In this document: in pieces, positions 1 to 55,765 of the stretch
Layout: every line of letters begins with the position of its first letter
How positions within the stretch are numbered: the stretch's first letter is position 1
Source: Granulicella sp. L46
Lineage (GTDB): Bacteria; Acidobacteriota; Terriglobia; Terriglobales; Acidobacteriaceae
Reading direction: 5' to 3'
Length of the DNA stretch: 55,765 bases
Assembly (NCBI RefSeq): GCF_009765785.1
Contig: NZ_LMUT01000009.1
Coordinates: forward strand, 174,913 to 230,677
The notes under the pieces: model-generated
What the model saw: only the letters and a program-made list of their open reading frames with translations
Told to the model about the DNA's origin: nothing
Databases searched by the model: none
Position numbers and translations under genes: made by a program

Positions 1-2
1 AC

Positions 3-497
3 CTCGCCCTCACCGCCATCTTCTACGTCCTGCTCCGCCCCGTCAGCCGCCCCTTATCCCTCATCGCCCTCTGCTTCGGCCTCTTCTCTACCGCCACCTA
101 CGCCACCGCCGAAATCTTCTACTTCGTCGCCAGCCTACCCTTCTCTGACCCGGACATGATCAAGGTCCTCTCCCCCGACCTCCGCCAAACCATTCCCTAC
201 CTCTGCCTCACCGTCTTCGGATACATCTTCGTCCTCTTCACCGGCTTCTACGGCATCGCCGTCATGCTGCGCGGTTACATGATCTACCGCTCAAGCTATC
301 TGCCTCGCGCACTCGGCGCTATTGTTATGCTCGGCGGCGCAGGCTTCTTCGCCAAGAACATCCTCTTCCTCATCGCCCCGCAGCACGACTCGATGCTCCT
401 CGTCCTCCCCATGCTCCTCGCCATGCTCAGCATGGCCCTCTGGTTCCTCATCAAAGGAATCAACGCCGCCGCATGGCCCTCGCCAACGCACGCGTAA
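3..497 (+). CDS. DUF4386-type integral membrane protein (5' truncated by window edge)
   Basis: The reading frame is open from the window edge to a stop at 495-497, so the gene begins outside. The visible 164 residues are strongly hydrophobic with about four membrane helices. The pattern (a segment with TAEIFYFVASLP, then LRGYMIYRS and a final helix ending in WFLIKG) resembles the C-terminal half of DUF4386 proteins, polytopic membrane proteins of unknown function. An internal ATG at 156 is not the true start because hydrophobic coding sequence continues upstream in frame. Family assignment is by resemblance only. Confidence 0.6.
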   Translation, partial: LALTAIFYVLLRPVSRPLSLIALCFGLFSTATYATAEIFYFVASLPFSDPDMIKVLSPDLRQTIPYLCLTVFGYIFVLFTGFYGIAVMLRGYMIYRSSYLPRALGAIVMLGGAGFFAKNILFLIAPQHDSMLLVLPMLLAMLSMALWFLIKGINAAAWPSPTHA

Positions 498-571
498 CGT
501 CGCATCACCGCAGTTACCCATCGTGATTCCGCTCTCCCGCATCCCCGCCCGCCGGTGGTACCCTCGCTGAA

Positions 572-1084
572 ATGCAAAAGTTAGGCGTGGCTCTGCTCGT
601 TGTGCTGCCTCTTTCCTTCTTGGCCTTCTCCCAGACGGTCACAGCCTCGGCCCAATCTTCAACCACCACTTCCTCGGGCCAGAAGTCTCCCCAAACCTCG
701 CCGCCGATCATCACCCTCGGCAACTCCGCCGTCGCCCTCACCGGCATCACCGGCGCCATGCTCGTCGGCGCCATCCGCAGCCAGGCCGGACACATCTCCC
801 CCTACCGCAACGGCGAAGAACTCGACCTCGAAGGCTCCCTCCCCCTGGGCATCACCGACGACGTCGACTACCCCACCCAGACCTTTCCCCTCGCACCCGG
901 CGACCGCCTCGCCTTCATCACCGACGGTGTCCCCGAAGCCACCAACCCCGCCCGCGAACTCTTCGGCTTCGACCGCACCCGCGACATCAGCCACCAACCG
1001 GCAGCCATCATCATGGACCAAGTCCTAACCTTCGGCCAGGAAGACGACATCACCATCCTAGGCATCCAGTTCGCCACAGCCTGA
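572..1084 (+). pseudogene. Collapsed SpoIIE/PP2C-type phosphatase: signal peptide joined to a C-terminal phosphatase fragment
   Basis: The 170-residue product has two mismatched parts. Residues 1-27 look like a signal peptide, followed by a Ser/Thr/Gln-rich stretch and the motif ITLGNSAVALTG. From about residue 62 the sequence is the last third of a SpoIIE-type PP2C phosphatase, with AGHISPYRNGE, LPLGI, PGDRLAFITDG, ELFGFDR and GQEDDITIL. The N-terminal two thirds of the catalytic domain, with most metal-binding Asp residues, are missing. In Acidobacteriota, large membrane phosphatases start with a signal peptide and an ITLGNSAV-like motif and end in this domain, so an internal in-frame deletion is the simplest explanation. 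The junction lies in a short CACCGGC direct repeat. The product is unlikely to be an active phosphatase. Confidence 0.65.
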
Positions 1085-1118
1085 CAACTGAGAACTGACA
1101 ACTGACAACTGACAACCC
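1084..1118. repeat. Five-heptad element, ACAACTG type (35 bp)
   Basis: Five consecutive heptamers read ACAACTG, AGAACTG, ACAACTG, ACAACTG and ACAACCC. Together they fill the entire gap between the stop of the upstream plus-strand gene (1082-1084) and the stop codon of the convergent minus-strand gene (1119). It has the same 5 x 7 bp architecture as the CTCTAC-type elements elsewhere in the window, with an unrelated heptad sequence. Confidence 0.85.
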
Positions 1119-1610
1119 TCAAGCGTTCCGCGCGAACCGGCTCACCGCATACGCAATCGGCAAACCCACCACCACCATGTGCATAAGCAATCCCTCAATC
1201 ATGCCGTTGATCGAAATAGGATCTCGCTGATGAAACGCGCAGTGCGGCAGCACGATCAGCATCATCACCAAATGCACGCCAGCCCCATAGCAAAGCCCAC
1301 ACACCAGCGGATACTCCGTCATGAACGTCAGCTTCCGGCTCAACGCGTAATAAAACGTCGCAAAGCACAAAGAGATAAACACATGCAGCACCACCCCCAG
1401 CCCGTAGTAAAAGACGCCCCCCTGCGCGCCGCGACCTCCCACCAGCCCCTCCGCAATCACGAGAATAATGTCATGCCCAAACAGCACGCACGCCTGCAAT
1501 AAATCCAGCGCAGCAGCAGCAAGCCCTCCCACCCCAATCGCCAAAACTGCACTACGCGCCGTACTCCGAGACCCGCCCAGGCTCTGCCCAACTACCAATG
1601 CTTCACTCAT
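1119..1610 (-). CDS. Small polytopic membrane protein of unknown function
   Basis: The 163-residue product has about four predicted membrane helices: around residues 20-42, 63-88, 98-120 and 136-156. A conserved-looking core reads FYYGLGVVLHVFISLCFATFYY followed by LTEYP-like and VCGLCYGAGVHLVMMLIVLP segments. Proteins of this kind recur in Acidobacteriota as hypothetical or DUF1440-like membrane proteins, and no enzymatic motif is visible. It is convergent with the phosphatase remnant and divergent from the regulator at 1885. The ATG at 1608-1610 is the first start in frame. Confidence 0.7.
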   Translation of the reverse strand: MSEALVVGQSLGGSRSTARSAVLAIGVGGLAAAALDLLQACVLFGHDIILVIAEGLVGGRGAQGGVFYYGLGVVLHVFISLCFATFYYALSRKLTFMTEYPLVCGLCYGAGVHLVMMLIVLPHCAFHQRDPISINGMIEGLLMHMVVVGLPIAYAVSRFARNA

Positions 1611-1884
1611 GCAATCTCCTCATTCCTCTGTGGCTTTTTCCCTACGCAGCGTTCTCACTGCGAGCCACGACCCACCCTAGTCAGAAGACAAGCGCAAAGT
1701 CCTGAAGCGCCTCTGAAATCCTCTGAATAGTTCTGAAAATGAGGCGTTTGCCGCAGCCAGCAGATGTCTGCCGTCGTCACCGCCCGAATCGCCACGAAAT
1801 AATAGAAACCGAGTCGATATAATCCAGCAGGCCTCATCTCCTCTCTGGCTCTCGATTCGAATCCCAGGGGTCCGCCGAACTCGT
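1611..1884. other. Divergent intergenic region
   Basis: These 274 bases separate the divergently transcribed membrane protein (minus) and CadC-like regulator (plus), so promoters for both should lie here. A TGAAG/TGAAA-rich stretch near 1700-1740 is the only local pattern. A TTCGAATC palindrome near 1855 looks superficially like a tRNA T-arm, but no complete tRNA can be folded around it. Confidence 0.4.
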
Positions 1885-2793
1885 ATGCAATCTCCCGCAA
1901 CAACCATCCTTCGCATCGGCACCTGGCGCGTGAACCCCACATCCGGCGAAATTTCACGAGATGGCGAGACCGCTCGACTCGAGGCGCGCGCCATGCGTCT
2001 CCTACTCACCCTCGCCGAGCACCCCGGCGAAGTCCTCAGCATCGACGACCTCCTCAACCAGGTCTGGCCAGGCGTCGCCGTCTCATCCGATTCCGTCTAT
2101 CAGGCCATCACCTCCCTCCGCCGCATCCTCGGCGACGACCCCAAACAGCCCACCTACATCGCAACCGTCCCGCGCCTCGGCTATCGAATGGTCGCCCCGG
2201 TCAGCGCCTTCGCAGACCAGCCCGCCTCCCCTGCGCCCGCGACCCCACTCCATCCTCCGCCCATCCCTCGCCCGCACGCCCTCGGCCTGCAACTCACCGT
2301 CCTCCTGATTTGTCTCGCACTAGCCGCAGCCTTTCTCTTACGCGCCCATTTTGCCAGTCAACGCCCGCCCTCGCCCATCGCCTCCACGCCCACGCAAAAG
2401 TCCATCGCCGTCCTCCCCTTCCTCGACCTCACCCAAGGCATGCAGCAAGGAGAGTTCGCCGACGGCCTCACCGAGGAACTCATCGACAAGCTAAGCAAAC
2501 TCCCCGGCTTCCACGTCCCATCTCCCACCTCGTCCTTCTACTACCGTGACAAAAATCTCCCCGTCGCCACCATCGCCAAAGCCCTCGGCGTTGTCTATGT
2601 CCTCGACGGCAGCGTCCGCAGATCCGACGACCAGGTGCGCGTCGCCGCCCGCCTCGTTCGCGCCGACAACGGCTACGTCCTCTGGTCCGAAACCTACGAC
2701 CGCCCCTTCCACGACCTCGTCATGGTTCAGGACGACATCGCCGGTGAAGTCGCGAAAACCCTGGGAGCATCAACCGAGTTCAAGACACCCTGA
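1885..2793 (+). CDS. CadC-like transmembrane winged-helix regulator with FlgO/TolB-like sensor domain
   Basis: The product has 302 residues. Residues 8-105 form an OmpR/PhoB-type winged-helix DNA-binding domain with the hallmark segment DDLLNQVWPGVAVSSDSVYQ and a following LGDDPKQPTYIATVPRLGYR. A Pro-rich linker leads to one membrane helix at 135-153. The periplasmic part (about 170-302) matches the adenylate-cyclase-associated/FlgO-like fold found behind such regulators, with SIAVLPFLDLT and YVLDGSVRR. The TPR repeats that often follow are absent, so this is a short version. It probably senses an envelope signal and binds DNA directly from the membrane; the target is unknown. Confidence 0.85.
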   Translation: MQSPATTILRIGTWRVNPTSGEISRDGETARLEARAMRLLLTLAEHPGEVLSIDDLLNQVWPGVAVSSDSVYQAITSLRRILGDDPKQPTYIATVPRLGYRMVAPVSAFADQPASPAPATPLHPPPIPRPHALGLQLTVLLICLALAAAFLLRAHFASQRPPSPIASTPTQKSIAVLPFLDLTQGMQQGEFADGLTEELIDKLSKLPGFHVPSPTSSFYYRDKNLPVATIAKALGVVYVLDGSVRRSDDQVRVAARLVRADNGYVLWSETYDRPFHDLVMVQDDIAGEVAKTLGASTEFKTP

Positions 2794-2860
2794 CATCGGC
2801 TGCTCGATCTGGTTGAACTTAGGAAGATGCACGCATCACCTTAGTGCTATCCTCGGTCGC

Positions 2861-3271
2861 ATGAGCGGCAACTTTGGATCCCGGCGCAACATCCTTGTCC
2901 TCGCACTTTTCATCCTTGCGTCTCATCCCCGCCTCTATGCTCAGGGACTATGCCCCGTTTCCCTCGTCACCGCCACGGCCGAAAAAGACACCATCCAGCT
3001 GAAGTTCAGGAATAAGGTCAAAGTGCCCATCGAGCAGATCAGCCTGACCTGCTCACCCTCAGGGACCAACAAATTCCCCAACGGAATCTGCCATGTCGAA
3101 ACCGGCTTCTTTTATCCCGGCTCGGTGTCCTGGATCAACATCGACTATCTAGGCGCAAGTCATCAGGCGATTGAGATCGCGGTAGCCCGCCTTCGTCTGC
3201 AAGGCGGCGTCCTCTGGCAAGCAGGCACCTCCCACACCTGCAAATCCCTCAAGCTACCCCGCAAAGACTAA
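2861..3271 (+). CDS. Small secreted protein of unknown function
   Basis: The 136-residue product starts at ATG 2861 with MSGNFGSRRN and a hydrophobic signal sequence (VLALFILASHPRLYA) cleaved near residue 25. The mature part is beta-rich with four Cys residues (GLCPVS, LTCSPSG, GICHV, HTCKS) that could form two disulfides. A motif TIQLKFRNKVKVPIEQI suggests an immunoglobulin-like strand pattern, as in proteins described as handling 'interactions with other proteins in the periplasm', but I cannot name the family. The frame is open far upstream, but that part shadows the regulator gene. Confidence 0.6.
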   Translation: MSGNFGSRRNILVLALFILASHPRLYAQGLCPVSLVTATAEKDTIQLKFRNKVKVPIEQISLTCSPSGTNKFPNGICHVETGFFYPGSVSWINIDYLGASHQAIEIAVARLRLQGGVLWQAGTSHTCKSLKLPRKD

Positions 3272-3331
3272 TCACCTCCTCTGCACATCGGGCCGCTCGC
3301 CGCGCGAAGCCCCTCGCCGTCCGCGCAGGAC

Positions 3332-3363
3332 TCTACAGTCAACCTTTACAGTTTACCTGTAGA
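3332..3363. promoter_or_regulatory. Candidate MarR operator and promoter upstream of the marR-type gene
   Basis: An inverted repeat TCTACAG (3332-3338) and CTGTAGA (3357-3363) flanks a second, tighter palindrome TACAG-TTTAC-CTGTA (3347-3361). It lies 17-49 bases upstream of the GTG start of the MarR gene, where an autoregulatory MarR dimer would be expected to bind. TTTACA at 3345-3350 could serve as a -35 hexamer. The palindromes are seen directly; operator function is inferred from position. Confidence 0.5.
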
Positions 3364-3380
3364 TATGCAATACTGATTCA

Positions 3381-3833
3381 GTGAGCAGCAGACCATCGTC
3401 CCCTCAACCCGCCCTCGCACGAACCCTCGCCACCGAAATCCGCGCAACCTTTCGCAAGCTCAAGCAGCGCATGCGCGAACAGGGTGGCGATAACGATCTA
3501 ACCCCATCCCAGGCCTCCGTTCTTCTTCGACTCGAACAGCAGGGTCCCACCACGGTTTCAAGTCTGGCCCGAGCGGAAGGCATGCGCCCCCAGTCGATGA
3601 GCGCAATCGTCGCGCCATTACAGGAGTCCGGCCTGCTCCGAGGCGCACCTGACCCCGGCGACGGCCGCCAAACCCTGATGTCTCTCACGCCGAAATGTCT
3701 GAAGTGGCTTCAGCAGAGCCGGGCCGCGAGACAGGACTGGCTCACCACCACCATCATCCAGAAGCTCTCTGTCCACGAGCAGGAGAAACTTCACGCGGCA
3801 CTCGATCTGCTATCGCGCCTCGTTGAGGATTGA
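3381..3833 (+). CDS. MarR-family transcriptional regulator
   Basis: The product has 150 residues with GTG start. It shows the MarR winged helix-turn-helix: LTPSQASVLLRLEQQGPTTVSSLARAEGMRPQSMSAIV is the recognition region (about residues 48-85), then a wing with a GLLRGAPDPGDGRQTLMSLT strand pair. The flanking helices form the dimerisation domain. It sits at the head of a run of four plus-strand genes ending in an exporter, the usual arrangement for a MarR repressor controlling efflux. A palindrome just upstream suggests autoregulation. Confidence 0.9.
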   Translation: MSSRPSSPQPALARTLATEIRATFRKLKQRMREQGGDNDLTPSQASVLLRLEQQGPTTVSSLARAEGMRPQSMSAIVAPLQESGLLRGAPDPGDGRQTLMSLTPKCLKWLQQSRAARQDWLTTTIIQKLSVHEQEKLHAALDLLSRLVED

Positions 3834-3887
3834 ACCCACCACCTCCCGCCTTCACCCATGCGCACTTCGTATCCAAGGAAAATTCCC

Positions 3888-4472
3888 ATGCCCCTGACCA
3901 CGCTTGACCCCAACACCGCCTTGATCGTCGTCGACCTCCAAAAAGGCATCGCCAGCGCAAACCTCATCCATCCCATCGCCGACATCATCGACCGCACCCG
4001 CGCCCTGCTCGATATCTTCCGTGCCAACAACCTCACCGTAGTGCTCGTCAACGTGGCAGGAGGAGCACCCGGCCGCACCGAGCAGGGCCCCCGCGCCAAC
4101 CTAACGTTTGCCGACGACTGGACCGACCTTCTTCCGCAGCTAAATCAGCAACCAACCGACATCCTCGTCACCAAGCGCAGCTGGGGCGCCTTCGCCACCA
4201 CGGATTTAGACCACCAACTCAAGGCACGAGGCGTCACCCAGGTCGTTGTCACAGGAATCGCAACTTCCATAGGCGTCGAAGCAACCGCCCGCCAGGCCTA
4301 CGAGCAAGGATTCAACGTAACCCTCGCAACGGACGCCATGACCGACATGCGCGAAGAATCGCACCACTACAGCATCAGCAACGTCTTCCCCCGCGTCGGC
4401 GAAACCGGCTCGACCCAGGAAATCATTGCGCTACTCGAAAAGTCCTTGCAAGAAAGGAACGTAGCCTCATGA
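3888..4472 (+). CDS. Isochorismatase-family hydrolase-like protein lacking the catalytic Cys
   Basis: I chose ATG 3888 over the ATG at 3858 because AAGGAA (3875-3880) sits 7 bases upstream. The 194-residue product has the isochorismatase/cysteine-hydrolase fold: Asp16 in LIVVDLQKG, Lys96 in VTKRSWGAF and the TGIATSIGVEATARQAY segment. The nucleophilic Cys of nicotinamidases is replaced by Gly (about residue 129), as in EntB and PhzD, which hydrolyse an enol ether without a Cys. It is therefore unlikely to be an amidase. The stop overlaps the next start (ATGA), so it is translationally coupled to a membrane protein and an MFS exporter. Confidence 0.85.
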   Translation: MPLTTLDPNTALIVVDLQKGIASANLIHPIADIIDRTRALLDIFRANNLTVVLVNVAGGAPGRTEQGPRANLTFADDWTDLLPQLNQQPTDILVTKRSWGAFATTDLDHQLKARGVTQVVVTGIATSIGVEATARQAYEQGFNVTLATDAMTDMREESHHYSISNVFPRVGETGSTQEIIALLEKSLQERNVAS

Positions 4473-4798
4473 GTTATCTGCATCTCCTCTCGTACTTCTT
4501 CGCAGGCGTCTTCGTTGCAAACGCCATCCCTCACTTCGTCTCCGGCGTCATGGGCCGTCCCTTCCAAAGCCCCTTCGCCAAGCCCCCCGGCGAAGGCCTC
4601 TCCTCCTCAACGGTCAACGTCCTCTGGGGATTCTTCAACGCCGTCGTCGCCTATCTCCTCATCACGCACATCGGCGCTTTCCATCCGCGGACGACCGTCC
4701 ACATCCTCGCCTTCGCCCTCGGCGCGCTACTCATCAGCCTCTTCACGGCTCGCCACTTCGGCCAATTCCATGGAGGCAACGCACCGCAGCGCCCATGA
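4469..4798 (+). CDS. Small membrane protein between isochorismatase and exporter genes
   Basis: The 109-residue product has about three membrane helices (near 5-22, 48-67 and 76-96). It starts in an ATGA overlap with the gene upstream and ends in an ATGA overlap with the exporter downstream. A motif NAIPHFVSGVMGRPFQSPFA is distinctive and recurs in small bacterial membrane proteins of unknown role. Tight coupling on both sides suggests it works with the exporter, perhaps as an accessory subunit. Confidence 0.75.
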   Translation: MSYLHLLSYFFAGVFVANAIPHFVSGVMGRPFQSPFAKPPGEGLSSSTVNVLWGFFNAVVAYLLITHIGAFHPRTTVHILAFALGALLISLFTARHFGQFHGGNAPQRP

Positions 4799-6024
4799 AG
4801 AATCCAGCAGCCACCACCTTCCGTTCCCTCAAAACCTTCAACTTCCGTTTGTGGACGATGGGCGGCCTGGTCTCCAACATCGGTACCTGGATGCAGCGCG
4901 TAGCCCAGGACTGGCTAGTCCTCACGCGCCTCACCCACCACGACGCGTCAGCCCTCGGCATCGTGATGGGCCTCCAATTCGCTCCGCAACTTCTCTTCCT
5001 CCCGTGGACAGGCTCCGCAGCCGACCGCCTCAATCAGCGCAAGCTCCTCATGCTCACCCAGGCAACCATGGGCGTGCTAGCCCTCTGCCTCGGCTTCCTC
5101 ACCATCACAGGAGTCGTCCGCCTCTGGCACGTCTATGTCTTCGCCTTCCTCTCCGGTTCCGTCGCCGCACTCGACGCCCCCGTCCGCCAAACCTTCGTAG
5201 CCGAGATGGTAGGCGACGAGGATCTCTCCAACGCCGTAGCCCTGAACTCAACTTCGTTCAACACGGCCCAGATGATCGGCCCCGCGGTCGCCGGCCTGCT
5301 CATCGCAAGCGTCGGCCTCGGCTGGGCCTTCCTCCTCAACGGTCTCTCCTTCGCGGCCGTCCTCATCTCGATGTCGTTCTTCCGTCTCTCAGAATTACGC
5401 ACCAGTGCCCGCGCCCATCGCACGGCCTCCGGCTTCCGCGAAGGCCTTCGCTACGTGTGGAGCAAACCAGACCTGCGCGCGATCCTGATCATGTTGTTTC
5501 TCATCGGCACCTTCGGCCTCAACTTCCCCATCTTCATCTCGACGATGGCCGTAACCGTCTTCCACTCCGACGCCCGCGGCTTCGGTCTGCTCTCCTCCAT
5601 CATGGCCATGGGCACCCTCTCAGGAGCCCTCTTCGCCGCCAGCCGCCAAAGAGCAAAGTTCTCGTCTCTCCTAGCAGGCGCCGCTGTCTTCGGACTAGGC
5701 TGCACCCTCGCCGCACTTGCCCCAACCTACTTGGCTTTTGGAGCCGCGCTCATGCTCATCGGCGCAGCCGGCGTGATCTTCACCAACGCCACCAACAGCA
5801 TCATGCAACTCTCAACAGAGCCAGCGATGCGCGGCAGAGTCATGGCCCTGCGAATAGCCATCGCCCTCGGCGGAACCCCCATCGGCGCACCCATCGTCGG
5901 CTGGGTCGCCAACCACTTCGGCCCTCGTTGGTCGCTCGCTGTTGGAGCAGCATCAGGCTTTATCGCCGCCCTGGTTGCAGCGTACGTTCTGCTCCGCCGC
6001 AAAGAGCCGCTGCTCGCTTCGTGA
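4795..6024 (+). CDS. MFS exporter, EntS-like (MFS_3) family
   Basis: The 409-residue product has about 12 membrane helices. The first loop carries MGGLVSNIGTWMQRVAQDWLV and the second the MFS motif in GSAADRLNQRKLLM. The segment ALDAPVRQTFVAEMVGDEDLSNAVALNS is typical of the EntS/MFS_3 group that exports siderophores, drugs or small aromatics. It is the last gene of the marR run and overlaps its predecessor by four bases. The substrate is unknown; pairing with an isochorismatase-like protein hints at an isochorismate-derived or aromatic compound, which is inference. Confidence 0.88.
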   Translation: MKNPAATTFRSLKTFNFRLWTMGGLVSNIGTWMQRVAQDWLVLTRLTHHDASALGIVMGLQFAPQLLFLPWTGSAADRLNQRKLLMLTQATMGVLALCLGFLTITGVVRLWHVYVFAFLSGSVAALDAPVRQTFVAEMVGDEDLSNAVALNSTSFNTAQMIGPAVAGLLIASVGLGWAFLLNGLSFAAVLISMSFFRLSELRTSARAHRTASGFREGLRYVWSKPDLRAILIMLFLIGTFGLNFPIFISTMAVTVFHSDARGFGLLSSIMAMGTLSGALFAASRQRAKFSSLLAGAAVFGLGCTLAALAPTYLAFGAALMLIGAAGVIFTNATNSIMQLSTEPAMRGRVMALRIAIALGGTPIGAPIVGWVANHFGPRWSLAVGAASGFIAALVAAYVLLRRKEPLLAS

Positions 6025-6054
6025 TTCGTCCCGCGAACTCGCGGCCAAATCCCG

Positions 6055-6789
6055 TTACTCGACCGGCTGATCGATGTAGTGAGCAAGCTCTGCAACAGCT
6101 TCCGGCTGATGGTTCAAGCCCTTCGGAACGTTGACGTTCTGCAGATACTTGGCCTTCGCCATGCGTACCTGTTCAATTTGGTTCACGCTGAGAGGTCTAG
6201 GTGATCCCAGTTGATGTGCAACCAACTCGATGTGCGCAAGATGTTCGACCGTCTCCATTCTCAGAAAAGCTTCCAGGAGATCGTTGCCATACGTCACCGC
6301 ACCATGATTCGCCATCAGGATCGCCTCGTGGCCGCGCAGGAACGGCGCCAGACTCGCGGCCACTTCACCAGTTCCGGTTGTGGCGTACTTGGCTAGAGGT
6401 ACGGCTCCCAGCGTCATCACGCCCTCCTGACAAAGCACCTCGTCAAGTCCCTTGCCAGCGCAGGCAAAGCCGGTCGCAATCGGCGGATGGCTGTGGATCA
6501 CCGCCGAAATATCGCTCCGCACCTCATAAATTGCGAGGTGCATCCCCACCTCGCTCGTCACCTTACGTGTGCCCGAGAGCAACCGGCCTTCAAGGTCGAC
6601 GATGACCATATCCGAAGGTTCCAGCAGCAGTTTGCTCATCCCCGTTGGCGTAACGAGCAATCGTTCCTCATCGAGGCGAACCGAAAGGTTTCCCGCTGTT
6701 CCAGGCATGAAGCCCAGGCTCGATAGCCATTTGCTGAAGCGGACTAGCTCCCCACGCAGTTCCGACTCGCTAGTTGCGGTTCTTCCCAT
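6055..6789 (-). CDS. Class II aldolase/adducin-family protein (FucA-like)
   Basis: The 244-residue product has the class II aldolase signatures in order: GNLS (33-36), TPTGMSK (47-53), catalytic Glu80 in TSEVGMH, zinc ligands His99 and His101 in HSHPP, and His162 in ANHGAVTYG. It is probably a Zn-dependent aldolase cleaving a sugar phosphate such as fuculose- or ribulose-1-phosphate type substrates. It lies 36 bases downstream of a radical SAM gene on the same strand and probably shares its mRNA. A role in salvaging deoxysugar phosphates derived from 5'-deoxyadenosine is conceivable because related class II aldolases do this in the DHAP shunt, but no other salvage genes are nearby. Confidence 0.87.
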   Translation of the reverse strand: MGRTATSESELRGELVRFSKWLSSLGFMPGTAGNLSVRLDEERLLVTPTGMSKLLLEPSDMVIVDLEGRLLSGTRKVTSEVGMHLAIYEVRSDISAVIHSHPPIATGFACAGKGLDEVLCQEGVMTLGAVPLAKYATTGTGEVAASLAPFLRGHEAILMANHGAVTYGNDLLEAFLRMETVEHLAHIELVAHQLGSPRPLSVNQIEQVRMAKAKYLQNVNVPKGLNHQPEAVAELAHYIDQPVE

Positions 6790-6825
6790 TACTGTTCCCT
6801 CAGAGACCTGCCAAATGTGAATGTC

Positions 6826-7851
6826 TTACAAGATCGTAAACGGAACAGCCTCGGTCTGGACGGCGCGCTTTCCCGAAAATGAATCTATAACCCTTCGCAG
6901 ACGTTTGCCAACTCGGTCTGAAGTTATGAACAGGTCGCCTGCCGTCAGATTGCCGGCCACCTTGTAGTGCCCAACCGCTGCCAGCCCCATCGAGGCGATG
7001 CAGCCGCATTGGCTGCAATCCGGATCTCCACCGAACTGACAGGGCGTGATGTTCGTTGTCAGGTCCGCGGAAATAATCTGCGTGGTGCGGGCGAAAATAC
7101 ATTCCTCCGGGCTGGATGGCGGGTTCTCGATCTCATCAATCACCCTCTCATGCATGTCCAGCTTCCCATAGAGCGGGCGAAGGCGCCGCAGTTCGTTCAT
7201 CACTACGTGGCGCTGCTCGCGAGAAAGAATCTCCGGATCGGTTGCGCCCCGTTGCGGCGTAAACAGGCTGAACCAGATCTTCACAATCGCCGGATTAGCA
7301 CTCCAGAAAGCAAGGAACTCTTCGAGATACCCTGGGCGGGAGGCAATCTGCGCCGTGATCGTTGAGTGAATCGTGACCCGAGCCCCTTCAATGTTCTTAA
7401 GCACGCGTTCGTAGGTCGCAGGCTTTCGACGCTCGTCGTGTTCTGGTTGAAGCCCATCGATGGAAACCACCACGTTCAGCCTCTTGTACTTGCTCCACTC
7501 CGGAGGAATCACACGAAAAGCACTCGTGACAACCTGTGTGTGGATACCGCGAGCTTCGATCTCAGGCAGCAATTTCTCGAGTTCGCGATAGCGCACCAGG
7601 GGATCGCCCCCCACCAGCGACACATGAAGCGGCTTGAGGTCATCCAGAATCGCGAGAATTCGACTGACCAGCTCATCCCCCTTGAAGTCGGAAAGCTGGC
7701 GTAACACCGTCGAACCCCCAAGGTGGGCATCGTCAAACGCATAGCAGCCCGGACACCGCAGGGGACACTCTTTCGTGATCTCAATAGAAAGCGAAGGAGC
7801 TCGCCCAGATAAAATGGTGCGCCATGCTTGGAGAACTTCACCCTTTTTCAT
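6826..7851 (-). CDS. Radical SAM protein with C-terminal cysteine-rich region
   Basis: I chose ATG 7851 over 7869 because GGAG lies 5 bases upstream. The 341-residue product has the CxxxCxxC cluster motif as Cys29, Cys33 and Cys36 (ECPLRCPGCY), followed by HVSLVGGDPLVR as the SAM-binding GGE-like strand and VVVSIDGLQPEHD. The C-terminal part holds a Cys cluster (CIFARTT..PCQFGGDPDCSQCGC) compatible with an auxiliary iron-sulfur cluster of SPASM type. Such proteins modify peptides, lipids or cofactors. The substrate here is unknown. The gene is followed closely by the class II aldolase. Confidence 0.87.
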   Translation of the reverse strand: MKKGEVLQAWRTILSGRAPSLSIEITKECPLRCPGCYAFDDAHLGGSTVLRQLSDFKGDELVSRILAILDDLKPLHVSLVGGDPLVRYRELEKLLPEIEARGIHTQVVTSAFRVIPPEWSKYKRLNVVVSIDGLQPEHDERRKPATYERVLKNIEGARVTIHSTITAQIASRPGYLEEFLAFWSANPAIVKIWFSLFTPQRGATDPEILSREQRHVVMNELRRLRPLYGKLDMHERVIDEIENPPSSPEECIFARTTQIISADLTTNITPCQFGGDPDCSQCGCIASMGLAAVGHYKVAGNLTAGDLFITSDRVGKRLRRVIDSFSGKRAVQTEAVPFTIL

Positions 7852-8090
7852 TAACGCTCCACGAATCACGAGCCGCTCGCATAAGCTACGCCGCGGCAGA
7901 GAGCCTGCTCGGCATGGGGCGGCTTGTTCCCACCTTCGTTTAGATGCATAGATGCCTGAGTCGGGAGCAGTGTGACGGAAGTATTACCCTCAGCGACCGC
8001 TCATCTGCGACATGGCTAGCAAAGCTGCCGTTGAGTTGCGTAGTAAGCAGCGTTACTCTAATCCGAAGTTGATATGGAGGGCTCAGGAGA
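7852..8090. other. Intergenic region between divergent radical SAM and DUF2277 genes
   Basis: These 239 bases hold no supported gene. They must carry promoters for both divergent neighbours. GGAGG at 8076-8080 is the ribosome binding site of the DUF2277 gene. I see no repeat or convincing operator. Confidence 0.4.
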
Positions 8091-8375
8091 ATGTGTCGGA
8101 ACATTAAGATGTTGTTCAACTTCGATCCACCCGTAACACCCGATGAAATTCAAGCGGCATCTCTTCAGTTCGTTAGAAAAATCAGCGGCTTCAATAAGCC
8201 GTCCAAAGCTAACGAAGAAGCATTCTCATCTGCGGTCCATGCGATTGCCGACCTTTCGGCAAACCTTCTGAACACCCTTGAGACGAATTCTCCTCCTAAG
8301 AATCGGGAGGAAGAGGCGGCGCGTCTCAAGGCTCGCAGTTTAAAGAGGTTTGGCGATCCAAAAAGCGTCGCTTAG
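8091..8375 (+). CDS. DUF2277 family protein
   Basis: The 94-residue product matches the DUF2277 pattern almost throughout: MCRNIKMLFNFDPPVTPDEI, then LQFVRKISGFNKPSKANEEAF and a C-terminal PPKNREEEAARLKARS. The family is small, soluble and of unknown function. GGAGG 10 bases upstream supports the ATG. It is a single-gene unit, divergent from the radical SAM gene. Confidence 0.93.
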   Translation: MCRNIKMLFNFDPPVTPDEIQAASLQFVRKISGFNKPSKANEEAFSSAVHAIADLSANLLNTLETNSPPKNREEEAARLKARSLKRFGDPKSVA

Positions 8376-8654
8376 TATTGCCCAACCGGCTTCTCAAGAG
8401 AGCCGCTCGCCTCGCACTCGGCGCTAATCGCCAACCCGCTCACCGACACTGCATTCAGAACGGCCAGTCGCCTGCCCAAACTTGATCCTCGAGCCCGAGC
8501 AAACCGGCTACCAAAACCCTCCCAGGATTTCTTCCGGTCATCCTGAAAACTCCCTGTCAAGCGTCCCTTACTTCTGCCGCCAAGAGACGTTGATTTTGCG
8601 TCCCGAAACAGGGCTAAGATGCAGCCGCGTAACCCGAAACAGGGCTAAGCCCGC
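8376..8654. other. Intergenic region with a 17-bp direct repeat
   Basis: This 279-base gap lies between convergent genes. It contains two copies of CCCGAAACAGGGCTAAG at 8602-8618 and 8633-8649. No supported gene is present; a short plus-strand frame here runs antisense into alr and has no family resemblance. Confidence 0.55.
8602..8649. repeat. Pair of 17-bp direct repeats
   Basis: CCCGAAACAGGGCTAAG occurs at 8602-8618 and again at 8633-8649, 31 bases apart start to start. The motif resembles the GGGCTAAG-type repeat remnants common near gene ends in this genome (compare 41666-41683). Confidence 0.7.
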
Positions 8655-9851
8655 TCAACTTTCAACGAACTTCGCCCGAATTCCGCACAAAATCTCATAC
8701 GAAATCGTCCCGCTCCACCGCGCATGATCGTCCGCCGTCACTCCCTCACCCAGCACCACCACTTCATCGTCCAGCGCAACCCCTTCCAAATCAGTTACAT
8801 CCACCATCACCAAATTCATCGACACCCTCCCCACCACCGCCGCCCGCCGGCCCCCAATCATCACCCACCCATCTCCCACTCCGGAAGATGCCGCCCGCCG
8901 CAGCCCATCCGCATAGCCAACCGGGAGTAAAGCCAACCTCATCAATGATTTAGCAGTAAACGTCGCGCCATAGCCAACCGTGTCACCCGCCCTGATCTCC
9001 CGCAACCCAATCACTCGCGTCTTCCAAGTCAGCACCGGCTTCACGAGCTTTCCCAACGCCCCCGCACAGCCGATAACTCCATCGTTTGCAGCAGTTATAG
9101 CCGAACAATAGCCATACAACGCGATCCCGGGCCGCACCATTACCTTCGCCCCCACCAGTCCCGCCAGCTCCTGCATCCACCCTAAAGTCGACCCCTCGTC
9201 CACCGCCGAAGACGCCGCCAGGTGTATCCACTCCACCGTAACTCCATTACCTACAACGATTTGTACCGCATCGGCAAACCTATCCCGCTGCCTCCGCGTC
9301 ACCACGGACCCCTCCACCTCCGCCGCCGCCAGGTGCGACATCACCCCCTCACAACGCACCCATTTCGAGCCCGCCAGCCGCTTGGCAATGATTGCAACTC
9401 CTTCGCAATCAACTCCTTGCCGCGCCATCCCCGTATCGATCTCCAGGTGCACCCGCACCGCCTTGCCCGCCGACTCCGCCGCCCGCTCCAGCATGCCAAC
9501 ATGCTCCACCGTCCAAACCACCGGCGTCAGGTCGCGCTCCACAACTTCCTTACAATCAGCCTCTTCCAGTGCCAACATCACCAGCAGCCGCACCCCGTCC
9601 CCGACTATCTCCCGAACCCTAACCCCCTCGCCCACATCCGCAACCCCAAGCCACCGAACCCCCGCATTCACCAACACCCGCGCCACAATCGCAGCATCAT
9701 GCCCATAAGCATTGGCTTTTACAACCGCAAGCGTCTCTGCAGCCCCATCAACATTGACGATCGCCTGCACCGCTCGCAGGTTGTCTACCAATCGCGTTCC
9801 CGAAATCTCAACCCAACTCTTCACCCTCCCATTATCACCGCATCCACGCAA
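8655..9851 (-). CDS. alr: Alanine racemase
   Basis: The 398-residue product makes D-alanine for peptidoglycan from L-alanine using pyridoxal phosphate. Lys45 in VVKANAYGHD is the PLP lysine; IDTGMARQG, HLAASSA and RPGIALYG are family signatures; Tyr294 in TVGYGATF is the second catalytic base; GRVSMNLVMVDVT closes the active site. The length is normal for the family. The ATG at 9851 is not preceded by a strong ribosome binding site. It is monocistronic as far as seen, on the same strand as the peptidase gene upstream. Confidence 0.96.
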   Translation of the reverse strand: MRGCGDNGRVKSWVEISGTRLVDNLRAVQAIVNVDGAAETLAVVKANAYGHDAAIVARVLVNAGVRWLGVADVGEGVRVREIVGDGVRLLVMLALEEADCKEVVERDLTPVVWTVEHVGMLERAAESAGKAVRVHLEIDTGMARQGVDCEGVAIIAKRLAGSKWVRCEGVMSHLAAAEVEGSVVTRRQRDRFADAVQIVVGNGVTVEWIHLAASSAVDEGSTLGWMQELAGLVGAKVMVRPGIALYGYCSAITAANDGVIGCAGALGKLVKPVLTWKTRVIGLREIRAGDTVGYGATFTAKSLMRLALLPVGYADGLRRAASSGVGDGWVMIGGRRAAVVGRVSMNLVMVDVTDLEGVALDDEVVVLGEGVTADDHARWSGTISYEILCGIRAKFVES

Positions 9852-9906
9852 AACAAAAGGAGCGACTATAAGTCGCTCCCTTTGTGGATCTTACGCCCAA
9901 TCAAAT

Positions 9907-10620
9907 CTAGTCTTCGCCGCGCCCGCCGAACGTCCAACGCCGCACCGGCCCCACATCCACGTGCACAAACTGGCTGCGCGGATAATATCCCACGCCACCC
10001 TCATCCAAACTCAACGCCACATCACGCAATGTGCGCGTCTGCACACCCGGAACGCGGATATCAATTGCTTTAGCCTGAACATGTTGCGAGTTTTTCGCTA
10101 CCCCTGTATTCCGGCTGCGCGTCCGCAAAAAGTTGTTGCTCCAGGGCGTCCGATACCCGCAAACAATATCGATCACACCCTCTGGCCGCCCCAACCGCGC
10201 CATCACATTGTGCAGCACATCAAACTCCCGCGGGTCATACGCCTTCTCATCCTGCGTTCGGCTATCTCGCAGAAAATAATCAAGTTTCGCGATCGCCGCA
10301 GGAATATAGGTGTCGCCAATTCGATACACCACGTCAATGCTTTCGCCCGAATGCAGGTGATGCAGCTTCAGTTCGTACTTCGTCCCATTGTCAGAAACCG
10401 CAGCTTCGTCCGCAGGCAGCACGCCCGGCTCCAGCAACGCGGCATGTACCATCTTCGTCGGCGGCAGCAGCCGAGAATGCATGTGAACATGCGGCCCGCG
10501 CGCCCACACCGCCTGGCAAACAACTAAAAGCATAGCCGCCGAGACGCCGATCCACACCCTCCGGCGCGACCCTTGCATGGCCCTAAGGGATAAAGCAATC
10601 AAAGCACGGATCTTGATCAA
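9907..10620 (-). CDS. M15A/DUF882 (YcbK/MepK-like) peptidoglycan peptidase, membrane anchored or secreted
   Basis: The 237-residue product has a hydrophobic N-terminal segment (about 22-40) acting as signal or anchor. The DUF882 core follows: CGYRTPWSNNFLR, then SQHVQAKAIDI with zinc ligands His180 and Asp187, and FVHVDVG with His220. This is the LAS-type zinc peptidase arrangement used by murein endopeptidases that cut peptide cross-links. It lies 55 bases upstream of alr on the same strand, an apt neighbour since both act on cell wall D-alanine chemistry. The three zinc ligands are all present, so it should be active. Confidence 0.9.
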   Translation of the reverse strand: MIKIRALIALSLRAMQGSRRRVWIGVSAAMLLVVCQAVWARGPHVHMHSRLLPPTKMVHAALLEPGVLPADEAAVSDNGTKYELKLHHLHSGESIDVVYRIGDTYIPAAIAKLDYFLRDSRTQDEKAYDPREFDVLHNVMARLGRPEGVIDIVCGYRTPWSNNFLRTRSRNTGVAKNSQHVQAKAIDIRVPGVQTRTLRDVALSLDEGGVGYYPRSQFVHVDVGPVRRWTFGGRGED

Positions 10621-10662
10621 CGGTATGTCTCCAGGTTCACGAATTTCTTCAAGAATTCGCGC

Positions 10663-10709
10663 AACAGAATGAGCTACGGCGAATCCGATTCCGCCAACAC
10701 CATTCTGTT
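10663..10709. terminator. Long imperfect hairpin between ligase and peptidase genes
   Basis: AACAGAATG (10663-10671) pairs with CATTCTGTT (10701-10709). Inside the loop GGCGAATC can pair with GATTCCGCC with one bulge. A second small hairpin lies at about 10639-10660. The position downstream of the minus-strand ligase gene suggests transcription termination or mRNA end protection, but there is no clear T-run. Confidence 0.35.
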
Positions 10710-10794
10710 ATACCGATTTTATCCCGAAAATCATCGAAATATCCCCGCCCAGGTAATCCCTTTGTAAACTTTAGTCGACAATTCCATTCCGGAC

Positions 10795-12603
10795 CTACTC
10801 GCCCGCTCCCTCGACAGGCGGCTTGTCCGGTTGGCCCTCATAGATCTCCTCCACCCGCTCCAGCGTATCGATCTCCTCCAGCGGCTTATCCTCCCGCAAC
10901 CTCAAAATCCGTGGAAACCGCAAGGCAAAGCCGCTCGCATGCCTGTCCGACCGCATCACGTTGTTGAACGCCACTTCGATCACCCGCAGCGGTTCCACCG
11001 TCCGAAAGTGCCCATAATCTTCAATCGTATGGGCTTTCATCCATTCCGTGAGCTCGGCAATCTCCACGTCCGTCACACCCGAGTACGCCTTCCCCACATT
11101 CAGCAGCTCGCCATCGTTCCCACGCACCGCAAAGGTGTAGTCACTCAGCAGACCGGCCCGCCGCCCATGGCCAAACTCCGCTCCGGTAATCACCACATCG
11201 AGCGTCGCCAATTCGCGCTTCAACTTCACCCACGCCAAACCGCGCCTGCCCGGCAAATACGCCGATCCCGCAGCCTTCAGCATCACCCCCTCATTCGCCT
11301 GCGCACGTGCCTCGACGTACGCCTGCTCAATCGCCTCAACACTCTCCACCAACTTCGTCGGAGACAACATCAGCCGCTGCAACGGAGCGTCCGCAGCAAC
11401 CTCCTCCGCAACATCGAACAACCCCGCCTGCACTTTTAGCTTTGCCGGCGCGTCCCACCCCGCAACCGTTACCACCCGCAACCGCTCCACCACCGCCTCC
11501 AACCGACCCCGCCGCTCCCTCAACGGCAGCGGTAGTACCAACTCCCCGCCCTCATACAGCAGGTCGAACACCATGAACACTACTGGAACCTGCCGCCGCA
11601 TCGAGCTATCCACCCGCTTGCGCCCGATCCGCTGACCCAACACAGAAAACGGCAGCGCCCTGCTCTCAGCCACGTTCCACCCCAGCAGCTCACCATCCAG
11701 AATCAGTGGCTCGCTCACCTCACGAAACGCCTCCGCAATCTCCGGAAAGCTCTCCGTGATGTCTTCGCGGTTGCGCGAGTAGACCGCAACCCGCCCCGGC
11801 TGCCCCGGATCGCCGCAATGCACCTGCGCCCGCATCCCGTCGTACTTGTCCTCAAGAAACGCGTGCACACCCGCATCCGAGTCTTTCGATGTAAACCGCT
11901 CCACGGCCTCTTCCGGAGTCTCTACCGGGCTGGCCAGCATAAATCCTAGCGGATGAAACAGCCGCATCCGCGCCTCGCCCAGCGTCCCGCCAAACGCCCT
12001 CCCCACCGCGCCCGCCAAGTCTGCCTCCAGCATCACCGCATGGCGCACCGCGACCACATCCGCGCCCGACGCCACACCAATTGCCTCCTCGATCAAACTC
12101 TGCTTCACCCCAATCCGCATGTCCCCCAGCATTAGCTTCAGCAGATACTTCGCCTCCGGCGCACTCGCGCGACGCAATAACCTTTCGACGGCATCCGCCC
12201 GTACGGCCGTCGTCCGCGCAACGGCCATCAGACCAAACACCTCAGCCACCTCCGCGAGCGTCAGGCTCTCTGTCAACGCCACCCCCAACGTCCCTGGCCA
12301 CACCTCCGCCGCGGCAGCCCCCAAATCTCCATGCCGCCGATACGCCCCGGTCAACGCCGCATCCGAACACCCCGACACAGCCTTCACCGCCCGCGTCAAC
12401 AGCGCTCCACCGGCATTCAACTTCCGTGGATCCGCCTCGGCAAACGGCTGCCCCGCCAGGTACAAACAAAACCTCCCTGCATCCTCCACCGACGCCGCCA
12501 CCACGCGCCCCAACGCAATCTCAATCAGCGCACGCTTTTTCAGCCTGCCCGCCTCCCGGGCAAGCTCTTCCGCCAACGTAGCCAACTCCAAAAACAACGC
12601 CAT
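10795..12603 (-). CDS. ATP-dependent DNA ligase (archaeal/eukaryal-type LigB)
   Basis: I chose ATG 12603, 22 codons inside the longest frame, because GAGG lies 5 bases upstream and MALFLELATLAEEL is the usual N-terminus. The 602-residue product seals DNA nicks using ATP. An N-terminal alpha-helical DNA-binding domain (about 1-220) precedes the nucleotidyltransferase domain with motif I EDKYDGMRAQ (catalytic Lys253), LILDGELLGW (motif III), VFDLLY, EGVMLK (motif IV) and WVKLKRE (motif V); the OB domain ends the protein. It is additional to the essential NAD-dependent ligase. Helicase and exonuclease partners that often flank such ligases are not here. Confidence 0.93.
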   Translation of the reverse strand: MALFLELATLAEELAREAGRLKKRALIEIALGRVVAASVEDAGRFCLYLAGQPFAEADPRKLNAGGALLTRAVKAVSGCSDAALTGAYRRHGDLGAAAAEVWPGTLGVALTESLTLAEVAEVFGLMAVARTTAVRADAVERLLRRASAPEAKYLLKLMLGDMRIGVKQSLIEEAIGVASGADVVAVRHAVMLEADLAGAVGRAFGGTLGEARMRLFHPLGFMLASPVETPEEAVERFTSKDSDAGVHAFLEDKYDGMRAQVHCGDPGQPGRVAVYSRNREDITESFPEIAEAFREVSEPLILDGELLGWNVAESRALPFSVLGQRIGRKRVDSSMRRQVPVVFMVFDLLYEGGELVLPLPLRERRGRLEAVVERLRVVTVAGWDAPAKLKVQAGLFDVAEEVAADAPLQRLMLSPTKLVESVEAIEQAYVEARAQANEGVMLKAAGSAYLPGRRGLAWVKLKRELATLDVVITGAEFGHGRRAGLLSDYTFAVRGNDGELLNVGKAYSGVTDVEIAELTEWMKAHTIEDYGHFRTVEPLRVIEVAFNNVMRSDRHASGFALRFPRILRLREDKPLEEIDTLERVEEIYEGQPDKPPVEGAGE

Positions 12604-12819
12604 CGCACCCTCGTTGCTATCAGATGCAGCCACCCATCCTCCACGAATCCCCGGCATTCGCGATACCATCTAATCAGCAGATGCTTTTGACCAGCGCAAA
12701 CCCGGTGTCCTCTACCCGCGTGACCACCCGTCACGACTTTGCCTAGCTGCGCCCAATCTTCCTTCCCTATTCCCTACTCTCTATCCTCTACACTCTGCTT
12801 TTCGCAGGAGGAGCGCCCC
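12604..12819. other. Divergent intergenic region, ligase / prfA
   Basis: These 216 bases separate the divergent ligase and prfA genes. A five-heptad element lies at 12764-12798 and the prfA ribosome binding site at 12806-12813. No gene is supported. Confidence 0.45.
12764..12798 (+). repeat. Five-heptad element, CTCTAC type, directly upstream of prfA
   Basis: Five heptamers TCCCTAT, TCCCTAC, TCTCTAT, CCTCTAC and ACTCTGC are in perfect 7-base register. The last two create TACACT at 12789-12794, a plausible -10 hexamer that would start prfA mRNA around 12801, just before the AGGAGG. The element may therefore supply part of the prfA promoter. Confidence 0.85.
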
Positions 12820-13893
12820 ATGTTTGACCGCCTCGACCAACTCGAAGCCCGCTACGAAGAGCTCGGCCTGCAGCTCTCCGATCCCAAAATCGTCAACGAC
12901 CAGGAAAACTACCGCAAGGTCGCCAAGCAACACCGCGACATGGAACCCACAGTCGAGAAGTTTCGCGACTACCGCAAGCTCCGCAACGCCGTCGCCGACG
13001 CGAAAGCCATGCTCACCGAATCCGACGCCGACATGCGCGAGATGGCGCAAGCTGAACTAGACGAACTCGAACCCAAGCTCAGCACCACCGAAGAAGAGCT
13101 CAAAATTCTTCTCCTTCCCAAAGACCCCAACGACGACAAAAACATCGTCCTCGAACTCCGCGCCGGCACCGGCGGCGACGAAGCCTCACTCTTCGTCTCC
13201 GAGGTCTTCCGCATGTATCTCCGCTTCGCCGAGCAGCACAAGTGGAAGGTAGAAATCCTCTCCGAAACCGAGTCCGACGTAGGCGGCCTCAAGGATGTCA
13301 CCGCCATCATCGAAGGCCAGAATGTCTATGCCCAGATGAAGTATGAGTCAGGCGTCCACCGGGTGCAGCGCGTCCCCGCCACCGAGACCCAGGGACGCGT
13401 CCACACCTCCGCCATCACCGTCGCTGTTCTGCCTGAAGCCGAAGAAGTCGACATCAAGATCGAAAAGAAGGACCTCCGCATCGACACCTTCTGCTCCTCC
13501 GGTCCCGGCGGCCAGTCCGTCAACACCACCTACTCGGCCATCCGCATCACGCATCTGCCCACCAATACGGTAGTGAGCTGTCAGGACGAAAAGTCGCAAA
13601 TCAAGAATCGCGAAAAAGCGATGCGCGTTCTACGCTCGCGCCTCTACGAAGTCGAAGCCGAGCGCATCCACCAGCTGCAAGCCAAGGAGCGCAAGCAGCA
13701 AGTTGGTTCCGGCGATCGGTCAGACAAAATCCGCACTTATAACTTCCCGCAGAATCGCCTAACAGACCACCGCATCGGCCTGACAAACCACCAGCTAGCC
13801 ATGGTGATGGAAGGCATGCTCCAGCCCACCGTCGACGCCCTCATCGCGCATGACACAGCGGAACGTCTCAAGGCAGAATCCACTGCTGCCTAA
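12820..13893 (+). CDS. prfA: Peptide chain release factor 1
   Basis: AGGAGGAG at 12806-12813 fixes the ATG at 12820. The 357-residue product terminates translation at UAA and UAG. It carries the RF1-specific PAT tripeptide (186-188) in [11 protein letters not shown], and the catalytic GGQ (230-232) in [13 protein letters not shown] that triggers peptidyl-tRNA hydrolysis. An N-terminal coiled helical domain and a C-terminal DHRIGLTNH segment are normal. No prmC methyltransferase gene follows. A decayed second copy of the 3' end lies just after the stop codon. Confidence 0.97.
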
Positions 13894-13911
13894 ATCACGC
13901 TCTGCATCAAC

Positions 13912-13950
13912 ACGGCCGAACGCCTCAAAGCGCAATCAACCACTGCCTGA
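13912..13950 (+). pseudogene. Relic second copy of the prfA 3' end
   Basis: In the same frame, 18 bases past the prfA TAA, codons read TAERLKAQSTTA and a stop. This mirrors the true prfA terminus [12 protein letters not shown] (13855-13890). Most differences are at third codon positions, so the copy diverged while still under protein-level selection or came from a related gene. It looks like a leftover from recombination or tandem duplication of the prfA end. Confidence 0.6.
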
Positions 13951-13951
13951 A

Positions 13952-14452
13952 CTAACTTCCCGGCAGATTTTCCTTGATCGTCTGTGCCAAATCGTCAATC
14001 GACGTCTCTTGGCTAAGGTCCCGCACCTCAGGATTATTCGCCGCCTTATTCAATCCCATCTCCGACGCGATCTGCCGATCCATCCCCAGCAGCGCTGTCA
14101 GCTCTTTCTCAGTAAGTAGAAGAATCTGCAGCATCATGTGATCGCGCTCATCGGAACGCCGCCCCAGCCGCGCCTGCCGCATGAGGATGAAGCTCGACAC
14201 CAGGATCGCCTCCATCGCAACCACCGTCTGCAATAACCCAAACGGTTTCGGATCGAAGTGCCGCGTATGCGGCAGCGAGTTAACCACGATCCACAGCGCG
14301 AACACGCACAGATGCACAGCAACAAACGGCAGGCTACCCACGAAGCCGGCAATCCCATCAATCACACGCTCCGCCTGAGTTCGCCGTTCCAGAAACTCCT
14401 GTTCGTGCCGTGCGATCAGTTCGATCTGTTCCTGTATGTGGCTCTGCGACAT
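13952..14452 (-). CDS. DUF1003 family membrane protein
   Basis: The 166-residue product matches DUF1003: an amphipathic N-terminus (LIARHEQEFLERR), two closely spaced membrane helices at about 36-58 and 77-92 and a hydrophilic tail beginning RLGRRSDERDHMMLQILLLTEKELT. AAGGAG five bases upstream supports the start. The function of the family is unknown; some members are linked to magnesium or cyclic-nucleotide-coupled membrane proteins. A second DUF1003 protein, fused to a cNMP domain, is encoded at 43987. Confidence 0.9.
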   Translation of the reverse strand: MSQSHIQEQIELIARHEQEFLERRTQAERVIDGIAGFVGSLPFVAVHLCVFALWIVVNSLPHTRHFDPKPFGLLQTVVAMEAILVSSFILMRQARLGRRSDERDHMMLQILLLTEKELTALLGMDRQIASEMGLNKAANNPEVRDLSQETSIDDLAQTIKENLPGS

Positions 14453-14575
14453 GGCACTCCTTGCTTAGACTATGCGACATAGCGCTCTTGTATAGGATGC
14501 ATAGACTCTTCTCCATCTAGTTACTCCCTGCATCAAATCACCGCAGGACCCTCGGCAACGCGATATTCTCGGCGA

Positions 14576-16711
14576 ATGAGTTTCGCAGCCTCACTTTTGA
14601 TCGCTTCTCTTGCTGCTGCACCTGCAACGCATTCGTCCGAAGCGAAACCCTTTACGCTGCAACAGGTTCTCAGCGCGCCCTACGCCACTTCCCTCACTGC
14701 CGCTCCGCAAGGCAATCTCTTCGCCTGGGTCGAGGACGCCGAGGGCCGCCACAATCTCTGGGTTACGGGCCCCGACCAACCTGCCCGCCAACTCACCCAC
14801 AACACCCAGGACGATGCGCAGGAGATCGCGCAACTGGCCTGGGCACCCGACGCTTCCGCCATCGCCTACACCTATGGCGCGGAGTCCGGAGCCAACGGCA
14901 AGCCCGCCAACCCCGCCCACCTCCAGCGCCCCACGCCCGTCCAAATCATCGTCCAACCACTCGCCCCCGGCGCCCAGCCGATTCTCATTGGCGAGGGCCA
15001 CGCGCCGCTCTTCACGCCCGACGGCCACAGCCTTCTCTTCGTCCACGAAGGTCAAATCTGGACCGCCGACCCCACCAATCCCTCGGCAGCGCATCAACTC
15101 ATCTTCGACCGCGGCTCAGCCTCACAGCTCACCCTCTCCCCCGACGGCCACCTGCTCGCCTTCATCAGCCATCGCAGCGAAGCCAACCAGCCCTCGCACA
15201 GTTTCCTCGCCCTCTACGACCTCGAAGCCCACACTCTCAGCTTCCCCGATCCCTCCACCAGCAACGACTCGGCTCCCGCTTTCTCACCCGATGGCAACCA
15301 GCTCGCCTGGCTGCGCTCCCCCTTCGTTCCGACCCGTGAGTTCGCCCCCGCACGCACCTCGCCCAATCCCTGGTCCATCCAGTTAGCCGACCTCGCCACC
15401 GGCACCACGCGCACGCTCTTCTCGCCTCCACCCAACAAGCCCGGTAGTGTCCTTCCCCACCTCGCCGACGCAGCCGCGCGCCTCTTCTTCGCCACCAACA
15501 CCGCCGTCCAGTTCTACAGTGAGGCCGACGGCTGGGTCCACCTCTACCAGATCCATACCGAGGGCAACCCATCCGTCGAGTGGCTCACCCCCGGCTCCTT
15601 TGAAGTCGAAGACGCAACTCTCAGCAATGACCGCCACTACCTCGTCTATAGCTCCAACCAAGCATCCGCCGACGCGCACTCTACAGACCAGGACCGCCGC
15701 CACCTCTGGCGCATCGATCTCACTCGTCTCGGCGCCCCTGTCGAGCTCACCCACGGCGACGGCATCGAGGCTCGCCCACAAGTCGCCGCCAACGGCATGA
15801 TCGCTGCCCTCGTCTCCGACACCCATCTGCCCATGCATCCCGCCTTCATCGCCGACGATGGCACGATCACGCACGTACGCCCCAACTTCGTTCCCGCCGA
15901 CTATCCAGCAACCCTTGTAACTCCCCGCCAGGTCCTCTTCACCACCCTCGACGGCCTCCACCTCCACGGCCAGCTCTTCGTTCCCAACACCCCCGCCCCG
16001 GCGAACACCACGCGGCCCGCGATCCTCTTCTTCCATGGCGGGCCCAATCGCCAGATGCTCCTCGGCTACCCCGGCATGGACTACTACTCCAACGCCTACG
16101 CGATGAATCAATACCTTACCGCCCAGGGCTTCATCGTGCTCTCGGTCAACTACCGCTGCGGCATCGGCTATGGCCTTGACTTCCGCGAGTGCAAGAACGC
16201 AGGCGCGGACGGTGGCACCGAGTACAACGACGTTCTCGCCGCAGCAAAATATCTGCGTTCCCTCCCCGGCGTCGACCCCAAACGCATCGGCATATGGGGC
16301 GGCAGCTACGGCGGCTACCTCACCGCCCTCGCCCTCGCGCGTAACTCCGACCTGTTCGCCGCCGGCGTCGACTTCCACGGCGTCCACGACTGGAACCTCG
16401 AAGACAACGCCTCCGACTGGAAACAAGGCTCCTTCGCCGAGCAGGACGCCATCACGGCCAAAGCCAGATCCAGCAGCCCCATCGCTTCCCTCGCTCTCTG
16501 GCGTTCGCCCGTCCTCTTTATCCACGGTGACAACGACCCCGACGTCGCCTACGCCCAGACCCCCATCCTCGCCGAAGCCCTGCGCGCGAAAGGGATTCCC
16601 GTCGAGGAACTCATCTTCCCCGACGAACTCCACGGCTTCCTGCTCCACAAGGACTGGTTAGCCGCCTATCAGGCGGCCGCCGCCTTCTTCGTCCGCACGC
16701 TCAAGCCCTAG
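14576..16711 (+). CDS. S9-family prolyl oligopeptidase / acylaminoacyl-peptidase-like, secreted
   Basis: The 711-residue product begins with a signal sequence (about 1-21), then a seven-bladed-type beta-propeller with WD/TolB-like repeats (for example LTLSPDGHLLAFIS and PAFSPDGNQLAWLR) across about 40-420. The alpha/beta hydrolase domain holds Ser577 in GGSYGGY, Asp654 in HGDNDPDV and His686 in ELHGFLL, a complete catalytic triad. It is probably a periplasmic or secreted oligopeptidase. Length and layout are normal. It appears monocistronic. Confidence 0.93.
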   Translation: MSFAASLLIASLAAAPATHSSEAKPFTLQQVLSAPYATSLTAAPQGNLFAWVEDAEGRHNLWVTGPDQPARQLTHNTQDDAQEIAQLAWAPDASAIAYTYGAESGANGKPANPAHLQRPTPVQIIVQPLAPGAQPILIGEGHAPLFTPDGHSLLFVHEGQIWTADPTNPSAAHQLIFDRGSASQLTLSPDGHLLAFISHRSEANQPSHSFLALYDLEAHTLSFPDPSTSNDSAPAFSPDGNQLAWLRSPFVPTREFAPARTSPNPWSIQLADLATGTTRTLFSPPPNKPGSVLPHLADAAARLFFATNTAVQFYSEADGWVHLYQIHTEGNPSVEWLTPGSFEVEDATLSNDRHYLVYSSNQASADAHSTDQDRRHLWRIDLTRLGAPVELTHGDGIEARPQVAANGMIAALVSDTHLPMHPAFIADDGTITHVRPNFVPADYPATLVTPRQVLFTTLDGLHLHGQLFVPNTPAPANTTRPAILFFHGGPNRQMLLGYPGMDYYSNAYAMNQYLTAQGFIVLSVNYRCGIGYGLDFRECKNAGADGGTEYNDVLAAAKYLRSLPGVDPKRIGIWGGSYGGYLTALALARNSDLFAAGVDFHGVHDWNLEDNASDWKQGSFAEQDAITAKARSSSPIASLALWRSPVLFIHGDNDPDVAYAQTPILAEALRAKGIPVEELIFPDELHGFLLHKDWLAAYQAAAAFFVRTLKP

Positions 16712-16857
16712 GCCTCGCAAGCTGGAAACCTCGGCCAATCAAGGTAAATGGCCTATTGCGCCAAGCCGAACAGGGTAAAATAGAAGTCGCAAGGAAGTGA
16801 CGCCATTCCCACCAAGGGACGCTCGCTCCTTCCCACCTCCAGAACTGAAAGAACCCC

Positions 16858-17805
16858 ATGAGCACAGCCATCCAAGCACCCTCCCCAGCGCTCGAAGCAG
16901 CCGCCCAGAATGCCGGCCTGAACCTCACCGCTGCCGAACCTGGCATCGACTTCACCGGCGCCCCCACCACGCGCGCCATAGTCACCCTGGCCGGCAACGC
17001 CGCCCTCGCCGCCGACCCCGCGCGCCAGCAGCTCCTCGAACTCAGCCAGACCTTTGACGCCGCCGATCCCAAGTTCGCTGCCGCCCTGGCCGTCTACTTC
17101 CGCGAGGCCGCCCACCGCCTTCGTAATTCGCGCCCCGACGTCTATCTCACCCTCCATGGCCTGCCTCTCAGCTTCGGCAAATTTGCGTGGCCCTTCCACA
17201 GCTCCACCTCCGGCGCCGACACCTTCATCGTCCACGGAGAAATTCGCCTCGAGGACGGCCGCGGCAGCCAGCTCCATGCCAAGGTCTCTGCCTCCATGAC
17301 CCAGACCTTCGCCACCGTCATCCCCGCGCTCGAGCAGCCCTTCGCCGAAAGCTTCATCTACAACGCAGTCCGCAAGACCCTCGACCAGGGCCAGCTGGAG
17401 CTCGTTCAGTCCGGCAATCGCCAGCCCGTCCCCGTCACCACCCGATACTACTCCATGAAGCAGCAGGTGTTCATCTTCAACGACACCACCGAGACCCAGC
17501 GCCGCGCCTACCTCGCAGCCAAAACTTTCTGGCTAAGCCACGTCCTCGGCGCCGGCGAACCGATCTGGATCACCGACCCTCGCGACGCCCAGTACCTCAA
17601 CACCACGGTCGCCGACCTCAAGACCACTGCCGCCGCCCTCGTCAAGGACGGCCTTGTCCTGCTCGACGGAACCGGCAACTGGTCGACAGCCACCGACACT
17701 CTCCGCAACGAAGAAGACACCTACCGCACCCAGGTAGCAGAGGCGCTCGCCTTCATCAAGCCCACGTTCAACGAAGACATGCGCGGCGGCCACACCAACA
17801 TGTAG
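16858..17805 (+). CDS. Conserved-looking soluble protein of unknown function
   Basis: I do not recognise the family. The 315-residue product has no signal peptide, no membrane helix and no common catalytic motif. Aromatic and acidic residues are evenly spread, for example DVYLTLHGLPLSFGKFAWPF and QRRAYLAAKTFWLSHVLGAG, consistent with a folded cytoplasmic protein. Codon use matches the neighbours. It lies 146 bases after the S9 peptidase and convergent with the dehydrogenase gene. Many Thr, Asp and Gly residues near the C-terminus may mark a binding surface. Confidence 0.7.
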   Translation: MSTAIQAPSPALEAAAQNAGLNLTAAEPGIDFTGAPTTRAIVTLAGNAALAADPARQQLLELSQTFDAADPKFAAALAVYFREAAHRLRNSRPDVYLTLHGLPLSFGKFAWPFHSSTSGADTFIVHGEIRLEDGRGSQLHAKVSASMTQTFATVIPALEQPFAESFIYNAVRKTLDQGQLELVQSGNRQPVPVTTRYYSMKQQVFIFNDTTETQRRAYLAAKTFWLSHVLGAGEPIWITDPRDAQYLNTTVADLKTTAAALVKDGLVLLDGTGNWSTATDTLRNEEDTYRTQVAEALAFIKPTFNEDMRGGHTNM

Positions 17806-17838
17806 TACGTTCGCTCGGTTCGCTGTCCCACACGCACG

Positions 17839-18912
17839 CTACACGTGGGACAGCTCGAGCTCCAGCTTCACAAACGCGTCCCACGCAGCATCCTCGACCA
17901 CGACCCCCAACGCCATGCTCTCCTCGCGACAACGAAGCGCACCCTCGCCGGGATAACGAACCGGCTTCTCTGCCTGGATCGGCGTCGCCGCGTGCAACGC
18001 ATCAATCGCCTTCTGCGCGATGCTTTGCCCCTGCGCAAACCGGCTCAACTCCTCAATCGTCTCAACTGACGCCGGCGCGATCGCAAGAAACACCTGCGAC
18101 TGCCCTACTTCCTTCGCCGGATCTGTAGAGAAATCATGCGTCGCCATCCCACCTGTCAGCATCGCCGCCAGCACATCCAGTACAAACGATAAGCCCGACC
18201 CCTTCCAATAACCAATCGGCAGCGCCCTGTGCGTTGCTTCGATCACCCCGGGATCGTTCGTAAGCTGACCCCGCTCATCGTAGCCGCCCGGCACAGGCAG
18301 CGTATCTCCTCGCTCGCGATACGCCGCCAGCGTCCCGTACGAAAACTGCGACATCGCCATGTCCAGCACAATCGGCGCAGACTTGCCCTCACCACCCCCA
18401 CTCGAAATCACGCGTCGAGGAATCGCCACCACCATCGGATTATTCCCCAACGCCACCGTGCTCGCGCCCCACGGCGGCAGATTCGGCAGCGTATTCGTCC
18501 AGCACAAGGCCGCAAATCCCGCATCCGCCGCCTGCCATCCATACGTCCCTGCACGCATCCAGTGGGACGTATCCGCCAGCGCCACACAACCTAGCCCATG
18601 CTCCCGCGCCAGTTCCATGGCACGTTGCATGGCCCCATAAGCCGCCAGGTTTCCTGGCCCGCGCCGTCCCGTCCAGCGCTCGATCGCTCCGAACCCGGCT
18701 ACCTTTTCCGGTCCCGCGCGTGGATCAATCAACCCGCTGCGCACATGCTGCGCAAACCGTGGCAGGCGCGCCACACCATGCGTCCGCACTCCGTCACGAT
18801 CCGTCTCGGCCGTCAGCCGCGCACCCAGCGCCGCCCGCGCGGGCGCTACGCCCAACGCCAGCAGTACGAGCTCGATTCGTGCCTGCAGCTCTGCGAACGC
18901 TATGCGTCTCAT
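17839..18912 (-). CDS. Malate/L-lactate dehydrogenase (Ldh2/YiaK) family NAD(P)H oxidoreductase
   Basis: I chose ATG 18912 rather than the in-frame start at 18999 because the protein then begins MRRIAFAELQARIE as is usual and a GGGA lies upstream. The 357-residue product has family signatures THGVARLPRF (substrate His), a GPGNLAAYGAMQRAM stretch, ALADTSHWMRAGTYG, WTNTLPNLPPWG, GNNPMVVAIPR and KGSGLSFVLDVLAAMLTGG. Members reduce 2-keto acids such as 2,3-diketogulonate, ureidoglycolate or cyclic imino acids. The true substrate cannot be read from the sequence. It is divergent from the phosphoesterase gene. Confidence 0.9.
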   Translation of the reverse strand: MRRIAFAELQARIELVLLALGVAPARAALGARLTAETDRDGVRTHGVARLPRFAQHVRSGLIDPRAGPEKVAGFGAIERWTGRRGPGNLAAYGAMQRAMELAREHGLGCVALADTSHWMRAGTYGWQAADAGFAALCWTNTLPNLPPWGASTVALGNNPMVVAIPRRVISSGGGEGKSAPIVLDMAMSQFSYGTLAAYRERGDTLPVPGGYDERGQLTNDPGVIEATHRALPIGYWKGSGLSFVLDVLAAMLTGGMATHDFSTDPAKEVGQSQVFLAIAPASVETIEELSRFAQGQSIAQKAIDALHAATPIQAEKPVRYPGEGALRCREESMALGVVVEDAAWDAFVKLELELSHV

Positions 18913-19047
18913 AGGTTCCCTTGCTCCCCATGTCGTATGTGCCATCCAGTCTACACATCGGCGATACACTCTCAGCAGCACGCGTCGCTCTTCGTCCACA
19001 AACCGCCTCCGCTTCAGTCCACAACCGGTACCCCGAGGTCACTTTCC

Positions 19048-20526
19048 GTGAAGTCCTTTCACCTCCTGCCGCTCCTTACTTTGCTCTCGATTGCCCCTCT
19101 CCACACGCACGCCCAGTCTCCCTCTCAAGCCGCGCCCACCGTGCCCGCCCTCCTGCTCTCGGATATCCACCTCGATCCCTTCCACGATCCCGCCAAATTC
19201 GCCGCCCTCCGCGCCGCACCCGCAACCGGCTGGGCCGCCATTCTCTACGGCCCGGCGTCGCCCACCCAGGCAGCGGACTTCGCTCATCTCCAGGAAACCT
19301 GTGGCGCCAAGGGCATCGATACGCCCCCTGCGCTGCTCCAATCCAGCCTCCACGCCGCTCGAAAGCAACAGCCGCACCCGACCCTCGTCACCATCTCCGG
19401 CGACCTCGTCGTCCACCAGTTTGATTGCCGCTTCCACACGCTCGCCCATCACGCCACCGACGCCGAGTACTCCGCCTTCGCCTCCAAAACCGTCGCCTTC
19501 ATCGCTCTCCAACTCCGCGAAACCTTTCCCCAAAGCCCTATCTACTTCGCCCTCGGCAATAACGACTCCGGCTGCAACGACTATGGTGAAGACTCCGACA
19601 GCGACTTCCTTCACGCCGCCGCCGCCAGCTTTTCCGCCGACGTCCTCTCACCTGCCAACCGCTCCGCCATCCTCCACGAGTTCCCGCATCTAGGCGACTA
19701 CACCGTCACCCTCCCCCCACCCATCCGCGACACGCGTCTCATCGTCGTCCACGACATCTTCGAATCGAGACGCTACGCCAAGTGCGGTGGAACCCCCAGC
19801 AACGACGCCGCCACCGAGCAGGTCGCGTGGCTCCGCGCCCAACTCACCGCCGCCCGCGCCGCCCACCAGCACGCCTGGGTCATGGCCCACATCCCGCCCG
19901 GCATCGACGCCTACTCCACCTTCGTCAACCATCGCGATGTCTGTGCCGGCCAGGCCCCCGTAATGTTTCTCGCCTCCGACGACCTCGCCAACACTCTCGC
20001 CGACTTCCCCGACGTCATCCGCCTCGCCCTCTTCGGCCACACCCACATGGACGAGATGCGCGCCTACACAACTCCCGCCGGCACCGTTCCCGTCAAGCTC
20101 GTCCCCTCCATCACACCAGTTAACGGCAACAATCCCGCCTTCACCCTCGCTGAGATCGACCCCGCCACCGCAACCCTCAAGGACTACACCGTCTACAGCG
20201 CCAGCAATCAAACCGGCATCGACACCAACTGGGGCGAAGAATACCGCTTCTCCACCACCTACCATCTACCCAACCTCTCCGGCGCCTCCCTCGAGAAACT
20301 CACAACCTCTTTCGTTGACGACAAGTCCGGCACCACCGACGGCAGCCACAGTTACCAGCAATTCTTCTACGTCGGCGACACCGGCGCAGCAAAGACCATC
20401 AAGGCCGCAATGAACGCCGCCGCCATGCAGATCGTCTGGCCCGCCTACGCCTGCGCCATCACCCACGCCGACGCCGCAAGCTTCCGCACCTGCGCCTGCC
20501 CCGCTTCGCCGCCCCCCGCGCCCTAG
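19048..20526 (+). CDS. Secreted metallophosphoesterase, acid sphingomyelinase-like
   Basis: The start is the GTG at 19048, with GAGG at 19035-19038; upstream sequence in the same frame is antisense to the dehydrogenase. The 492-residue product has a signal peptide (about 1-23), then the calcineurin-like metal sites in order: DIHLDPF, GDLVVHQFDCRFH, LGNNDSG, MAHIPPG and FGHTHMDE. Extra Cys residues and the long C-terminal domain match acid-sphingomyelinase-type phosphodiesterases. It probably hydrolyses phosphodiesters or phospholipid head groups outside the cytoplasm. Confidence 0.9.
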   Translation: MKSFHLLPLLTLLSIAPLHTHAQSPSQAAPTVPALLLSDIHLDPFHDPAKFAALRAAPATGWAAILYGPASPTQAADFAHLQETCGAKGIDTPPALLQSSLHAARKQQPHPTLVTISGDLVVHQFDCRFHTLAHHATDAEYSAFASKTVAFIALQLRETFPQSPIYFALGNNDSGCNDYGEDSDSDFLHAAAASFSADVLSPANRSAILHEFPHLGDYTVTLPPPIRDTRLIVVHDIFESRRYAKCGGTPSNDAATEQVAWLRAQLTAARAAHQHAWVMAHIPPGIDAYSTFVNHRDVCAGQAPVMFLASDDLANTLADFPDVIRLALFGHTHMDEMRAYTTPAGTVPVKLVPSITPVNGNNPAFTLAEIDPATATLKDYTVYSASNQTGIDTNWGEEYRFSTTYHLPNLSGASLEKLTTSFVDDKSGTTDGSHSYQQFFYVGDTGAAKTIKAAMNAAAMQIVWPAYACAITHADAASFRTCACPASPPPAP

Positions 20527-20572
20527 CCCGCTCACCACACATCGGTAAACGCGCAAGCTATCCGCCCCATTT

Positions 20573-20607
20573 GACTTTCGGTCTCGCGTAGCCGGACGAT
20601 GAAAGTC
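20573..20607. promoter_or_regulatory. Inverted repeat upstream of prpB
   Basis: GACTTTC (20573-20579) and GAAAGTC (20601-20607) form a stem over a 21-base loop with a further CGG/CCG pairing. Another small palindrome, AGTCA-ACCG-TGACT, lies at 20637-20650. They sit between the phosphoesterase stop and prpB and could act in termination of the former or control of the latter. Function is inferred from position only. Confidence 0.3.
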
Positions 20608-20684
20608 CGAAGGGGATAGCGATCACAGTCAACCGTGACTCTACTCTGTCACCTTGGTTCTTTTTCCACGAGGTATCGCCAAGC

Positions 20685-21599
20685 ATGAGCAAGACCCCTC
20701 CCTCCACCTCTGCCGGAGGAACGATCACGCCCGGAAGTAAGCTTCGCGCGGCCATCACCGCCGAGCACCCTCTCCAGATCGTCGGTGCCATCAATGCCTA
20801 CCACGCCCGCATGGCCGAACGCGTCGGCTATCGCGCCATCTACCTCTCGGGCGGTGGCGTCGCCGCCGGCTCTCTCGGCATTCCAGATCTCGGCATCTCC
20901 ACCATCGACGACGTCCTCACCGACGTTCGCCGCATCACCGACGTCTGCTCCCTGCCCCTCCTCGTCGACATCGACACCGGCTTCGGCGGCGCCTTCAACC
21001 TATCCCGCTCCGTCCGCTCCCTCATCAAGGCCGGTGCCGCCGGCTGCCACATCGAAGACCAGGTCCAGGCCAAGCGCTGCGGCCATCGCCCCAACAAACA
21101 AATCGTCCTCACCGCCGAAATGGTCGACCGCATCAAGGCCGCCGTCGACGCACGCACCGACCCCGCCTTCGTCATCATGGCCCGCACTGACGCGCTAGCC
21201 TCCGAAGGCCTCAACGCCGCACTCGACCGCGCCGCCGCCTGTGTAGAAGCCGGTGCCGACATGGTCTTCCCCGAAGCCGTCACCGAACTCCCCCAATACC
21301 GCGCCTTCGCCCAGCGCACCAACGTTCCCATCCTTGCCAACATCACCGAGTTCGGCGCCACCCCGCTCTTCACCCTCGACGAACTCCGCAGCGCCGACGT
21401 CTCGCTCGCTCTCTATCCCCTCTCCGCCTTCCGCGCCATGAATGCCGCCGCCCTCAACGTCTACCAGCACATCCGCACCGACGGCACCCAACAACAAGTA
21501 GTCAACACCATGCAAACCCGCGCCGACCTATACGACTACCTCGGCTACCACGCCTACGAACAAAAACTAGACGAACTCTTCGCGAAGGACAAAACCTAG
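20685..21599 (+). CDS. prpB: Methylisocitrate lyase
   Basis: The 304-residue product cleaves 2-methylisocitrate to pyruvate and succinate, the last step of the methylcitrate cycle. The KRCGH motif carries catalytic Cys132; [15 protein letters not shown] and IMARTDA are isocitrate-lyase superfamily signatures. Its short length separates it from isocitrate lyase proper (over 400 residues). It is the first of prpB-prpC-prpD on the plus strand, separated from prpC by a REP-like repeat. A PrpR-type activator gene is not in the window. Confidence 0.95.
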
Positions 21600-21609
21600 C
21601 CGATACCCT

Positions 21610-21665
21610 GTCGTCCTGAGCGGAGTGAGACGCGCACTTGCGGCTCACGCAGTCGAAGGACCCGC
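21610..21665. repeat. REP-like hairpin repeat (GTCGTCCTGAG type) between prpB and prpC
   Basis: TCCTGAGCGGAGTGAG and CAGTCGAAGGACCC can pair through TCCT/AGGA at the outer ends, with an inner CGCGCACTTGCGGCTC stretch. It belongs to the same family as the elements at 22954 and 44905 but has a longer loop. Confidence 0.7.
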
Positions 21666-21728
21666 CACCCCGCTCACATAGCCACTACGGCTCGCACCTT
21701 CAACCACTCCTCTGTCCCGCAGGTAACG

Positions 21729-22886
21729 ATGACCACTGAAACCACCCCCTACACCTTCAAGCCAAAGAAATCCGTAGCCCTCTCCGGCGTCCCCGCCGGC
21801 AACACCGCCCTCTGCACCGTCGGCCGCAACGGCAACGACCTCCACTACCGCGGCTACGACATCCTCGACCTCGCCGCCAACTGCGAGTTCGAAGAAGTAG
21901 CCCACCTCCTCCTCTACGGCCACCTCCCCACCACTCACGAGCTAGCCCACTACAAGCAGCGCCTCACCAGCCTCCGCGGCCTCCCGCAACCCGTCAAGGT
22001 CGCGCTCGAGCAAGTCCCCCCCACCGCGCATCCCATGGACGTCCTCCGCGTCGGCGTCTCCATGCTCGCCACCGTCGAGCCCGAACCCGAGCCCCACACC
22101 AACCACTCCGCCCTCTACATCGCCGACCGCCTCATGGCCTCGCTCGGCTCCATCCTCCTCTACTGGTACCACTTCTCGCACTCCGGCCATCGCATCGTTG
22201 TAGAAACCAACGACGACAGCATCGGCGGACACTTCCTCCATCTCCTCCACGGCCGTCCCGCCTCGCCCGAGTGGATCAAGGCCATGCACGTCTCGCTCAT
22301 CCTCTACGCCGAGCACGAGTTCAACGCCTCCACCTTCACCGCCCGCGTCATTGCCGGCACCGGCTCCGACCTCCACTCCTGCATCGCCGGAGCCATCGGC
22401 GCGCTCAAAGGTCCCAAGCACGGCGGAGCCAACGAAGTCGCCCTCGAAATCCAGCAGCGCTACGCCTCACCCGACGAAGCCGAGGCCGACATCCGCAAGC
22501 GCATCGACAACAAGGAAGTCATCATCGGCTTCGGCCACCCCGTCTACACCATCAGCGACCCGCGCAACGCCGTCATCAAAAAGGTCGCCTACAGCTTGGC
22601 CGAAACCGCTGGCGACCTCAGCATCTACAACATTGCCGACCGCCTGGAAGCCGTCATGCAAGAAGCCAAAAAAATGTTTCCCAACCTCGATTGGTTCTCG
22701 GCCTCCGCCTACCGCACCATGGGAATCCCCACGGCGATGTTCACGCCCATCTTCGCCATAGCCCGCACCAGCGGCTGGTCCGCCCACGTAATGGAGCAAC
22801 GCGCCGACGGGAAAATCATCCGCCCCAGCGCCAACTACACCGGCCCCGAAGACGTTCCCTTTGTGCCTCTCGCCAAACGCAGCTAG
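21729..22886 (+). CDS. prpC: 2-Methylcitrate synthase (citrate synthase family)
   Basis: The 385-residue product condenses propionyl-CoA with oxaloacetate to 2-methylcitrate. Citrate-synthase signatures include [28 protein letters not shown] with an active-site His, [12 protein letters not shown] with a second catalytic His, and [13 protein letters not shown]. The context between prpB and prpD, and the short form, favour methylcitrate synthase over citrate synthase. AGGTAACG just upstream of the ATG gives a modest ribosome binding site. Confidence 0.95.
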
Positions 22887-22895
22887 CACTTTTTC

Positions 22896-23045
22896 TTGCC
22901 TGTGCCTTTGCTTTTCAGTTTGCTTTTGATTTTGTCGTTGTCTGTTTTTCGTCGTCATCCTGAGCGCAGCGAAGGACCCCTGTATTTGCTTTTGCCTTTG
23001 CCTTTCTGGCTGTCGTTCCGAGCGCAGCGAGGAACCTGCTTCCCG
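22896..23045. repeat. Composite hexamer-tract plus REP-like hairpins between prpC and prpD
   Basis: The order is a TTGCCT/TTGCTT tract (22896-22930), a hairpin of type TCATCCTGAGCGCAGCGAAGGA (core within 22954-22988), a second TTGCNN tract (22985-23006), then a hairpin of type GTTCCGAGCGCAGCGAGGAA (23011-23045). The same order is seen at 44905-45088 and, with a different first hairpin, at 27342-27415. This marks a mobile or formerly mobile composite unit. Confidence 0.75.
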
Positions 23046-23092
23046 TCCATGCCACCGACCAACCGTCCATCGCCCCAACGTCCTATTCACCC

Positions 23093-23127
23093 GCTCTTAG
23101 CTAGAAGCTAAAAGCTAGAGGCTAGAA
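23093..23127. repeat. Five-heptad element, GCTAGAA type (35 bp), upstream of prpD
   Basis: The heptamers are GCTCTTA, GCTAGAA, GCTAAAA, GCTAGAG and GCTAGAA, in exact 7-base register, ending eight bases before the prpD ATG at 23136. It shares the five-by-seven layout of the CTCTAC elements with a different sequence. Confidence 0.8.
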
Positions 23128-23135
23128 GCTCCATC

Positions 23136-24596
23136 ATGTCCGCACCCATCAGCAACGTCCGCCCGCCCTTCGACCAGCCCCTAATCGACATCGTCGACTA
23201 CGCCCTCAACTACAAAATCGAATCCCCGTTAGCCTACGAGACCGCCCGCTACTGCCTCCTCGACACCCTAGGCTGCGGCCTCCAAGCCCTCGACTTCCCT
23301 GCCTGCACCAAGCTCCTCGGCCCGCTCGTCCCCGGCCTCACCATGCACCACGGCGCGCGCGTCCCCGGCACCAGCTATCGTCTCGACCCCGTACAAGCCG
23401 CCTTCAACATCGGCACCATGATCCGCTGGCTCGACTACAACGACACCTGGCTAGCCGCCGAGTGGGGCCACCCCTCCGACAACCTCGGCGCCATCTTGGC
23501 CGTCGCCGACTGGCTCGCTCTGAATTCCGAGGGCAACGGCACGAAGCTCACCATCCGCGACGTCCTCACCGCCATGATCAAGGCCCACGAGATCCAGGGC
23601 TGCATCGCGCTCGAAAACTCCTTCAACAAGGTAGGCCTCGACCACGTCCTCCTCGTAAAAGTCGCGTCGACAGCCGTCGTGAGCCAGATGCTAGGCCTCA
23701 CCCGCGACCAGACCCTCAACGCCGTCTCGCTAGCCTTCGTCGACGGCCAGTCCCTCCGCACCTATCGTCACGCACCCAACACCGGCTCTCGCAAATCCTG
23801 GGCCGCCGGCGACGCCACCTCCCGCGCCGTCCGCCTCGCTCTCATCGCCCAGACCGGCGAGATGGGCTACCCCTCCGTCCTCAGCGCCAAAACCTGGGGC
23901 TTCTACGACGTCAGCTTCCGCGGCCAAACCTTCAAATTCCAACGGCCCTACGGCTCCTACGTGATGGAAAACGTCCTCTTCAAAATCAGCTTCCCCGCAG
24001 AGTTCCATTCGCAGACCGCCGTCGAAGCCGCCGTCACCCTCCACCGCGAACTCGCCGACCGCAATCTCACCGCCGCCGACATCGCGCGCGTCACCATCCG
24101 AACCCACGAAGCCTGCATCCGCATCATCGACAAGCAAGGCCCGCTCTCCAACCCCGCCGATCGCGACCACTGCATCCAGTACATGGTCGCTGTCCCGCTC
24201 ATCTTCGGCCGCCTCACCGCCGAAGACTACGACGACGCCATCGCCCTCGATCCCATCTGGGGCCCACGCATCGACCACCTCCGCGCCACCATCCACTGCG
24301 TCGAAGACCCACAGTTCACCGCCGACTACCACGACCCTACCAAGCGCTCTATCGCCAACGCCCTCGCCGTCGAACTAACCGACGGCACCTTCCTCCCGGA
24401 GATCGTAGTCGAATACCCCATCGGCCACCGCCTCCGCCGCACCGACGGCATCCCCCTCCTCCTCGAAAAATTCAAGACCAACCTCGACCGCCGCTTCTCC
24501 CCCGAAGTCCGCGACCGAATCCTCGAAGCCTCCCTCAACCAGGAAAGCCTCGAAGCCACCCCCGTGGACCAATACGTCAGCCTCTACGTCGTTTAA
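23136..24596 (+). CDS. prpD: 2-Methylcitrate dehydratase
   Basis: The 486-residue product is a MmgE/PrpD-family dehydratase converting 2-methylcitrate to 2-methylaconitate. Signatures include YCLLDTLGCGLQALDFP near residue 45, WLDYNDTWLAAEWGHPSDNLG, and RTHEACIRIIDKQGPLSNPADRDHC. It completes prpBCD. A 249-base spacer with repeats separates it from prpC, and no clear ribosome binding site precedes the ATG, so it may have its own promoter. Confidence 0.95.
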   Translation: MSAPISNVRPPFDQPLIDIVDYALNYKIESPLAYETARYCLLDTLGCGLQALDFPACTKLLGPLVPGLTMHHGARVPGTSYRLDPVQAAFNIGTMIRWLDYNDTWLAAEWGHPSDNLGAILAVADWLALNSEGNGTKLTIRDVLTAMIKAHEIQGCIALENSFNKVGLDHVLLVKVASTAVVSQMLGLTRDQTLNAVSLAFVDGQSLRTYRHAPNTGSRKSWAAGDATSRAVRLALIAQTGEMGYPSVLSAKTWGFYDVSFRGQTFKFQRPYGSYVMENVLFKISFPAEFHSQTAVEAAVTLHRELADRNLTAADIARVTIRTHEACIRIIDKQGPLSNPADRDHCIQYMVAVPLIFGRLTAEDYDDAIALDPIWGPRIDHLRATIHCVEDPQFTADYHDPTKRSIANALAVELTDGTFLPEIVVEYPIGHRLRRTDGIPLLLEKFKTNLDRRFSPEVRDRILEASLNQESLEATPVDQYVSLYVV

Positions 24597-24623
24597 CGCA
24601 CTCTCCGCACTTCGCCCCACTCT

Positions 24624-24683
24624 GTCATCTCGACCGAAGGCGCAGCCGAAGTGGAGAGACCCCCGCATTGGCCTTCCGCTCGC
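24624..24683. repeat. REP-like repeat (TCATCTCGACCG type)
   Basis: The element reads CATCTCGACCG..AGTGGAGAGACC, so CTC and GAG ends can pair, followed by CCCCGCATTGGCCTTCCGC. Similar sequences occur at 42302 (inside a gene) and 54273. It lies between the convergent prpD and arabinofuranosidase genes. Confidence 0.75.
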
Positions 24684-24703
24684 ACCGCCGCGAAAAAGGG
24701 TGC

Positions 24704-24729
24704 CCCAGGTCCGGATTCTCGGACCTGGG
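24704..24729. terminator. Perfect 10-bp hairpin, likely bidirectional terminator
   Basis: CCCAGGTCCG (24704-24713) pairs perfectly with CGGACCTGGG (24720-24729) over a six-base loop. It sits 24 bases from the stop of the minus-strand arabinofuranosidase and 108 bases after the stop of prpD, where a terminator for both would be expected. No T-run follows. The same hairpin type is a known repeat in related genomes, so it may also be a repeat copy. Confidence 0.6.
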
Positions 24730-24752
24730 ATCGCACGCTGCCTCCACCCGCT

Positions 24753-26717
24753 TTATTTGACCGGCACATCCAAGACCTCAATCGTGTAAGCCGGAACGGT
24801 ATGCTTCACCACCGCTCCGGCAAACCGCAGCACGCCATCCACCGGATGAATCGCCATCGGGTCCGCAATCGTATTCGTCGCCTGGAACGTAGCCCCATGG
24901 AGCGAAATCAGCTTCGCCTCATGCGCCCCAGCACCCAAACCCTTCAACGCAATCTCCAGTGGCTGATCCAACGTCGTCGCATTCACAAGCTTCAAATGCA
25001 GCACATGCGTATCCGACGACACCGTCACGGAGTAAAAGAACCGCGCATTCGGATCCACACCCGTAATCGAGTTCTGCGGTTGCTCGTCGCCAATATGCCC
25101 GCCAAACATGCACTGCGCATAATAGCTCGGTGACCCATAGCTCGTGAGAGCGTCATAGCCAATCAAATCCGTCGGCCACTGCATCGCCCCGGGATTCACA
25201 TTCACCAAAAGCGGCGCGTAGCTCGCAATCTTGATGATGTCGCTGTTCCGTTCCATCGACGTCATGAACGCCGCATCCCCCAGCGCATCTCCAAAATTAG
25301 GAGTCGGCGATCCCGACCGCGTCGCCCACTCACCCACAAACACCTTCGGACCAGTTCGCGGCGCATCGTCATAATGATGCACCAAGGCAAACATGTCCGC
25401 CGGCGACTTGTAATAGTGGTCATCAATCAAATCCGGCTCATTGCCAGCCTTCACCTTCACCGGCGCCGTCGCAATCAGCTTGTACTGCGGATACTTCTTC
25501 CGCAGTGCTTCCGCAAACTGCGCATACCGCTCGTCGTAGCTTCCGCTCTTATCGAACCAGTCTTCATTACCAATCTCGATGTAGTGCAAGGGGAACGGCG
25601 CAGCATGCCCGTTCTTCGCCCGCTCCGCACCCCACTTTGTCGAAGCGTCGCCCGTCACATACTCGACCTCATCCAGCGCACTCTGCACATACGGCTCCAG
25701 GTCTTTCCCCGGCTTCACATGCTCCCCGCGCAGCGCGTAACCCGCATACACCGCCAAAATCGGCTCTACATGCAGCTCCTCAGTCCACTTCAAGAACTCC
25801 ATCAACCCAAATCCATCCGTCGACCAGTACGTCCACGGCGCCATATGCCCCGGCCGATCCACCAGCGGCCCAATCGTTTCCTTCCAGTTGTACCAATCCT
25901 TCAGCGTGTCGCCCTCAAGATAGTTCCCGCCCGGCAGCCGGATGAAGTTCGGATGCATGGCCGCCATCTTCTCGATCAAATCCGTCCGATTCCCATTCGG
26001 CTGATTCTCATACGTCGGCGGAAACAAGCTCACCAACTGCAGATGCAGCGTCCCCGGACGCGCCACCGTCAGCTCCAAATTATTGTTCGCCGACGTCTTC
26101 ACCTCGCCCGTCTTGAGCGTGAACTCATAGCGCGTCCAACCGCTGCCGCCCAGGTCCACATGGGTTGTCGCCGCCACCGCGCCTGTCTGGTTGTTGATCA
26201 GTCGCGCCGTCACCGGCCCCACATCGCCGTCCACCTTCGCGTAGAACGAGCCCTTATACGTGGTGTTCGCCCGCACAGGAATTCCCCAGTAGCCGGAGTT
26301 GCTCAACCCTGCCTCATTGCCCACCGAAGCCGCCGTCACCTTCAGCACCAGGCCGCTATGCAGCGCAGCGCTCGGCCCATCCTGCCGGTCCATCGCCGCC
26401 GTCAAGGCCGCATCGCCTCTCACCACCTCGGTCCAGTTATCCACGCCCATCCAGTTGCCGCGGAACGTACTGTTGCTGAGCAGCTCCGCGTACAGGCCCC
26501 CCTGGTACGAATGATTGATCTCCTCGGTCATCAGCCCATACAGCCCCTGGCTGGCCGGTTTGGCGATCACGCTGGTGTCCACCTCCAGGTGCGCCACTGG
26601 CTGTACTGGAGCAACATGGTGGCTCTGCGCACTAGCCGTAACCCAGCCGGCACTCAGACCGGCAGCAAACAGCACCCTGACAACACGACGAGAGGTAATG
26701 CAAATAGGAAAACGCAT
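24753..26717 (-). CDS. Alpha-L-arabinofuranosidase, GH51 family, secreted
   Basis: I chose ATG 26717, which places a signal peptide at the start (MRFPICITSRRVVRVLFAAG). The 654-residue product removes arabinose side chains from arabinoxylan or arabinan. After a carbohydrate-binding-like beta domain (about 100-230), the catalytic barrel holds the acid/base Glu385 in IEIGNEDWFD and the nucleophile Glu463 in VFVGEWAT. NFIRLPGGNYLEG is a GH51 signature. A C-terminal beta-sandwich ends the protein. With the GH10 xylanase at 51580 it points to hemicellulose use. Confidence 0.93.
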   Translation of the reverse strand: MRFPICITSRRVVRVLFAAGLSAGWVTASAQSHHVAPVQPVAHLEVDTSVIAKPASQGLYGLMTEEINHSYQGGLYAELLSNSTFRGNWMGVDNWTEVVRGDAALTAAMDRQDGPSAALHSGLVLKVTAASVGNEAGLSNSGYWGIPVRANTTYKGSFYAKVDGDVGPVTARLINNQTGAVAATTHVDLGGSGWTRYEFTLKTGEVKTSANNNLELTVARPGTLHLQLVSLFPPTYENQPNGNRTDLIEKMAAMHPNFIRLPGGNYLEGDTLKDWYNWKETIGPLVDRPGHMAPWTYWSTDGFGLMEFLKWTEELHVEPILAVYAGYALRGEHVKPGKDLEPYVQSALDEVEYVTGDASTKWGAERAKNGHAAPFPLHYIEIGNEDWFDKSGSYDERYAQFAEALRKKYPQYKLIATAPVKVKAGNEPDLIDDHYYKSPADMFALVHHYDDAPRTGPKVFVGEWATRSGSPTPNFGDALGDAAFMTSMERNSDIIKIASYAPLLVNVNPGAMQWPTDLIGYDALTSYGSPSYYAQCMFGGHIGDEQPQNSITGVDPNARFFYSVTVSSDTHVLHLKLVNATTLDQPLEIALKGLGAGAHEAKLISLHGATFQATNTIADPMAIHPVDGVLRFAGAVVKHTVPAYTIEVLDVPVK

Positions 26718-26840
26718 AACTGGAGTTCGCTCACGATCAAAAGATGTAATTACCAACGCCGAAATTCTATCTCAGAAAGCGTTTACTTGGCGTCAAGACC
26801 ACCAAACTCTGCGCCGCGACCCCTGTATCCTGAGCAGGCC

Positions 26841-27308
26841 ATGCCTTCGCCGGAATCCAACTCCCCCGACTATCCTGCCATGCTCCGCATAGCCCTCGAA
26901 GAAGCCCGCACCGGCCTCGCCGAAGGCGGTCTCCCCATCGGCGCCGCCATCTTCCGTACCGACGGCACCCTCGTAAGCCGCGGCCACAACCGCCGCATCC
27001 AGCAATCCGACCCCAGCATTCACGGCGAAACCGACGCCTTCCGCAACGCCGGCCGCCAGCGCTCCTACCGCGACCTCATCATGGTCACCACGCTTGCACC
27101 TTGCTGGTACTGCTCCGGTCTCATCCGCCAGTTCGGTTTTCAAACCGTAGTCATCGGCGAGAGCGTCAACTTCTCCGGCGGCGAACTCTGGCTCCGCGAC
27201 CTCGGCATCCACATCATCGATCTAGCCGACCCCACCTGCATCGCCATGATGCGCGACTACATCGCCGCCAACCCCACCGTCTGGAACGAAGACATAGGCG
27301 TCGACTAG
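26841..27308 (+). CDS. Fungal-type (FCY1-like) cytosine deaminase
   Basis: The ATG at 26841 gives 155 residues; an inner ATG at 26880 is a possible alternative. The zinc site is His61 and Glu63 in HGETDAF with Cys88 and Cys91 in PCWYCSG. Beyond the generic deaminase motifs, the stretch VVIGESVNFSGGELWLRDLG and the C-terminus VWNEDIG match yeast Fcy1 (GENVNF and WFEDIG) rather than tRNA or guanine deaminases. It should convert cytosine to uracil in pyrimidine salvage. It is divergent from the arabinofuranosidase. Confidence 0.85.
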   Translation: MPSPESNSPDYPAMLRIALEEARTGLAEGGLPIGAAIFRTDGTLVSRGHNRRIQQSDPSIHGETDAFRNAGRQRSYRDLIMVTTLAPCWYCSGLIRQFGFQTVVIGESVNFSGGELWLRDLGIHIIDLADPTCIAMMRDYIAANPTVWNEDIGVD

Positions 27309-27317
27309 CACCGCCTC

Positions 27318-27415
27318 TGCCTTTGCTCTTGCTTTTCTTTCTGTCATTCCCTCCGGGAATCTGCTGTTGCTTTTGCCTTTCTGGCTGCCATTCCGAGCAG
27401 CGAGGAATCTGCTTC
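27318..27415. repeat. Composite hexamer-tract plus REP-like hairpins
   Basis: A TTGCTC/TTGCTT tract (27318-27340) leads to a hairpin CATTCCCTCCGGGAATC (ATTCCC/GGGAAT stem, 27344-27361), a short TTGCTTTTGCCT tract, then ATTCCGAGCAGCGAGGAAT (27390-27408). This is the same composite order seen at 22896 and 44905. Confidence 0.7.
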
Positions 27416-27441
27416 TCGCGCAGCGAGCGCCCGTTCTCCCC

Positions 27442-27948
27442 TCACCGATTCGTAAGCGCCCGAATCATCTCCGCCTCACCCGGCCACTTCGCCACCAACT
27501 CCTCCGCGCTAGCATCCCCGTAGTCCACAAACTCAAACCCCGGACTCACCGTGCACCCCAGCAGCGCCCACCCCTCAGCCTTTAACAACCGAGACCCCTG
27601 CCACACCCCTGTTCGCACCACACACTGCGGCCGCTCCCCGGCCTCCAGATCCTCCCCAATCACCACCCGCGAAGAGCTTCCATCCTCAAAAAGCTGCAGC
27701 ATCTCCACCGCACCGCCCATGTAGTGATGAAAGATCTCGTCACTCTTCAGCACATGCATCTCGCTGAACGTTTCCGGCTCGAGCAGATAATAGATCGCGG
27801 TCGATGTCCGCCGCGCACCGTCATACCGCCCATCCTCGAAGCACGAAGCCGCGACCAACTCCTCTGACTCCCAAGTCCGCACGTACCAACCACCCTCACG
27901 CGGATGCTTCACCAACCCCAGAATCTTCTTCACTTCATCAGCAGTCAT
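27442..27948 (-). CDS. Cupin_5 (DUF985) protein
   Basis: The 168-residue product matches the DUF985/cupin_5 pattern: HPREGGWYVRTW, STAIYYLLEPETFSEMHVLKSDEIFHHYMGG, with VWQGSRL and LGCTVSPGFEFVDY near the end. The two His residues in IFHHYMG and others in MHV are candidate metal ligands of the cupin barrel. Family members are small soluble proteins of unclear enzymatic role. It is divergent from the relic at 28070. Confidence 0.92.
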   Translation of the reverse strand: MTADEVKKILGLVKHPREGGWYVRTWESEELVAASCFEDGRYDGARRTSTAIYYLLEPETFSEMHVLKSDEIFHHYMGGAVEMLQLFEDGSSSRVVIGEDLEAGERPQCVVRTGVWQGSRLLKAEGWALLGCTVSPGFEFVDYGDASAEELVAKWPGEAEMIRALTNR

Positions 27949-28069
27949 CGCTTCATCCTAAGCTATGCCCCAACCCCGCACCGCCCGCGATACACTCATT
28001 TTCAACTCAACCATCGGGCCCCTCGCTTCACCTGCGTCCGCGACTCCCAACGCCGCAAAGGACCTTGCC

Positions 28070-28123
28070 ATGCTCGACGTCCATCCACCCTGCAACCATC
28101 CCCTCGACCCCTCCAATCCATAA
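28070..28123 (+). pseudogene. Relic leader of the MLDVHPP membrane protein family
   Basis: ATG CTC GAC GTC begins a 17-codon frame reading MLDVHPPCNHPLDPSNP and stop. The first seven codons are identical in protein to the starts of the four full-length genes downstream, and AAAGGA at 28057-28062 is retained as ribosome binding site. The frame is lost after residue 7. With the fragment at 28167 it looks like one decayed copy of the family. Confidence 0.6.
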
Positions 28124-28166
28124 TCCGCGCCCTCGCAAATCTGCGATACCATGACCGCACACCTCC

Positions 28167-28364
28167 ATGCTTGGATCCGATCACATGTACCTCCACCTCA
28201 TCACCATCTGCATCGGCTTAATCATCGCCTTCGGCCTGCAGCAGATAGTTGATCTCTTCCTGCGTCGTAGCCGCGCGCGCAAACAACAAGCCGCCGACGC
28301 CCAGGCACGCAAGTCACTCGACGACACCACTACACCTCCATCCAACACCGATCCTCCGCTCTAA
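28167..28364 (+). CDS. Short membrane protein, truncated member of the tandem MLDVHPP family
   Basis: The 65-residue product contains HLITICIGLIIAFGLQQIVDLF, clearly related to the membrane helix of the downstream paralogues (HIATICIGLLIAVGLEQTVELF). It lacks the large C-terminal domain and the MLDVHPPH..HTWRDFF leader, which survives in part upstream at 28070. It could be a decayed copy that lost its frame twice or a genuine small membrane protein. No strong ribosome binding site precedes the ATG; an inner ATG at 28185 starts right at the helix. Confidence 0.5.
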   Translation: MLGSDHMYLHLITICIGLIIAFGLQQIVDLFLRRSRARKQQAADAQARKSLDDTTTPPSNTDPPL

Positions 28365-28423
28365 CCGCTTCCCCCCTAATTCGGGCCCTGTAGCTCACTC
28401 CCAGCAACGCAGGTGTCTTCGCA

Positions 28424-29212
28424 ATGCTCGATGTCCACCCTCCCCACCACGCAGCTCACACCTGGCGCGATTTCTTCGTCCACATCGCCACCATCTGCAT
28501 CGGCCTGCTTATCGCCATCGGCCTCGAGCAATGCGTCGAAGCCCTCCATCACCACCACCAGCGCGAGGATCTCGAACGTCAGATGCACGTCGAGTCCGAA
28601 CAGAACCTCGACCTGGTCGGTGCGCAGATTCGCTTCGCCGCGCAACGCCGTGACTACCTCAACGCCTGCGTCCACGCCCTTCAGGCTGCCACCCCGTCCA
28701 ACGGCCAACTCATCGTCACACTACCGATCAACAACGTCTCCTTTCCTGCCAGATCGCAGGGCCTGCTCGTCTCTCCTTCTCGCGGCACATGGACCATCGC
28801 CCAGGCCGCTGGCACCGTCGCGCTCCTTCCTGCGGAAAAGGCCAAAGTCTATGCCCGTCTGGACCTCACCGCCGACTTCGAGCGTCAGGCCGAGATGGAA
28901 ATTAGCCACACCGCCGCCCTCCTTGCGACCGCCCGTCTTCAGGACCACGCCGCCACTCCCGACGGCCATCCAATTCGCCTCACCCAGGTCCAGGCCGACG
29001 ACCTCCTCCACGCCTTCGGCACCGCCCGCGAAGCCGCTACCGACTTCCACTTCCGCCTCGTCGTCCTCGAAGGCGCCCTCGAAGCCGTAGTCGCCAACGT
29101 CGACTCCCTTCAGCAGATGTACCCCTACCAGATCCGCGCCATCGCCCGTGAGGGCGCGAACGCAGCCGCCAGCTCAGCCCGCGACGTCAGCAACTCCGCC
29201 CCTCAGCCCTGA
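28424..29212 (+). CDS. Tandem family membrane protein, copy 1 (MLDVHPPH leader)
   Basis: The 262-residue product begins MLDVHPPHHAAHTWRDFFVH and one membrane helix at about residues 18-37, then a His-rich stretch (EALHHHHQRED) and a long helical domain without catalytic motifs, rich in Ala, Glu, Gln and Leu. I do not recognise the function of the family. It is first of four consecutive full-length paralogues, 30 bases before the next. The charge pattern around the helix does not settle which side of the membrane the C-terminal domain faces. It is probably envelope-located. Confidence 0.8.
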   Translation: MLDVHPPHHAAHTWRDFFVHIATICIGLLIAIGLEQCVEALHHHHQREDLERQMHVESEQNLDLVGAQIRFAAQRRDYLNACVHALQAATPSNGQLIVTLPINNVSFPARSQGLLVSPSRGTWTIAQAAGTVALLPAEKAKVYARLDLTADFERQAEMEISHTAALLATARLQDHAATPDGHPIRLTQVQADDLLHAFGTAREAATDFHFRLVVLEGALEAVVANVDSLQQMYPYQIRAIAREGANAAASSARDVSNSAPQP

Positions 29213-29242
29213 TCACCTGCACCTCATTCCCAGGAGACCACC

Positions 29243-30085
29243 TTGCTCGACGTGCACCCGCCCCACGAATCCACCCACACCTGGCGCGACTTCTTCATCC
29301 ACATCGCCACCATCTGCATCGGTCTGCTCATCGCTGTCGGCCTCGAGCAGACCGTCGAGCTCTTTCACCACCAACATCAGCGCCATCAGCTCGAAGCCGA
29401 TCTCCACAACGAATGCCTGCGCAACATACACATCGCCCTCGGCAACATTAAAATCTCCAAGCGCCGCCGCAATGTCGATGCCGAACAGTATGCCGAGCTG
29501 CTACGCTCTGCCCAGCAGCATCGCGCTCCCATTTCCATCTCGCCCTTTAGCCGCCCGGAAGCTCTTCGCTACGTCAAGCCGGCCTACGCCGTATGGACGG
29601 TCGCCCAACAAAGTGACGCCCTCAACCTCCTCCCGCGCGCCGATGTGCAGCGCTACGTCCGCGTCAACGGTCTCGTCCAAATGGCCATCGATCAACTCGA
29701 GATCTCCAACGCCGCGCTCCAGAAGACGACCATCGCCGCTCTGCCTGCAATAGCCGATACCTCCAGCCCGCAGGCCTTTGTGACTCAGGTCAACCATCAG
29801 CAGTACGACCTCTCTCTCCTGACTCCCGAAGAACGACAGCAGCTCCGTGACGCTGTAGGCAACGACATGGCGATCAGCGGGCAGAGCATCAACATCAACG
29901 CCTTCCTTTACGGCATTGAATGGGCCGTCCTCCACGGATCAACCTCCGACGAAGAAAACATCCGAATCATTTACGACGCGCAGTCCACCTATTGGCAGGG
30001 CGGTACCAAGGCCCTTCTGGAAAAATACCCTCCACCAGTCGGGTCTCCTCCGTCGCCCGCTCCCGCCATTGACACCGGCCACTAG
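29243..30085 (+). CDS. Tandem family membrane protein, copy 2 (TTG start)
   Basis: The start is TTG at 29243, fixed by AGGAG six bases upstream and by alignment of LDVHPPHESTHTWRDFFIH with the other copies. The 280-residue product has the shared membrane helix (ATICIGLLIAVGLEQTVE) and then a diverged helical C-terminal domain with many Gln and Asn residues. The weak start codon could lower its translation relative to copies 3 and 4. Confidence 0.8.
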   Translation: MLDVHPPHESTHTWRDFFIHIATICIGLLIAVGLEQTVELFHHQHQRHQLEADLHNECLRNIHIALGNIKISKRRRNVDAEQYAELLRSAQQHRAPISISPFSRPEALRYVKPAYAVWTVAQQSDALNLLPRADVQRYVRVNGLVQMAIDQLEISNAALQKTTIAALPAIADTSSPQAFVTQVNHQQYDLSLLTPEERQQLRDAVGNDMAISGQSININAFLYGIEWAVLHGSTSDEENIRIIYDAQSTYWQGGTKALLEKYPPPVGSPPSPAPAIDTGH

Positions 30086-30109
30086 CCCATCCTCACCAGG
30101 AGCCGCACC

Positions 30110-30823
30110 ATGCTCGACGTCCATCCACCCCACACTCCCACCCACACCTGGCGCGACTTCTTCATCCACATCGCCACCATCGTCATCGGCCTCCTCATCG
30201 CCGTAGGTCTCGAACAATCCGTCGAAGCTCTCCACCGCCATCACGAGCGCACCCATCTGCGCGCTTCCCTGCGCCAGGAACTCCAGCAACTGGCCTACGA
30301 TTCCGCCAGCGTCAGCGCGGATTCGGATGAACACTCTGCATGGCTGAAGCAAATCCAAGACGCAATCGACGTTTCCATGCAAACCGGACGCCCCATCAGC
30401 GCATTTCCACCCCCGCCGCCCGGCAAGGCCGATGACCGCGAAAACCCTTTCTATCGTGCTGCCAAATCTAGTGGCCGACTCGACCTGCTCGACGAGGAAG
30501 AGATCGCGGACTTCGGCGAAATCGATAATCTGGTCGAACAAAGCACTATAAATTCTCAGGCCATCCGCAGCAATTACGCAGAGTTGGTCATCGCCGAGCG
30601 CAAGTTACAGCACCCACTTGGGCCCACCTCTACAACAGCTCCCTCCGCACCGTCGACATCTGACCTCGCTCTTCTTCAAGACCGCGTCATGAGGCTGCAG
30701 ATGGCTATCAACGCCGACCGCAGCAACTCAGGCTTCCTGCTCGGCGCCGCCTTGGCAATTCTCCGGGGCGAACGCGACCTCAAACACATTGAAGCCGCAG
30801 AACGCCACAGTCCCGCACACTAA
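30110..30823 (+). CDS. Tandem family membrane protein, copy 3
   Basis: The 237-residue product starts MLDVHPPHTPTHTWRDFFIH, with AGGAG upstream. Helix and His-containing linker (EALHRHHERTHLR) are as in the other copies. The C-terminal domain is diverged and includes a Pro-rich loop (SAFPPPPPGKADDREN). The first 95 bases of the gene differ from those of copy 4 at only two positions, although the C-terminal halves are unlike each other. Confidence 0.8.
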   Translation: MLDVHPPHTPTHTWRDFFIHIATIVIGLLIAVGLEQSVEALHRHHERTHLRASLRQELQQLAYDSASVSADSDEHSAWLKQIQDAIDVSMQTGRPISAFPPPPPGKADDRENPFYRAAKSSGRLDLLDEEEIADFGEIDNLVEQSTINSQAIRSNYAELVIAERKLQHPLGPTSTTAPSAPSTSDLALLQDRVMRLQMAINADRSNSGFLLGAALAILRGERDLKHIEAAERHSPAH

Positions 30824-30850
30824 AGCCGCATTTTCCGGAGAGATATCCTC

Positions 30851-31552
30851 ATGCTCGACGTCCACCCACCCCACACTCCCACCCACACCTGGCGCGACTT
30901 CTTCATCCACATCGTCACCATCGTCATCGGCCTCCTCATCGCCGTTGCGCTCGAGCAGACCGTAGAAGCTGTCCACCACCACCGCGAGCGCACAGAACTC
31001 CGCGACTCCCTTCTTGCCGACGCGCGCAAAGCCGTCAAGGACACGAGCGGTGCCAACGCCTACACCGTCCAGATCGGCCACTGGCTCGACCACCGCATCG
31101 ACCAGGTTCAGGACGCCCTCACCACCAACAAGCCTTTGCCTCCGCCAGACCCCATCCACTTCGCCGACTTTGCAGTCCCCGACGACCCGGCCTGGAAAGC
31201 AGCCAGGAGCGCCGACCTCGTCGAGTTGCTCCCTCAGGAAGAAATCAAAATTTACTCCGACGCCGATGGTGATGAGCTCACCGCCGAGCGCAGCCGCCTC
31301 GCCATGAACGACGACACGTACCGCCTCTTTCAGTTCGCCTACAAGTTCACCCACAGCAACACTACCCAGCCCGACTTCACTCACGCCGACCGCACAGACC
31401 TCAAGCAGTACCTCGACCTCCTGGCCGCCTCCAAGGCCAGCATGTTCGCCTACAGCGACGCGTGCAAACAACTCCACGGTGCCGAAAACGCCATACTCCG
31501 CGGCAAAACAACTCTCGCCGCCGTGCAGAATGCTGAAGGTGATCCCTGGTAG
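30851..31552 (+). CDS. Tandem family membrane protein, copy 4
   Basis: The 233-residue product starts MLDVHPPHTPTHTWRDFFIH, with GGAGAG upstream of the ATG. After the membrane helix (IVTIVIGLLIAVALEQTVEAV) and His/Arg linker the C-terminal domain is again different, with acidic loops such as DPIHFADFAVPDDPAW. It closes the array; the purine permease follows 46 bases later and could be co-transcribed. Confidence 0.8.
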   Translation: MLDVHPPHTPTHTWRDFFIHIVTIVIGLLIAVALEQTVEAVHHHRERTELRDSLLADARKAVKDTSGANAYTVQIGHWLDHRIDQVQDALTTNKPLPPPDPIHFADFAVPDDPAWKAARSADLVELLPQEEIKIYSDADGDELTAERSRLAMNDDTYRLFQFAYKFTHSNTTQPDFTHADRTDLKQYLDLLAASKASMFAYSDACKQLHGAENAILRGKTTLAAVQNAEGDPW

Positions 31553-31598
31553 TTCGCAGCGTCCGGCGGCCGCATTCCTCACGCTGATTCTCGAAGGC

Positions 31599-32978
31599 AT
31601 GAGTGGCTCGCTCAACATCGCGGTATCCTGTTCCCACCAACGAAAATCTCCGCACCCGAAGGGCCTTCCTCTGCGCACTCGCCTCGAAGCCTACTTCAAA
31701 TTCCACGAGCACCAGGCCACCTGGCGCACCGAGCTCCTAGCCGGCCTCACCACCTTCATCACGATGGCCTACATCATCTTCGTGAACCCCGCCATCCTCT
31801 CGCAAACCGGCATGCCCCTCGCCGCCGTCACCACCAGCACCTGCCTCTGCGCCGCCTTCGGCAGCATCATGATGGGAGCCCTCGCCAACTACCCCCTTGC
31901 CCTCGCCCCCGGCATGGGCCTCAATGCCTATTTCACCTACACCGTCGTCAAAGGCATGGGCGTCCCCTGGCAAACAGCCCTCGGCGCCGTCTTCATCTCC
32001 GGCATCATCTTCCTCCTCCTCACCATCGGAGGCATCCGCCAGCGCTTAGTCGCCGCCATCCCCCACGAGCTCCACGCGGCAGTAGCTGGAGGCATCGGCC
32101 TCTTCATTGCTTTCATCGGCCTCCACAACGCCCGCATCATCGTTCCCAGTGCCGCGACCGTCGTTACCCTCGGCGACATGCACTCCCCTGCTGTCCTCCT
32201 CGCCATCTTCGGCATCGTCCTCATCGCCATCCTGCAGGCCTACAAGATCAAAGCCTCCATGCTCATCGGAGTCCTCGGCACCCTCGCCCTCGGCATCCTC
32301 CTCCATCAAGTCAAGTACCAACCATCAAGTTTCAATCCTTTAGCAATCCGCGCCACAGCCTTCCACCTCGACATCCGCGGCGCCCTCCACCTCAACGCCT
32401 TTGAGATCATCTTCGTCTTCCTCTTCGTCGATCTCTTCGACAACATCGGCACCCTCGTAGCCGTAACCGAACGCGCCGGCCTCATCGCCGCCGACCACAC
32501 CATCCCTCGTCTCGACAAAATCTTCTTCGCCGACGCCACCTCCACCGTAGTCGGAGCCCTCGCCGGCACCTCCACCGTCACCAGCTACATCGAGTCGTCC
32601 GCAGGAGTCGCCGCCGGCGGCCGCACCGGCGTCACCGCCATCACCACCGGCATCCTCTTCTTCCTCGCGATCTTTGTTGCCCCCATCGTCGGCGCCATCC
32701 CCGACTTCGCCACCGCCCCCGCCCTAATCCTCGTCGGCGCCCTCATGCTCGGCGGCGCTTCCTCCATCGATTGGAACGAACCCCGCATCGCCATTCCGGC
32801 CTTCCTCACCCTCATCACCATCCCCCTCACCTACTCCATCGCCACCGGCCTAAGCTTCGGCCTCATCAGCTTTGCCGCCCTCGAAATCGCCACCGGCCGT
32901 GCCCGCCGCCAGCACTGGATGCTCTACCTCCTCGCCCTCCTCTTTCTCGGTCGCTTCATCTATCTCCGCGCCTCCTAG
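31599..32978 (+). CDS. NCS2-family purine permease (AzgA-like)
   Basis: ATG 31599 is the first start that does not overlap the preceding gene. The 459-residue product has about 12-14 membrane segments and the AzgA signatures TWRTELLAGLTTFITMAYIIFVNP, APGMGLNAYFTYTVV, FVDLFDNIGTLVAVTERAGL and GTSTVTSYIESSAGVAAGGRTG. It should import hypoxanthine, adenine or guanine with protons. With the cytosine deaminase at 26841 it suggests nucleobase salvage, though they are not adjacent. No strong ribosome binding site is seen. Confidence 0.92.
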   Translation: MSGSLNIAVSCSHQRKSPHPKGLPLRTRLEAYFKFHEHQATWRTELLAGLTTFITMAYIIFVNPAILSQTGMPLAAVTTSTCLCAAFGSIMMGALANYPLALAPGMGLNAYFTYTVVKGMGVPWQTALGAVFISGIIFLLLTIGGIRQRLVAAIPHELHAAVAGGIGLFIAFIGLHNARIIVPSAATVVTLGDMHSPAVLLAIFGIVLIAILQAYKIKASMLIGVLGTLALGILLHQVKYQPSSFNPLAIRATAFHLDIRGALHLNAFEIIFVFLFVDLFDNIGTLVAVTERAGLIAADHTIPRLDKIFFADATSTVVGALAGTSTVTSYIESSAGVAAGGRTGVTAITTGILFFLAIFVAPIVGAIPDFATAPALILVGALMLGGASSIDWNEPRIAIPAFLTLITIPLTYSIATGLSFGLISFAALEIATGRARRQHWMLYLLALLFLGRFIYLRAS

Positions 32979-33048
32979 GCCTAGAATCGAAGCTGGTGCC
33001 AACACCACCGCACCAAATCATCAGCTATCAGCTCGACAGGAGAACATC

Positions 33049-33474
33049 ATGGACCGTAAAGCATCCGCCCTCTGGAACGGCGACCTCAAGACCGGCAAGG
33101 GCACCATCAGCACCCAAAGCAAGACCCTCAACAACGCGCAGTACAGCTTCCATTCCCGCTTCGAAGAAGGCACCGGCACCAACCCCGAAGAGCTCATCGC
33201 CGCCGCCCACGCCGGCTGCTTCACCATGGCCTTCGCCAACGAGCTATCCAAGGCCGGTCACACCGCTACCTCCGTCGCAACCGACGCCACCGTCACCCTC
33301 GAGATGCTTCCCACCGGCCCCACCGTCACCAAGATCCACCTCGTCAACAAGTCCGAAGTCCCCGGCATCGACAAAGCAAAGTTCGACGAGGTGGCCGCCG
33401 GCGCCAAGGCCAACTGCCCCATCTCCCGCCTCCTCGCCGCCGCCGAGATCACCCTCGACGCAACCCTCCTTTAA
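33049..33474 (+). CDS. OsmC-family peroxidase, copy 1
   Basis: AGGAG six bases upstream fixes ATG 33049. The 141-residue product has the OsmC fold with the two redox Cys residues: one in AAAHAGCFTMAFA and one in ANCPISRLLAAAEITLDATL. NPEELIAAAHAGC is diagnostic. It should reduce organic hydroperoxides using thiols. It is followed by a strong terminator and then a paralogous gene. Confidence 0.94.
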   Translation: MDRKASALWNGDLKTGKGTISTQSKTLNNAQYSFHSRFEEGTGTNPEELIAAAHAGCFTMAFANELSKAGHTATSVATDATVTLEMLPTGPTVTKIHLVNKSEVPGIDKAKFDEVAAGAKANCPISRLLAAAEITLDATLL

Positions 33475-33507
33475 CCAAACCCTTTCGCTGCAACACGGAT
33501 AAAACAC

Positions 33508-33533
33508 AAAGGCCTGCCACGCAGCAGGCCTTT
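33508..33533 (+). terminator. Rho-independent-type terminator after OsmC copy 1
   Basis: AAAGGCCTGC (33508-33517) pairs perfectly with GCAGGCCTTT (33524-33533) over a six-base loop, followed by TTTGCCTTTG. The stem is GC-rich and lies 33 bases after the stop codon. Confidence 0.85.
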
Positions 33534-33608
33534 GCCTTTGCCCCAACCTCCCATCGTTCCGCAGCATCGTACCTTTAGGCGGCAAGCTCGCCCTCAAGGA
33601 GATTCACG

Positions 33609-34034
33609 ATGGAACGCAGCGCATCGGCAATTTGGCATGGCGACTTGAAAAAGGGTACCGGCGCCCTCACCACCCAAAGCCACGTCCTCAACGACACCCC
33701 GTACAGCTTCCACACCCGCTTCGAAGACGGCGCCGGCTCCAATCCCGAAGAGCTCATCGCCGCCGCCCACGCCGGCTGCTTCACCATGGCCCTCAGCTCT
33801 CAACTCACCTCTGCCGAACACCCGCCCAGCACCATCGAAACCACCGCCACCGTCACCATGGAAACCACCGACGACGGCCCCACCATCACCAAAATCCATC
33901 TCAGCACCCACGCCACCATCCCCGGCATCGAGAAGAGTACCTTCGACGAGCTGGCCAAGAAAGCCAAAGACGGCTGCCCCGTATCACGCCTCCTCAAATC
34001 AGCCGAGATCACCCTCGACGCCACCCTCACCTAA
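33609..34034 (+). CDS. OsmC-family peroxidase, copy 2
   Basis: The 141-residue product is a close paralogue of the gene at 33049 and the same length. Both redox Cys residues are kept (AAAHAGCFTMALS and DGCPVSRLLKSAEITLDATL). AAGGAG lies eight bases upstream of ATG. It is a tandem duplication with its own terminator on each side, so the two copies can be regulated separately. Confidence 0.94.
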   Translation: MERSASAIWHGDLKKGTGALTTQSHVLNDTPYSFHTRFEDGAGSNPEELIAAAHAGCFTMALSSQLTSAEHPPSTIETTATVTMETTDDGPTITKIHLSTHATIPGIEKSTFDELAKKAKDGCPVSRLLKSAEITLDATLT

Positions 34035-34056
34035 ACCATCACCGCACCCACACCAC

Positions 34057-34080
34057 AAAGCCCGCCGCCAGGCGGGCTTT
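34057..34080 (+). terminator. Rho-independent-type terminator after OsmC copy 2
   Basis: AAAGCCCGCC (34057-34066) pairs perfectly with GGCGGGCTTT (34071-34080) over a four-base loop, then GCTCTTTC. It separates the OsmC gene from the ECF sigma operon. Confidence 0.88.
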
Positions 34081-34084
34081 GCTC

Positions 34085-34118
34085 TTTCTACACTCTATCC
34101 CCCATCCCCATCCCCTGC
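34085..34118 (+). repeat. Imperfect five-heptad element, CTCTAC type
   Basis: Units TTTCTAC, ACTCTAT, CCCCCAT, a six-base CCCCAT and CCCCTGC follow each other. One unit is shortened by a base, so the register slips once. It lies between the OsmC terminator and the ECF sigma promoter. Confidence 0.65.
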
Positions 34119-34137
34119 TTTTTTTCCCTCGCAACCT

Positions 34138-34163
34138 AACCGTTCCAGCATCCGCTTGTCTAA
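34138..34163 (+). promoter_or_regulatory. Candidate ECF-sigma-type promoter of the sigma operon
   Basis: AACC (34138-34141), a 16-base spacer and GTCTAA (34158-34163) match the general ECF promoter layout of an AAC-containing -35 and a GTC-containing -10. The ATG of the sigma gene follows eight bases after the -10, so the mRNA would be leaderless or nearly so. Autoregulation is inferred. Confidence 0.45.
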
Positions 34164-34171
34164 CCTCGCGA

Positions 34172-34786
34172 ATGGGAAATCTGGAGCAAGACGCGATCCG
34201 GCGCATCCTCGCCGGAGATCGAGACGCCTTTCGCGTGCTCATGGACCGTCATCTCCCCACCGTTCTTCGCATGACCTACCGCGTCACCGGCAACGCCGTC
34301 GACGCCGAGGAGGCAGCACAGGAAGCCTTCCTCCTCGCCTACAAGAAATTGCCGAGCTTCCGCGAGCAGGCGGCCTTCGGCACCTGGGTTTATCGCATCG
34401 CAATGAATTGCTCTCTCAATCTCGTCGAACGCCGCTCCCGCGATCTCGGCTGGGACGCCGTATCCATCGAGCCTGGTTCATCCACCGAAAACCTAGCCGT
34501 CTCTCCCCGCCTCACCCCTGAAGCCGCGCTCCTCAACAACGAAGCCCTCCGCCGTCGCGAGCGAGCCATGCTCACCCTCACTCCCATGGAACGCACCGCT
34601 TTCATCCTTCGCCACATGGAAGACCAATCCATTCAGGTCATCGCCGACGCCCTCGGCGTCCACACAAACTCCGCCAAGCAAGCCATCTTCCGCGCTGTCG
34701 CTAAACTTCGCCGCGAACTCGCCCCCAAGCCTCCCGCACCCTCCGCCCCGCTCGCCTCCACCGGAGGCACCAAGGACTCCCAATGA
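34172..34786 (+). CDS. ECF-type RNA polymerase sigma factor
   Basis: The start is ATG 34172; sequence further upstream in frame is antisense-like and overlaps the OsmC gene. The 204-residue product has sigma region 2 (about 15-95) with DAEEAAQEAFLLAYKKLPSF and TWVYRIAMN, and region 4 (about 135-190) with TPMERTAFILRHMEDQSIQ and a helix-turn-helix ending NSAKQAIFRAVAKLRREL. Region 3 is absent, as in ECF factors. The stop overlaps the next start (ATGA), the usual coupling of sigma and anti-sigma genes. Confidence 0.93.
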   Translation: MGNLEQDAIRRILAGDRDAFRVLMDRHLPTVLRMTYRVTGNAVDAEEAAQEAFLLAYKKLPSFREQAAFGTWVYRIAMNCSLNLVERRSRDLGWDAVSIEPGSSTENLAVSPRLTPEAALLNNEALRRRERAMLTLTPMERTAFILRHMEDQSIQVIADALGVHTNSAKQAIFRAVAKLRRELAPKPPAPSAPLASTGGTKDSQ

Positions 34787-36147
34787 CTCCCTTCCACCCA
34801 GACCTCGAAAACGACGCCGGCCACGCCATCGATCAGGACGACCTCATCGCCTTCCACCTGCACGAGCTCTCGCCCCAGCAGGAGCGCGCCCTCCACCGCG
34901 TCCTTCAACGTGACCCAGCGCTCCAATCCGAGTCCATCGCCATCGCCTCCACCCTCCGCGCCTTCCCCAAGCACGAAGCGCCTCTTCCTCTCGACCCCGC
35001 CGCGCTCGATCGCCACTGGCAAGCCCTGCGCAACTCCCTTCCCGTCCATGTCGCCACCGCTGGCATTCCCTCGCGCGGACTGTTCCCTCGATGGGCCTTC
35101 CCCGCACTCGCGGGATCTGTTCTCGCCACCGCAGCCTTGATCCTCGCGCCGCATCATTCTCCGCGTACAAGCAATCCCACCGTCGCGACCCTAACCCCAC
35201 CGACCATTCCAGCAGTCACCTCGAATGCCACACCCTCCATAGCCGCTGTACAGATAAATAATGCTGTACCGACCACGCAAGTCATACCGCCGACATCAGT
35301 TGCTGGCGGATCATTGCCCAACAACCCAACATCTCAACCCGCCGCGCCGATTCCTTCAAACCCCACTCAGACGCAGTCCGTCATCGCCCCACCCCCGACA
35401 CAAGCTCCGCCCGCAACAAACCTCATTGCTACAAATCAACAGCCTACCTCCCTCTCCTCCACCACCCCACCCGCTCCCACCTCGCTCAACCGAACGCATC
35501 CCACCTCTCGCCCTCATTACGACCGCACCACCGACATCACCCTCGCCGCGTTCGGCAACTTCACTCCCAGCAGATCCTTCACTTCCACCACCGGAACTGG
35601 AGACTCCGCGGTCACTGCCTCTTACATGCAGTCAACAACGCCAGCTGTTGGCGCGCTCGCGTCTTTCCACCAGCAATTTCGTCCCTGGCTCGGCTATCGC
35701 ATCACCGCGGCTCACTCCGAGCCCACGTTTGAATACACCTACCAAACTTCATCCGACGGACAGCCTTCATCCCTGGGAAATGTCGTCTATGAACATGTCT
35801 ACGAGTTCTCCGGAACATACGTCGTGCAGGGCCCACACCATCGCCGCATCTCCACCTCTGCCGAAGCCGGCGCCGGCGTTCTCGCCTTCCGCCCGCCGAG
35901 CTCCAACCTGGACAGCCCTCTTGTCGGCAACGCGGTGCGTGCTACCGCAGTCCTCGGCATCGCTGCCGAATACGCGCTTACCAAGCACCTGGCTCTGACC
36001 GCCGCATATCGCCTCCTGCTCTATAAAGCCCCATCCGCCTACTCGACCTTCGGCTCCATCGTCCCCCCCGCTCCCAACAACCTCACCCTCAGCAACGAGC
36101 CCGTCATCGGCCTCACCTATCGCTTCCACCCAACCCGCGAAGAGTAG
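34783..36147 (+). CDS. Anti-sigma-like protein fused to an outer-membrane-type beta-barrel
   Basis: The 454-residue product has four parts. Residues 1-100 resemble an anti-sigma domain: DDLIAFHLHELSPQQERAL is the helix pattern of zinc-type anti-sigma factors, but the Cys/His zinc ligands are missing. Residues 104-123 (WAFPALAGSVLATAALILAP) form one membrane helix. Residues 124-245 are a Pro/Thr/Ser/Asn-rich linker. Residues about 250-454 are an amphipathic beta-strand domain whose last strand ends LTYRF plus a short tail, like outer-membrane barrels. That domain resembles the protein encoded next at 36191. It should hold the sigma factor in the cytoplasm while contacting the outer membrane. 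Confidence 0.75.
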   Translation: MTPFHPDLENDAGHAIDQDDLIAFHLHELSPQQERALHRVLQRDPALQSESIAIASTLRAFPKHEAPLPLDPAALDRHWQALRNSLPVHVATAGIPSRGLFPRWAFPALAGSVLATAALILAPHHSPRTSNPTVATLTPPTIPAVTSNATPSIAAVQINNAVPTTQVIPPTSVAGGSLPNNPTSQPAAPIPSNPTQTQSVIAPPPTQAPPATNLIATNQQPTSLSSTTPPAPTSLNRTHPTSRPHYDRTTDITLAAFGNFTPSRSFTSTTGTGDSAVTASYMQSTTPAVGALASFHQQFRPWLGYRITAAHSEPTFEYTYQTSSDGQPSSLGNVVYEHVYEFSGTYVVQGPHHRRISTSAEAGAGVLAFRPPSSNLDSPLVGNAVRATAVLGIAAEYALTKHLALTAAYRLLLYKAPSAYSTFGSIVPPAPNNLTLSNEPVIGLTYRFHPTREE

Positions 36148-36190
36148 CCACCTCTCGCTCCCCACCAACAACTCCACCTCCGAGATTCCA

Positions 36191-36970
36191 ATGACCCCTC
36201 GCGCCCAAAAATCGCTTCGCATCATCGCCCTGACTCTCGCTGCCACCGTCATCTGCGCCCTTGCACTCGCCCAAACCACCGGCCACCCCGCCACTCCCTG
36301 CAAAGCCCTCTCCACGCAGCCCACTCCATTGCCCACGCACAAGCCCATTCCTTGCCGCACCCGGCTTCACACCGAAACTTCCATCTCTCTCGGCGCCTTC
36401 TCGCAACTCACCATCGACCGCACCGGCGAACTTTATGGCTCTACCGCGCAAGGCACCGCACCCTCCGCCGGGACGCTAGGCACCTTCCGCCAAACGTTCA
36501 GCCCCTGGCTCGGCTATTCCGTCAACCTCGGCTACTCCCGCGTCTCTGAGCAATATAAAAGCGATAGCGGCTATTACGGCATCCCGAACGAACTCAATAT
36601 CAACTCCAACATGTACGAGACCTCCGTCACCTACATCGCACACACCAGCGCAAACAAGCGCATCTCGCTCTTCGGCGACGTCGGCCCCGGTCTCCTTACC
36701 TTCCTTCCCATTCCTGGCAATGAGTATTCCGTCGTTGGCTCTCCAGATCAGATGGCCCTGACCGGCCTCTCCGTGCAGGTCCGCCCCACCGGCGTCTTCG
36801 GTTCAGGCGTCGATATTCACCTCAGTCGCCACCTCGATCTCCGCACCGAGTACCGCGGCCTGATTTATAACAACCCCGATTTCCGCACCGGCGACTACCT
36901 CTCCAAACGACTCACCCTCACCAGCGAACCCACCCTCAGCGTCGTCTACAACTTCACCCACCCCAAGTGA
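36191..36970 (+). CDS. Outer-membrane beta-barrel protein paralogous to the upstream fusion
   Basis: The 259-residue product has a signal peptide (about 1-28, cleaved after ALAQ) and a beta-barrel domain from about residue 63. ISLGAFSQLT, GTFRQTFSPWLGYSVNLGYS and the C-terminal strand TLSVVYNF match the barrel domain of the preceding gene (ITLAAFGNFT, ASFHQQFRPWLGYRITAAHS, VIGLTYRF). Size fits an eight-stranded barrel. It lies 43 bases after the fusion gene and is probably part of the sigma operon. Confidence 0.82.
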   Translation: MTPRAQKSLRIIALTLAATVICALALAQTTGHPATPCKALSTQPTPLPTHKPIPCRTRLHTETSISLGAFSQLTIDRTGELYGSTAQGTAPSAGTLGTFRQTFSPWLGYSVNLGYSRVSEQYKSDSGYYGIPNELNINSNMYETSVTYIAHTSANKRISLFGDVGPGLLTFLPIPGNEYSVVGSPDQMALTGLSVQVRPTGVFGSGVDIHLSRHLDLRTEYRGLIYNNPDFRTGDYLSKRLTLTSEPTLSVVYNFTHPK

Positions 36971-36996
36971 TCACCGCCCCACCGACAATAACGCTT

Positions 36997-37031
36997 TCTC
37001 TATCCCCTACACTCTATCCCCTATCCCCTGC
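36997..37031 (+). repeat. Five-heptad element, CTCTAC type
   Basis: Units are TCTCTAT, CCCCTAC, ACTCTAT, CCCCTAT and CCCCTGC in exact register. It fills most of the gap between the barrel gene and the convergent CDF transporter gene, ending one base before the latter's stop codon. Confidence 0.85.
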
Positions 37032-37032
37032 T

Positions 37033-37971
37033 CTAATGCGCGTGCGCGTGATCATGCCCACCCGGTCCATGATGATGATGCGAGTGCCCATCCACCTCCG
37101 CAACCTCCGGCGGCGACACGCAACCATCCACCGTCGCACAGTCCGTCACCTCCAGCTGAATCGTCGCATGCTGAATCCCGAAGTGGTCCCTCAGTTGATG
37201 GTTGATCCGAGCCAGCAAATCCTCGCACTGCGCCAACTGCATCTCCACCACTTGCACATGGCACGCCATCGCATGGCTCTGCGACGTCAAGCTCCACACA
37301 TGCAGATCGTGCACATTCACCACCCCCTCAATCGTCTGCACCGCGATCCGAATCTCCGCCAGGTCCACACTCCGCGGCGTCCCCTCCAGCAGAATATGCA
37401 GCGTCTCCCGCACAATGCTCCACGAGCTGGCCAGGATCATCGCAGCAATAATCAAACTCAACAGCGGATCAATCCACTGTTGCCCCGTCACTGCAATCAC
37501 CAGGCCACCCACAATCACCGCCGCAGTTGACACCGTATCGCCCAGCATGTGCAGAAACACACTGCGAATATTCACGTCCCCCGAGAACTTCCACAGCAGC
37601 CCTGCGATCAGCCCATTCATCACCACGCCAGCCGCCGCAACGTACATCATCAAGTGCGGTTCCACGGTCACCGGATGGAAAAACCTTCCCACCGCCGCCA
37701 CCGCAATCCACACCGCCAGCACCATCAAGCTCAGCGCGTTCACAAATCCCGCCAGCACGCCTGCCCGCTGATATCCGAAAGTCCTCTCGTCGGTAGCCGG
37801 CCGCGCCTGCAGCCAAACCGCCACGAAGCTCAACCCCAGCGCCAGAAAATCCGACACATTGTGCCCGGCCTCCGACATCAGCGCCAGCGAATGTGCCCGC
37901 AGCCCGAAGAAAAACGTAGCCGCAATATAAAGCGCAGTAAGCGCCAGCGACCCCTTCAGGATCGTCTGCAT
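37033..37971 (-). CDS. Cation diffusion facilitator (CzcD/ZitB-like) metal efflux protein
   Basis: I favour ATG 37971 (MQTILKGSLALTALYIAATF), with GAAGA a few bases upstream; in-frame starts at 38001 (GTG) and 38055 are possible. The 312-residue product has six membrane helices. The metal site in helix 2 is SEAGHNVSDFLALG and in helix 5 HMLGDTVSTAAVI. The cytoplasmic C-terminal domain follows, with VHDLHVWSL, and ends in a His-rich tail (HSHHHH..HDHAHAH). It exports Zn or related divalent metals in exchange for protons. Confidence 0.92.
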   Translation of the reverse strand: MQTILKGSLALTALYIAATFFFGLRAHSLALMSEAGHNVSDFLALGLSFVAVWLQARPATDERTFGYQRAGVLAGFVNALSLMVLAVWIAVAAVGRFFHPVTVEPHLMMYVAAAGVVMNGLIAGLLWKFSGDVNIRSVFLHMLGDTVSTAAVIVGGLVIAVTGQQWIDPLLSLIIAAMILASSWSIVRETLHILLEGTPRSVDLAEIRIAVQTIEGVVNVHDLHVWSLTSQSHAMACHVQVVEMQLAQCEDLLARINHQLRDHFGIQHATIQLEVTDCATVDGCVSPPEVAEVDGHSHHHHGPGGHDHAHAH

Positions 37972-38061
37972 CCGCGTCTTCGACTTGGCTGTTCCAGTCA
38001 CCTTAATAGTGTAGAACGTCCACCCCCCGCCACCGCTCCGAGCCCACTCCTGCATGCACGG

Positions 38062-38067
38062 TAAACT
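38062..38067 (+). promoter_or_regulatory. Candidate -10 hexamer of acyltransferase copy 1 (near-leaderless)
   Basis: TAAACT lies 10 bases upstream of ATG 38078. The block CACGGTAAACT and the bases up to the ATG are nearly identical in front of the paralogue at 39321, where TAAACT is again 10 bases upstream. There is no Shine-Dalgarno sequence in either. Confidence 0.4.
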
Positions 38068-38077
38068 GGACCAACCT

Positions 38078-39163
38078 ATGGCGAAGCGCTACTACCGGCC
38101 CGAGCTCGACGCCCTGCGCTTCTTTGCGTTTGCCTGCGTCTTTTGCGATCACCTGCCCAGCACGACCCCCTGGGTCGAGCACATTGAGAGCCTCGGCGCG
38201 TTCGGAATGTGTATCTTTTTCGTGCTCAGCTCCTACCTTATCGTTACGATTCTTTTGAGCGAAAGAGAGACTACCGGGACCGTAAGGTGGAAAAATTTTG
38301 CGGTGCGCCGAATACTGAGGATATGGCCGCTATACTTTTTGGTCCTCTTTGGGAGTTATTGGTTAGGCCACTACTGGCCCTCGAACCACATCAGTGGACA
38401 CGCGGTTTTTGCCTTCTCCATCCTGCTTGGCAACCTTTATATCCTGCAACATGGGTGGATCGCAGGCGTCGCCAATCCGTTATGGAGCCTCTCTGTTGAA
38501 GAGCAGTTCTATGTTGCCGTACCCGCCATCACCCGGTTTGGCGGACGGCGCTCTCTGACAATAATATGTATCGCAACAATTGCTCTTGCCTATCTGGTCT
38601 TACTATGGCTGGGTCATCGCGGCACTACCCCAGATCCAACAGTCTGGGTCAACAGCTTTGTCCAATTCCAGTTTTTTGCTGCAGGCGGTTTGATCGCACT
38701 GCGGTCTTATGACCGGCGCGTTGCCCTTCCGCTCCTAACCCGATGTGTCATAGCAGCCAGCGGACTGGCGCTTTGGAAGACCGCGGCAGACGTATTCGGT
38801 ATGTTTAGCCTCACCCCTGTGACGCCGAGACAACTCGTCTGCGGATATCTGATTGCGCTGTTGGGCACGACCTTGATCTTTGTTTCTGTTCTTGACCTCC
38901 AGTTGCGAATTCCGCAACCACTGGCCTATCTGGGAAAGATCTCCTACGGTTTGTATCTCTTTCACGACCTGTTTATCAGCCTTATATTCGATACCCCTCC
39001 TCTTTGGCCGCGAATGCTTTATCTCCAGCACCACAAACTGATCGGCATCCCGGTTGCTTTCGGCCTGACCGTGGCGACCGCTGCTGTTTCGTACCACTTC
39101 TTCGAGCGCCCCATCCTCAAATTCAAAGAGCGCTTCGAAACCATCCGGACCCGCCCTGCCTGA
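38078..39163 (+). CDS. Acyltransferase-3 family membrane protein, copy 1
   Basis: The 361-residue product begins MAKRYYRPELDALRFFAFAC and has about ten membrane helices. The AT3 motifs are RPELDALRF, FFVLSSYLI, the RRILRIWPLYF segment and LWSLSVEEQFYV; YLGKISYGLYLFHD is the C-terminal signature. AT3 proteins O-acylate sugars of lipopolysaccharide, exopolysaccharide or other envelope glycans. The next gene is a paralogue. The central third is less GC-rich and uses more mixed codons than both ends. Confidence 0.9.
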   Translation: MAKRYYRPELDALRFFAFACVFCDHLPSTTPWVEHIESLGAFGMCIFFVLSSYLIVTILLSERETTGTVRWKNFAVRRILRIWPLYFLVLFGSYWLGHYWPSNHISGHAVFAFSILLGNLYILQHGWIAGVANPLWSLSVEEQFYVAVPAITRFGGRRSLTIICIATIALAYLVLLWLGHRGTTPDPTVWVNSFVQFQFFAAGGLIALRSYDRRVALPLLTRCVIAASGLALWKTAADVFGMFSLTPVTPRQLVCGYLIALLGTTLIFVSVLDLQLRIPQPLAYLGKISYGLYLFHDLFISLIFDTPPLWPRMLYLQHHKLIGIPVAFGLTVATAAVSYHFFERPILKFKERFETIRTRPA

Positions 39164-39304
39164 CTTTCTGACATCACAACAACTTCCGGGAGACCGTACG
39201 CTTTCATCTTCCAGGAACCTGTCACCTTGTGCCCAGGTTCGAGATCAGCTCAAGCGAATGTGCCCGCTCCTGCGGCCCCGACCCGCGCTTAGCCACCCTC
39301 ACGG

Positions 39305-39310
39305 TAAACT
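39305..39310 (+). promoter_or_regulatory. Candidate -10 hexamer of acyltransferase copy 2
   Basis: TAAACT lies 10 bases before ATG 39321, the same spacing as in the first copy. The duplicated upstream block CACGGTAAACT marks the likely extent of the duplication or conversion tract. Confidence 0.4.
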
Positions 39311-39320
39311 AAACCGACCT

Positions 39321-40403
39321 ATGGCGAAGCGCTACTACCGGCCCGAGCTGGATGCCCTGCGCTTCTTCGCATTCGCATGCGTCTTCTGCAACCACTTGCC
39401 AATATTGGGTCGCTGGTTCCGACCGATAAGGGACTCGGGAGCGTTCGGCTTGTGTATGTTTTTCATGCTCAGCGCCTACCTGATCATCACTATCCTTTTG
39501 CGCGAAAAGGAAGTGACAGGGACGGTTAACCTGGCCGCATTTGTCGTGCGGCGTGTCCTGCGGATCTGGCCGCTTTATTTTCTGGTTCTGTTTGCGGGAT
39601 ATCTCCTTGGACTTTATTTTCCGGACAGCGCCCATGTGAGTGGCCGTGCAATGCTGGCTTTCTCTTTTATGTTCGGCAACCTGTACATCCTCAATCACGG
39701 ATGGCTCGGCCCTATCGGTCCACTGTGGAGCCTTTCCATAGAAGAGCAGTTTTATCTTGCCGTGCCGGCAATCGTGCGCCTCGGAGGCCGGCGCGGCATT
39801 ATCGTAATAAGCATTGCCACAATATCGTTCGCCTACATCGTCCTGGAGCGACTCGGATTTCACCGCGCGATCAGCCGCACCATCTGGGTGAGTAGCTTTG
39901 TACAATTCCAGTTCTTCGCCGCCGGGGGCCTTATGGCCCTATGGCTCTACGGTCGCAAGCTCTTCTTGTCCCTATCGCAGCGTGGCGCATTGGCCATCGT
40001 CGGACTCGCGTTTTGGCTCGAAGCCGGCAAGCTCTTCCCATTGCAGACCCTGGGATCTCCAAAGCCCATCCCGCTCGTAGTCGCCTATCTCCTCATACTT
40101 CTCGGCACGTTCCTGATCTTGATCTCTGTACTCGAAATCAAACTCTGGATACCTCGGCCACTAATCTACCTCGGCAAAATCTCCTACGGCCTCTATCTCT
40201 TTCACGCCTTTTTCCTCTGGCTGATCTTCGATACATCCGATCGCTGGCCGCGCATGCTGTACTTCCAGCATCACAAACTATTCGCCATCCCGCTAGCCTT
40301 CGGTCTCACCGTGGCAACCGCAGCCCTCTCCTACCATTTCTTCGAGCGCCCCATCCTCAAGTTCAAAGAACGATTCGAGACCATCCACACCCGCCCCGCC
40401 TAG
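39321..40403 (+). CDS. Acyltransferase-3 family membrane protein, copy 2
   Basis: The 360-residue product begins MAKRYYRPELDALRFFAFAC, identical to copy 1, and shares LWSLSIEEQFYLAVPAI, the SFVQFQFFAAGGL block, YLGKISYGLYLFH and the C-terminus ILKFKERFETIHTRPA. The middle has diverged, suggesting different acceptor preferences. I set the start by the conserved ATG rather than the longer frame from 39258. The two copies are 157 bases apart. Confidence 0.9.
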   Translation: MAKRYYRPELDALRFFAFACVFCNHLPILGRWFRPIRDSGAFGLCMFFMLSAYLIITILLREKEVTGTVNLAAFVVRRVLRIWPLYFLVLFAGYLLGLYFPDSAHVSGRAMLAFSFMFGNLYILNHGWLGPIGPLWSLSIEEQFYLAVPAIVRLGGRRGIIVISIATISFAYIVLERLGFHRAISRTIWVSSFVQFQFFAAGGLMALWLYGRKLFLSLSQRGALAIVGLAFWLEAGKLFPLQTLGSPKPIPLVVAYLLILLGTFLILISVLEIKLWIPRPLIYLGKISYGLYLFHAFFLWLIFDTSDRWPRMLYFQHHKLFAIPLAFGLTVATAALSYHFFERPILKFKERFETIHTRPA

Positions 40404-40413
40404 CCCACCCCGC

Positions 40414-41559
40414 TCAACTTCTCCAGTGCAGCTCCACCGGCCCCTTCAACGGATGCTCCCCCTCGCCCGTCAGCCTCCGCTGCTTCAGCGCGAAGTACCA
40501 CTTCGCCGGCATGTCCGCATCGTCAATCAACATCAACCCGGGATTCGACCGCAACCCACGCGCCTGCTCCACCATCGTCTGCTGATCCTGCGCCACAAAC
40601 TTCGCCCCAAAGTAAGTCGCAATCGGCGTGACGAACGGCACGCGATATGCAATATCCCAAGCCGCAATCACATCAATCCGACAAGACGTAGCCGTCACCG
40701 GAGTCACCGTAGTCAGCGAAGCAAACCACCGCTCTCTCCCCTTAGCATTCACCGCCCGAATCGTCTCATACCGCCGATTCGGCAGCACAAAATCAATCGT
40801 CGTCACCGGCTTCCCCAGCAGCTTGTACGGCGCGCTGTTCGTCGAAGGCGCATGCGCACTCATCCTGAAGCCAGCATTCCGTCCACCATGCTCGCTATCC
40901 TCCAGCGGCTCAAACTTCTTCGTCTTCTCATGAATGCTCGCCGCGCTCCGCCACCACCACGCCCGATGCACGAATGGCCCATGCGCCGGATCCATCAGCC
41001 CAATAATCCCGTGGTCCACATTGCAAGGCAGCTCCGCCGTCAGGTGCGCGCTCCGATACCGCTTCCCAAACTTCGGTAGCTCCGGAACCGGTGGCAGCCC
41101 ACTCAAATTCTCCACCCGCCCAGCACCAGCGGCCGGAACATACACCCACGCATACCCATCGCGCTCCACCACCGGAAACGCATTTGCATAAATCTTGGTC
41201 GGCACCAAATGATCAAACGACGTCAACGAAGGAATCTCCTCGCACCGTCCGCTACACGGCTCGAACCGCCAGCCATGATACTTGCACTGCACCGTCTCTC
41301 CATCAAACCAACCCACCGACAGCGGAATCCCCCGATGCGGACATAAATCCCGCAGAGCAAACAGCGCGCCATCGCTCTTCCGACCCACCAGCATGGGAAT
41401 CCCCAGCAGCATCGCCACCGCGGTATCGCCGCGCTTCAACCCCTCCGCGCGCAGCGCCGGATACCAGTCCCCAAACACCATCTCCGCCGGCGGCCCGCCA
41501 CCAGCCAGCTGCACCAGGCTCTGCTCCACCGCAGCCGTCATGGGCTTCATCTTTGCCAT
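40414..41559 (-). CDS. Rieske 2Fe-2S aromatic-ring-hydroxylating-type oxygenase
   Basis: I use ATG 41559; ATG 41550 is also possible and the longer frame to 41649 overlaps a repeat. The 381-residue product has the Rieske cluster motif CPHRG with CKYHGW about 18 residues later, near residues 70-95. The catalytic domain carries a mononuclear-iron-type region with NVDHGIIGLMDPAHGPFVH. This layout fits oxygenases of the PaO/VanA type that hydroxylate or demethylate aromatic or cyclic compounds. No ferredoxin reductase gene is adjacent. The substrate is unknown. Confidence 0.88.
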   Translation of the reverse strand: MAKMKPMTAAVEQSLVQLAGGGPPAEMVFGDWYPALRAEGLKRGDTAVAMLLGIPMLVGRKSDGALFALRDLCPHRGIPLSVGWFDGETVQCKYHGWRFEPCSGRCEEIPSLTSFDHLVPTKIYANAFPVVERDGYAWVYVPAAGAGRVENLSGLPPVPELPKFGKRYRSAHLTAELPCNVDHGIIGLMDPAHGPFVHRAWWWRSAASIHEKTKKFEPLEDSEHGGRNAGFRMSAHAPSTNSAPYKLLGKPVTTIDFVLPNRRYETIRAVNAKGRERWFASLTTVTPVTATSCRIDVIAAWDIAYRVPFVTPIATYFGAKFVAQDQQTMVEQARGLRSNPGLMLIDDADMPAKWYFALKQRRLTGEGEHPLKGPVELHWRS

Positions 41560-41626
41560 CGCAGCCAGTCTACCCGACGAACCTCCTCGACAGCAGCCAC
41601 GAGCGCACTGCACGGACAGGTACCCC

Positions 41627-41677
41627 GAGGCTTCAGCCTCAGGTTTCATCGCGCATCAAGCATTTGGGCTTTAGCCC
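41627..41677. repeat. Double palindromic repeat (GAGGCTTCAGCCTC / GGGCTTTAGCCC)
   Basis: The palindromes GAGGCTTCAGCCTC (41627-41640) and GGGCTTTAGCCC (41666-41677) lie 25 bases apart in the divergent region between the Rieske gene and the ArnT-like gene. Repeats of this kind are common between genes in Acidobacteriota. They can form two small cruciforms or hairpins. Confidence 0.7.
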
Positions 41678-41728
41678 TAAGGTATGCACTCACTCCCCAC
41701 ATGTATGCTCAGCCAACACCGACCCGCA

Positions 41729-41734
41729 TACACT
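41729..41734 (+). promoter_or_regulatory. Candidate -10 hexamer of the ArnT-like gene
   Basis: TACACT lies seven bases upstream of ATG 41742, with no ribosome binding site between. The mRNA would start at or within a base or two of the ATG. Confidence 0.4.
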
Positions 41735-41741
41735 TATCCCA

Positions 41742-43901
41742 ATGCCCGCCGCAACACCACCGCGTCCCGTTCCCCGATCCCGCTCCACGCTGCTCACCAT
41801 CCTCCTTCTCTGGATAGCCTTCTACGCCTCCTTCACCCTCATGACCCCCGCGCTCCTCGACGACGCCGACAGCGTCCACGCCGAAGTCGCCCGCGAGATG
41901 CTCCTCCGCCACGACTACGTCACCCTCTACGCCAACGGCATCCGCTACCTCGAAAAGGCCCCGCTCCTCTACTGGTCCATGGCCGCCTCCATGCGCGTCT
42001 CCCAACTCCTCGGCGCCACCTCGCCCCGCGCCCTCACCATAGCCGCGCGCATCCCTCTCTCCCTCACCGTCCTAGCCCTCGCTCTCCTCATCGAAGCCTT
42101 CGCCCGCCGCCTCTTCAGCGCGGAGCGACCCGGATCCGGCCCCCAAGCCGGCCTCTACGCCGCCCTCATCGCCCTCTCCAGCTTCGGCATCTTCATCTTC
42201 ACCCGCATCAACATCCCCGACGCGATGGTCTGCCTCTTCACCACCGCCGCCCTCTACTCCTTCTGGCGCACCGAAGAACTCTCCGGTAAACCACAAGTCC
42301 CGTCATCTCGACCGGAGGCCGCAGGCCGCAGTGGAGAGACCCCTGCATTAGTTTTTCGCAGCGGCGACCGCTCCAATCTCCGCCTCTACTGCTACGCCTT
42401 CGCCGCAGCCTGCGCCCTCAACGTCCTCACCAAGGGCCTCATCGGCGTCGTCTTCCCCATCGCCATCGTCGTCCTCTACATCCTGATCACCCGCGGCCTA
42501 ACCCCCAGCCTCGCGCGCCTACGCGAACTCCACCCCCTCACCTCAACCCTCGTCTTCCTCGCCATCGCCGCTCCGTGGCACATCCTCGCCGGCCTCGCCA
42601 ACCCCACCCAAGGCACGCCCGCAGCCTTCCATTTCCTACAAGGCCACTGGCAAGTCCCCCTCCCCACCGACGGCAACGTCCACGGCTGGTTCTGGTTCTA
42701 CTTCATGAACGAGCACCTCCTCCGCTACCTCAACCTGCGCGTCCCTCACGACTACGACACCTCGCCCCTCTGGCTCTTCTGGGGCCTCTGTCTCATCTGG
42801 CTCATGCCCTGGTCCGCCTTCCTCTTCAAGGCCGTCGCCTGGGCCGCACCCCTCTTCGGCAAATCCTCACAGACCCAAACGTTCCTCACCCAACTCCGCC
42901 ATCACGATCTCCCCATTCAACGCCGAGGCCTCCTTCTCCTCCTCCTCTGGGCAGGAGTCATCCTCCTCTTCTTCGCCTTCTCCACCCGTCAGGAGTACTA
43001 TGTCCTCCCCGCCCTCCCCGCCCTCGCCATCCTCACCGCCGGCTGGCTCATACAGCCCATTGGCGTCGTGATATCCCGGACCCCCGGAGAGCCTCGCTCC
43101 ACACGCTATGAGGTCCTCCAGCAAGCCCTGAAAACTGGGACACCAATTCGCGCCGCCCAACGCTGCACGGTCGTCCTTCTCATCCTCGGCACCCTCTTCG
43201 CCGCGACCTCCATCTACATCCTCGTCCAGGCCCACACCCCATCCCCCAACACAGACCTAGCCACCCTCCTCACCGAGCACCCCTCCAACTACGCCCTCAG
43301 CATGGGCCACTTCCTCGACCTCGACACCCGCGCCCTCGGCCTCTTCCGACTCCCCCTAATCCTCGCCGCGCTAAGCCTCTTCCTCGGCCCGCTCGCCGCG
43401 CTCCTCCTCCGACGCCGCTCCCAACCCCACGCCGCCAACCTCGCCCTAGCCGCCGGAGCCTTCGGCTTCCTGTTCGCCGCGCACCTCGGCCTTCAAACCT
43501 TCGCCCCCGTCCTAACCTCCGCCCAACTAGCCGAAGCCATCGCCCCACAAGTCCACCCCCAAGACCTCATCTGCATCCACGGCGAGTACGAAGCCGGCAG
43601 CACGTTAGCCTTCTACCTCCAGCGCCCCAACACCTACGCCCCCACCCCCGACGCCACCAATTTCATCCACATCCTCGAAGGCCGCAGCTCCAACCTCTGG
43701 TACGGCAGCTTCTTCCCCGACGCCCCCACAATCTTCGAAACCCCACAAACCCTCGCCGCCAAATGGCAAGGCCCCCAACGCATCTTTCTCTGGCAATCCC
43801 TCACCGACCCGCCCAACCAACTCCCCGCCCTTCCCGGCCCCGTTTACATTCTCGTAAAATCCGGAGGCAAAGAGATCGTCAGCAACCAGCCCAACCGCTA
43901 A
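41742..43901 (+). CDS. ArnT-like membrane glycosyltransferase (PMT_2 / GT83 type)
   Basis: The 719-residue product has about 12 membrane helices. The first periplasmic loop carries the DDADSVHAEVAREML acidic motif, followed by LEKAPLLYW, both typical of ArnT and related polyprenyl-phosphate-sugar transferases. FAFSTRQEYYVLPALPALAIL is another family segment. It probably moves a lipid-linked sugar onto lipid A or a periplasmic acceptor. Residues about 187-207 (PSSRPEAAGRSGETPAL) are encoded by a REP-like repeat inserted in frame. The start is ATG 41742; upstream frame is antisense to the Rieske gene. Confidence 0.85.
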   Translation: MPAATPPRPVPRSRSTLLTILLLWIAFYASFTLMTPALLDDADSVHAEVAREMLLRHDYVTLYANGIRYLEKAPLLYWSMAASMRVSQLLGATSPRALTIAARIPLSLTVLALALLIEAFARRLFSAERPGSGPQAGLYAALIALSSFGIFIFTRINIPDAMVCLFTTAALYSFWRTEELSGKPQVPSSRPEAAGRSGETPALVFRSGDRSNLRLYCYAFAAACALNVLTKGLIGVVFPIAIVVLYILITRGLTPSLARLRELHPLTSTLVFLAIAAPWHILAGLANPTQGTPAAFHFLQGHWQVPLPTDGNVHGWFWFYFMNEHLLRYLNLRVPHDYDTSPLWLFWGLCLIWLMPWSAFLFKAVAWAAPLFGKSSQTQTFLTQLRHHDLPIQRRGLLLLLLWAGVILLFFAFSTRQEYYVLPALPALAILTAGWLIQPIGVVISRTPGEPRSTRYEVLQQALKTGTPIRAAQRCTVVLLILGTLFAATSIYILVQAHTPSPNTDLATLLTEHPSNYALSMGHFLDLDTRALGLFRLPLILAALSLFLGPLAALLLRRRSQPHAANLALAAGAFGFLFAAHLGLQTFAPVLTSAQLAEAIAPQVHPQDLICIHGEYEAGSTLAFYLQRPNTYAPTPDATNFIHILEGRSSNLWYGSFFPDAPTIFETPQTLAAKWQGPQRIFLWQSLTDPPNQLPALPGPVYILVKSGGKEIVSNQPNR
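42302..42360. repeat. REP-like repeat inserted in frame within the ArnT-like gene
   Basis: GTCATCTCGACCGGAGG..CAGTGGAGAGACCCCTGCATT is clearly the same repeat as at 24624 and 54273. Here it lies inside coding sequence without breaking the frame and adds about 20 hydrophilic residues to a loop between two hydrophobic segments. Confidence 0.85.
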
Positions 43902-43922
43902 GCTGTATCTAAGCCTCCGCTC

Positions 43923-43940
43923 TTGCCTTTGCTTTTGTTC
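43923..43940 (+). repeat. Short TTGCNN hexamer tract
   Basis: TTGCCT, TTGCTT and TTGTTC follow in hexamer register after the ArnT-like gene, directly before a five-heptad element. Confidence 0.6.
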
Positions 43941-43947
43941 TCGTCTT

Positions 43948-43988
43948 TCCCTACCCTCTACCCTCTATCCCCTATCCCCTTCCCCTAT
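43948..43988 (+). repeat. Heptad element, CTCTAC type, abutting a start codon
   Basis: Units TCCCTAC, CCTCTAC, CCTCTAT, CCCCTAT, a six-base unit CCCCTT and CCCCTAT run straight into the ATG at 43987, whose AT is the end of the last unit. No ribosome binding site can fit between, so translation of the next gene does not rely on a Shine-Dalgarno sequence. Confidence 0.75.
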
Positions 43989-44862
43989 GCCCTGCCACAC
44001 CGACGAACTCCGCCAAATCCCGCTCTTCTCTCTCCTCGACAGCGACGAGCTAACCGTCCTCTCCCAGCAAGTCGAGCTCCGCGACTTCGCCGCCAACCAG
44101 CGCATCTACAAAGCTGGAGACCCCAGCGGCCCAGCCTACGTCATGCTCTCCGGCGCAGTCGAAGTCACCCTCATCGACGAGGACGGTCAGGAGCTCATCT
44201 TCTCCCAGCCCCGCCACGGCGACTTCTTCGGCTTCGCCTCCATGCTCGAAGGCGTCGCCCACCAAACCACCGCCATCGCCCTCGAACCCTCTTCCTGCAT
44301 CGAGGTCGATCGCAACGACATCACCGTTCTGCTCCAAACCAAACCCATGGCCGGCCTCGACATGCTCACCGTCATGTCCGGCGAGATCCACGCCGCCCAA
44401 CGCGTCATCCGCGGCCGCGCCATGCGCAATCCCAACGAGCTCATCGACGAGCAGGAGACCTTCGGCGAGCGCATCGCCGATCACGTCGCCAGCTTCGGCG
44501 GCTCCTGGACCTTCATCATCATGTTCCTCACCACGATGACCTGCTACGTCATCCTCAGCGTTATTCTCGTTGCAATGCGCGGCAAGTCCTGGGACCCTTA
44601 CCCCTTCATCCTGCTCAACCTCTTCCTCTCCATGCTCGCAGCGATTCAAGCGCCGGTCATCATGATGAGCCAGAACCGCCAGGACCACAAAGACCGCGTC
44701 CGCAGTGAACTTGACTTCGAAGTAAACCGCCGCGCCGAAGCCGAAATCCAAGCCCTAAGCCGCAAGCTCCACTACCTAACCGACGTAGTAGGCGACATCC
44801 ACGAACACGTCCACACCCCAACGCCAAACCCGACACCCTCACTTAACGACCACATCGCATAG
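43987..44862 (+). CDS. Cyclic-nucleotide-binding domain fused to DUF1003
   Basis: The 291-residue product has a cNMP-binding/CRP-like beta-barrel domain at about 10-125 (LFSLLDSDELTVLSQ, IYKAGDPSGPAYVMLSGAVEV, HGDFFGFASMLEG). A DUF1003 membrane module follows at about 150-260 with two helices (FIIMFLTTMTCYVILSVILV and LNLFLSMLAAIQAPVIMMS) and the DHKDR.RSELDFEVNRRAE tail. It may sense a cyclic nucleotide at the inner membrane, but the cNMP pocket lacks an obvious complete RAA-type phosphate motif, so ligand binding is unsure. Confidence 0.88.
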   Translation: MPCHTDELRQIPLFSLLDSDELTVLSQQVELRDFAANQRIYKAGDPSGPAYVMLSGAVEVTLIDEDGQELIFSQPRHGDFFGFASMLEGVAHQTTAIALEPSSCIEVDRNDITVLLQTKPMAGLDMLTVMSGEIHAAQRVIRGRAMRNPNELIDEQETFGERIADHVASFGGSWTFIIMFLTTMTCYVILSVILVAMRGKSWDPYPFILLNLFLSMLAAIQAPVIMMSQNRQDHKDRVRSELDFEVNRRAEAEIQALSRKLHYLTDVVGDIHEHVHTPTPNPTPSLNDHIA

Positions 44863-44904
44863 TCGTTGCTGTTGTATTTGCGTTTGTCGTCGCATGTTTT
44901 ACGC

Positions 44905-45088
44905 CGTCATCCTAGAGCGAAGCGAAGGATCCCTGTATCTGCTGTTGCTCTTGCCCTTGCTTTTGCTCTTGCCCTTGCTTTTGCTTTTGCTTTTGCTCTT
45001 GCCCTTGCCCTTGCTTTTGCTCTTGCTCTTGCTTTTGCCCTTGCTTTTCTGGCTGTCATTCCGAGCGAAGCGAGGAACCTGCTTCCTG
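44905..45088. repeat. Composite element: REP hairpin, TTGCNN hexamer tract, REP hairpin
   Basis: GTCATCCTAGAGCGAAGCGAAGGATCC (44906 on) is followed by a tract of about 17 hexamers TTGCTC, TTGCCC and TTGCTT (44945-45048), then GTCATTCCGAGCGAAGCGAGGAACC (45055 on). Hairpin arms are ATCCT/AGGAT and TTCC/GGAA. This is the longest hexamer tract in the window and likely variable in length between strains. Confidence 0.85.
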
Positions 45089-45099
45089 TCCGCAGCGCC

Positions 45100-45105
45100 T
45101 ACAAT
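45100..45105 (+). promoter_or_regulatory. Candidate -10 hexamer of the GIY-YIG gene
   Basis: TACAAT lies five bases before ATG 45111. This close spacing implies a leaderless mRNA. Confidence 0.4.
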
Positions 45106-45110
45106 GTCTC

Positions 45111-45404
45111 ATGCCCACCCGCGAATACAGCTTCTACGTCTACATCCTCAGCAGCCGTTCGCGAAATCTATACATCGGCATCACGAACAACCTTCGCGCT
45201 CGCATCACCCAACACCGCACTCACCAAGAAGGCACCCACACCGCCAACTACAACATCGAACGCCTAGTCTACTTTGAGTATTTCAAATACGTCCGCAGCG
45301 CCATCGCACGCGAGACCGACTTAAAGAAATGGATGAGAGACAAGAAACTAACGCTGATCAACAAAGTAAATCCAGCATGGGCTGATCTAGTCGCGCAGTG
45401 GTGA
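45111..45404 (+). CDS. GIY-YIG nuclease-like protein (YhbQ/UPF0213-like)
   Basis: The 97-residue product carries the GIY-YIG motif as FYVYILSSRSRNLYIGITNN, followed by the Arg helix (LRARITQHRTH) and Glu in ARETDLKKWMRDKK. It is a single-domain member common in bacteria; function is unclear, perhaps DNA repair or decayed endonuclease activity. It follows directly on a composite repeat, and such stand-alone GIY-YIG genes are often moved between genomes. Confidence 0.92.
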   Translation: MPTREYSFYVYILSSRSRNLYIGITNNLRARITQHRTHQEGTHTANYNIERLVYFEYFKYVRSAIARETDLKKWMRDKKLTLINKVNPAWADLVAQW

Positions 45405-45409
45405 AGACC

Positions 45410-45901
45410 TCACCCCCGCTTCACCCCCAACAACTTCCGCGCCCGCGCCCTCATCGCCGGCGTCCCACCCTCCAACGCCTCCCGCACAATCGGCAAAACC
45501 CGCGCCCTCAACCCCTCATCCCCCTCAGATAAATCCATCAACGCCTGCATCGCCATCGTCCGATTCAACCCACTCCCATCCCTTAGCCGCTCAAACATCA
45601 ACTCCACCGCCAACCCCTTATCCGAACCCCTCAGCGGAAGCCTCCCGAGCACAATCGACAGATTCCACTGCACCCGCACATCCACCGCGCGCAACGCCTC
45701 TTTCAACAGCGCCTTCCGCCACGCATACAGCGCCCTGGCATTCCTCTCCGCAATCTTCTTCAGCGTTCGAGCCGCCCGCTCCACCACCAGCTTATCCCCA
45801 TCCCGCAGGCCCCGCACCAACTCCCCACAAACCTTCGCACCCTCAACCCCGAACGCCGCCTCCACCATCTCTCGCGACGCAGCCTCCGGTCCCCGCCCCA
45901 T
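45410..45901 (-). CDS. HEAT-repeat-like helical protein
   Basis: The 163-residue product is made of repeated helix pairs with Arg/Leu/Ala patterns (VERAARTLKKIAERN, VDVRVQWNLSIVLGRL, GLNRTMAMQALMDLSEGDEG, GTPAMRARARKLLG), as in HEAT-type alpha-solenoids. It likely binds another protein. It lies 19 bases downstream of the HpnI-type glycosyltransferase stop on the same strand, so they may share an mRNA. Confidence 0.7.
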   Translation of the reverse strand: MGRGPEAASREMVEAAFGVEGAKVCGELVRGLRDGDKLVVERAARTLKKIAERNARALYAWRKALLKEALRAVDVRVQWNLSIVLGRLPLRGSDKGLAVELMFERLRDGSGLNRTMAMQALMDLSEGDEGLRARVLPIVREALEGGTPAMRARARKLLGVKRG

Positions 45902-45910
45902 CCGCGCCTC

Positions 45911-45945
45911 CCTCTACGCTCTACATTCTACCCTCTACACTCTGC
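45911..45945 (+). repeat. Five-heptad element, CTCTAC type, overlapping the 3' end of the HpnI gene
   Basis: Units are CCTCTAC, GCTCTAC, ATTCTAC, CCTCTAC and ACTCTGC. The last 25 bases of the element are coding on the minus strand and give the final residues QSVEGRM and stop codon of the glycosyltransferase. Confidence 0.85.
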
Positions 45946-47165
45946 TTCTCCAGCACTCCCCGCCGCAACCGAAACCTCTCTCCGCGCCAAACAATCGTAT
46001 CCCCCGCATAACTCCAAGCCCAGAAAAACAACCCAAAGCAATCGCGAAGCGGCAACCAAACAATATCGCGCAGCACCTGTCCATCGCGCAGAATCCCCAC
46101 CCCCACCGTCAGCGCCACACTCACCCGCACCAGCAGCGCCATACTGAACAGCGAGAACGACCACAACGCAAACCCACTCGCCACCATCGCCGCCATCGAC
46201 CACGGCAGCACAAACGTCACCCCCACCCCCACATACCCCCACCGCCGCGAATCCCGAGTACTCCGAGCCCACCTCAACTGATGCTCACAAAATCCGCGCA
46301 GCGAGTACGCCGGCACCGTCGTCTCCACCACCTCACGCACCAACGCAACCTTGTATCCCGCTGCACTCAATCGCGCACCCAACTCATAATCATCGGCAAG
46401 CTGATCCACCATCGCTTCAAACCCACCAATCGTCGCCAGCGCCGTCTTCGTAGTAGCCAGCGTCGACCCCAGCCCAAACCGAGTCCCACCCTCCAGCTTC
46501 CGAGCCACCAACACCCCCGGCATAAAATCCGTAGAAATCCCCAAAGCCTCCAACCGCGACCACAATCCTCCCTCCGCCCTCCCCCAATACGGCACCGTCA
46601 CCAACCCCACCTCACGCTCCGCATCGTCTTTGCCTTTGCTTTTCTTGCTGTCATTCCCTTCGGGAATCTGCTTCTCCCGCGTCCCACCAAACCCCGCCAT
46701 CACCCGCGTCAAATAGTTCGCCGACACGCGAATGTCACTGTCATTAACAATCACATGCTCAAACCGCGCCTCCGGCAGCATCTGCACCAGGTTCGACATC
46801 TTCCCACTAGCACCCAGACGTTCCTTACACTCCACCAACCGAATACTCACGCCCGGATACTCCACCCTCAGCCGCGCCACCTCGCGCACCGCAGCATCCT
46901 CCAGCGAGCTCACCCCAAACAAAAGCTCAAACTCCCCCGCATACTCCTGCACGCAATGGCTCACGAACCCCGCATACATCCGCGCGTCCACACCCTTCAC
47001 CGGCTTCAGAATCGAAACCCCCGGCGTGCCCTCCCCACTCGCGCGACCACCCCGCGTAGCCCGCTCAAAGTCCCGAGCACTCCAAAGCGCAATCAGCCCA
47101 TACGCCACCCCACAAAGCGTAAGCAGCGCAACCGCGCCCTGCACAACCACCACAATCCAATCCAT
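45921..47165 (-). CDS. hpnI: HpnI-type (ceramide-glucosyltransferase-like, GT21) glycosyltransferase
   Basis: The 414-residue product has an N-terminal membrane helix (about 4-26) and three more at the C-terminal end. GT21 motifs are SILKPVKGVD, the D1 site VNDSDIRV, the D3 site DDYELG and the HQLRWARS (Q/RxxRW) motif. Sequence style matches HpnI, which adds N-acetylglucosamine to bacteriohopanetetrol in hopanoid biosynthesis. Residues about 161-178 (EKQIPEGNDSKKSKGKD) are encoded by a repeat inserted in frame. The C-terminus is formed by a five-heptad element. Other hopanoid genes are not in the window, so the symbol is tentative. Confidence 0.75.
   Translation of the reverse strand: MDWIVVVVQGAVALLTLCGVAYGLIALWSARDFERATRGGRASGEGTPGVSILKPVKGVDARMYAGFVSHCVQEYAGEFELLFGVSSLEDAAVREVARLRVEYPGVSIRLVECKERLGASGKMSNLVQMLPEARFEHVIVNDSDIRVSANYLTRVMAGFGGTREKQIPEGNDSKKSKGKDDAEREVGLVTVPYWGRAEGGLWSRLEALGISTDFMPGVLVARKLEGGTRFGLGSTLATTKTALATIGGFEAMVDQLADDYELGARLSAAGYKVALVREVVETTVPAYSLRGFCEHQLRWARSTRDSRRWGYVGVGVTFVLPWSMAAMVASGFALWSFSLFSMALLVRVSVALTVGVGILRDGQVLRDIVWLPLRDCFGLFFWAWSYAGDTIVWRGERFRLRRGVLEKQSVEGRM
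46629..46682. repeat. Hexamer tract plus REP-like hairpin inserted in frame within the HpnI-type gene
   Basis: TTTGCCTTTGCTTTTCTTGC is followed by CATTCCCTTCGGGAATCTGC, whose ATTCCC and GGGAAT arms pair. The unit is the same as at 27318-27361. It is read in the minus frame as a Lys/Ser/Gly/Asp-rich loop between the D1 and D2 regions of the glycosyltransferase. Confidence 0.85.
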
Positions 47166-47187
47166 CTATTCAGTGTAGTGGGAGGAC

Positions 47188-47222
47188 AGGAGATAGGGGA
47201 TAGAGTGCAGAGGATAGAGAAA
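47188..47222 (-). repeat. Five-heptad element, CTCTAC type, minus orientation
   Basis: Plus-strand units AGGAGAT, AGGGGAT, AGAGTGC, AGAGGAT and AGAGAAA are the reverse complement of the CTCTAC type. It lies between the start of the HpnI-type gene and the stop of the four-helix-bundle gene. Confidence 0.8.
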
Positions 47223-47231
47223 GCGGCCCTC

Positions 47232-47627
47232 TCACCGCAGTCTTCTAGCTGTCACCTTCGCTCGCAGAGTAGCCAAAGAAGCGTTCAATATCTTCAATTC
47301 TTCCAAAGCAAGCGATTCAGCCTCAATGAGACCGCGCCTATCACCGAACCCAAGCATAGACGCCAGCTCCAGTTGGGTTTGAACCTCAAGTGTAGAGCCC
47401 CTGGCAATTCCTAAAAACTGGATGAACTCACCGGTCGTTAGTCTGCCTTTACCTTCAGCAATATTGCTCGGAATTGAAACTGCAGCACGCCGCAGCTGAT
47501 TTGTAAGTCCAAACCGCTCGTCCATTGGAAAGCTTTTCGTAACCTTGTAAATCAAGGCCGCCAGCTGCATTCCCTTTTGCCAAGCCACCGAGTTTCGATA
47601 AGAAGAATTTATGTCAGCCGCAACCAT
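47232..47627 (-). CDS. Four-helix-bundle protein (S23/IVP family)
   Basis: The 131-residue product matches the 23S-rRNA intervening-sequence-type four-helix bundle: YRNSVAWQKGMQLAALIYKVTK, FGLTNQLRRAAVSIPSNIAEGKGR and EFIQFLGIARGSTLEVQTQL. In this genome it is a free-standing gene rather than inside 23S rRNA. Function is unknown; such genes are often mobile and tied to repeats. Confidence 0.93.
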   Translation of the reverse strand: MVAADINSSYRNSVAWQKGMQLAALIYKVTKSFPMDERFGLTNQLRRAAVSIPSNIAEGKGRLTTGEFIQFLGIARGSTLEVQTQLELASMLGFGDRRGLIEAESLALEELKILNASLATLRAKVTARRLR

Positions 47628-47644
47628 CTCAACGGGCCTCGCTC

Positions 47645-47679
47645 TCTCTACGCTCTACACTCTACCCTCTACACTCTGC
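47645..47679 (+). repeat. Five-heptad element, CTCTAC type
   Basis: Units are TCTCTAC, GCTCTAC, ACTCTAC, CCTCTAC and ACTCTGC. It is the cleanest copy in the window and ends one base before the stop codon of the minus-strand permease gene. Confidence 0.9.
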
Positions 47680-47680
47680 C

Positions 47681-48928
47681 TTACTCGTACCGTAATGCCT
47701 CAATCGGATTCAAATTCGCCGCCTTCCACGCCGGATAGATTCCGAACACCAATCCAATCCCGCATGAGCACAGAAACGCCGCCAGCACCCACAGCAAACT
47801 TACCTGGCACGAAATCCAAAACTTCAGCAGCATCGCAACCACCGACCCCGCCAGAATCCCAATCACCCCGCCCACGGCGCACAGCACAATCGCCTCCAGC
47901 GTAAACTGCAGCAGAATCGTCTGCTTGGTCGCGCCAATCGCCTTGCGCACGCCAATCTCCCGCGTTCGTTCCGTCACGCTCACCAGCATGATGTTCATCA
48001 CGCCCACGCCGCCCACCATCAATCCCACCGCGCTCAATCCAAACATCAGCAGAAACAGGCTGCCCGTGATCTGGTTCCAAAGCTTCGTAATCGAATCCGA
48101 GCTGAAGATCGCGAAATTATCCGCCTGCTCATTGCGCACCTTGCGCCGCCTTCTTAGCAGCTCGCGAATCTCATCCGTCACCAACGCCTTATTCTTCTGG
48201 TCATCGAACTTCGCGCTGATCCAGTAATCCAAAATCTCCGGATGCAGCTTTCGAAACGTCGGAATCGTGAAATACGCGTAGCTATCCGCCGGATTCTTGC
48301 CGCCGCCAAACGCAGTCTTCTGCTTCTCAAAGACGCCAATCACCGTGAACGTCCGTCCCGCAATTACGACTTCCTTACCAATAGGATCAATGTTCCCAAA
48401 CAGTGTCTGCGTCACATCATGACCCAGCACCGTTACGTCCGCCGCACGATCAAAATCCGTCTGCGTGAAAAAACGTCCAGCGCTAAGCACAATGTCATAC
48501 ACCGCAACATTCGACGGCGTATCCCCTTCCAGCGAAACATTGTCCGCCTTCCGCTGCCCAAACTTCGCCGTCACCGAGCCTTCGTTGAATTGATAATTTG
48601 TATATTGCAGCGAAGCCGACGCAGCCACCACGTGCGGCAGTTTTCCAATCTCCAGCATGTCGTCAAACGTCAACTGCTTGCGCGCCAGCATCTCCGCCGT
48701 CGGCCGCACCCCAATCACTGGAAACCGGAACATCCACAACACATTCGTCCCGAACTGCGCCACCATGTTCGAGACCGAGGAGTTCAACCCCGTGATCACC
48801 GACGAGATCGTAATCACCGTCATCACGCCAATCACGATGCCCAGGATCGTCAACCCCGAGCGCATCTTATTCGCGCGCAGCGTATCCAGCGCCATCTTTA
48901 CCGATTCGCGTTGATCGCTCGCTCGCAT
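47681..48928 (-). CDS. MacB-like ABC transporter permease, second gene
   Basis: The 415-residue product has the MacB_PCD/FtsX layout: one N-terminal helix (SGLTILGIVIGVMTVITISSV), a periplasmic domain (about 50-270) and three C-terminal helices. MLVSVTERTREIGVRKAIGATK is the FtsX-type motif facing the ATPase. It starts one base after the stop of the paralogous permease at 48930, so the two probably form a heterodimer. No ATPase or HlyD-type adaptor gene is next to them. Confidence 0.92.
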   Translation of the reverse strand: MRASDQRESVKMALDTLRANKMRSGLTILGIVIGVMTVITISSVITGLNSSVSNMVAQFGTNVLWMFRFPVIGVRPTAEMLARKQLTFDDMLEIGKLPHVVAASASLQYTNYQFNEGSVTAKFGQRKADNVSLEGDTPSNVAVYDIVLSAGRFFTQTDFDRAADVTVLGHDVTQTLFGNIDPIGKEVVIAGRTFTVIGVFEKQKTAFGGGKNPADSYAYFTIPTFRKLHPEILDYWISAKFDDQKNKALVTDEIRELLRRRRKVRNEQADNFAIFSSDSITKLWNQITGSLFLLMFGLSAVGLMVGGVGVMNIMLVSVTERTREIGVRKAIGATKQTILLQFTLEAIVLCAVGGVIGILAGSVVAMLLKFWISCQVSLLWVLAAFLCSCGIGLVFGIYPAWKAANLNPIEALRYE

Positions 48929-48929
48929 C

Positions 48930-50156
48930 CTAGAATTCGCTCCTCAAGGCCACGATCGGATCCAGATCCGCAGCCTTTCGCGCCGGATATACACCAAAGA
49001 ATACTCCCACCGACAGCGCTACCACCAGTCCCGCAGCGACACTCCATAACGCAATCGCCGCCGGAAATCCCGCAATGATCGCAACCCCCTTCGCCACAAT
49101 CACTCCACCCACCACACCAATCGCCCCGCCAATCAGCGACAGCGTTCCCGACTCCATCAAAAACTGGATCAACAAATCCTGCCGCTTCGCCCCCAGCGCC
49201 TTCCGCACCCCAATCTCCCGCGTCCGCTCCGTCACACTCACCAGCATGATATTCATAATCACCACGCCGCCCACCACCAGCGAAATCGCCGCAATCGCAA
49301 TCGCCACGCCGCCAATGCTATTGATGATCTGCGACAACAATCCCGCCAGCGTATCGCTCGTCTCAAGCGTAAAGCTGTCCTCCTCACCTGGCCGGTCATG
49401 CCGCATATCCCGCATGATCACCCGCGCCTGGTCGCTCGCAGCCACCATGCCCTCGGCCCCGCTCGGCGCCTTCATATAAATCGTCACCGACTTCATCGTT
49501 CCGTAGGTCTTCTGATACGACGTCAACGGCACGCCCACCCAGTTGTCCTGGCTCTGCCCCAGCGTCTTGCCCTGCTTCTCGCCCAGCCCGATGACCGTGT
49601 ACGGCACCCCGTCCACGCGAATCTCTTTGCCGATCGGATCTTCGCCCTTCAGCAGGTTCTCCTCAATGTCCGCGCCGATCAACGCCACCGGAGCTGCATG
49701 GTCTTCGTCCGCCTGCGTAAACCCACGCCCCTCCACAATGTTCAGGTTCTGCATGTCCGGCATCAACGCCGAGTACCCTCGAATCTGGGTGTCCGTACTC
49801 GACTGCGCCTTGTACACAATCCCGCCCGTCGAGCTCTGGAACGCCCCCACCTCCGCACACGCCGTGCACTCCTTCTGCACCGCGCGGTACTCATCCATCG
49901 AGATCACCTTGCGCTTCTGATACTTCAGATATTCCTTATAGCTGGTCGTGAATGCCGGCTGTTGCGAGACCGTAAAAACATCTGCGCCCTGGTTATTGAT
50001 CTTCGTCGCCACATACACATTCGCGCCGTTGATCAGCGTCACCACCGCGATCACGCTCGCCACGGCGATCACCACGCCAAGCAGCGTCAGAATGCTGCGC
50101 AGCTTGTTCGCCCACAGCGACTGCAACGCTATCCGGAATGCTTCCTTCTTTTCCAT
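48930..50156 (-). CDS. MacB-like ABC transporter permease, first gene
   Basis: The 408-residue product has the same layout as its neighbour, with ILTLLGVVIAVASVIAVVTL as first helix and MLVSVTERTREIGVRKALGAKR as the coupling motif. Periplasmic GQDxxGKEIRVDGVPYTVIGLGEKQG-like segments are typical of the MacB core. It is the promoter-proximal gene of the pair. A drug- or lipoprotein-export role is likely for the family; substrate unknown. Confidence 0.92.
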   Translation of the reverse strand: MEKKEAFRIALQSLWANKLRSILTLLGVVIAVASVIAVVTLINGANVYVATKINNQGADVFTVSQQPAFTTSYKEYLKYQKRKVISMDEYRAVQKECTACAEVGAFQSSTGGIVYKAQSSTDTQIRGYSALMPDMQNLNIVEGRGFTQADEDHAAPVALIGADIEENLLKGEDPIGKEIRVDGVPYTVIGLGEKQGKTLGQSQDNWVGVPLTSYQKTYGTMKSVTIYMKAPSGAEGMVAASDQARVIMRDMRHDRPGEEDSFTLETSDTLAGLLSQIINSIGGVAIAIAAISLVVGGVVIMNIMLVSVTERTREIGVRKALGAKRQDLLIQFLMESGTLSLIGGAIGVVGGVIVAKGVAIIAGFPAAIALWSVAAGLVVALSVGVFFGVYPARKAADLDPIVALRSEF

Positions 50157-50226
50157 CAGAGACTTCCGATCTCCACCAACAACTCATCGCGTAATTTGCC
50201 TTAAGTCTATCCTGTGCGACCGCACT

Positions 50227-51456
50227 TCAACGAAGAACCTCATTATCCGGCGCGCTGTCGCCAGCTGCCACGGCCAGCGGCCGAACATCTTTGACCAGGT
50301 AATACAAAAATCGCCCCGGCTCCTCCTGCATCGCCATATGCGCGGAGTTATCGAACCAGACAAACTCCTTCTGCGGAGCTTCAATCTTCTTGAACCACTC
50401 CACCGCCAGCTCATGCGACGTCGCATAATCATGCCGCCCATCAAACAGAAACACCGGGCACTTGAACGTCGTCACCGAATCAAAGTTCATCGCCATCAAC
50501 TGCCCCAGCAGATGCGTCACCGAGTAAAGACTTCCATCATCCAGGCTGTCCAGATCCTTCTCCGTATAGTCCGGCGATAGCTCCCACGCATTGGCATCGT
50601 ATGAAAAATCCGACCGCCCATACGTCAGTCCGCCGTAGTGCATCAGCCACTTCCGCTGCGCGCCAATCTTTTCGAACGTCATGCTGCCCGCATCTCCGGG
50701 ATACGGCGCAATCGCCAGCAACTCCTTCTCGGCATCGCTGTTGTGGTGCTCCCTTGCCTGCGCCAGCGCAAAATCATATCCAATCTTTTCGCTCTTCTGC
50801 ATGTTCACCATCTGCCCGACACCCAAATACGCGTAGAGCCACTCCGGATGCCGCTGCGCCACCTCAACGCCCAGCACACTCCCCCACGAATGCCCCAGCA
50901 GAAAAATCTTCTTCTTCCCATAAGTCGTCTGCAGATATCGAATCACCTCGTCCGCATCGCTCGTCATCTGTTCCACGGTCATCGTCCCCGCCAACGCCTT
51001 AGGATCATTCGACGCATAAGTCTTCCCCGCCCCCCGCTGGTCCCATTCGAACACCGTAAAGTAGTCCTCCCAAGGGCTCTGAAACGTATAGGCCGCAGGC
51101 ATCGTAGGCGACCCAGGCCCGCCATGCAGCACCAGCAGAATCGGGTTCCGCCTGTCCCTCCCCCGTATCGACAGCCACTGCTTCGTGCCATTAACCGGAA
51201 TCGTCAAAAGCTCCTCAACCCCATTCGGCGAAACAATCTTCCGCGATGCGCCAAGGATCCCCGTAACTTCCTTCCGCGACATCATCCCCGCCTGCGCTGG
51301 AGCCTGCTGCGCTGGAGCCCGCTGCGCTGGAGCCCGCTGCGCTGGAACCGGTTGCGTCGAAGCCGTCTGGCTAGCCTGCGCCCGCGCGAATCCCCCACCG
51401 GATCCCGCTGAAGCCACCAGCAGTAACGCACCGCAAGTCCAACCCATCTGCCTCAC
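50227..51456 (-). CDS. Secreted alpha/beta hydrolase, proline-iminopeptidase-like
   Basis: The start is GTG 51456 because AAGGAG lies seven bases upstream; it gives a signal peptide (MRQMGWTCGALLLVASAGSG). The 409-residue product has a linker with four PAQRA-type repeats encoded by 15-bp units, then the alpha/beta hydrolase core: LVLHGGPGSP (oxyanion hole), LLGHSWGSVLG (nucleophile Ser), FDGRHDYAT (Asp) and FDNSAHMAM (His). The triad is complete. It likely cleaves N-terminal proline or related amides in the periplasm. Confidence 0.9.
   Translation of the reverse strand: MRQMGWTCGALLLVASAGSGGGFARAQASQTASTQPVPAQRAPAQRAPAQQAPAQAGMMSRKEVTGILGASRKIVSPNGVEELLTIPVNGTKQWLSIRGRDRRNPILLVLHGGPGSPTMPAAYTFQSPWEDYFTVFEWDQRGAGKTYASNDPKALAGTMTVEQMTSDADEVIRYLQTTYGKKKIFLLGHSWGSVLGVEVAQRHPEWLYAYLGVGQMVNMQKSEKIGYDFALAQAREHHNSDAEKELLAIAPYPGDAGSMTFEKIGAQRKWLMHYGGLTYGRSDFSYDANAWELSPDYTEKDLDSLDDGSLYSVTHLLGQLMAMNFDSVTTFKCPVFLFDGRHDYATSHELAVEWFKKIEAPQKEFVWFDNSAHMAMQEEPGRFLYYLVKDVRPLAVAAGDSAPDNEVLR
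51290..51355. repeat. 15-bp coding tandem repeat
   Basis: Units of the type CTGCGCTGGAGCCCG repeat about four times and encode the Pro/Ala/Gln-rich linker of the hydrolase. Copy number may vary between strains. Confidence 0.7.
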
Positions 51457-51579
51457 GCCATCTCTCCTTGCCCGGAAGCCCGCTTCACACCGCCATCCAT
51501 CCGCAATCGCAGGCACAACTCTTCCATGGCTCCTGAACTCCTCTACGCAAGAGCCCCTCCTCCAGTTCCTCGAATCGTA

Positions 51580-52713
51580 TTAACCCCGCACCGGAGCCCC
51601 CTGCAGCGCCCTTACCTCGGCCGCAAACGCCGCCGTCGGCTGCATCGCCGCATCGAACGGCAGCGGCCGCTCCTTCTCCCCATCCGTGCGCGAATCCTCC
51701 CCATTCAGCCACGTGTACTTATCCGTAATCCCCCACGTCAACACCGCAATCACCGCCGAATCCTGCAGCACCGTCCCCAGGTAGCTCCCATACATCTGCG
51801 CCACCGCCGCATCCCTCGCCCCAATCTCCGCCGCCACGTACCGGTCATTCACATCCATCTCCGTCACGAGCACCTTCAACCCCATCTTCCGCACTTCAGC
51901 GATCATCGCCATCAACCCCGCGCCATACACCGGCACGCGCCCATCCTTACCTACCGCCGAAATGTGCGACTGCACCCCCAGCGCATCCAGCGGAATCTTC
52001 TGCCGCTGCATCTCCCGCAGCAACCCCATCACCGCCGCGCGCTTCTTAGCCGACCCCTCATCCTCACCCTCAATCCCATAGTCGTTGTAGACCAGCATCG
52101 CCTTCGGATCCACCCGCCGCGCCGTACGGAACGCCACCGCAATATACTCAGGCACCGTCCCCGACCCGTCCAGCACCTTCTGCCACGGTGAATCCCGAAA
52201 CCCGCCCGGCAGCCCATCGCTCACCTGGATCGCCTCATTCACCACGTCCCAGCTATGAATCTTCCCCGCATACCGTCCGCCCACTTTCTCGATATGTTCC
52301 ACCAGCACCTGCTTCGCATTCTCCTTCGTCACATAGCCGTCAAACCACTTCGGCAGCTGCCGATGCCAAACAAAGTTATGCCCCCGCAGCTTCATCCCAT
52401 TCGCCTCCGCGAACGCCGCAAGAAAATCCGCATCCTCGAAGAAATACGTAGTCGGCGAAGGCCGCAGCGGCCCAAATTTGAACTCACTCTCCGCCACCAC
52501 AATCCCCACCTGCTCTTCGAGCAGCTTCTTATACGCCGCATCGCCGCGCAGCGCACGCACACTCACCGCACACCCCGCCAGGATCCCGCGCCCCGCTCCG
52601 GCCGCTCGAATCGAAACCCCAGCCGCGGTCTGCGCCACCCCGCGCAACCCCACAGCCGCAACCGCCCCCAGCGCCGCACCCCGCCCCACAAATTCCCGAC
52701 GCGAAATCTTCAT
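51580..52713 (-). CDS. GH10 endo-1,4-beta-xylanase, Tat-type signal
   Basis: ATG 52713 is supported by AAAGGA upstream; the longer reading uses a TTG. The 377-residue product starts MKISRREFVGRGAALGAVAA, a twin-arginine signal. The GH10 barrel has the acid/base Glu160 in SWDVVNEA and the nucleophile Glu285 in LVTEMDV, plus GHNFVWHRQLP and VQSHIS. It should hydrolyse xylan backbone after export in folded form. It pairs functionally with the GH51 enzyme in this window. Confidence 0.94.
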   Translation of the reverse strand: MKISRREFVGRGAALGAVAAVGLRGVAQTAAGVSIRAAGAGRGILAGCAVSVRALRGDAAYKKLLEEQVGIVVAESEFKFGPLRPSPTTYFFEDADFLAAFAEANGMKLRGHNFVWHRQLPKWFDGYVTKENAKQVLVEHIEKVGGRYAGKIHSWDVVNEAIQVSDGLPGGFRDSPWQKVLDGSGTVPEYIAVAFRTARRVDPKAMLVYNDYGIEGEDEGSAKKRAAVMGLLREMQRQKIPLDALGVQSHISAVGKDGRVPVYGAGLMAMIAEVRKMGLKVLVTEMDVNDRYVAAEIGARDAAVAQMYGSYLGTVLQDSAVIAVLTWGITDKYTWLNGEDSRTDGEKERPLPFDAAMQPTAAFAAEVRALQGAPVRG

Positions 52714-52756
52714 CCGCAAATCCTTTCACCCCCCACCCACAACCTGCAACCCGCCC

Positions 52757-52791
52757 TCTCTACGCCCTACACTCTACCCTCTACACCCTGC
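52757..52791 (+). repeat. Five-heptad element, CTCTAC type, upstream of rnpB
   Basis: Units are TCTCTAC, GCCCTAC, ACTCTAC, CCTCTAC and ACCCTGC. It occupies the divergent region between the xylanase gene and rnpB and overlaps where the rnpB -35 would lie. Confidence 0.88.
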
Positions 52792-52799
52792 CTAACTGC

Positions 52800-52805
52800 T
52801 ACACT
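52800..52805 (+). promoter_or_regulatory. Candidate -10 hexamer of rnpB
   Basis: TACACT ends seven bases before G52813, the predicted 5' end of RNase P RNA. No good -35 hexamer is seen; that region is inside the five-heptad element. Confidence 0.5.
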
Positions 52806-52812
52806 TAACCCT

Positions 52813-53280
52813 GTGCAGGCGGCTGGATGATCGCTGCCTTCCGCGCCGAACGTTGTGCGTCGGGAGGGGGAGGAAAGTCCGAACTCCGCAGGGCAGTGTG
52901 CCGGATAACGTCCGGGACGGTGAGCGCAAGCTCGCTGGACGGCCAGTGCAACAGAAAACAAACCGCCTCAGATTGTTGAGCTTCGAGCGCAAGCGAGAAG
53001 CCCATGCAAGCGATCTGCGGTAAGGGTGAAACGGCGGGGTAAGAGCCCACCGCGCGGCTGGTAACAGTCGCGGCATGGTAAACCCCACACGGAGCAAGAC
53101 CAAATAGGCAGGGAGTTTCGTCGCAACCACTTTTGCGGCGAGCGCGCGACGGCCCGTCACGCCCAGGATAGTGGAGCTTTCACCGAAACCTGCGGGTAGG
53201 TTGCTTGAGCCATGCCGCAAGGCATGGCCTAGAGGAATGATCGTCTAAAACAAAATTCGGCTTACGGGCCGCCTGCACAA
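52813..53280 (+). ncRNA. rnpB: RNase P RNA, bacterial type A
   Basis: The 5' GTGCAGGCGGC pairs with the 3' GCCGCCTGCAC to form helix P1. Universally conserved stretches are present in order: GAGGAAAGTCCGAACTCC, ACAGAAA, GGGTGAAACGGCGGGGTAAGAG, CGGAGCAAGACCAAATAG, TAGAGGAATGATCGTC and the 3' CAAAATTCGGCTTACGGG. The RNA is the catalytic part of RNase P and matures tRNA 5' ends. The length of about 465 bases is on the long side for type A. Confidence 0.96.
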
Positions 53281-53284
53281 AACT

Positions 53285-53366
53285 TCAGAGTGTAGACAGT
53301 AGAGGATAGAGCGTAGAGAAAATAGTTTTGCTCTCTACGCTCTACACTCTACCCTCTATCCCCTGT
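53285..53366. repeat. Inverted pair of five-heptad elements after rnpB
   Basis: A minus-oriented element (53285-53319) and a plus-oriented element (53332-53366) face each other across 12 bases (AAATAGTTTTGC region). The 35-base arms are largely complementary and could form a very long hairpin, a plausible terminator for rnpB and for the convergent COG4705 gene, whose last codons lie in the second arm. Confidence 0.85.
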
Positions 53367-54188
53367 CTTCCCCGCCTTCTGCGGAAACACAATCAGCAAC
53401 AGAATCATCACCGCGGCAATCACACCCGACGCCACAAACCGGCTCAGGTTCAACCCCTGTTGCGCATGCGGCTTCGTCAAAAAGTCGCCCATATTCGCCC
53501 CTAGCGGACGAGTCAAAATAAACGCCGCCCAGAAAAGCAGCGTCCGGCTGATCTTCGTAAAGAAGTACAGTCCCGCCACGACGGCGATCAGACCGAAGAA
53601 CAAATAAATTCCACCCGCAAACCCTGTTCCCTCGCTCGTCCAATCGCCCAAAGCAGTTCCCAGCGTGTTTGAAAACAAGATCGTCACCCAATAAAAAATC
53701 TCCGCCTTGGTCGACACAATGTTGTCCACCGAAACCGTGCCAACCGACCACTTCCACACCAGCAGCGCCCCAATCACACACGCAAACAAAATCGACGCGC
53801 CCCCCGGATACCCGATCCCCAGCGACCGGTCCGCAAAGTCCGCCATCGTTGTTCCCGCCAGCGTCGTCCCCACAATCACCGCCCAATATAGCCAGGAGTG
53901 AAACCGCTTTGCCTTGATCTGGAAACCCACCAGCACAAAGAACGGCACCAGCAGAATCACCGTGCTCAACGCATACCCCAAATTCAGCGACATCGACAGC
54001 GCATCGCCGCCCGTCTCTCCCAGCGTCGTCGCCAGGATCTTCACAATCCAAAACAGCAGCGTCACCTCGGGCACCTTGCTCAGTGCCTCGCCGCCCCAAC
54101 CCTTATCCTCCACGCGCACCGTCTCCCCATCCTCAGCACGCAGCCATCCACCACCCCAACCCATCGTCCCCGCAACCATCTCACGCAT
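53349..54188 (-). CDS. COG4705-type polytopic membrane protein
   Basis: ATG 54188 is preceded by GGAG at seven bases; a longer frame to 54239 exists. The 279-residue product has about nine membrane helices and internal repeats. Signatures are KILATTLGETGGDALSMSL, MADFADRSLGIGYPGGA, FYWVTILFSNTLGTALGDW and LTRPLGANMGDFLTKP. The repeated T.GxxxGD motif within helices suggests an ion or small-substrate path; function is not established. The last codons (GDRG, stop) come from a five-heptad element. Confidence 0.88.
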   Translation of the reverse strand: MREMVAGTMGWGGGWLRAEDGETVRVEDKGWGGEALSKVPEVTLLFWIVKILATTLGETGGDALSMSLNLGYALSTVILLVPFFVLVGFQIKAKRFHSWLYWAVIVGTTLAGTTMADFADRSLGIGYPGGASILFACVIGALLVWKWSVGTVSVDNIVSTKAEIFYWVTILFSNTLGTALGDWTSEGTGFAGGIYLFFGLIAVVAGLYFFTKISRTLLFWAAFILTRPLGANMGDFLTKPHAQQGLNLSRFVASGVIAAVMILLLIVFPQKAGKTGDRG

Positions 54189-54272
54189 GCGCACTCTCCA
54201 TGGGCTTCCAACGCCCACATCCTGTATCTCACACCCCATGCCTCCTGCGCGAAAATTCTTCCTCTCAACTTC

Positions 54273-54340
54273 GTCATCTCGACCGGAGTCGCGCGTCTCT
54301 TGCGCGGCGCAGCGCCAGGACCCCTGTATGTAATTGGAGC
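54273..54340. repeat. REP-like repeat (TCATCTCGACCG type)
   Basis: GTCATCTCGACCGGAG..GCGCCAGGACCCCTGTATG is a long-loop relative of the elements at 24624 and 42302. The inner GCGCG/CGCGC parts can pair. It fills the 172-base gap between the COG4705 gene start and the GGDEF gene stop. Confidence 0.7.
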
Positions 54341-54360
54341 CGCTACCTCACCACTATGCC

Positions 54361-55302
54361 CTAAGCAACAATCGCCAACTGCTGCGGCGCAAGCAGTATC
54401 CCTCCCGCCACCCGATTTCTCCCCCCATGCTTCGCCTTATACAGCGCATGGTCGGCCGCCTGCAGCAGTCCCTCCGGCATCTGCATCGTCCCTCCCACCC
54501 GCGCCAGCGCCGTCGCGGCCCCGATACTCACGGTCACCCATCCTCCACCTTCCGGATTCCCGTCATGCGGTACCCGCAGCCCTTCAATCACCGACCGCAC
54601 CTTCTCCGCCGTCTCCCACGCGCCGGCCACATCCACCTGCGGAAGAATCATCGCGATCTCTTCCCCGCCATATCGCGCGACAATGTCCGTCGCTCGCACC
54701 GCACCCGCCGCCGCCTGCGCCACCGCCCGAAGACAATCGTCCCCAACCTGGTGTCCATATTGATCGTTGAACGGCTTGAAGTGATCAATGTCCAGCAAAA
54801 GTAACGAGACCTGCGTTCCATACCGGAGCGTCAATTTCCACTCCCTTTCCAGCGCCTCATCAAACGCCCGCCGATTCGCCACCCCCGTCAACCCATCCGT
54901 CATCGCCAGCATGGACAGCTTCTCCTCCAGCAACTTCCGCTCCGTAACATCCCGCATCACCAGCACAAACTCCAGCGCCTCTCCGGTGACATCATCACGA
55001 ATGACGCGTGCGTTCACCTCCGTCCACACCAGGGTGTTATCGCGTCGGCGCATCCGGATCGTCGCGCCCTCTTCAATAACCCCCGGCGCAAGCGATCGCT
55101 GTACGGCGGCAATCACCTTCGGCATATCTTCCGGGAAAACATGCGCGTCGACGATCTTGCCCTCGAGCTCCCCTCGTTCACACCCAAGCAGCGTGGCGCA
55201 CGATGGAGAAACATAATGAAGCACGCGGTCGATCCCCGCCCGGCAGATCACATCCGTACTGTTCTCCGCCAAAAATTGAAAATCAGTTCCGTTCATCGGC
55301 AT
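54361..55302 (-). CDS. PAS-GGDEF protein (putative diguanylate cyclase)
   Basis: GAGGGA five bases upstream supports ATG 55302. The 313-residue product has a PAS domain at about 5-125 (NSTDVICRAGIDRVLHYVSP, FVLVMRDVTERK) and a GGDEF domain at about 130-300 (TDGLTGVANRRAFDE, LLLLDIDHFKPFNDQYGH). The active-site loop reads GGEEI (212-216) instead of GGDEF or GGEEF, and the inhibitory RxxD site is intact as RATD (203-206), five residues before it. It probably makes cyclic di-GMP in response to a cytoplasmic signal; the Ile change may lower activity. Confidence 0.92.
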   Translation of the reverse strand: MPMNGTDFQFLAENSTDVICRAGIDRVLHYVSPSCATLLGCERGELEGKIVDAHVFPEDMPKVIAAVQRSLAPGVIEEGATIRMRRRDNTLVWTEVNARVIRDDVTGEALEFVLVMRDVTERKLLEEKLSMLAMTDGLTGVANRRAFDEALEREWKLTLRYGTQVSLLLLDIDHFKPFNDQYGHQVGDDCLRAVAQAAAGAVRATDIVARYGGEEIAMILPQVDVAGAWETAEKVRSVIEGLRVPHDGNPEGGGWVTVSIGAATALARVGGTMQMPEGLLQAADHALYKAKHGGRNRVAGGILLAPQQLAIVA

Positions 55303-55451
55303 CGCGATCCCTCAAGGTGGCATGGATAGCCCACCCTCTCCTCTTCGGCATACCGCTGAGAAACCTTGAGCGCGGATCTCGCGTCCCTTCCTGTGTGTCC
55401 CGTTTCGCGGCACAATCGTAAGCAGCACAGTCACCCCCTCAAGCCTTCCGC
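55303..55451. other. Divergent intergenic region
   Basis: These 149 bases separate the GGDEF gene (minus) from the secreted protein gene (plus) and should hold both promoters. No palindrome or repeat stands out. Confidence 0.4.
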
Positions 55452-55765
55452 ATGTCAAAACATCCCCGAACCCTCGCCCTCGCCGCTCCCCTGCTCCTCC
55501 ACTGTGCCCTTCACGCGCAGCGCACCGCTTCTCCCCCACCACAAGCCCAGCTCTCGTCGTCCGCGCAGGACTTTACGATCCTCACGCATCGCATGGACGT
55601 CGACGTCGATGGCGCACCCAACGCCTACGGCCCACCCAACGTCCCCACCCTCGACAACCTCCGCGACGCCCACTACCGCCGTCGCCGCCACGGCGAAATC
55701 GTCGGCTACCTCACCGAAGACGACCACCCCACCGTCCCCATCCTGCAAGGCCCCCACGACCCCTA
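55452..55765 (+). CDS. Secreted protein, 3' truncated by window edge (possible GH75-like chitosanase)
   Basis: The frame is open from ATG 55452 to the window end, giving 104 complete codons. A signal sequence (TLALAAPLLLHCALHA) is followed by a Ser/Pro/Gln-rich spacer and ILTHRMDVDVDGAPNAYGPP. The MDVDVDGAP motif recalls the DMDID-type start of GH75 chitosanases and related hydrolases, but the visible part is too short to be sure. It may add a chitosan- or polymer-degrading enzyme to the set. Confidence 0.5.
   Translation, partial: MSKHPRTLALAAPLLLHCALHAQRTASPPPQAQLSSSAQDFTILTHRMDVDVDGAPNAYGPPNVPTLDNLRDAHYRRRRHGEIVGYLTEDDHPTVPILQGPHDP

Follow-up and report, generated by a model that had tools for sequence, protein, structure and literature searches.

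An ECF sigma factor operon of Acidobacteriaceae encoding an anti-sigma-like protein fused to a predicted outer-membrane beta-barrel

Organization of the operon

The DNA analysed here (the window) is 55,765 nucleotides long and carries three adjacent genes on its forward strand. The first (34172..34786, + strand) encodes an ECF sigma factor of 204 residues, in which regions 2 and 4 score over the Pfam cut-offs (PF04542, E = 3.4e-16; PF08281, E = 1.2e-10) and TIGR02937 is likewise over its cut-off; the Bacteroidetes-named model TIGR02985 scored 65.8 against a cut-off of 126.4. The second (34783..36147, + strand) is an open frame of 454 codons, recovered at nine loci in eight genomes, that overlaps the sigma gene by ATGA and encodes an anti-sigma-like domain fused to a beta-barrel. 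After a gap of 43 bases follows the third gene (36191..36970, + strand), which encodes a free outer-membrane barrel of 259 residues as judged from its predicted fold and from Foldseek. The ATGA overlap and the order of sigma factor, fused protein and free barrel had been described in the initial annotation, and the gene coordinates and open frames agree with it. The flanking OsmC and cation-efflux genes recur beside the operon of genome G174; comparison with 11 further loci, several of them on short contigs, did not find them there.

A predicted autoregulated ECF promoter lies at 34137..34163 (+ strand) and consists of TAACC (34137–34141), a spacer and GTCTAA (34158–34163). The ATG of the sigma gene is located 8 nt past GTCTAA, and the operon transcript may be leaderless.

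Anti-sigma-like domain, membrane helix and tether

The fused protein was modelled with AlphaFold2 from a 34-row alignment. A helical anti-sigma-like domain free of Cys, predicted to be cytoplasmic, was assigned to residues 18–86 (34834..35040, + strand) from the model, the alignment and a weak match to NF052375. Its helices span residues 18–25, 31–43, 45–59 and 72–83, with block pLDDT values of 81–93 and dips to 69 (residues 61–70) and 57 (residues 81–90). NF052375 matched residues 21–140 with E = 1.4e-5 and 25.2 bits, a weak score beside its curated cut-off of 100; in a wider set, 10 of 14 N-terminal domains matched the same model at E values of up to 1 (best 3.9e-7). The whole protein gave no Pfam match, the anti-sigma profile found no credible solved relative among PDB sequences, and a PHROGs search returned no match. 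The zinc anti-sigma (ZAS) motif H-x3-C-x2-C is missing, none of the six fused proteins examined having a Cys among its first 90 residues. The domain aligns with the anti-sigma proteins of barrel-less operons described below, two of which have H-x3-C-x2-C. It is a putative sigma-binding domain.

Residues 104–122 (35092..35148, + strand) form a predicted inner-membrane helix. No other part of the protein is as hydrophobic over a window of this kind (mean 1.84; the runner-up, at 1.12, is inside the barrel), and AlphaFold2 places a helix at residues 105–120 with low pLDDT. A single membrane helix was obtained by hydropathy in 6/6 fused proteins examined. The segment that follows, residues 123–248 (35149..35526, + strand), is a Pro/Ser/Thr-rich and putatively periplasmic tether recognized from pLDDT and composition; its 126 residues comprise 21% P, 29% S+T, 14% N+Q and 4% charged residues. 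It is predicted to be disordered, with pLDDT below 50 across most of residues 86–237, and measures 124–161 residues in the eight complete fused proteins. The anti-sigma-like N-terminus without zinc ligands, the one inner-membrane helix and the linker of about 120 residues that had been read from the DNA at the outset all stand.

The tether could in principle be cut constitutively, one gene then yielding an ordinary inner-membrane anti-sigma protein and a free barrel. We consider this unlikely. A disordered tether is easily cut and the next gene already codes for a separate barrel, but a second hydrophobic export segment was not seen in the hydropathy profile and a conserved signal-peptidase motif was not seen in the alignments (by eye). 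Residue 123, just past the helix, is a proline here, and proline at that position blocks signal peptidase I. The fusion is, moreover, kept at nine loci although eight of them have a separate barrel.

Barrel domains

An eight-stranded barrel of the OmpA/OmpW type, followed by a short tail, was assigned to residues 249–447 (35527..36123, + strand) using AlphaFold2 and Foldseek. The barrel strands span residues 250–447 with means over ten-residue blocks mostly of 88–98, dips to 80, 73 and 62, and a value of 52 for the last residues; in our reading, the barrel has eight main strands and two outer hairpins. In Foldseek, the top hits of the fused protein by E-value were chains of Legionella porin I with low TM-scores, followed by OmpA (TM 0.61–0.64 over the target), OprG and OmpW, with OmpX and NspA lower down. 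The r.m.s.d. values are large (about 7 Å and more) and the query TM-scores low, the query taking in the disordered part. PF13505 matched the fused barrel under its cut-off (E = 0.073). The C-terminal part of the fused protein thus folds as a barrel in the AlphaFold2 model and is OmpA/OmpW-like in Foldseek, as the initial annotation had supposed.

Among the eight fused barrels, the mean pairwise identity is 0.43–0.79 in the modelled strands and periplasmic turns and 0.19–0.26 in the modelled outer loops. This pattern fits a barrel with its loops outside the cell; it is usual for any outer-membrane barrel and is not specific to ligand sensing. The localization rests on prediction, and the domain might instead sit in the periplasm, tethered to the inner membrane and never inserted in the outer membrane. 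The conservation pattern, and a confident model nearest to solved outer-membrane proteins, make that arrangement very improbable.

The model of the free barrel has a signal-peptide-like helix at residues 3–27 and eight main strands within residues 62–254, in keeping with the earlier description of the third gene product as a free-standing barrel with a signal peptide. Foldseek returned OmpA, OmpX, Ail and NspA, and PF13505 matched under its cut-off (E = 1.1e-4). The PWLGY segments said to be common to the fused and free barrels are aligned in both. The free barrel gene lies next to the fused gene at 8/9 loci; in genome G116, a free barrel was not found on the contig, and the genome as a whole gave no further match at E = 1e-10. 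A possible competition or pairing of the free barrel with the fused one, as first suggested, would fit this co-inheritance, but G116 has the fusion alone.

Distribution of the fusion

The family was searched with a six-row profile in 398 genomes, with at most four candidates scored per genome, such that the counts are lower bounds. The fusion occurs in at least eight of these genomes, from three genera, and at at least nine loci, of which eight hold a complete gene and one is split by contig ends. The genomes are G000, G116, G174, G206 and G207 (genus g1), G552 and G735 (g35) and G637 (g32). G206 holds two copies, one of which (G206a) is split across two contigs with its continuity inferred. 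The fusion was found in 5/28 genomes in the search of the genus. In a phylum sample of 396 genomes from 210 genera, full-length matches among the candidates scored fell in Acidobacteriaceae alone (G000, G116 and G552). The large searches scored four to eight candidates per genome and their genome counts are likewise lower bounds. Five fused genes measured against the present one share 35–42% identity with it. An ECF sigma gene lies beside all nine fused loci (for the split G206 copy, on the contig with the N-terminal part), and the free barrel is present at eight of them.

That an assembly or sequencing error joined two genes, a doubt attached to the initial annotation, can be dismissed as next to impossible. 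The frame is open in eight complete fused genes from eight genomes and three genera, the ninth being split by contig ends.

Two further kinds of candidate were rejected. Locus L060 of G188 has a frame of 414 residues that is Pro-rich before its barrel and was considered as a second type of fusion; its N-terminus is signal-peptide-like and a sigma match was not obtained. Long frames in L043, L044, L045, L128 and L129 gave barrel matches and neither anti-sigma nor sigma matches.

Barrel-less relatives and the common promoter

Nine Acidobacteriaceae operons have the related sigma factor and lack the barrel (G201, G202, G205, G098, G168, G180, G031, G095 and G148). Within the genus, the sigma factor was recovered at E = 1e-45 in 8/28 genomes, five of them fused and three barrel-less (G201, G202 and G205), the anti-sigma proteins of the latter being 277–281 residues long and without a barrel. 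The other six cases belong to g35 (G098 and G168) and g32 (G180, G031, G095 and G148), so that both versions are present in all three genera. The assignment of G148 rests on a match to residues 17–120 in a 351-residue frame, the open-reading-frame check having found its sigma gene alone.

The barrel-less operons share with the fused ones an orthologous sigma factor (57–73% identity), the promoter, a homologous anti-sigma domain and a membrane helix. They differ in having an unrelated conserved periplasmic part and no barrel (eight proteins aligned), and in the genes for secreted TPR/HEAT-like proteins that were read by eye downstream in six loci. Pfam confirms two TPR/HEAT-like proteins, one from L073 and the other from L074. 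A search for the TPR/HEAT gene at E = 1e-5 gave a match in 3/3 barrel-less genomes (one of them the query's own) and no match in 8/8 fused genomes. The motif H-x3-C-x2-C is kept in barrel-less G098 and G168; no Cys was found in that region in the fused proteins examined or in the three sister proteins of the genus.

TAAC-N17/18-GTCTAA-N7-9-ATG is found upstream of 18/18 orthologous sigma genes examined, nine fused and nine barrel-less, and this common promoter supports both orthology and autoregulation. For the regulon, TAACC-N15-18-GTCTAA was searched in six genomes and gave 13 matches. The reversed-pattern control exceeded the matches in four genomes (matches versus control: G000, 2 versus 8; G201, 2 versus 12; G552, 1 versus 4; G098, 3 versus 12) and fell below them in two (G174, 3 versus 2; G207, 2 versus 1). 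Five of the 13 matches are the operons of G000, G174, G207, G201 and G098; the promoter of the G552 operon starts with TAACA and is therefore missed by the pattern. Behind the remaining eight matches, no gene was seen by eye to recur across the six genomes. As regulon evidence, these sequences support a putative autoregulation only.

Phylogeny and origin

In a tree of 31 Acidobacteriaceae barrels, calculated without G735 and G637, the seven fused barrels included group in a single clade (100/100) and the operon free barrels form another (100/99) that also contains one lone barrel of G218. In the sigma tree, the clade uniting the fused operons with the genus sisters is firm (100/100) and the split between fused and barrel-less is weak (63/31), which permits a single origin of the fusion and does not prove it. 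The simplest account would be a single replacement of the periplasmic part by a barrel, after which the fusion passed between genera or was lost in some lineages. Because barrel-less relatives have the orthologous sigma factor and promoter, and both versions occur in three genera, a native sigma pair has apparently exchanged a periplasmic sensory module for one in the outer membrane. Both trees hold Acidobacteriaceae rows only, and by themselves they leave room for a donor elsewhere.

Comparison with known systems

In FecI/FecR/FecA, the anti-sigma protein of the inner membrane is governed by a barrel in the outer membrane. FecA differs from the barrels described here in being a separate and far larger TonB-dependent receptor; no gene for such a receptor was found in the operon, which encodes only small eight-stranded barrels. 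In RpoE/RseA/DegS, a separate protease reads the state of the outer membrane and the anti-sigma protein has no barrel. The likeness there lies in a likely proteolytic release and in the GTCTAA-like −10 element. The initial annotation had contrasted the single polypeptide with known systems, which is fair for these two.

The contrast does not extend to the Dma proteins, which already have the layout (PMC13088901; PMC9308784). The Dma report describes Bacteroidota proteins with an anti-sigma domain, one membrane helix, a long disordered tether and a C-terminal barrel, encoded adjacent to an ECF21 sigma factor, and states that they are 'found solely amongst Bacteroidota'; Dma2 sits in a three-gene operon (PMC13088901). 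Dma acts on its own sigma factor and on vesiculation. For a pair of this type in Phocaeicola, described as out of the ordinary, envelope stress is the probable trigger (PMC9308784). The operon studied here shares with Dma, as described there, the predicted anti-sigma-like domain, the single helix, the tether, the barrel, the adjacent ECF sigma factor and, for Dma2, the three-gene operon (PMC13088901). It differs in that Dma belongs to Bacteroidota, whereas the Acidobacteriaceae operon has its sigma factor, promoter and anti-sigma domain in common with barrel-less local operons, and in that it adds a second barrel with a signal peptide. The transenvelope MlaD of Veillonella parvula combines an inner-membrane anchor and a C-terminal outer-membrane barrel in one chain; it serves lipid transport through a helical bridge and is not a regulator (PMC10665443). 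A literature search found nothing on an anti-sigma/barrel fusion in Acidobacteriota, which is a weak test, as the Dma papers were missed as well.

The operon would thus work like Dma, and membership in Dma by descent is unlikely. Transfer of a Dma system from Bacteroidota, in place of local invention, would explain the matching four-part layout and ECF sigma pairing (PMC13088901), and neither tree holds a Bacteroidota row. Against it, the sigma factor has orthologues in the same family with the same promoter and barrel-less anti-sigma proteins, the anti-sigma domain aligns with those of the barrel-less Acidobacteriaceae, local lone barrels resemble the fused barrel, the best of them at 37% identity (E about 1e-37), and a search of this genome with PF13568, which is present in a Bacteroides control, gave no match. 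Transfer therefore appears quite unlikely. Independence from Bacteroidota is drawn here from the barrel-less orthologues and the common promoter, the trees being without other phyla. The novelty lies in the phylum and in an apparently independent origin of the envelope-spanning anti-sigma layout.

Proposed mechanism

The operon is probably a cell-envelope signalling unit, built independently in Acidobacteriaceae, in which a single polypeptide connects the outer membrane with the sigma factor. Such a link had been proposed from the DNA at the start, and the one helix (6/6), the confident barrel model and the long tether (8/8) render it plausible. In the scheme that follows, for which we infer membrane location, sigma binding, signal, regulon, proteolysis and barrel origin, the N-terminal helices would keep the ECF sigma factor bound at the inner membrane, where the single helix would serve as a signal anchor that is not cleaved. 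From there the disordered tether would cross the periplasm to the barrel, which would be inserted in the outer membrane and expose its variable loops to the exterior. The trigger would be an event affecting the barrel: a ligand, damage or failed assembly. The periplasmic part would then be cleaved and intramembrane proteolysis would free the sigma factor, which would transcribe its own operon and so supply more sigma factor, inhibitor and free barrel. The genome has a strong Peptidase_M50 gene, as do 14/14 control genomes. The barrel likely took the place of the periplasmic region in a native anti-sigma protein.

Compatible with this envelope-spanning reading, the sigma factor could report assembly capacity and not an outside ligand: as a client of the barrel-assembly machine, a barrel that fails to insert would expose the chain to a DegS-like protease. 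Barrel and inhibitor are in one chain, and the Dma-type pair of Phocaeicola is toxin-induced alongside many genes for which a BamA inhibitor is likewise an inducer (PMC9308784). The three-gene operon has no protease gene, and ligand sensing through the variable outer loops would fit equally; we hold the assembly version to be possible, if doubtful.

Also tentative, and somewhat less likely than not, is a broader account in which the envelope-spanning anti-sigma layout arose at least twice, in Acidobacteriaceae by a sensor swap. The native sigma factor would have retained the promoter and the inhibitor domain while its periplasmic domain and TPR/HEAT partners disappeared, and it would have gained an outer-membrane barrel on the inhibitor together with a related free barrel as the operon product. 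If this is true, the free barrel would provide feedback, vying with its fused counterpart for the same ligand or for the assembly of barrels. Both versions of one sigma pair occur within three genera behind the same promoter type, and the contribution of the barrel can be tested by comparison or by module swap.

Free barrel and barrel C-termini

The fused locus of one Acidobacteriaceae genome (L034 in G116) encodes the anti-sigma-barrel fusion, but the free barrel is absent downstream of it; the free barrel is therefore dispensable in at least one lineage. In the alignment of fused, free and lone barrels, a short tail follows the last strand in the fused barrels, the free barrels of the operon and the lone barrels nearest to them, whereas in the family's more distantly related barrels the chain stops right at the aromatic residue.

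Related operons and flanking genes

In the six loci of the barrel-less operon that were read (L073, L074, L075, L037, L038 and L041), the genes were found in the order sigma factor, anti-sigma protein and secreted TPR/HEAT-like proteins, and the anti-sigma protein carries a conserved periplasmic part. Two adjacent OsmC-family genes (PF02566; 33049–33474 and 33609–34034) lie immediately upstream of the sigma gene in the window, and a cation-efflux gene of the zinc transporter type (37033–38055, minus strand) is convergent with the operon. Locus comparison with G174, another genome with the fusion, likewise placed an OsmC gene upstream of the operon and identified a gene 80% identical to the cation-efflux gene at the equivalent position.
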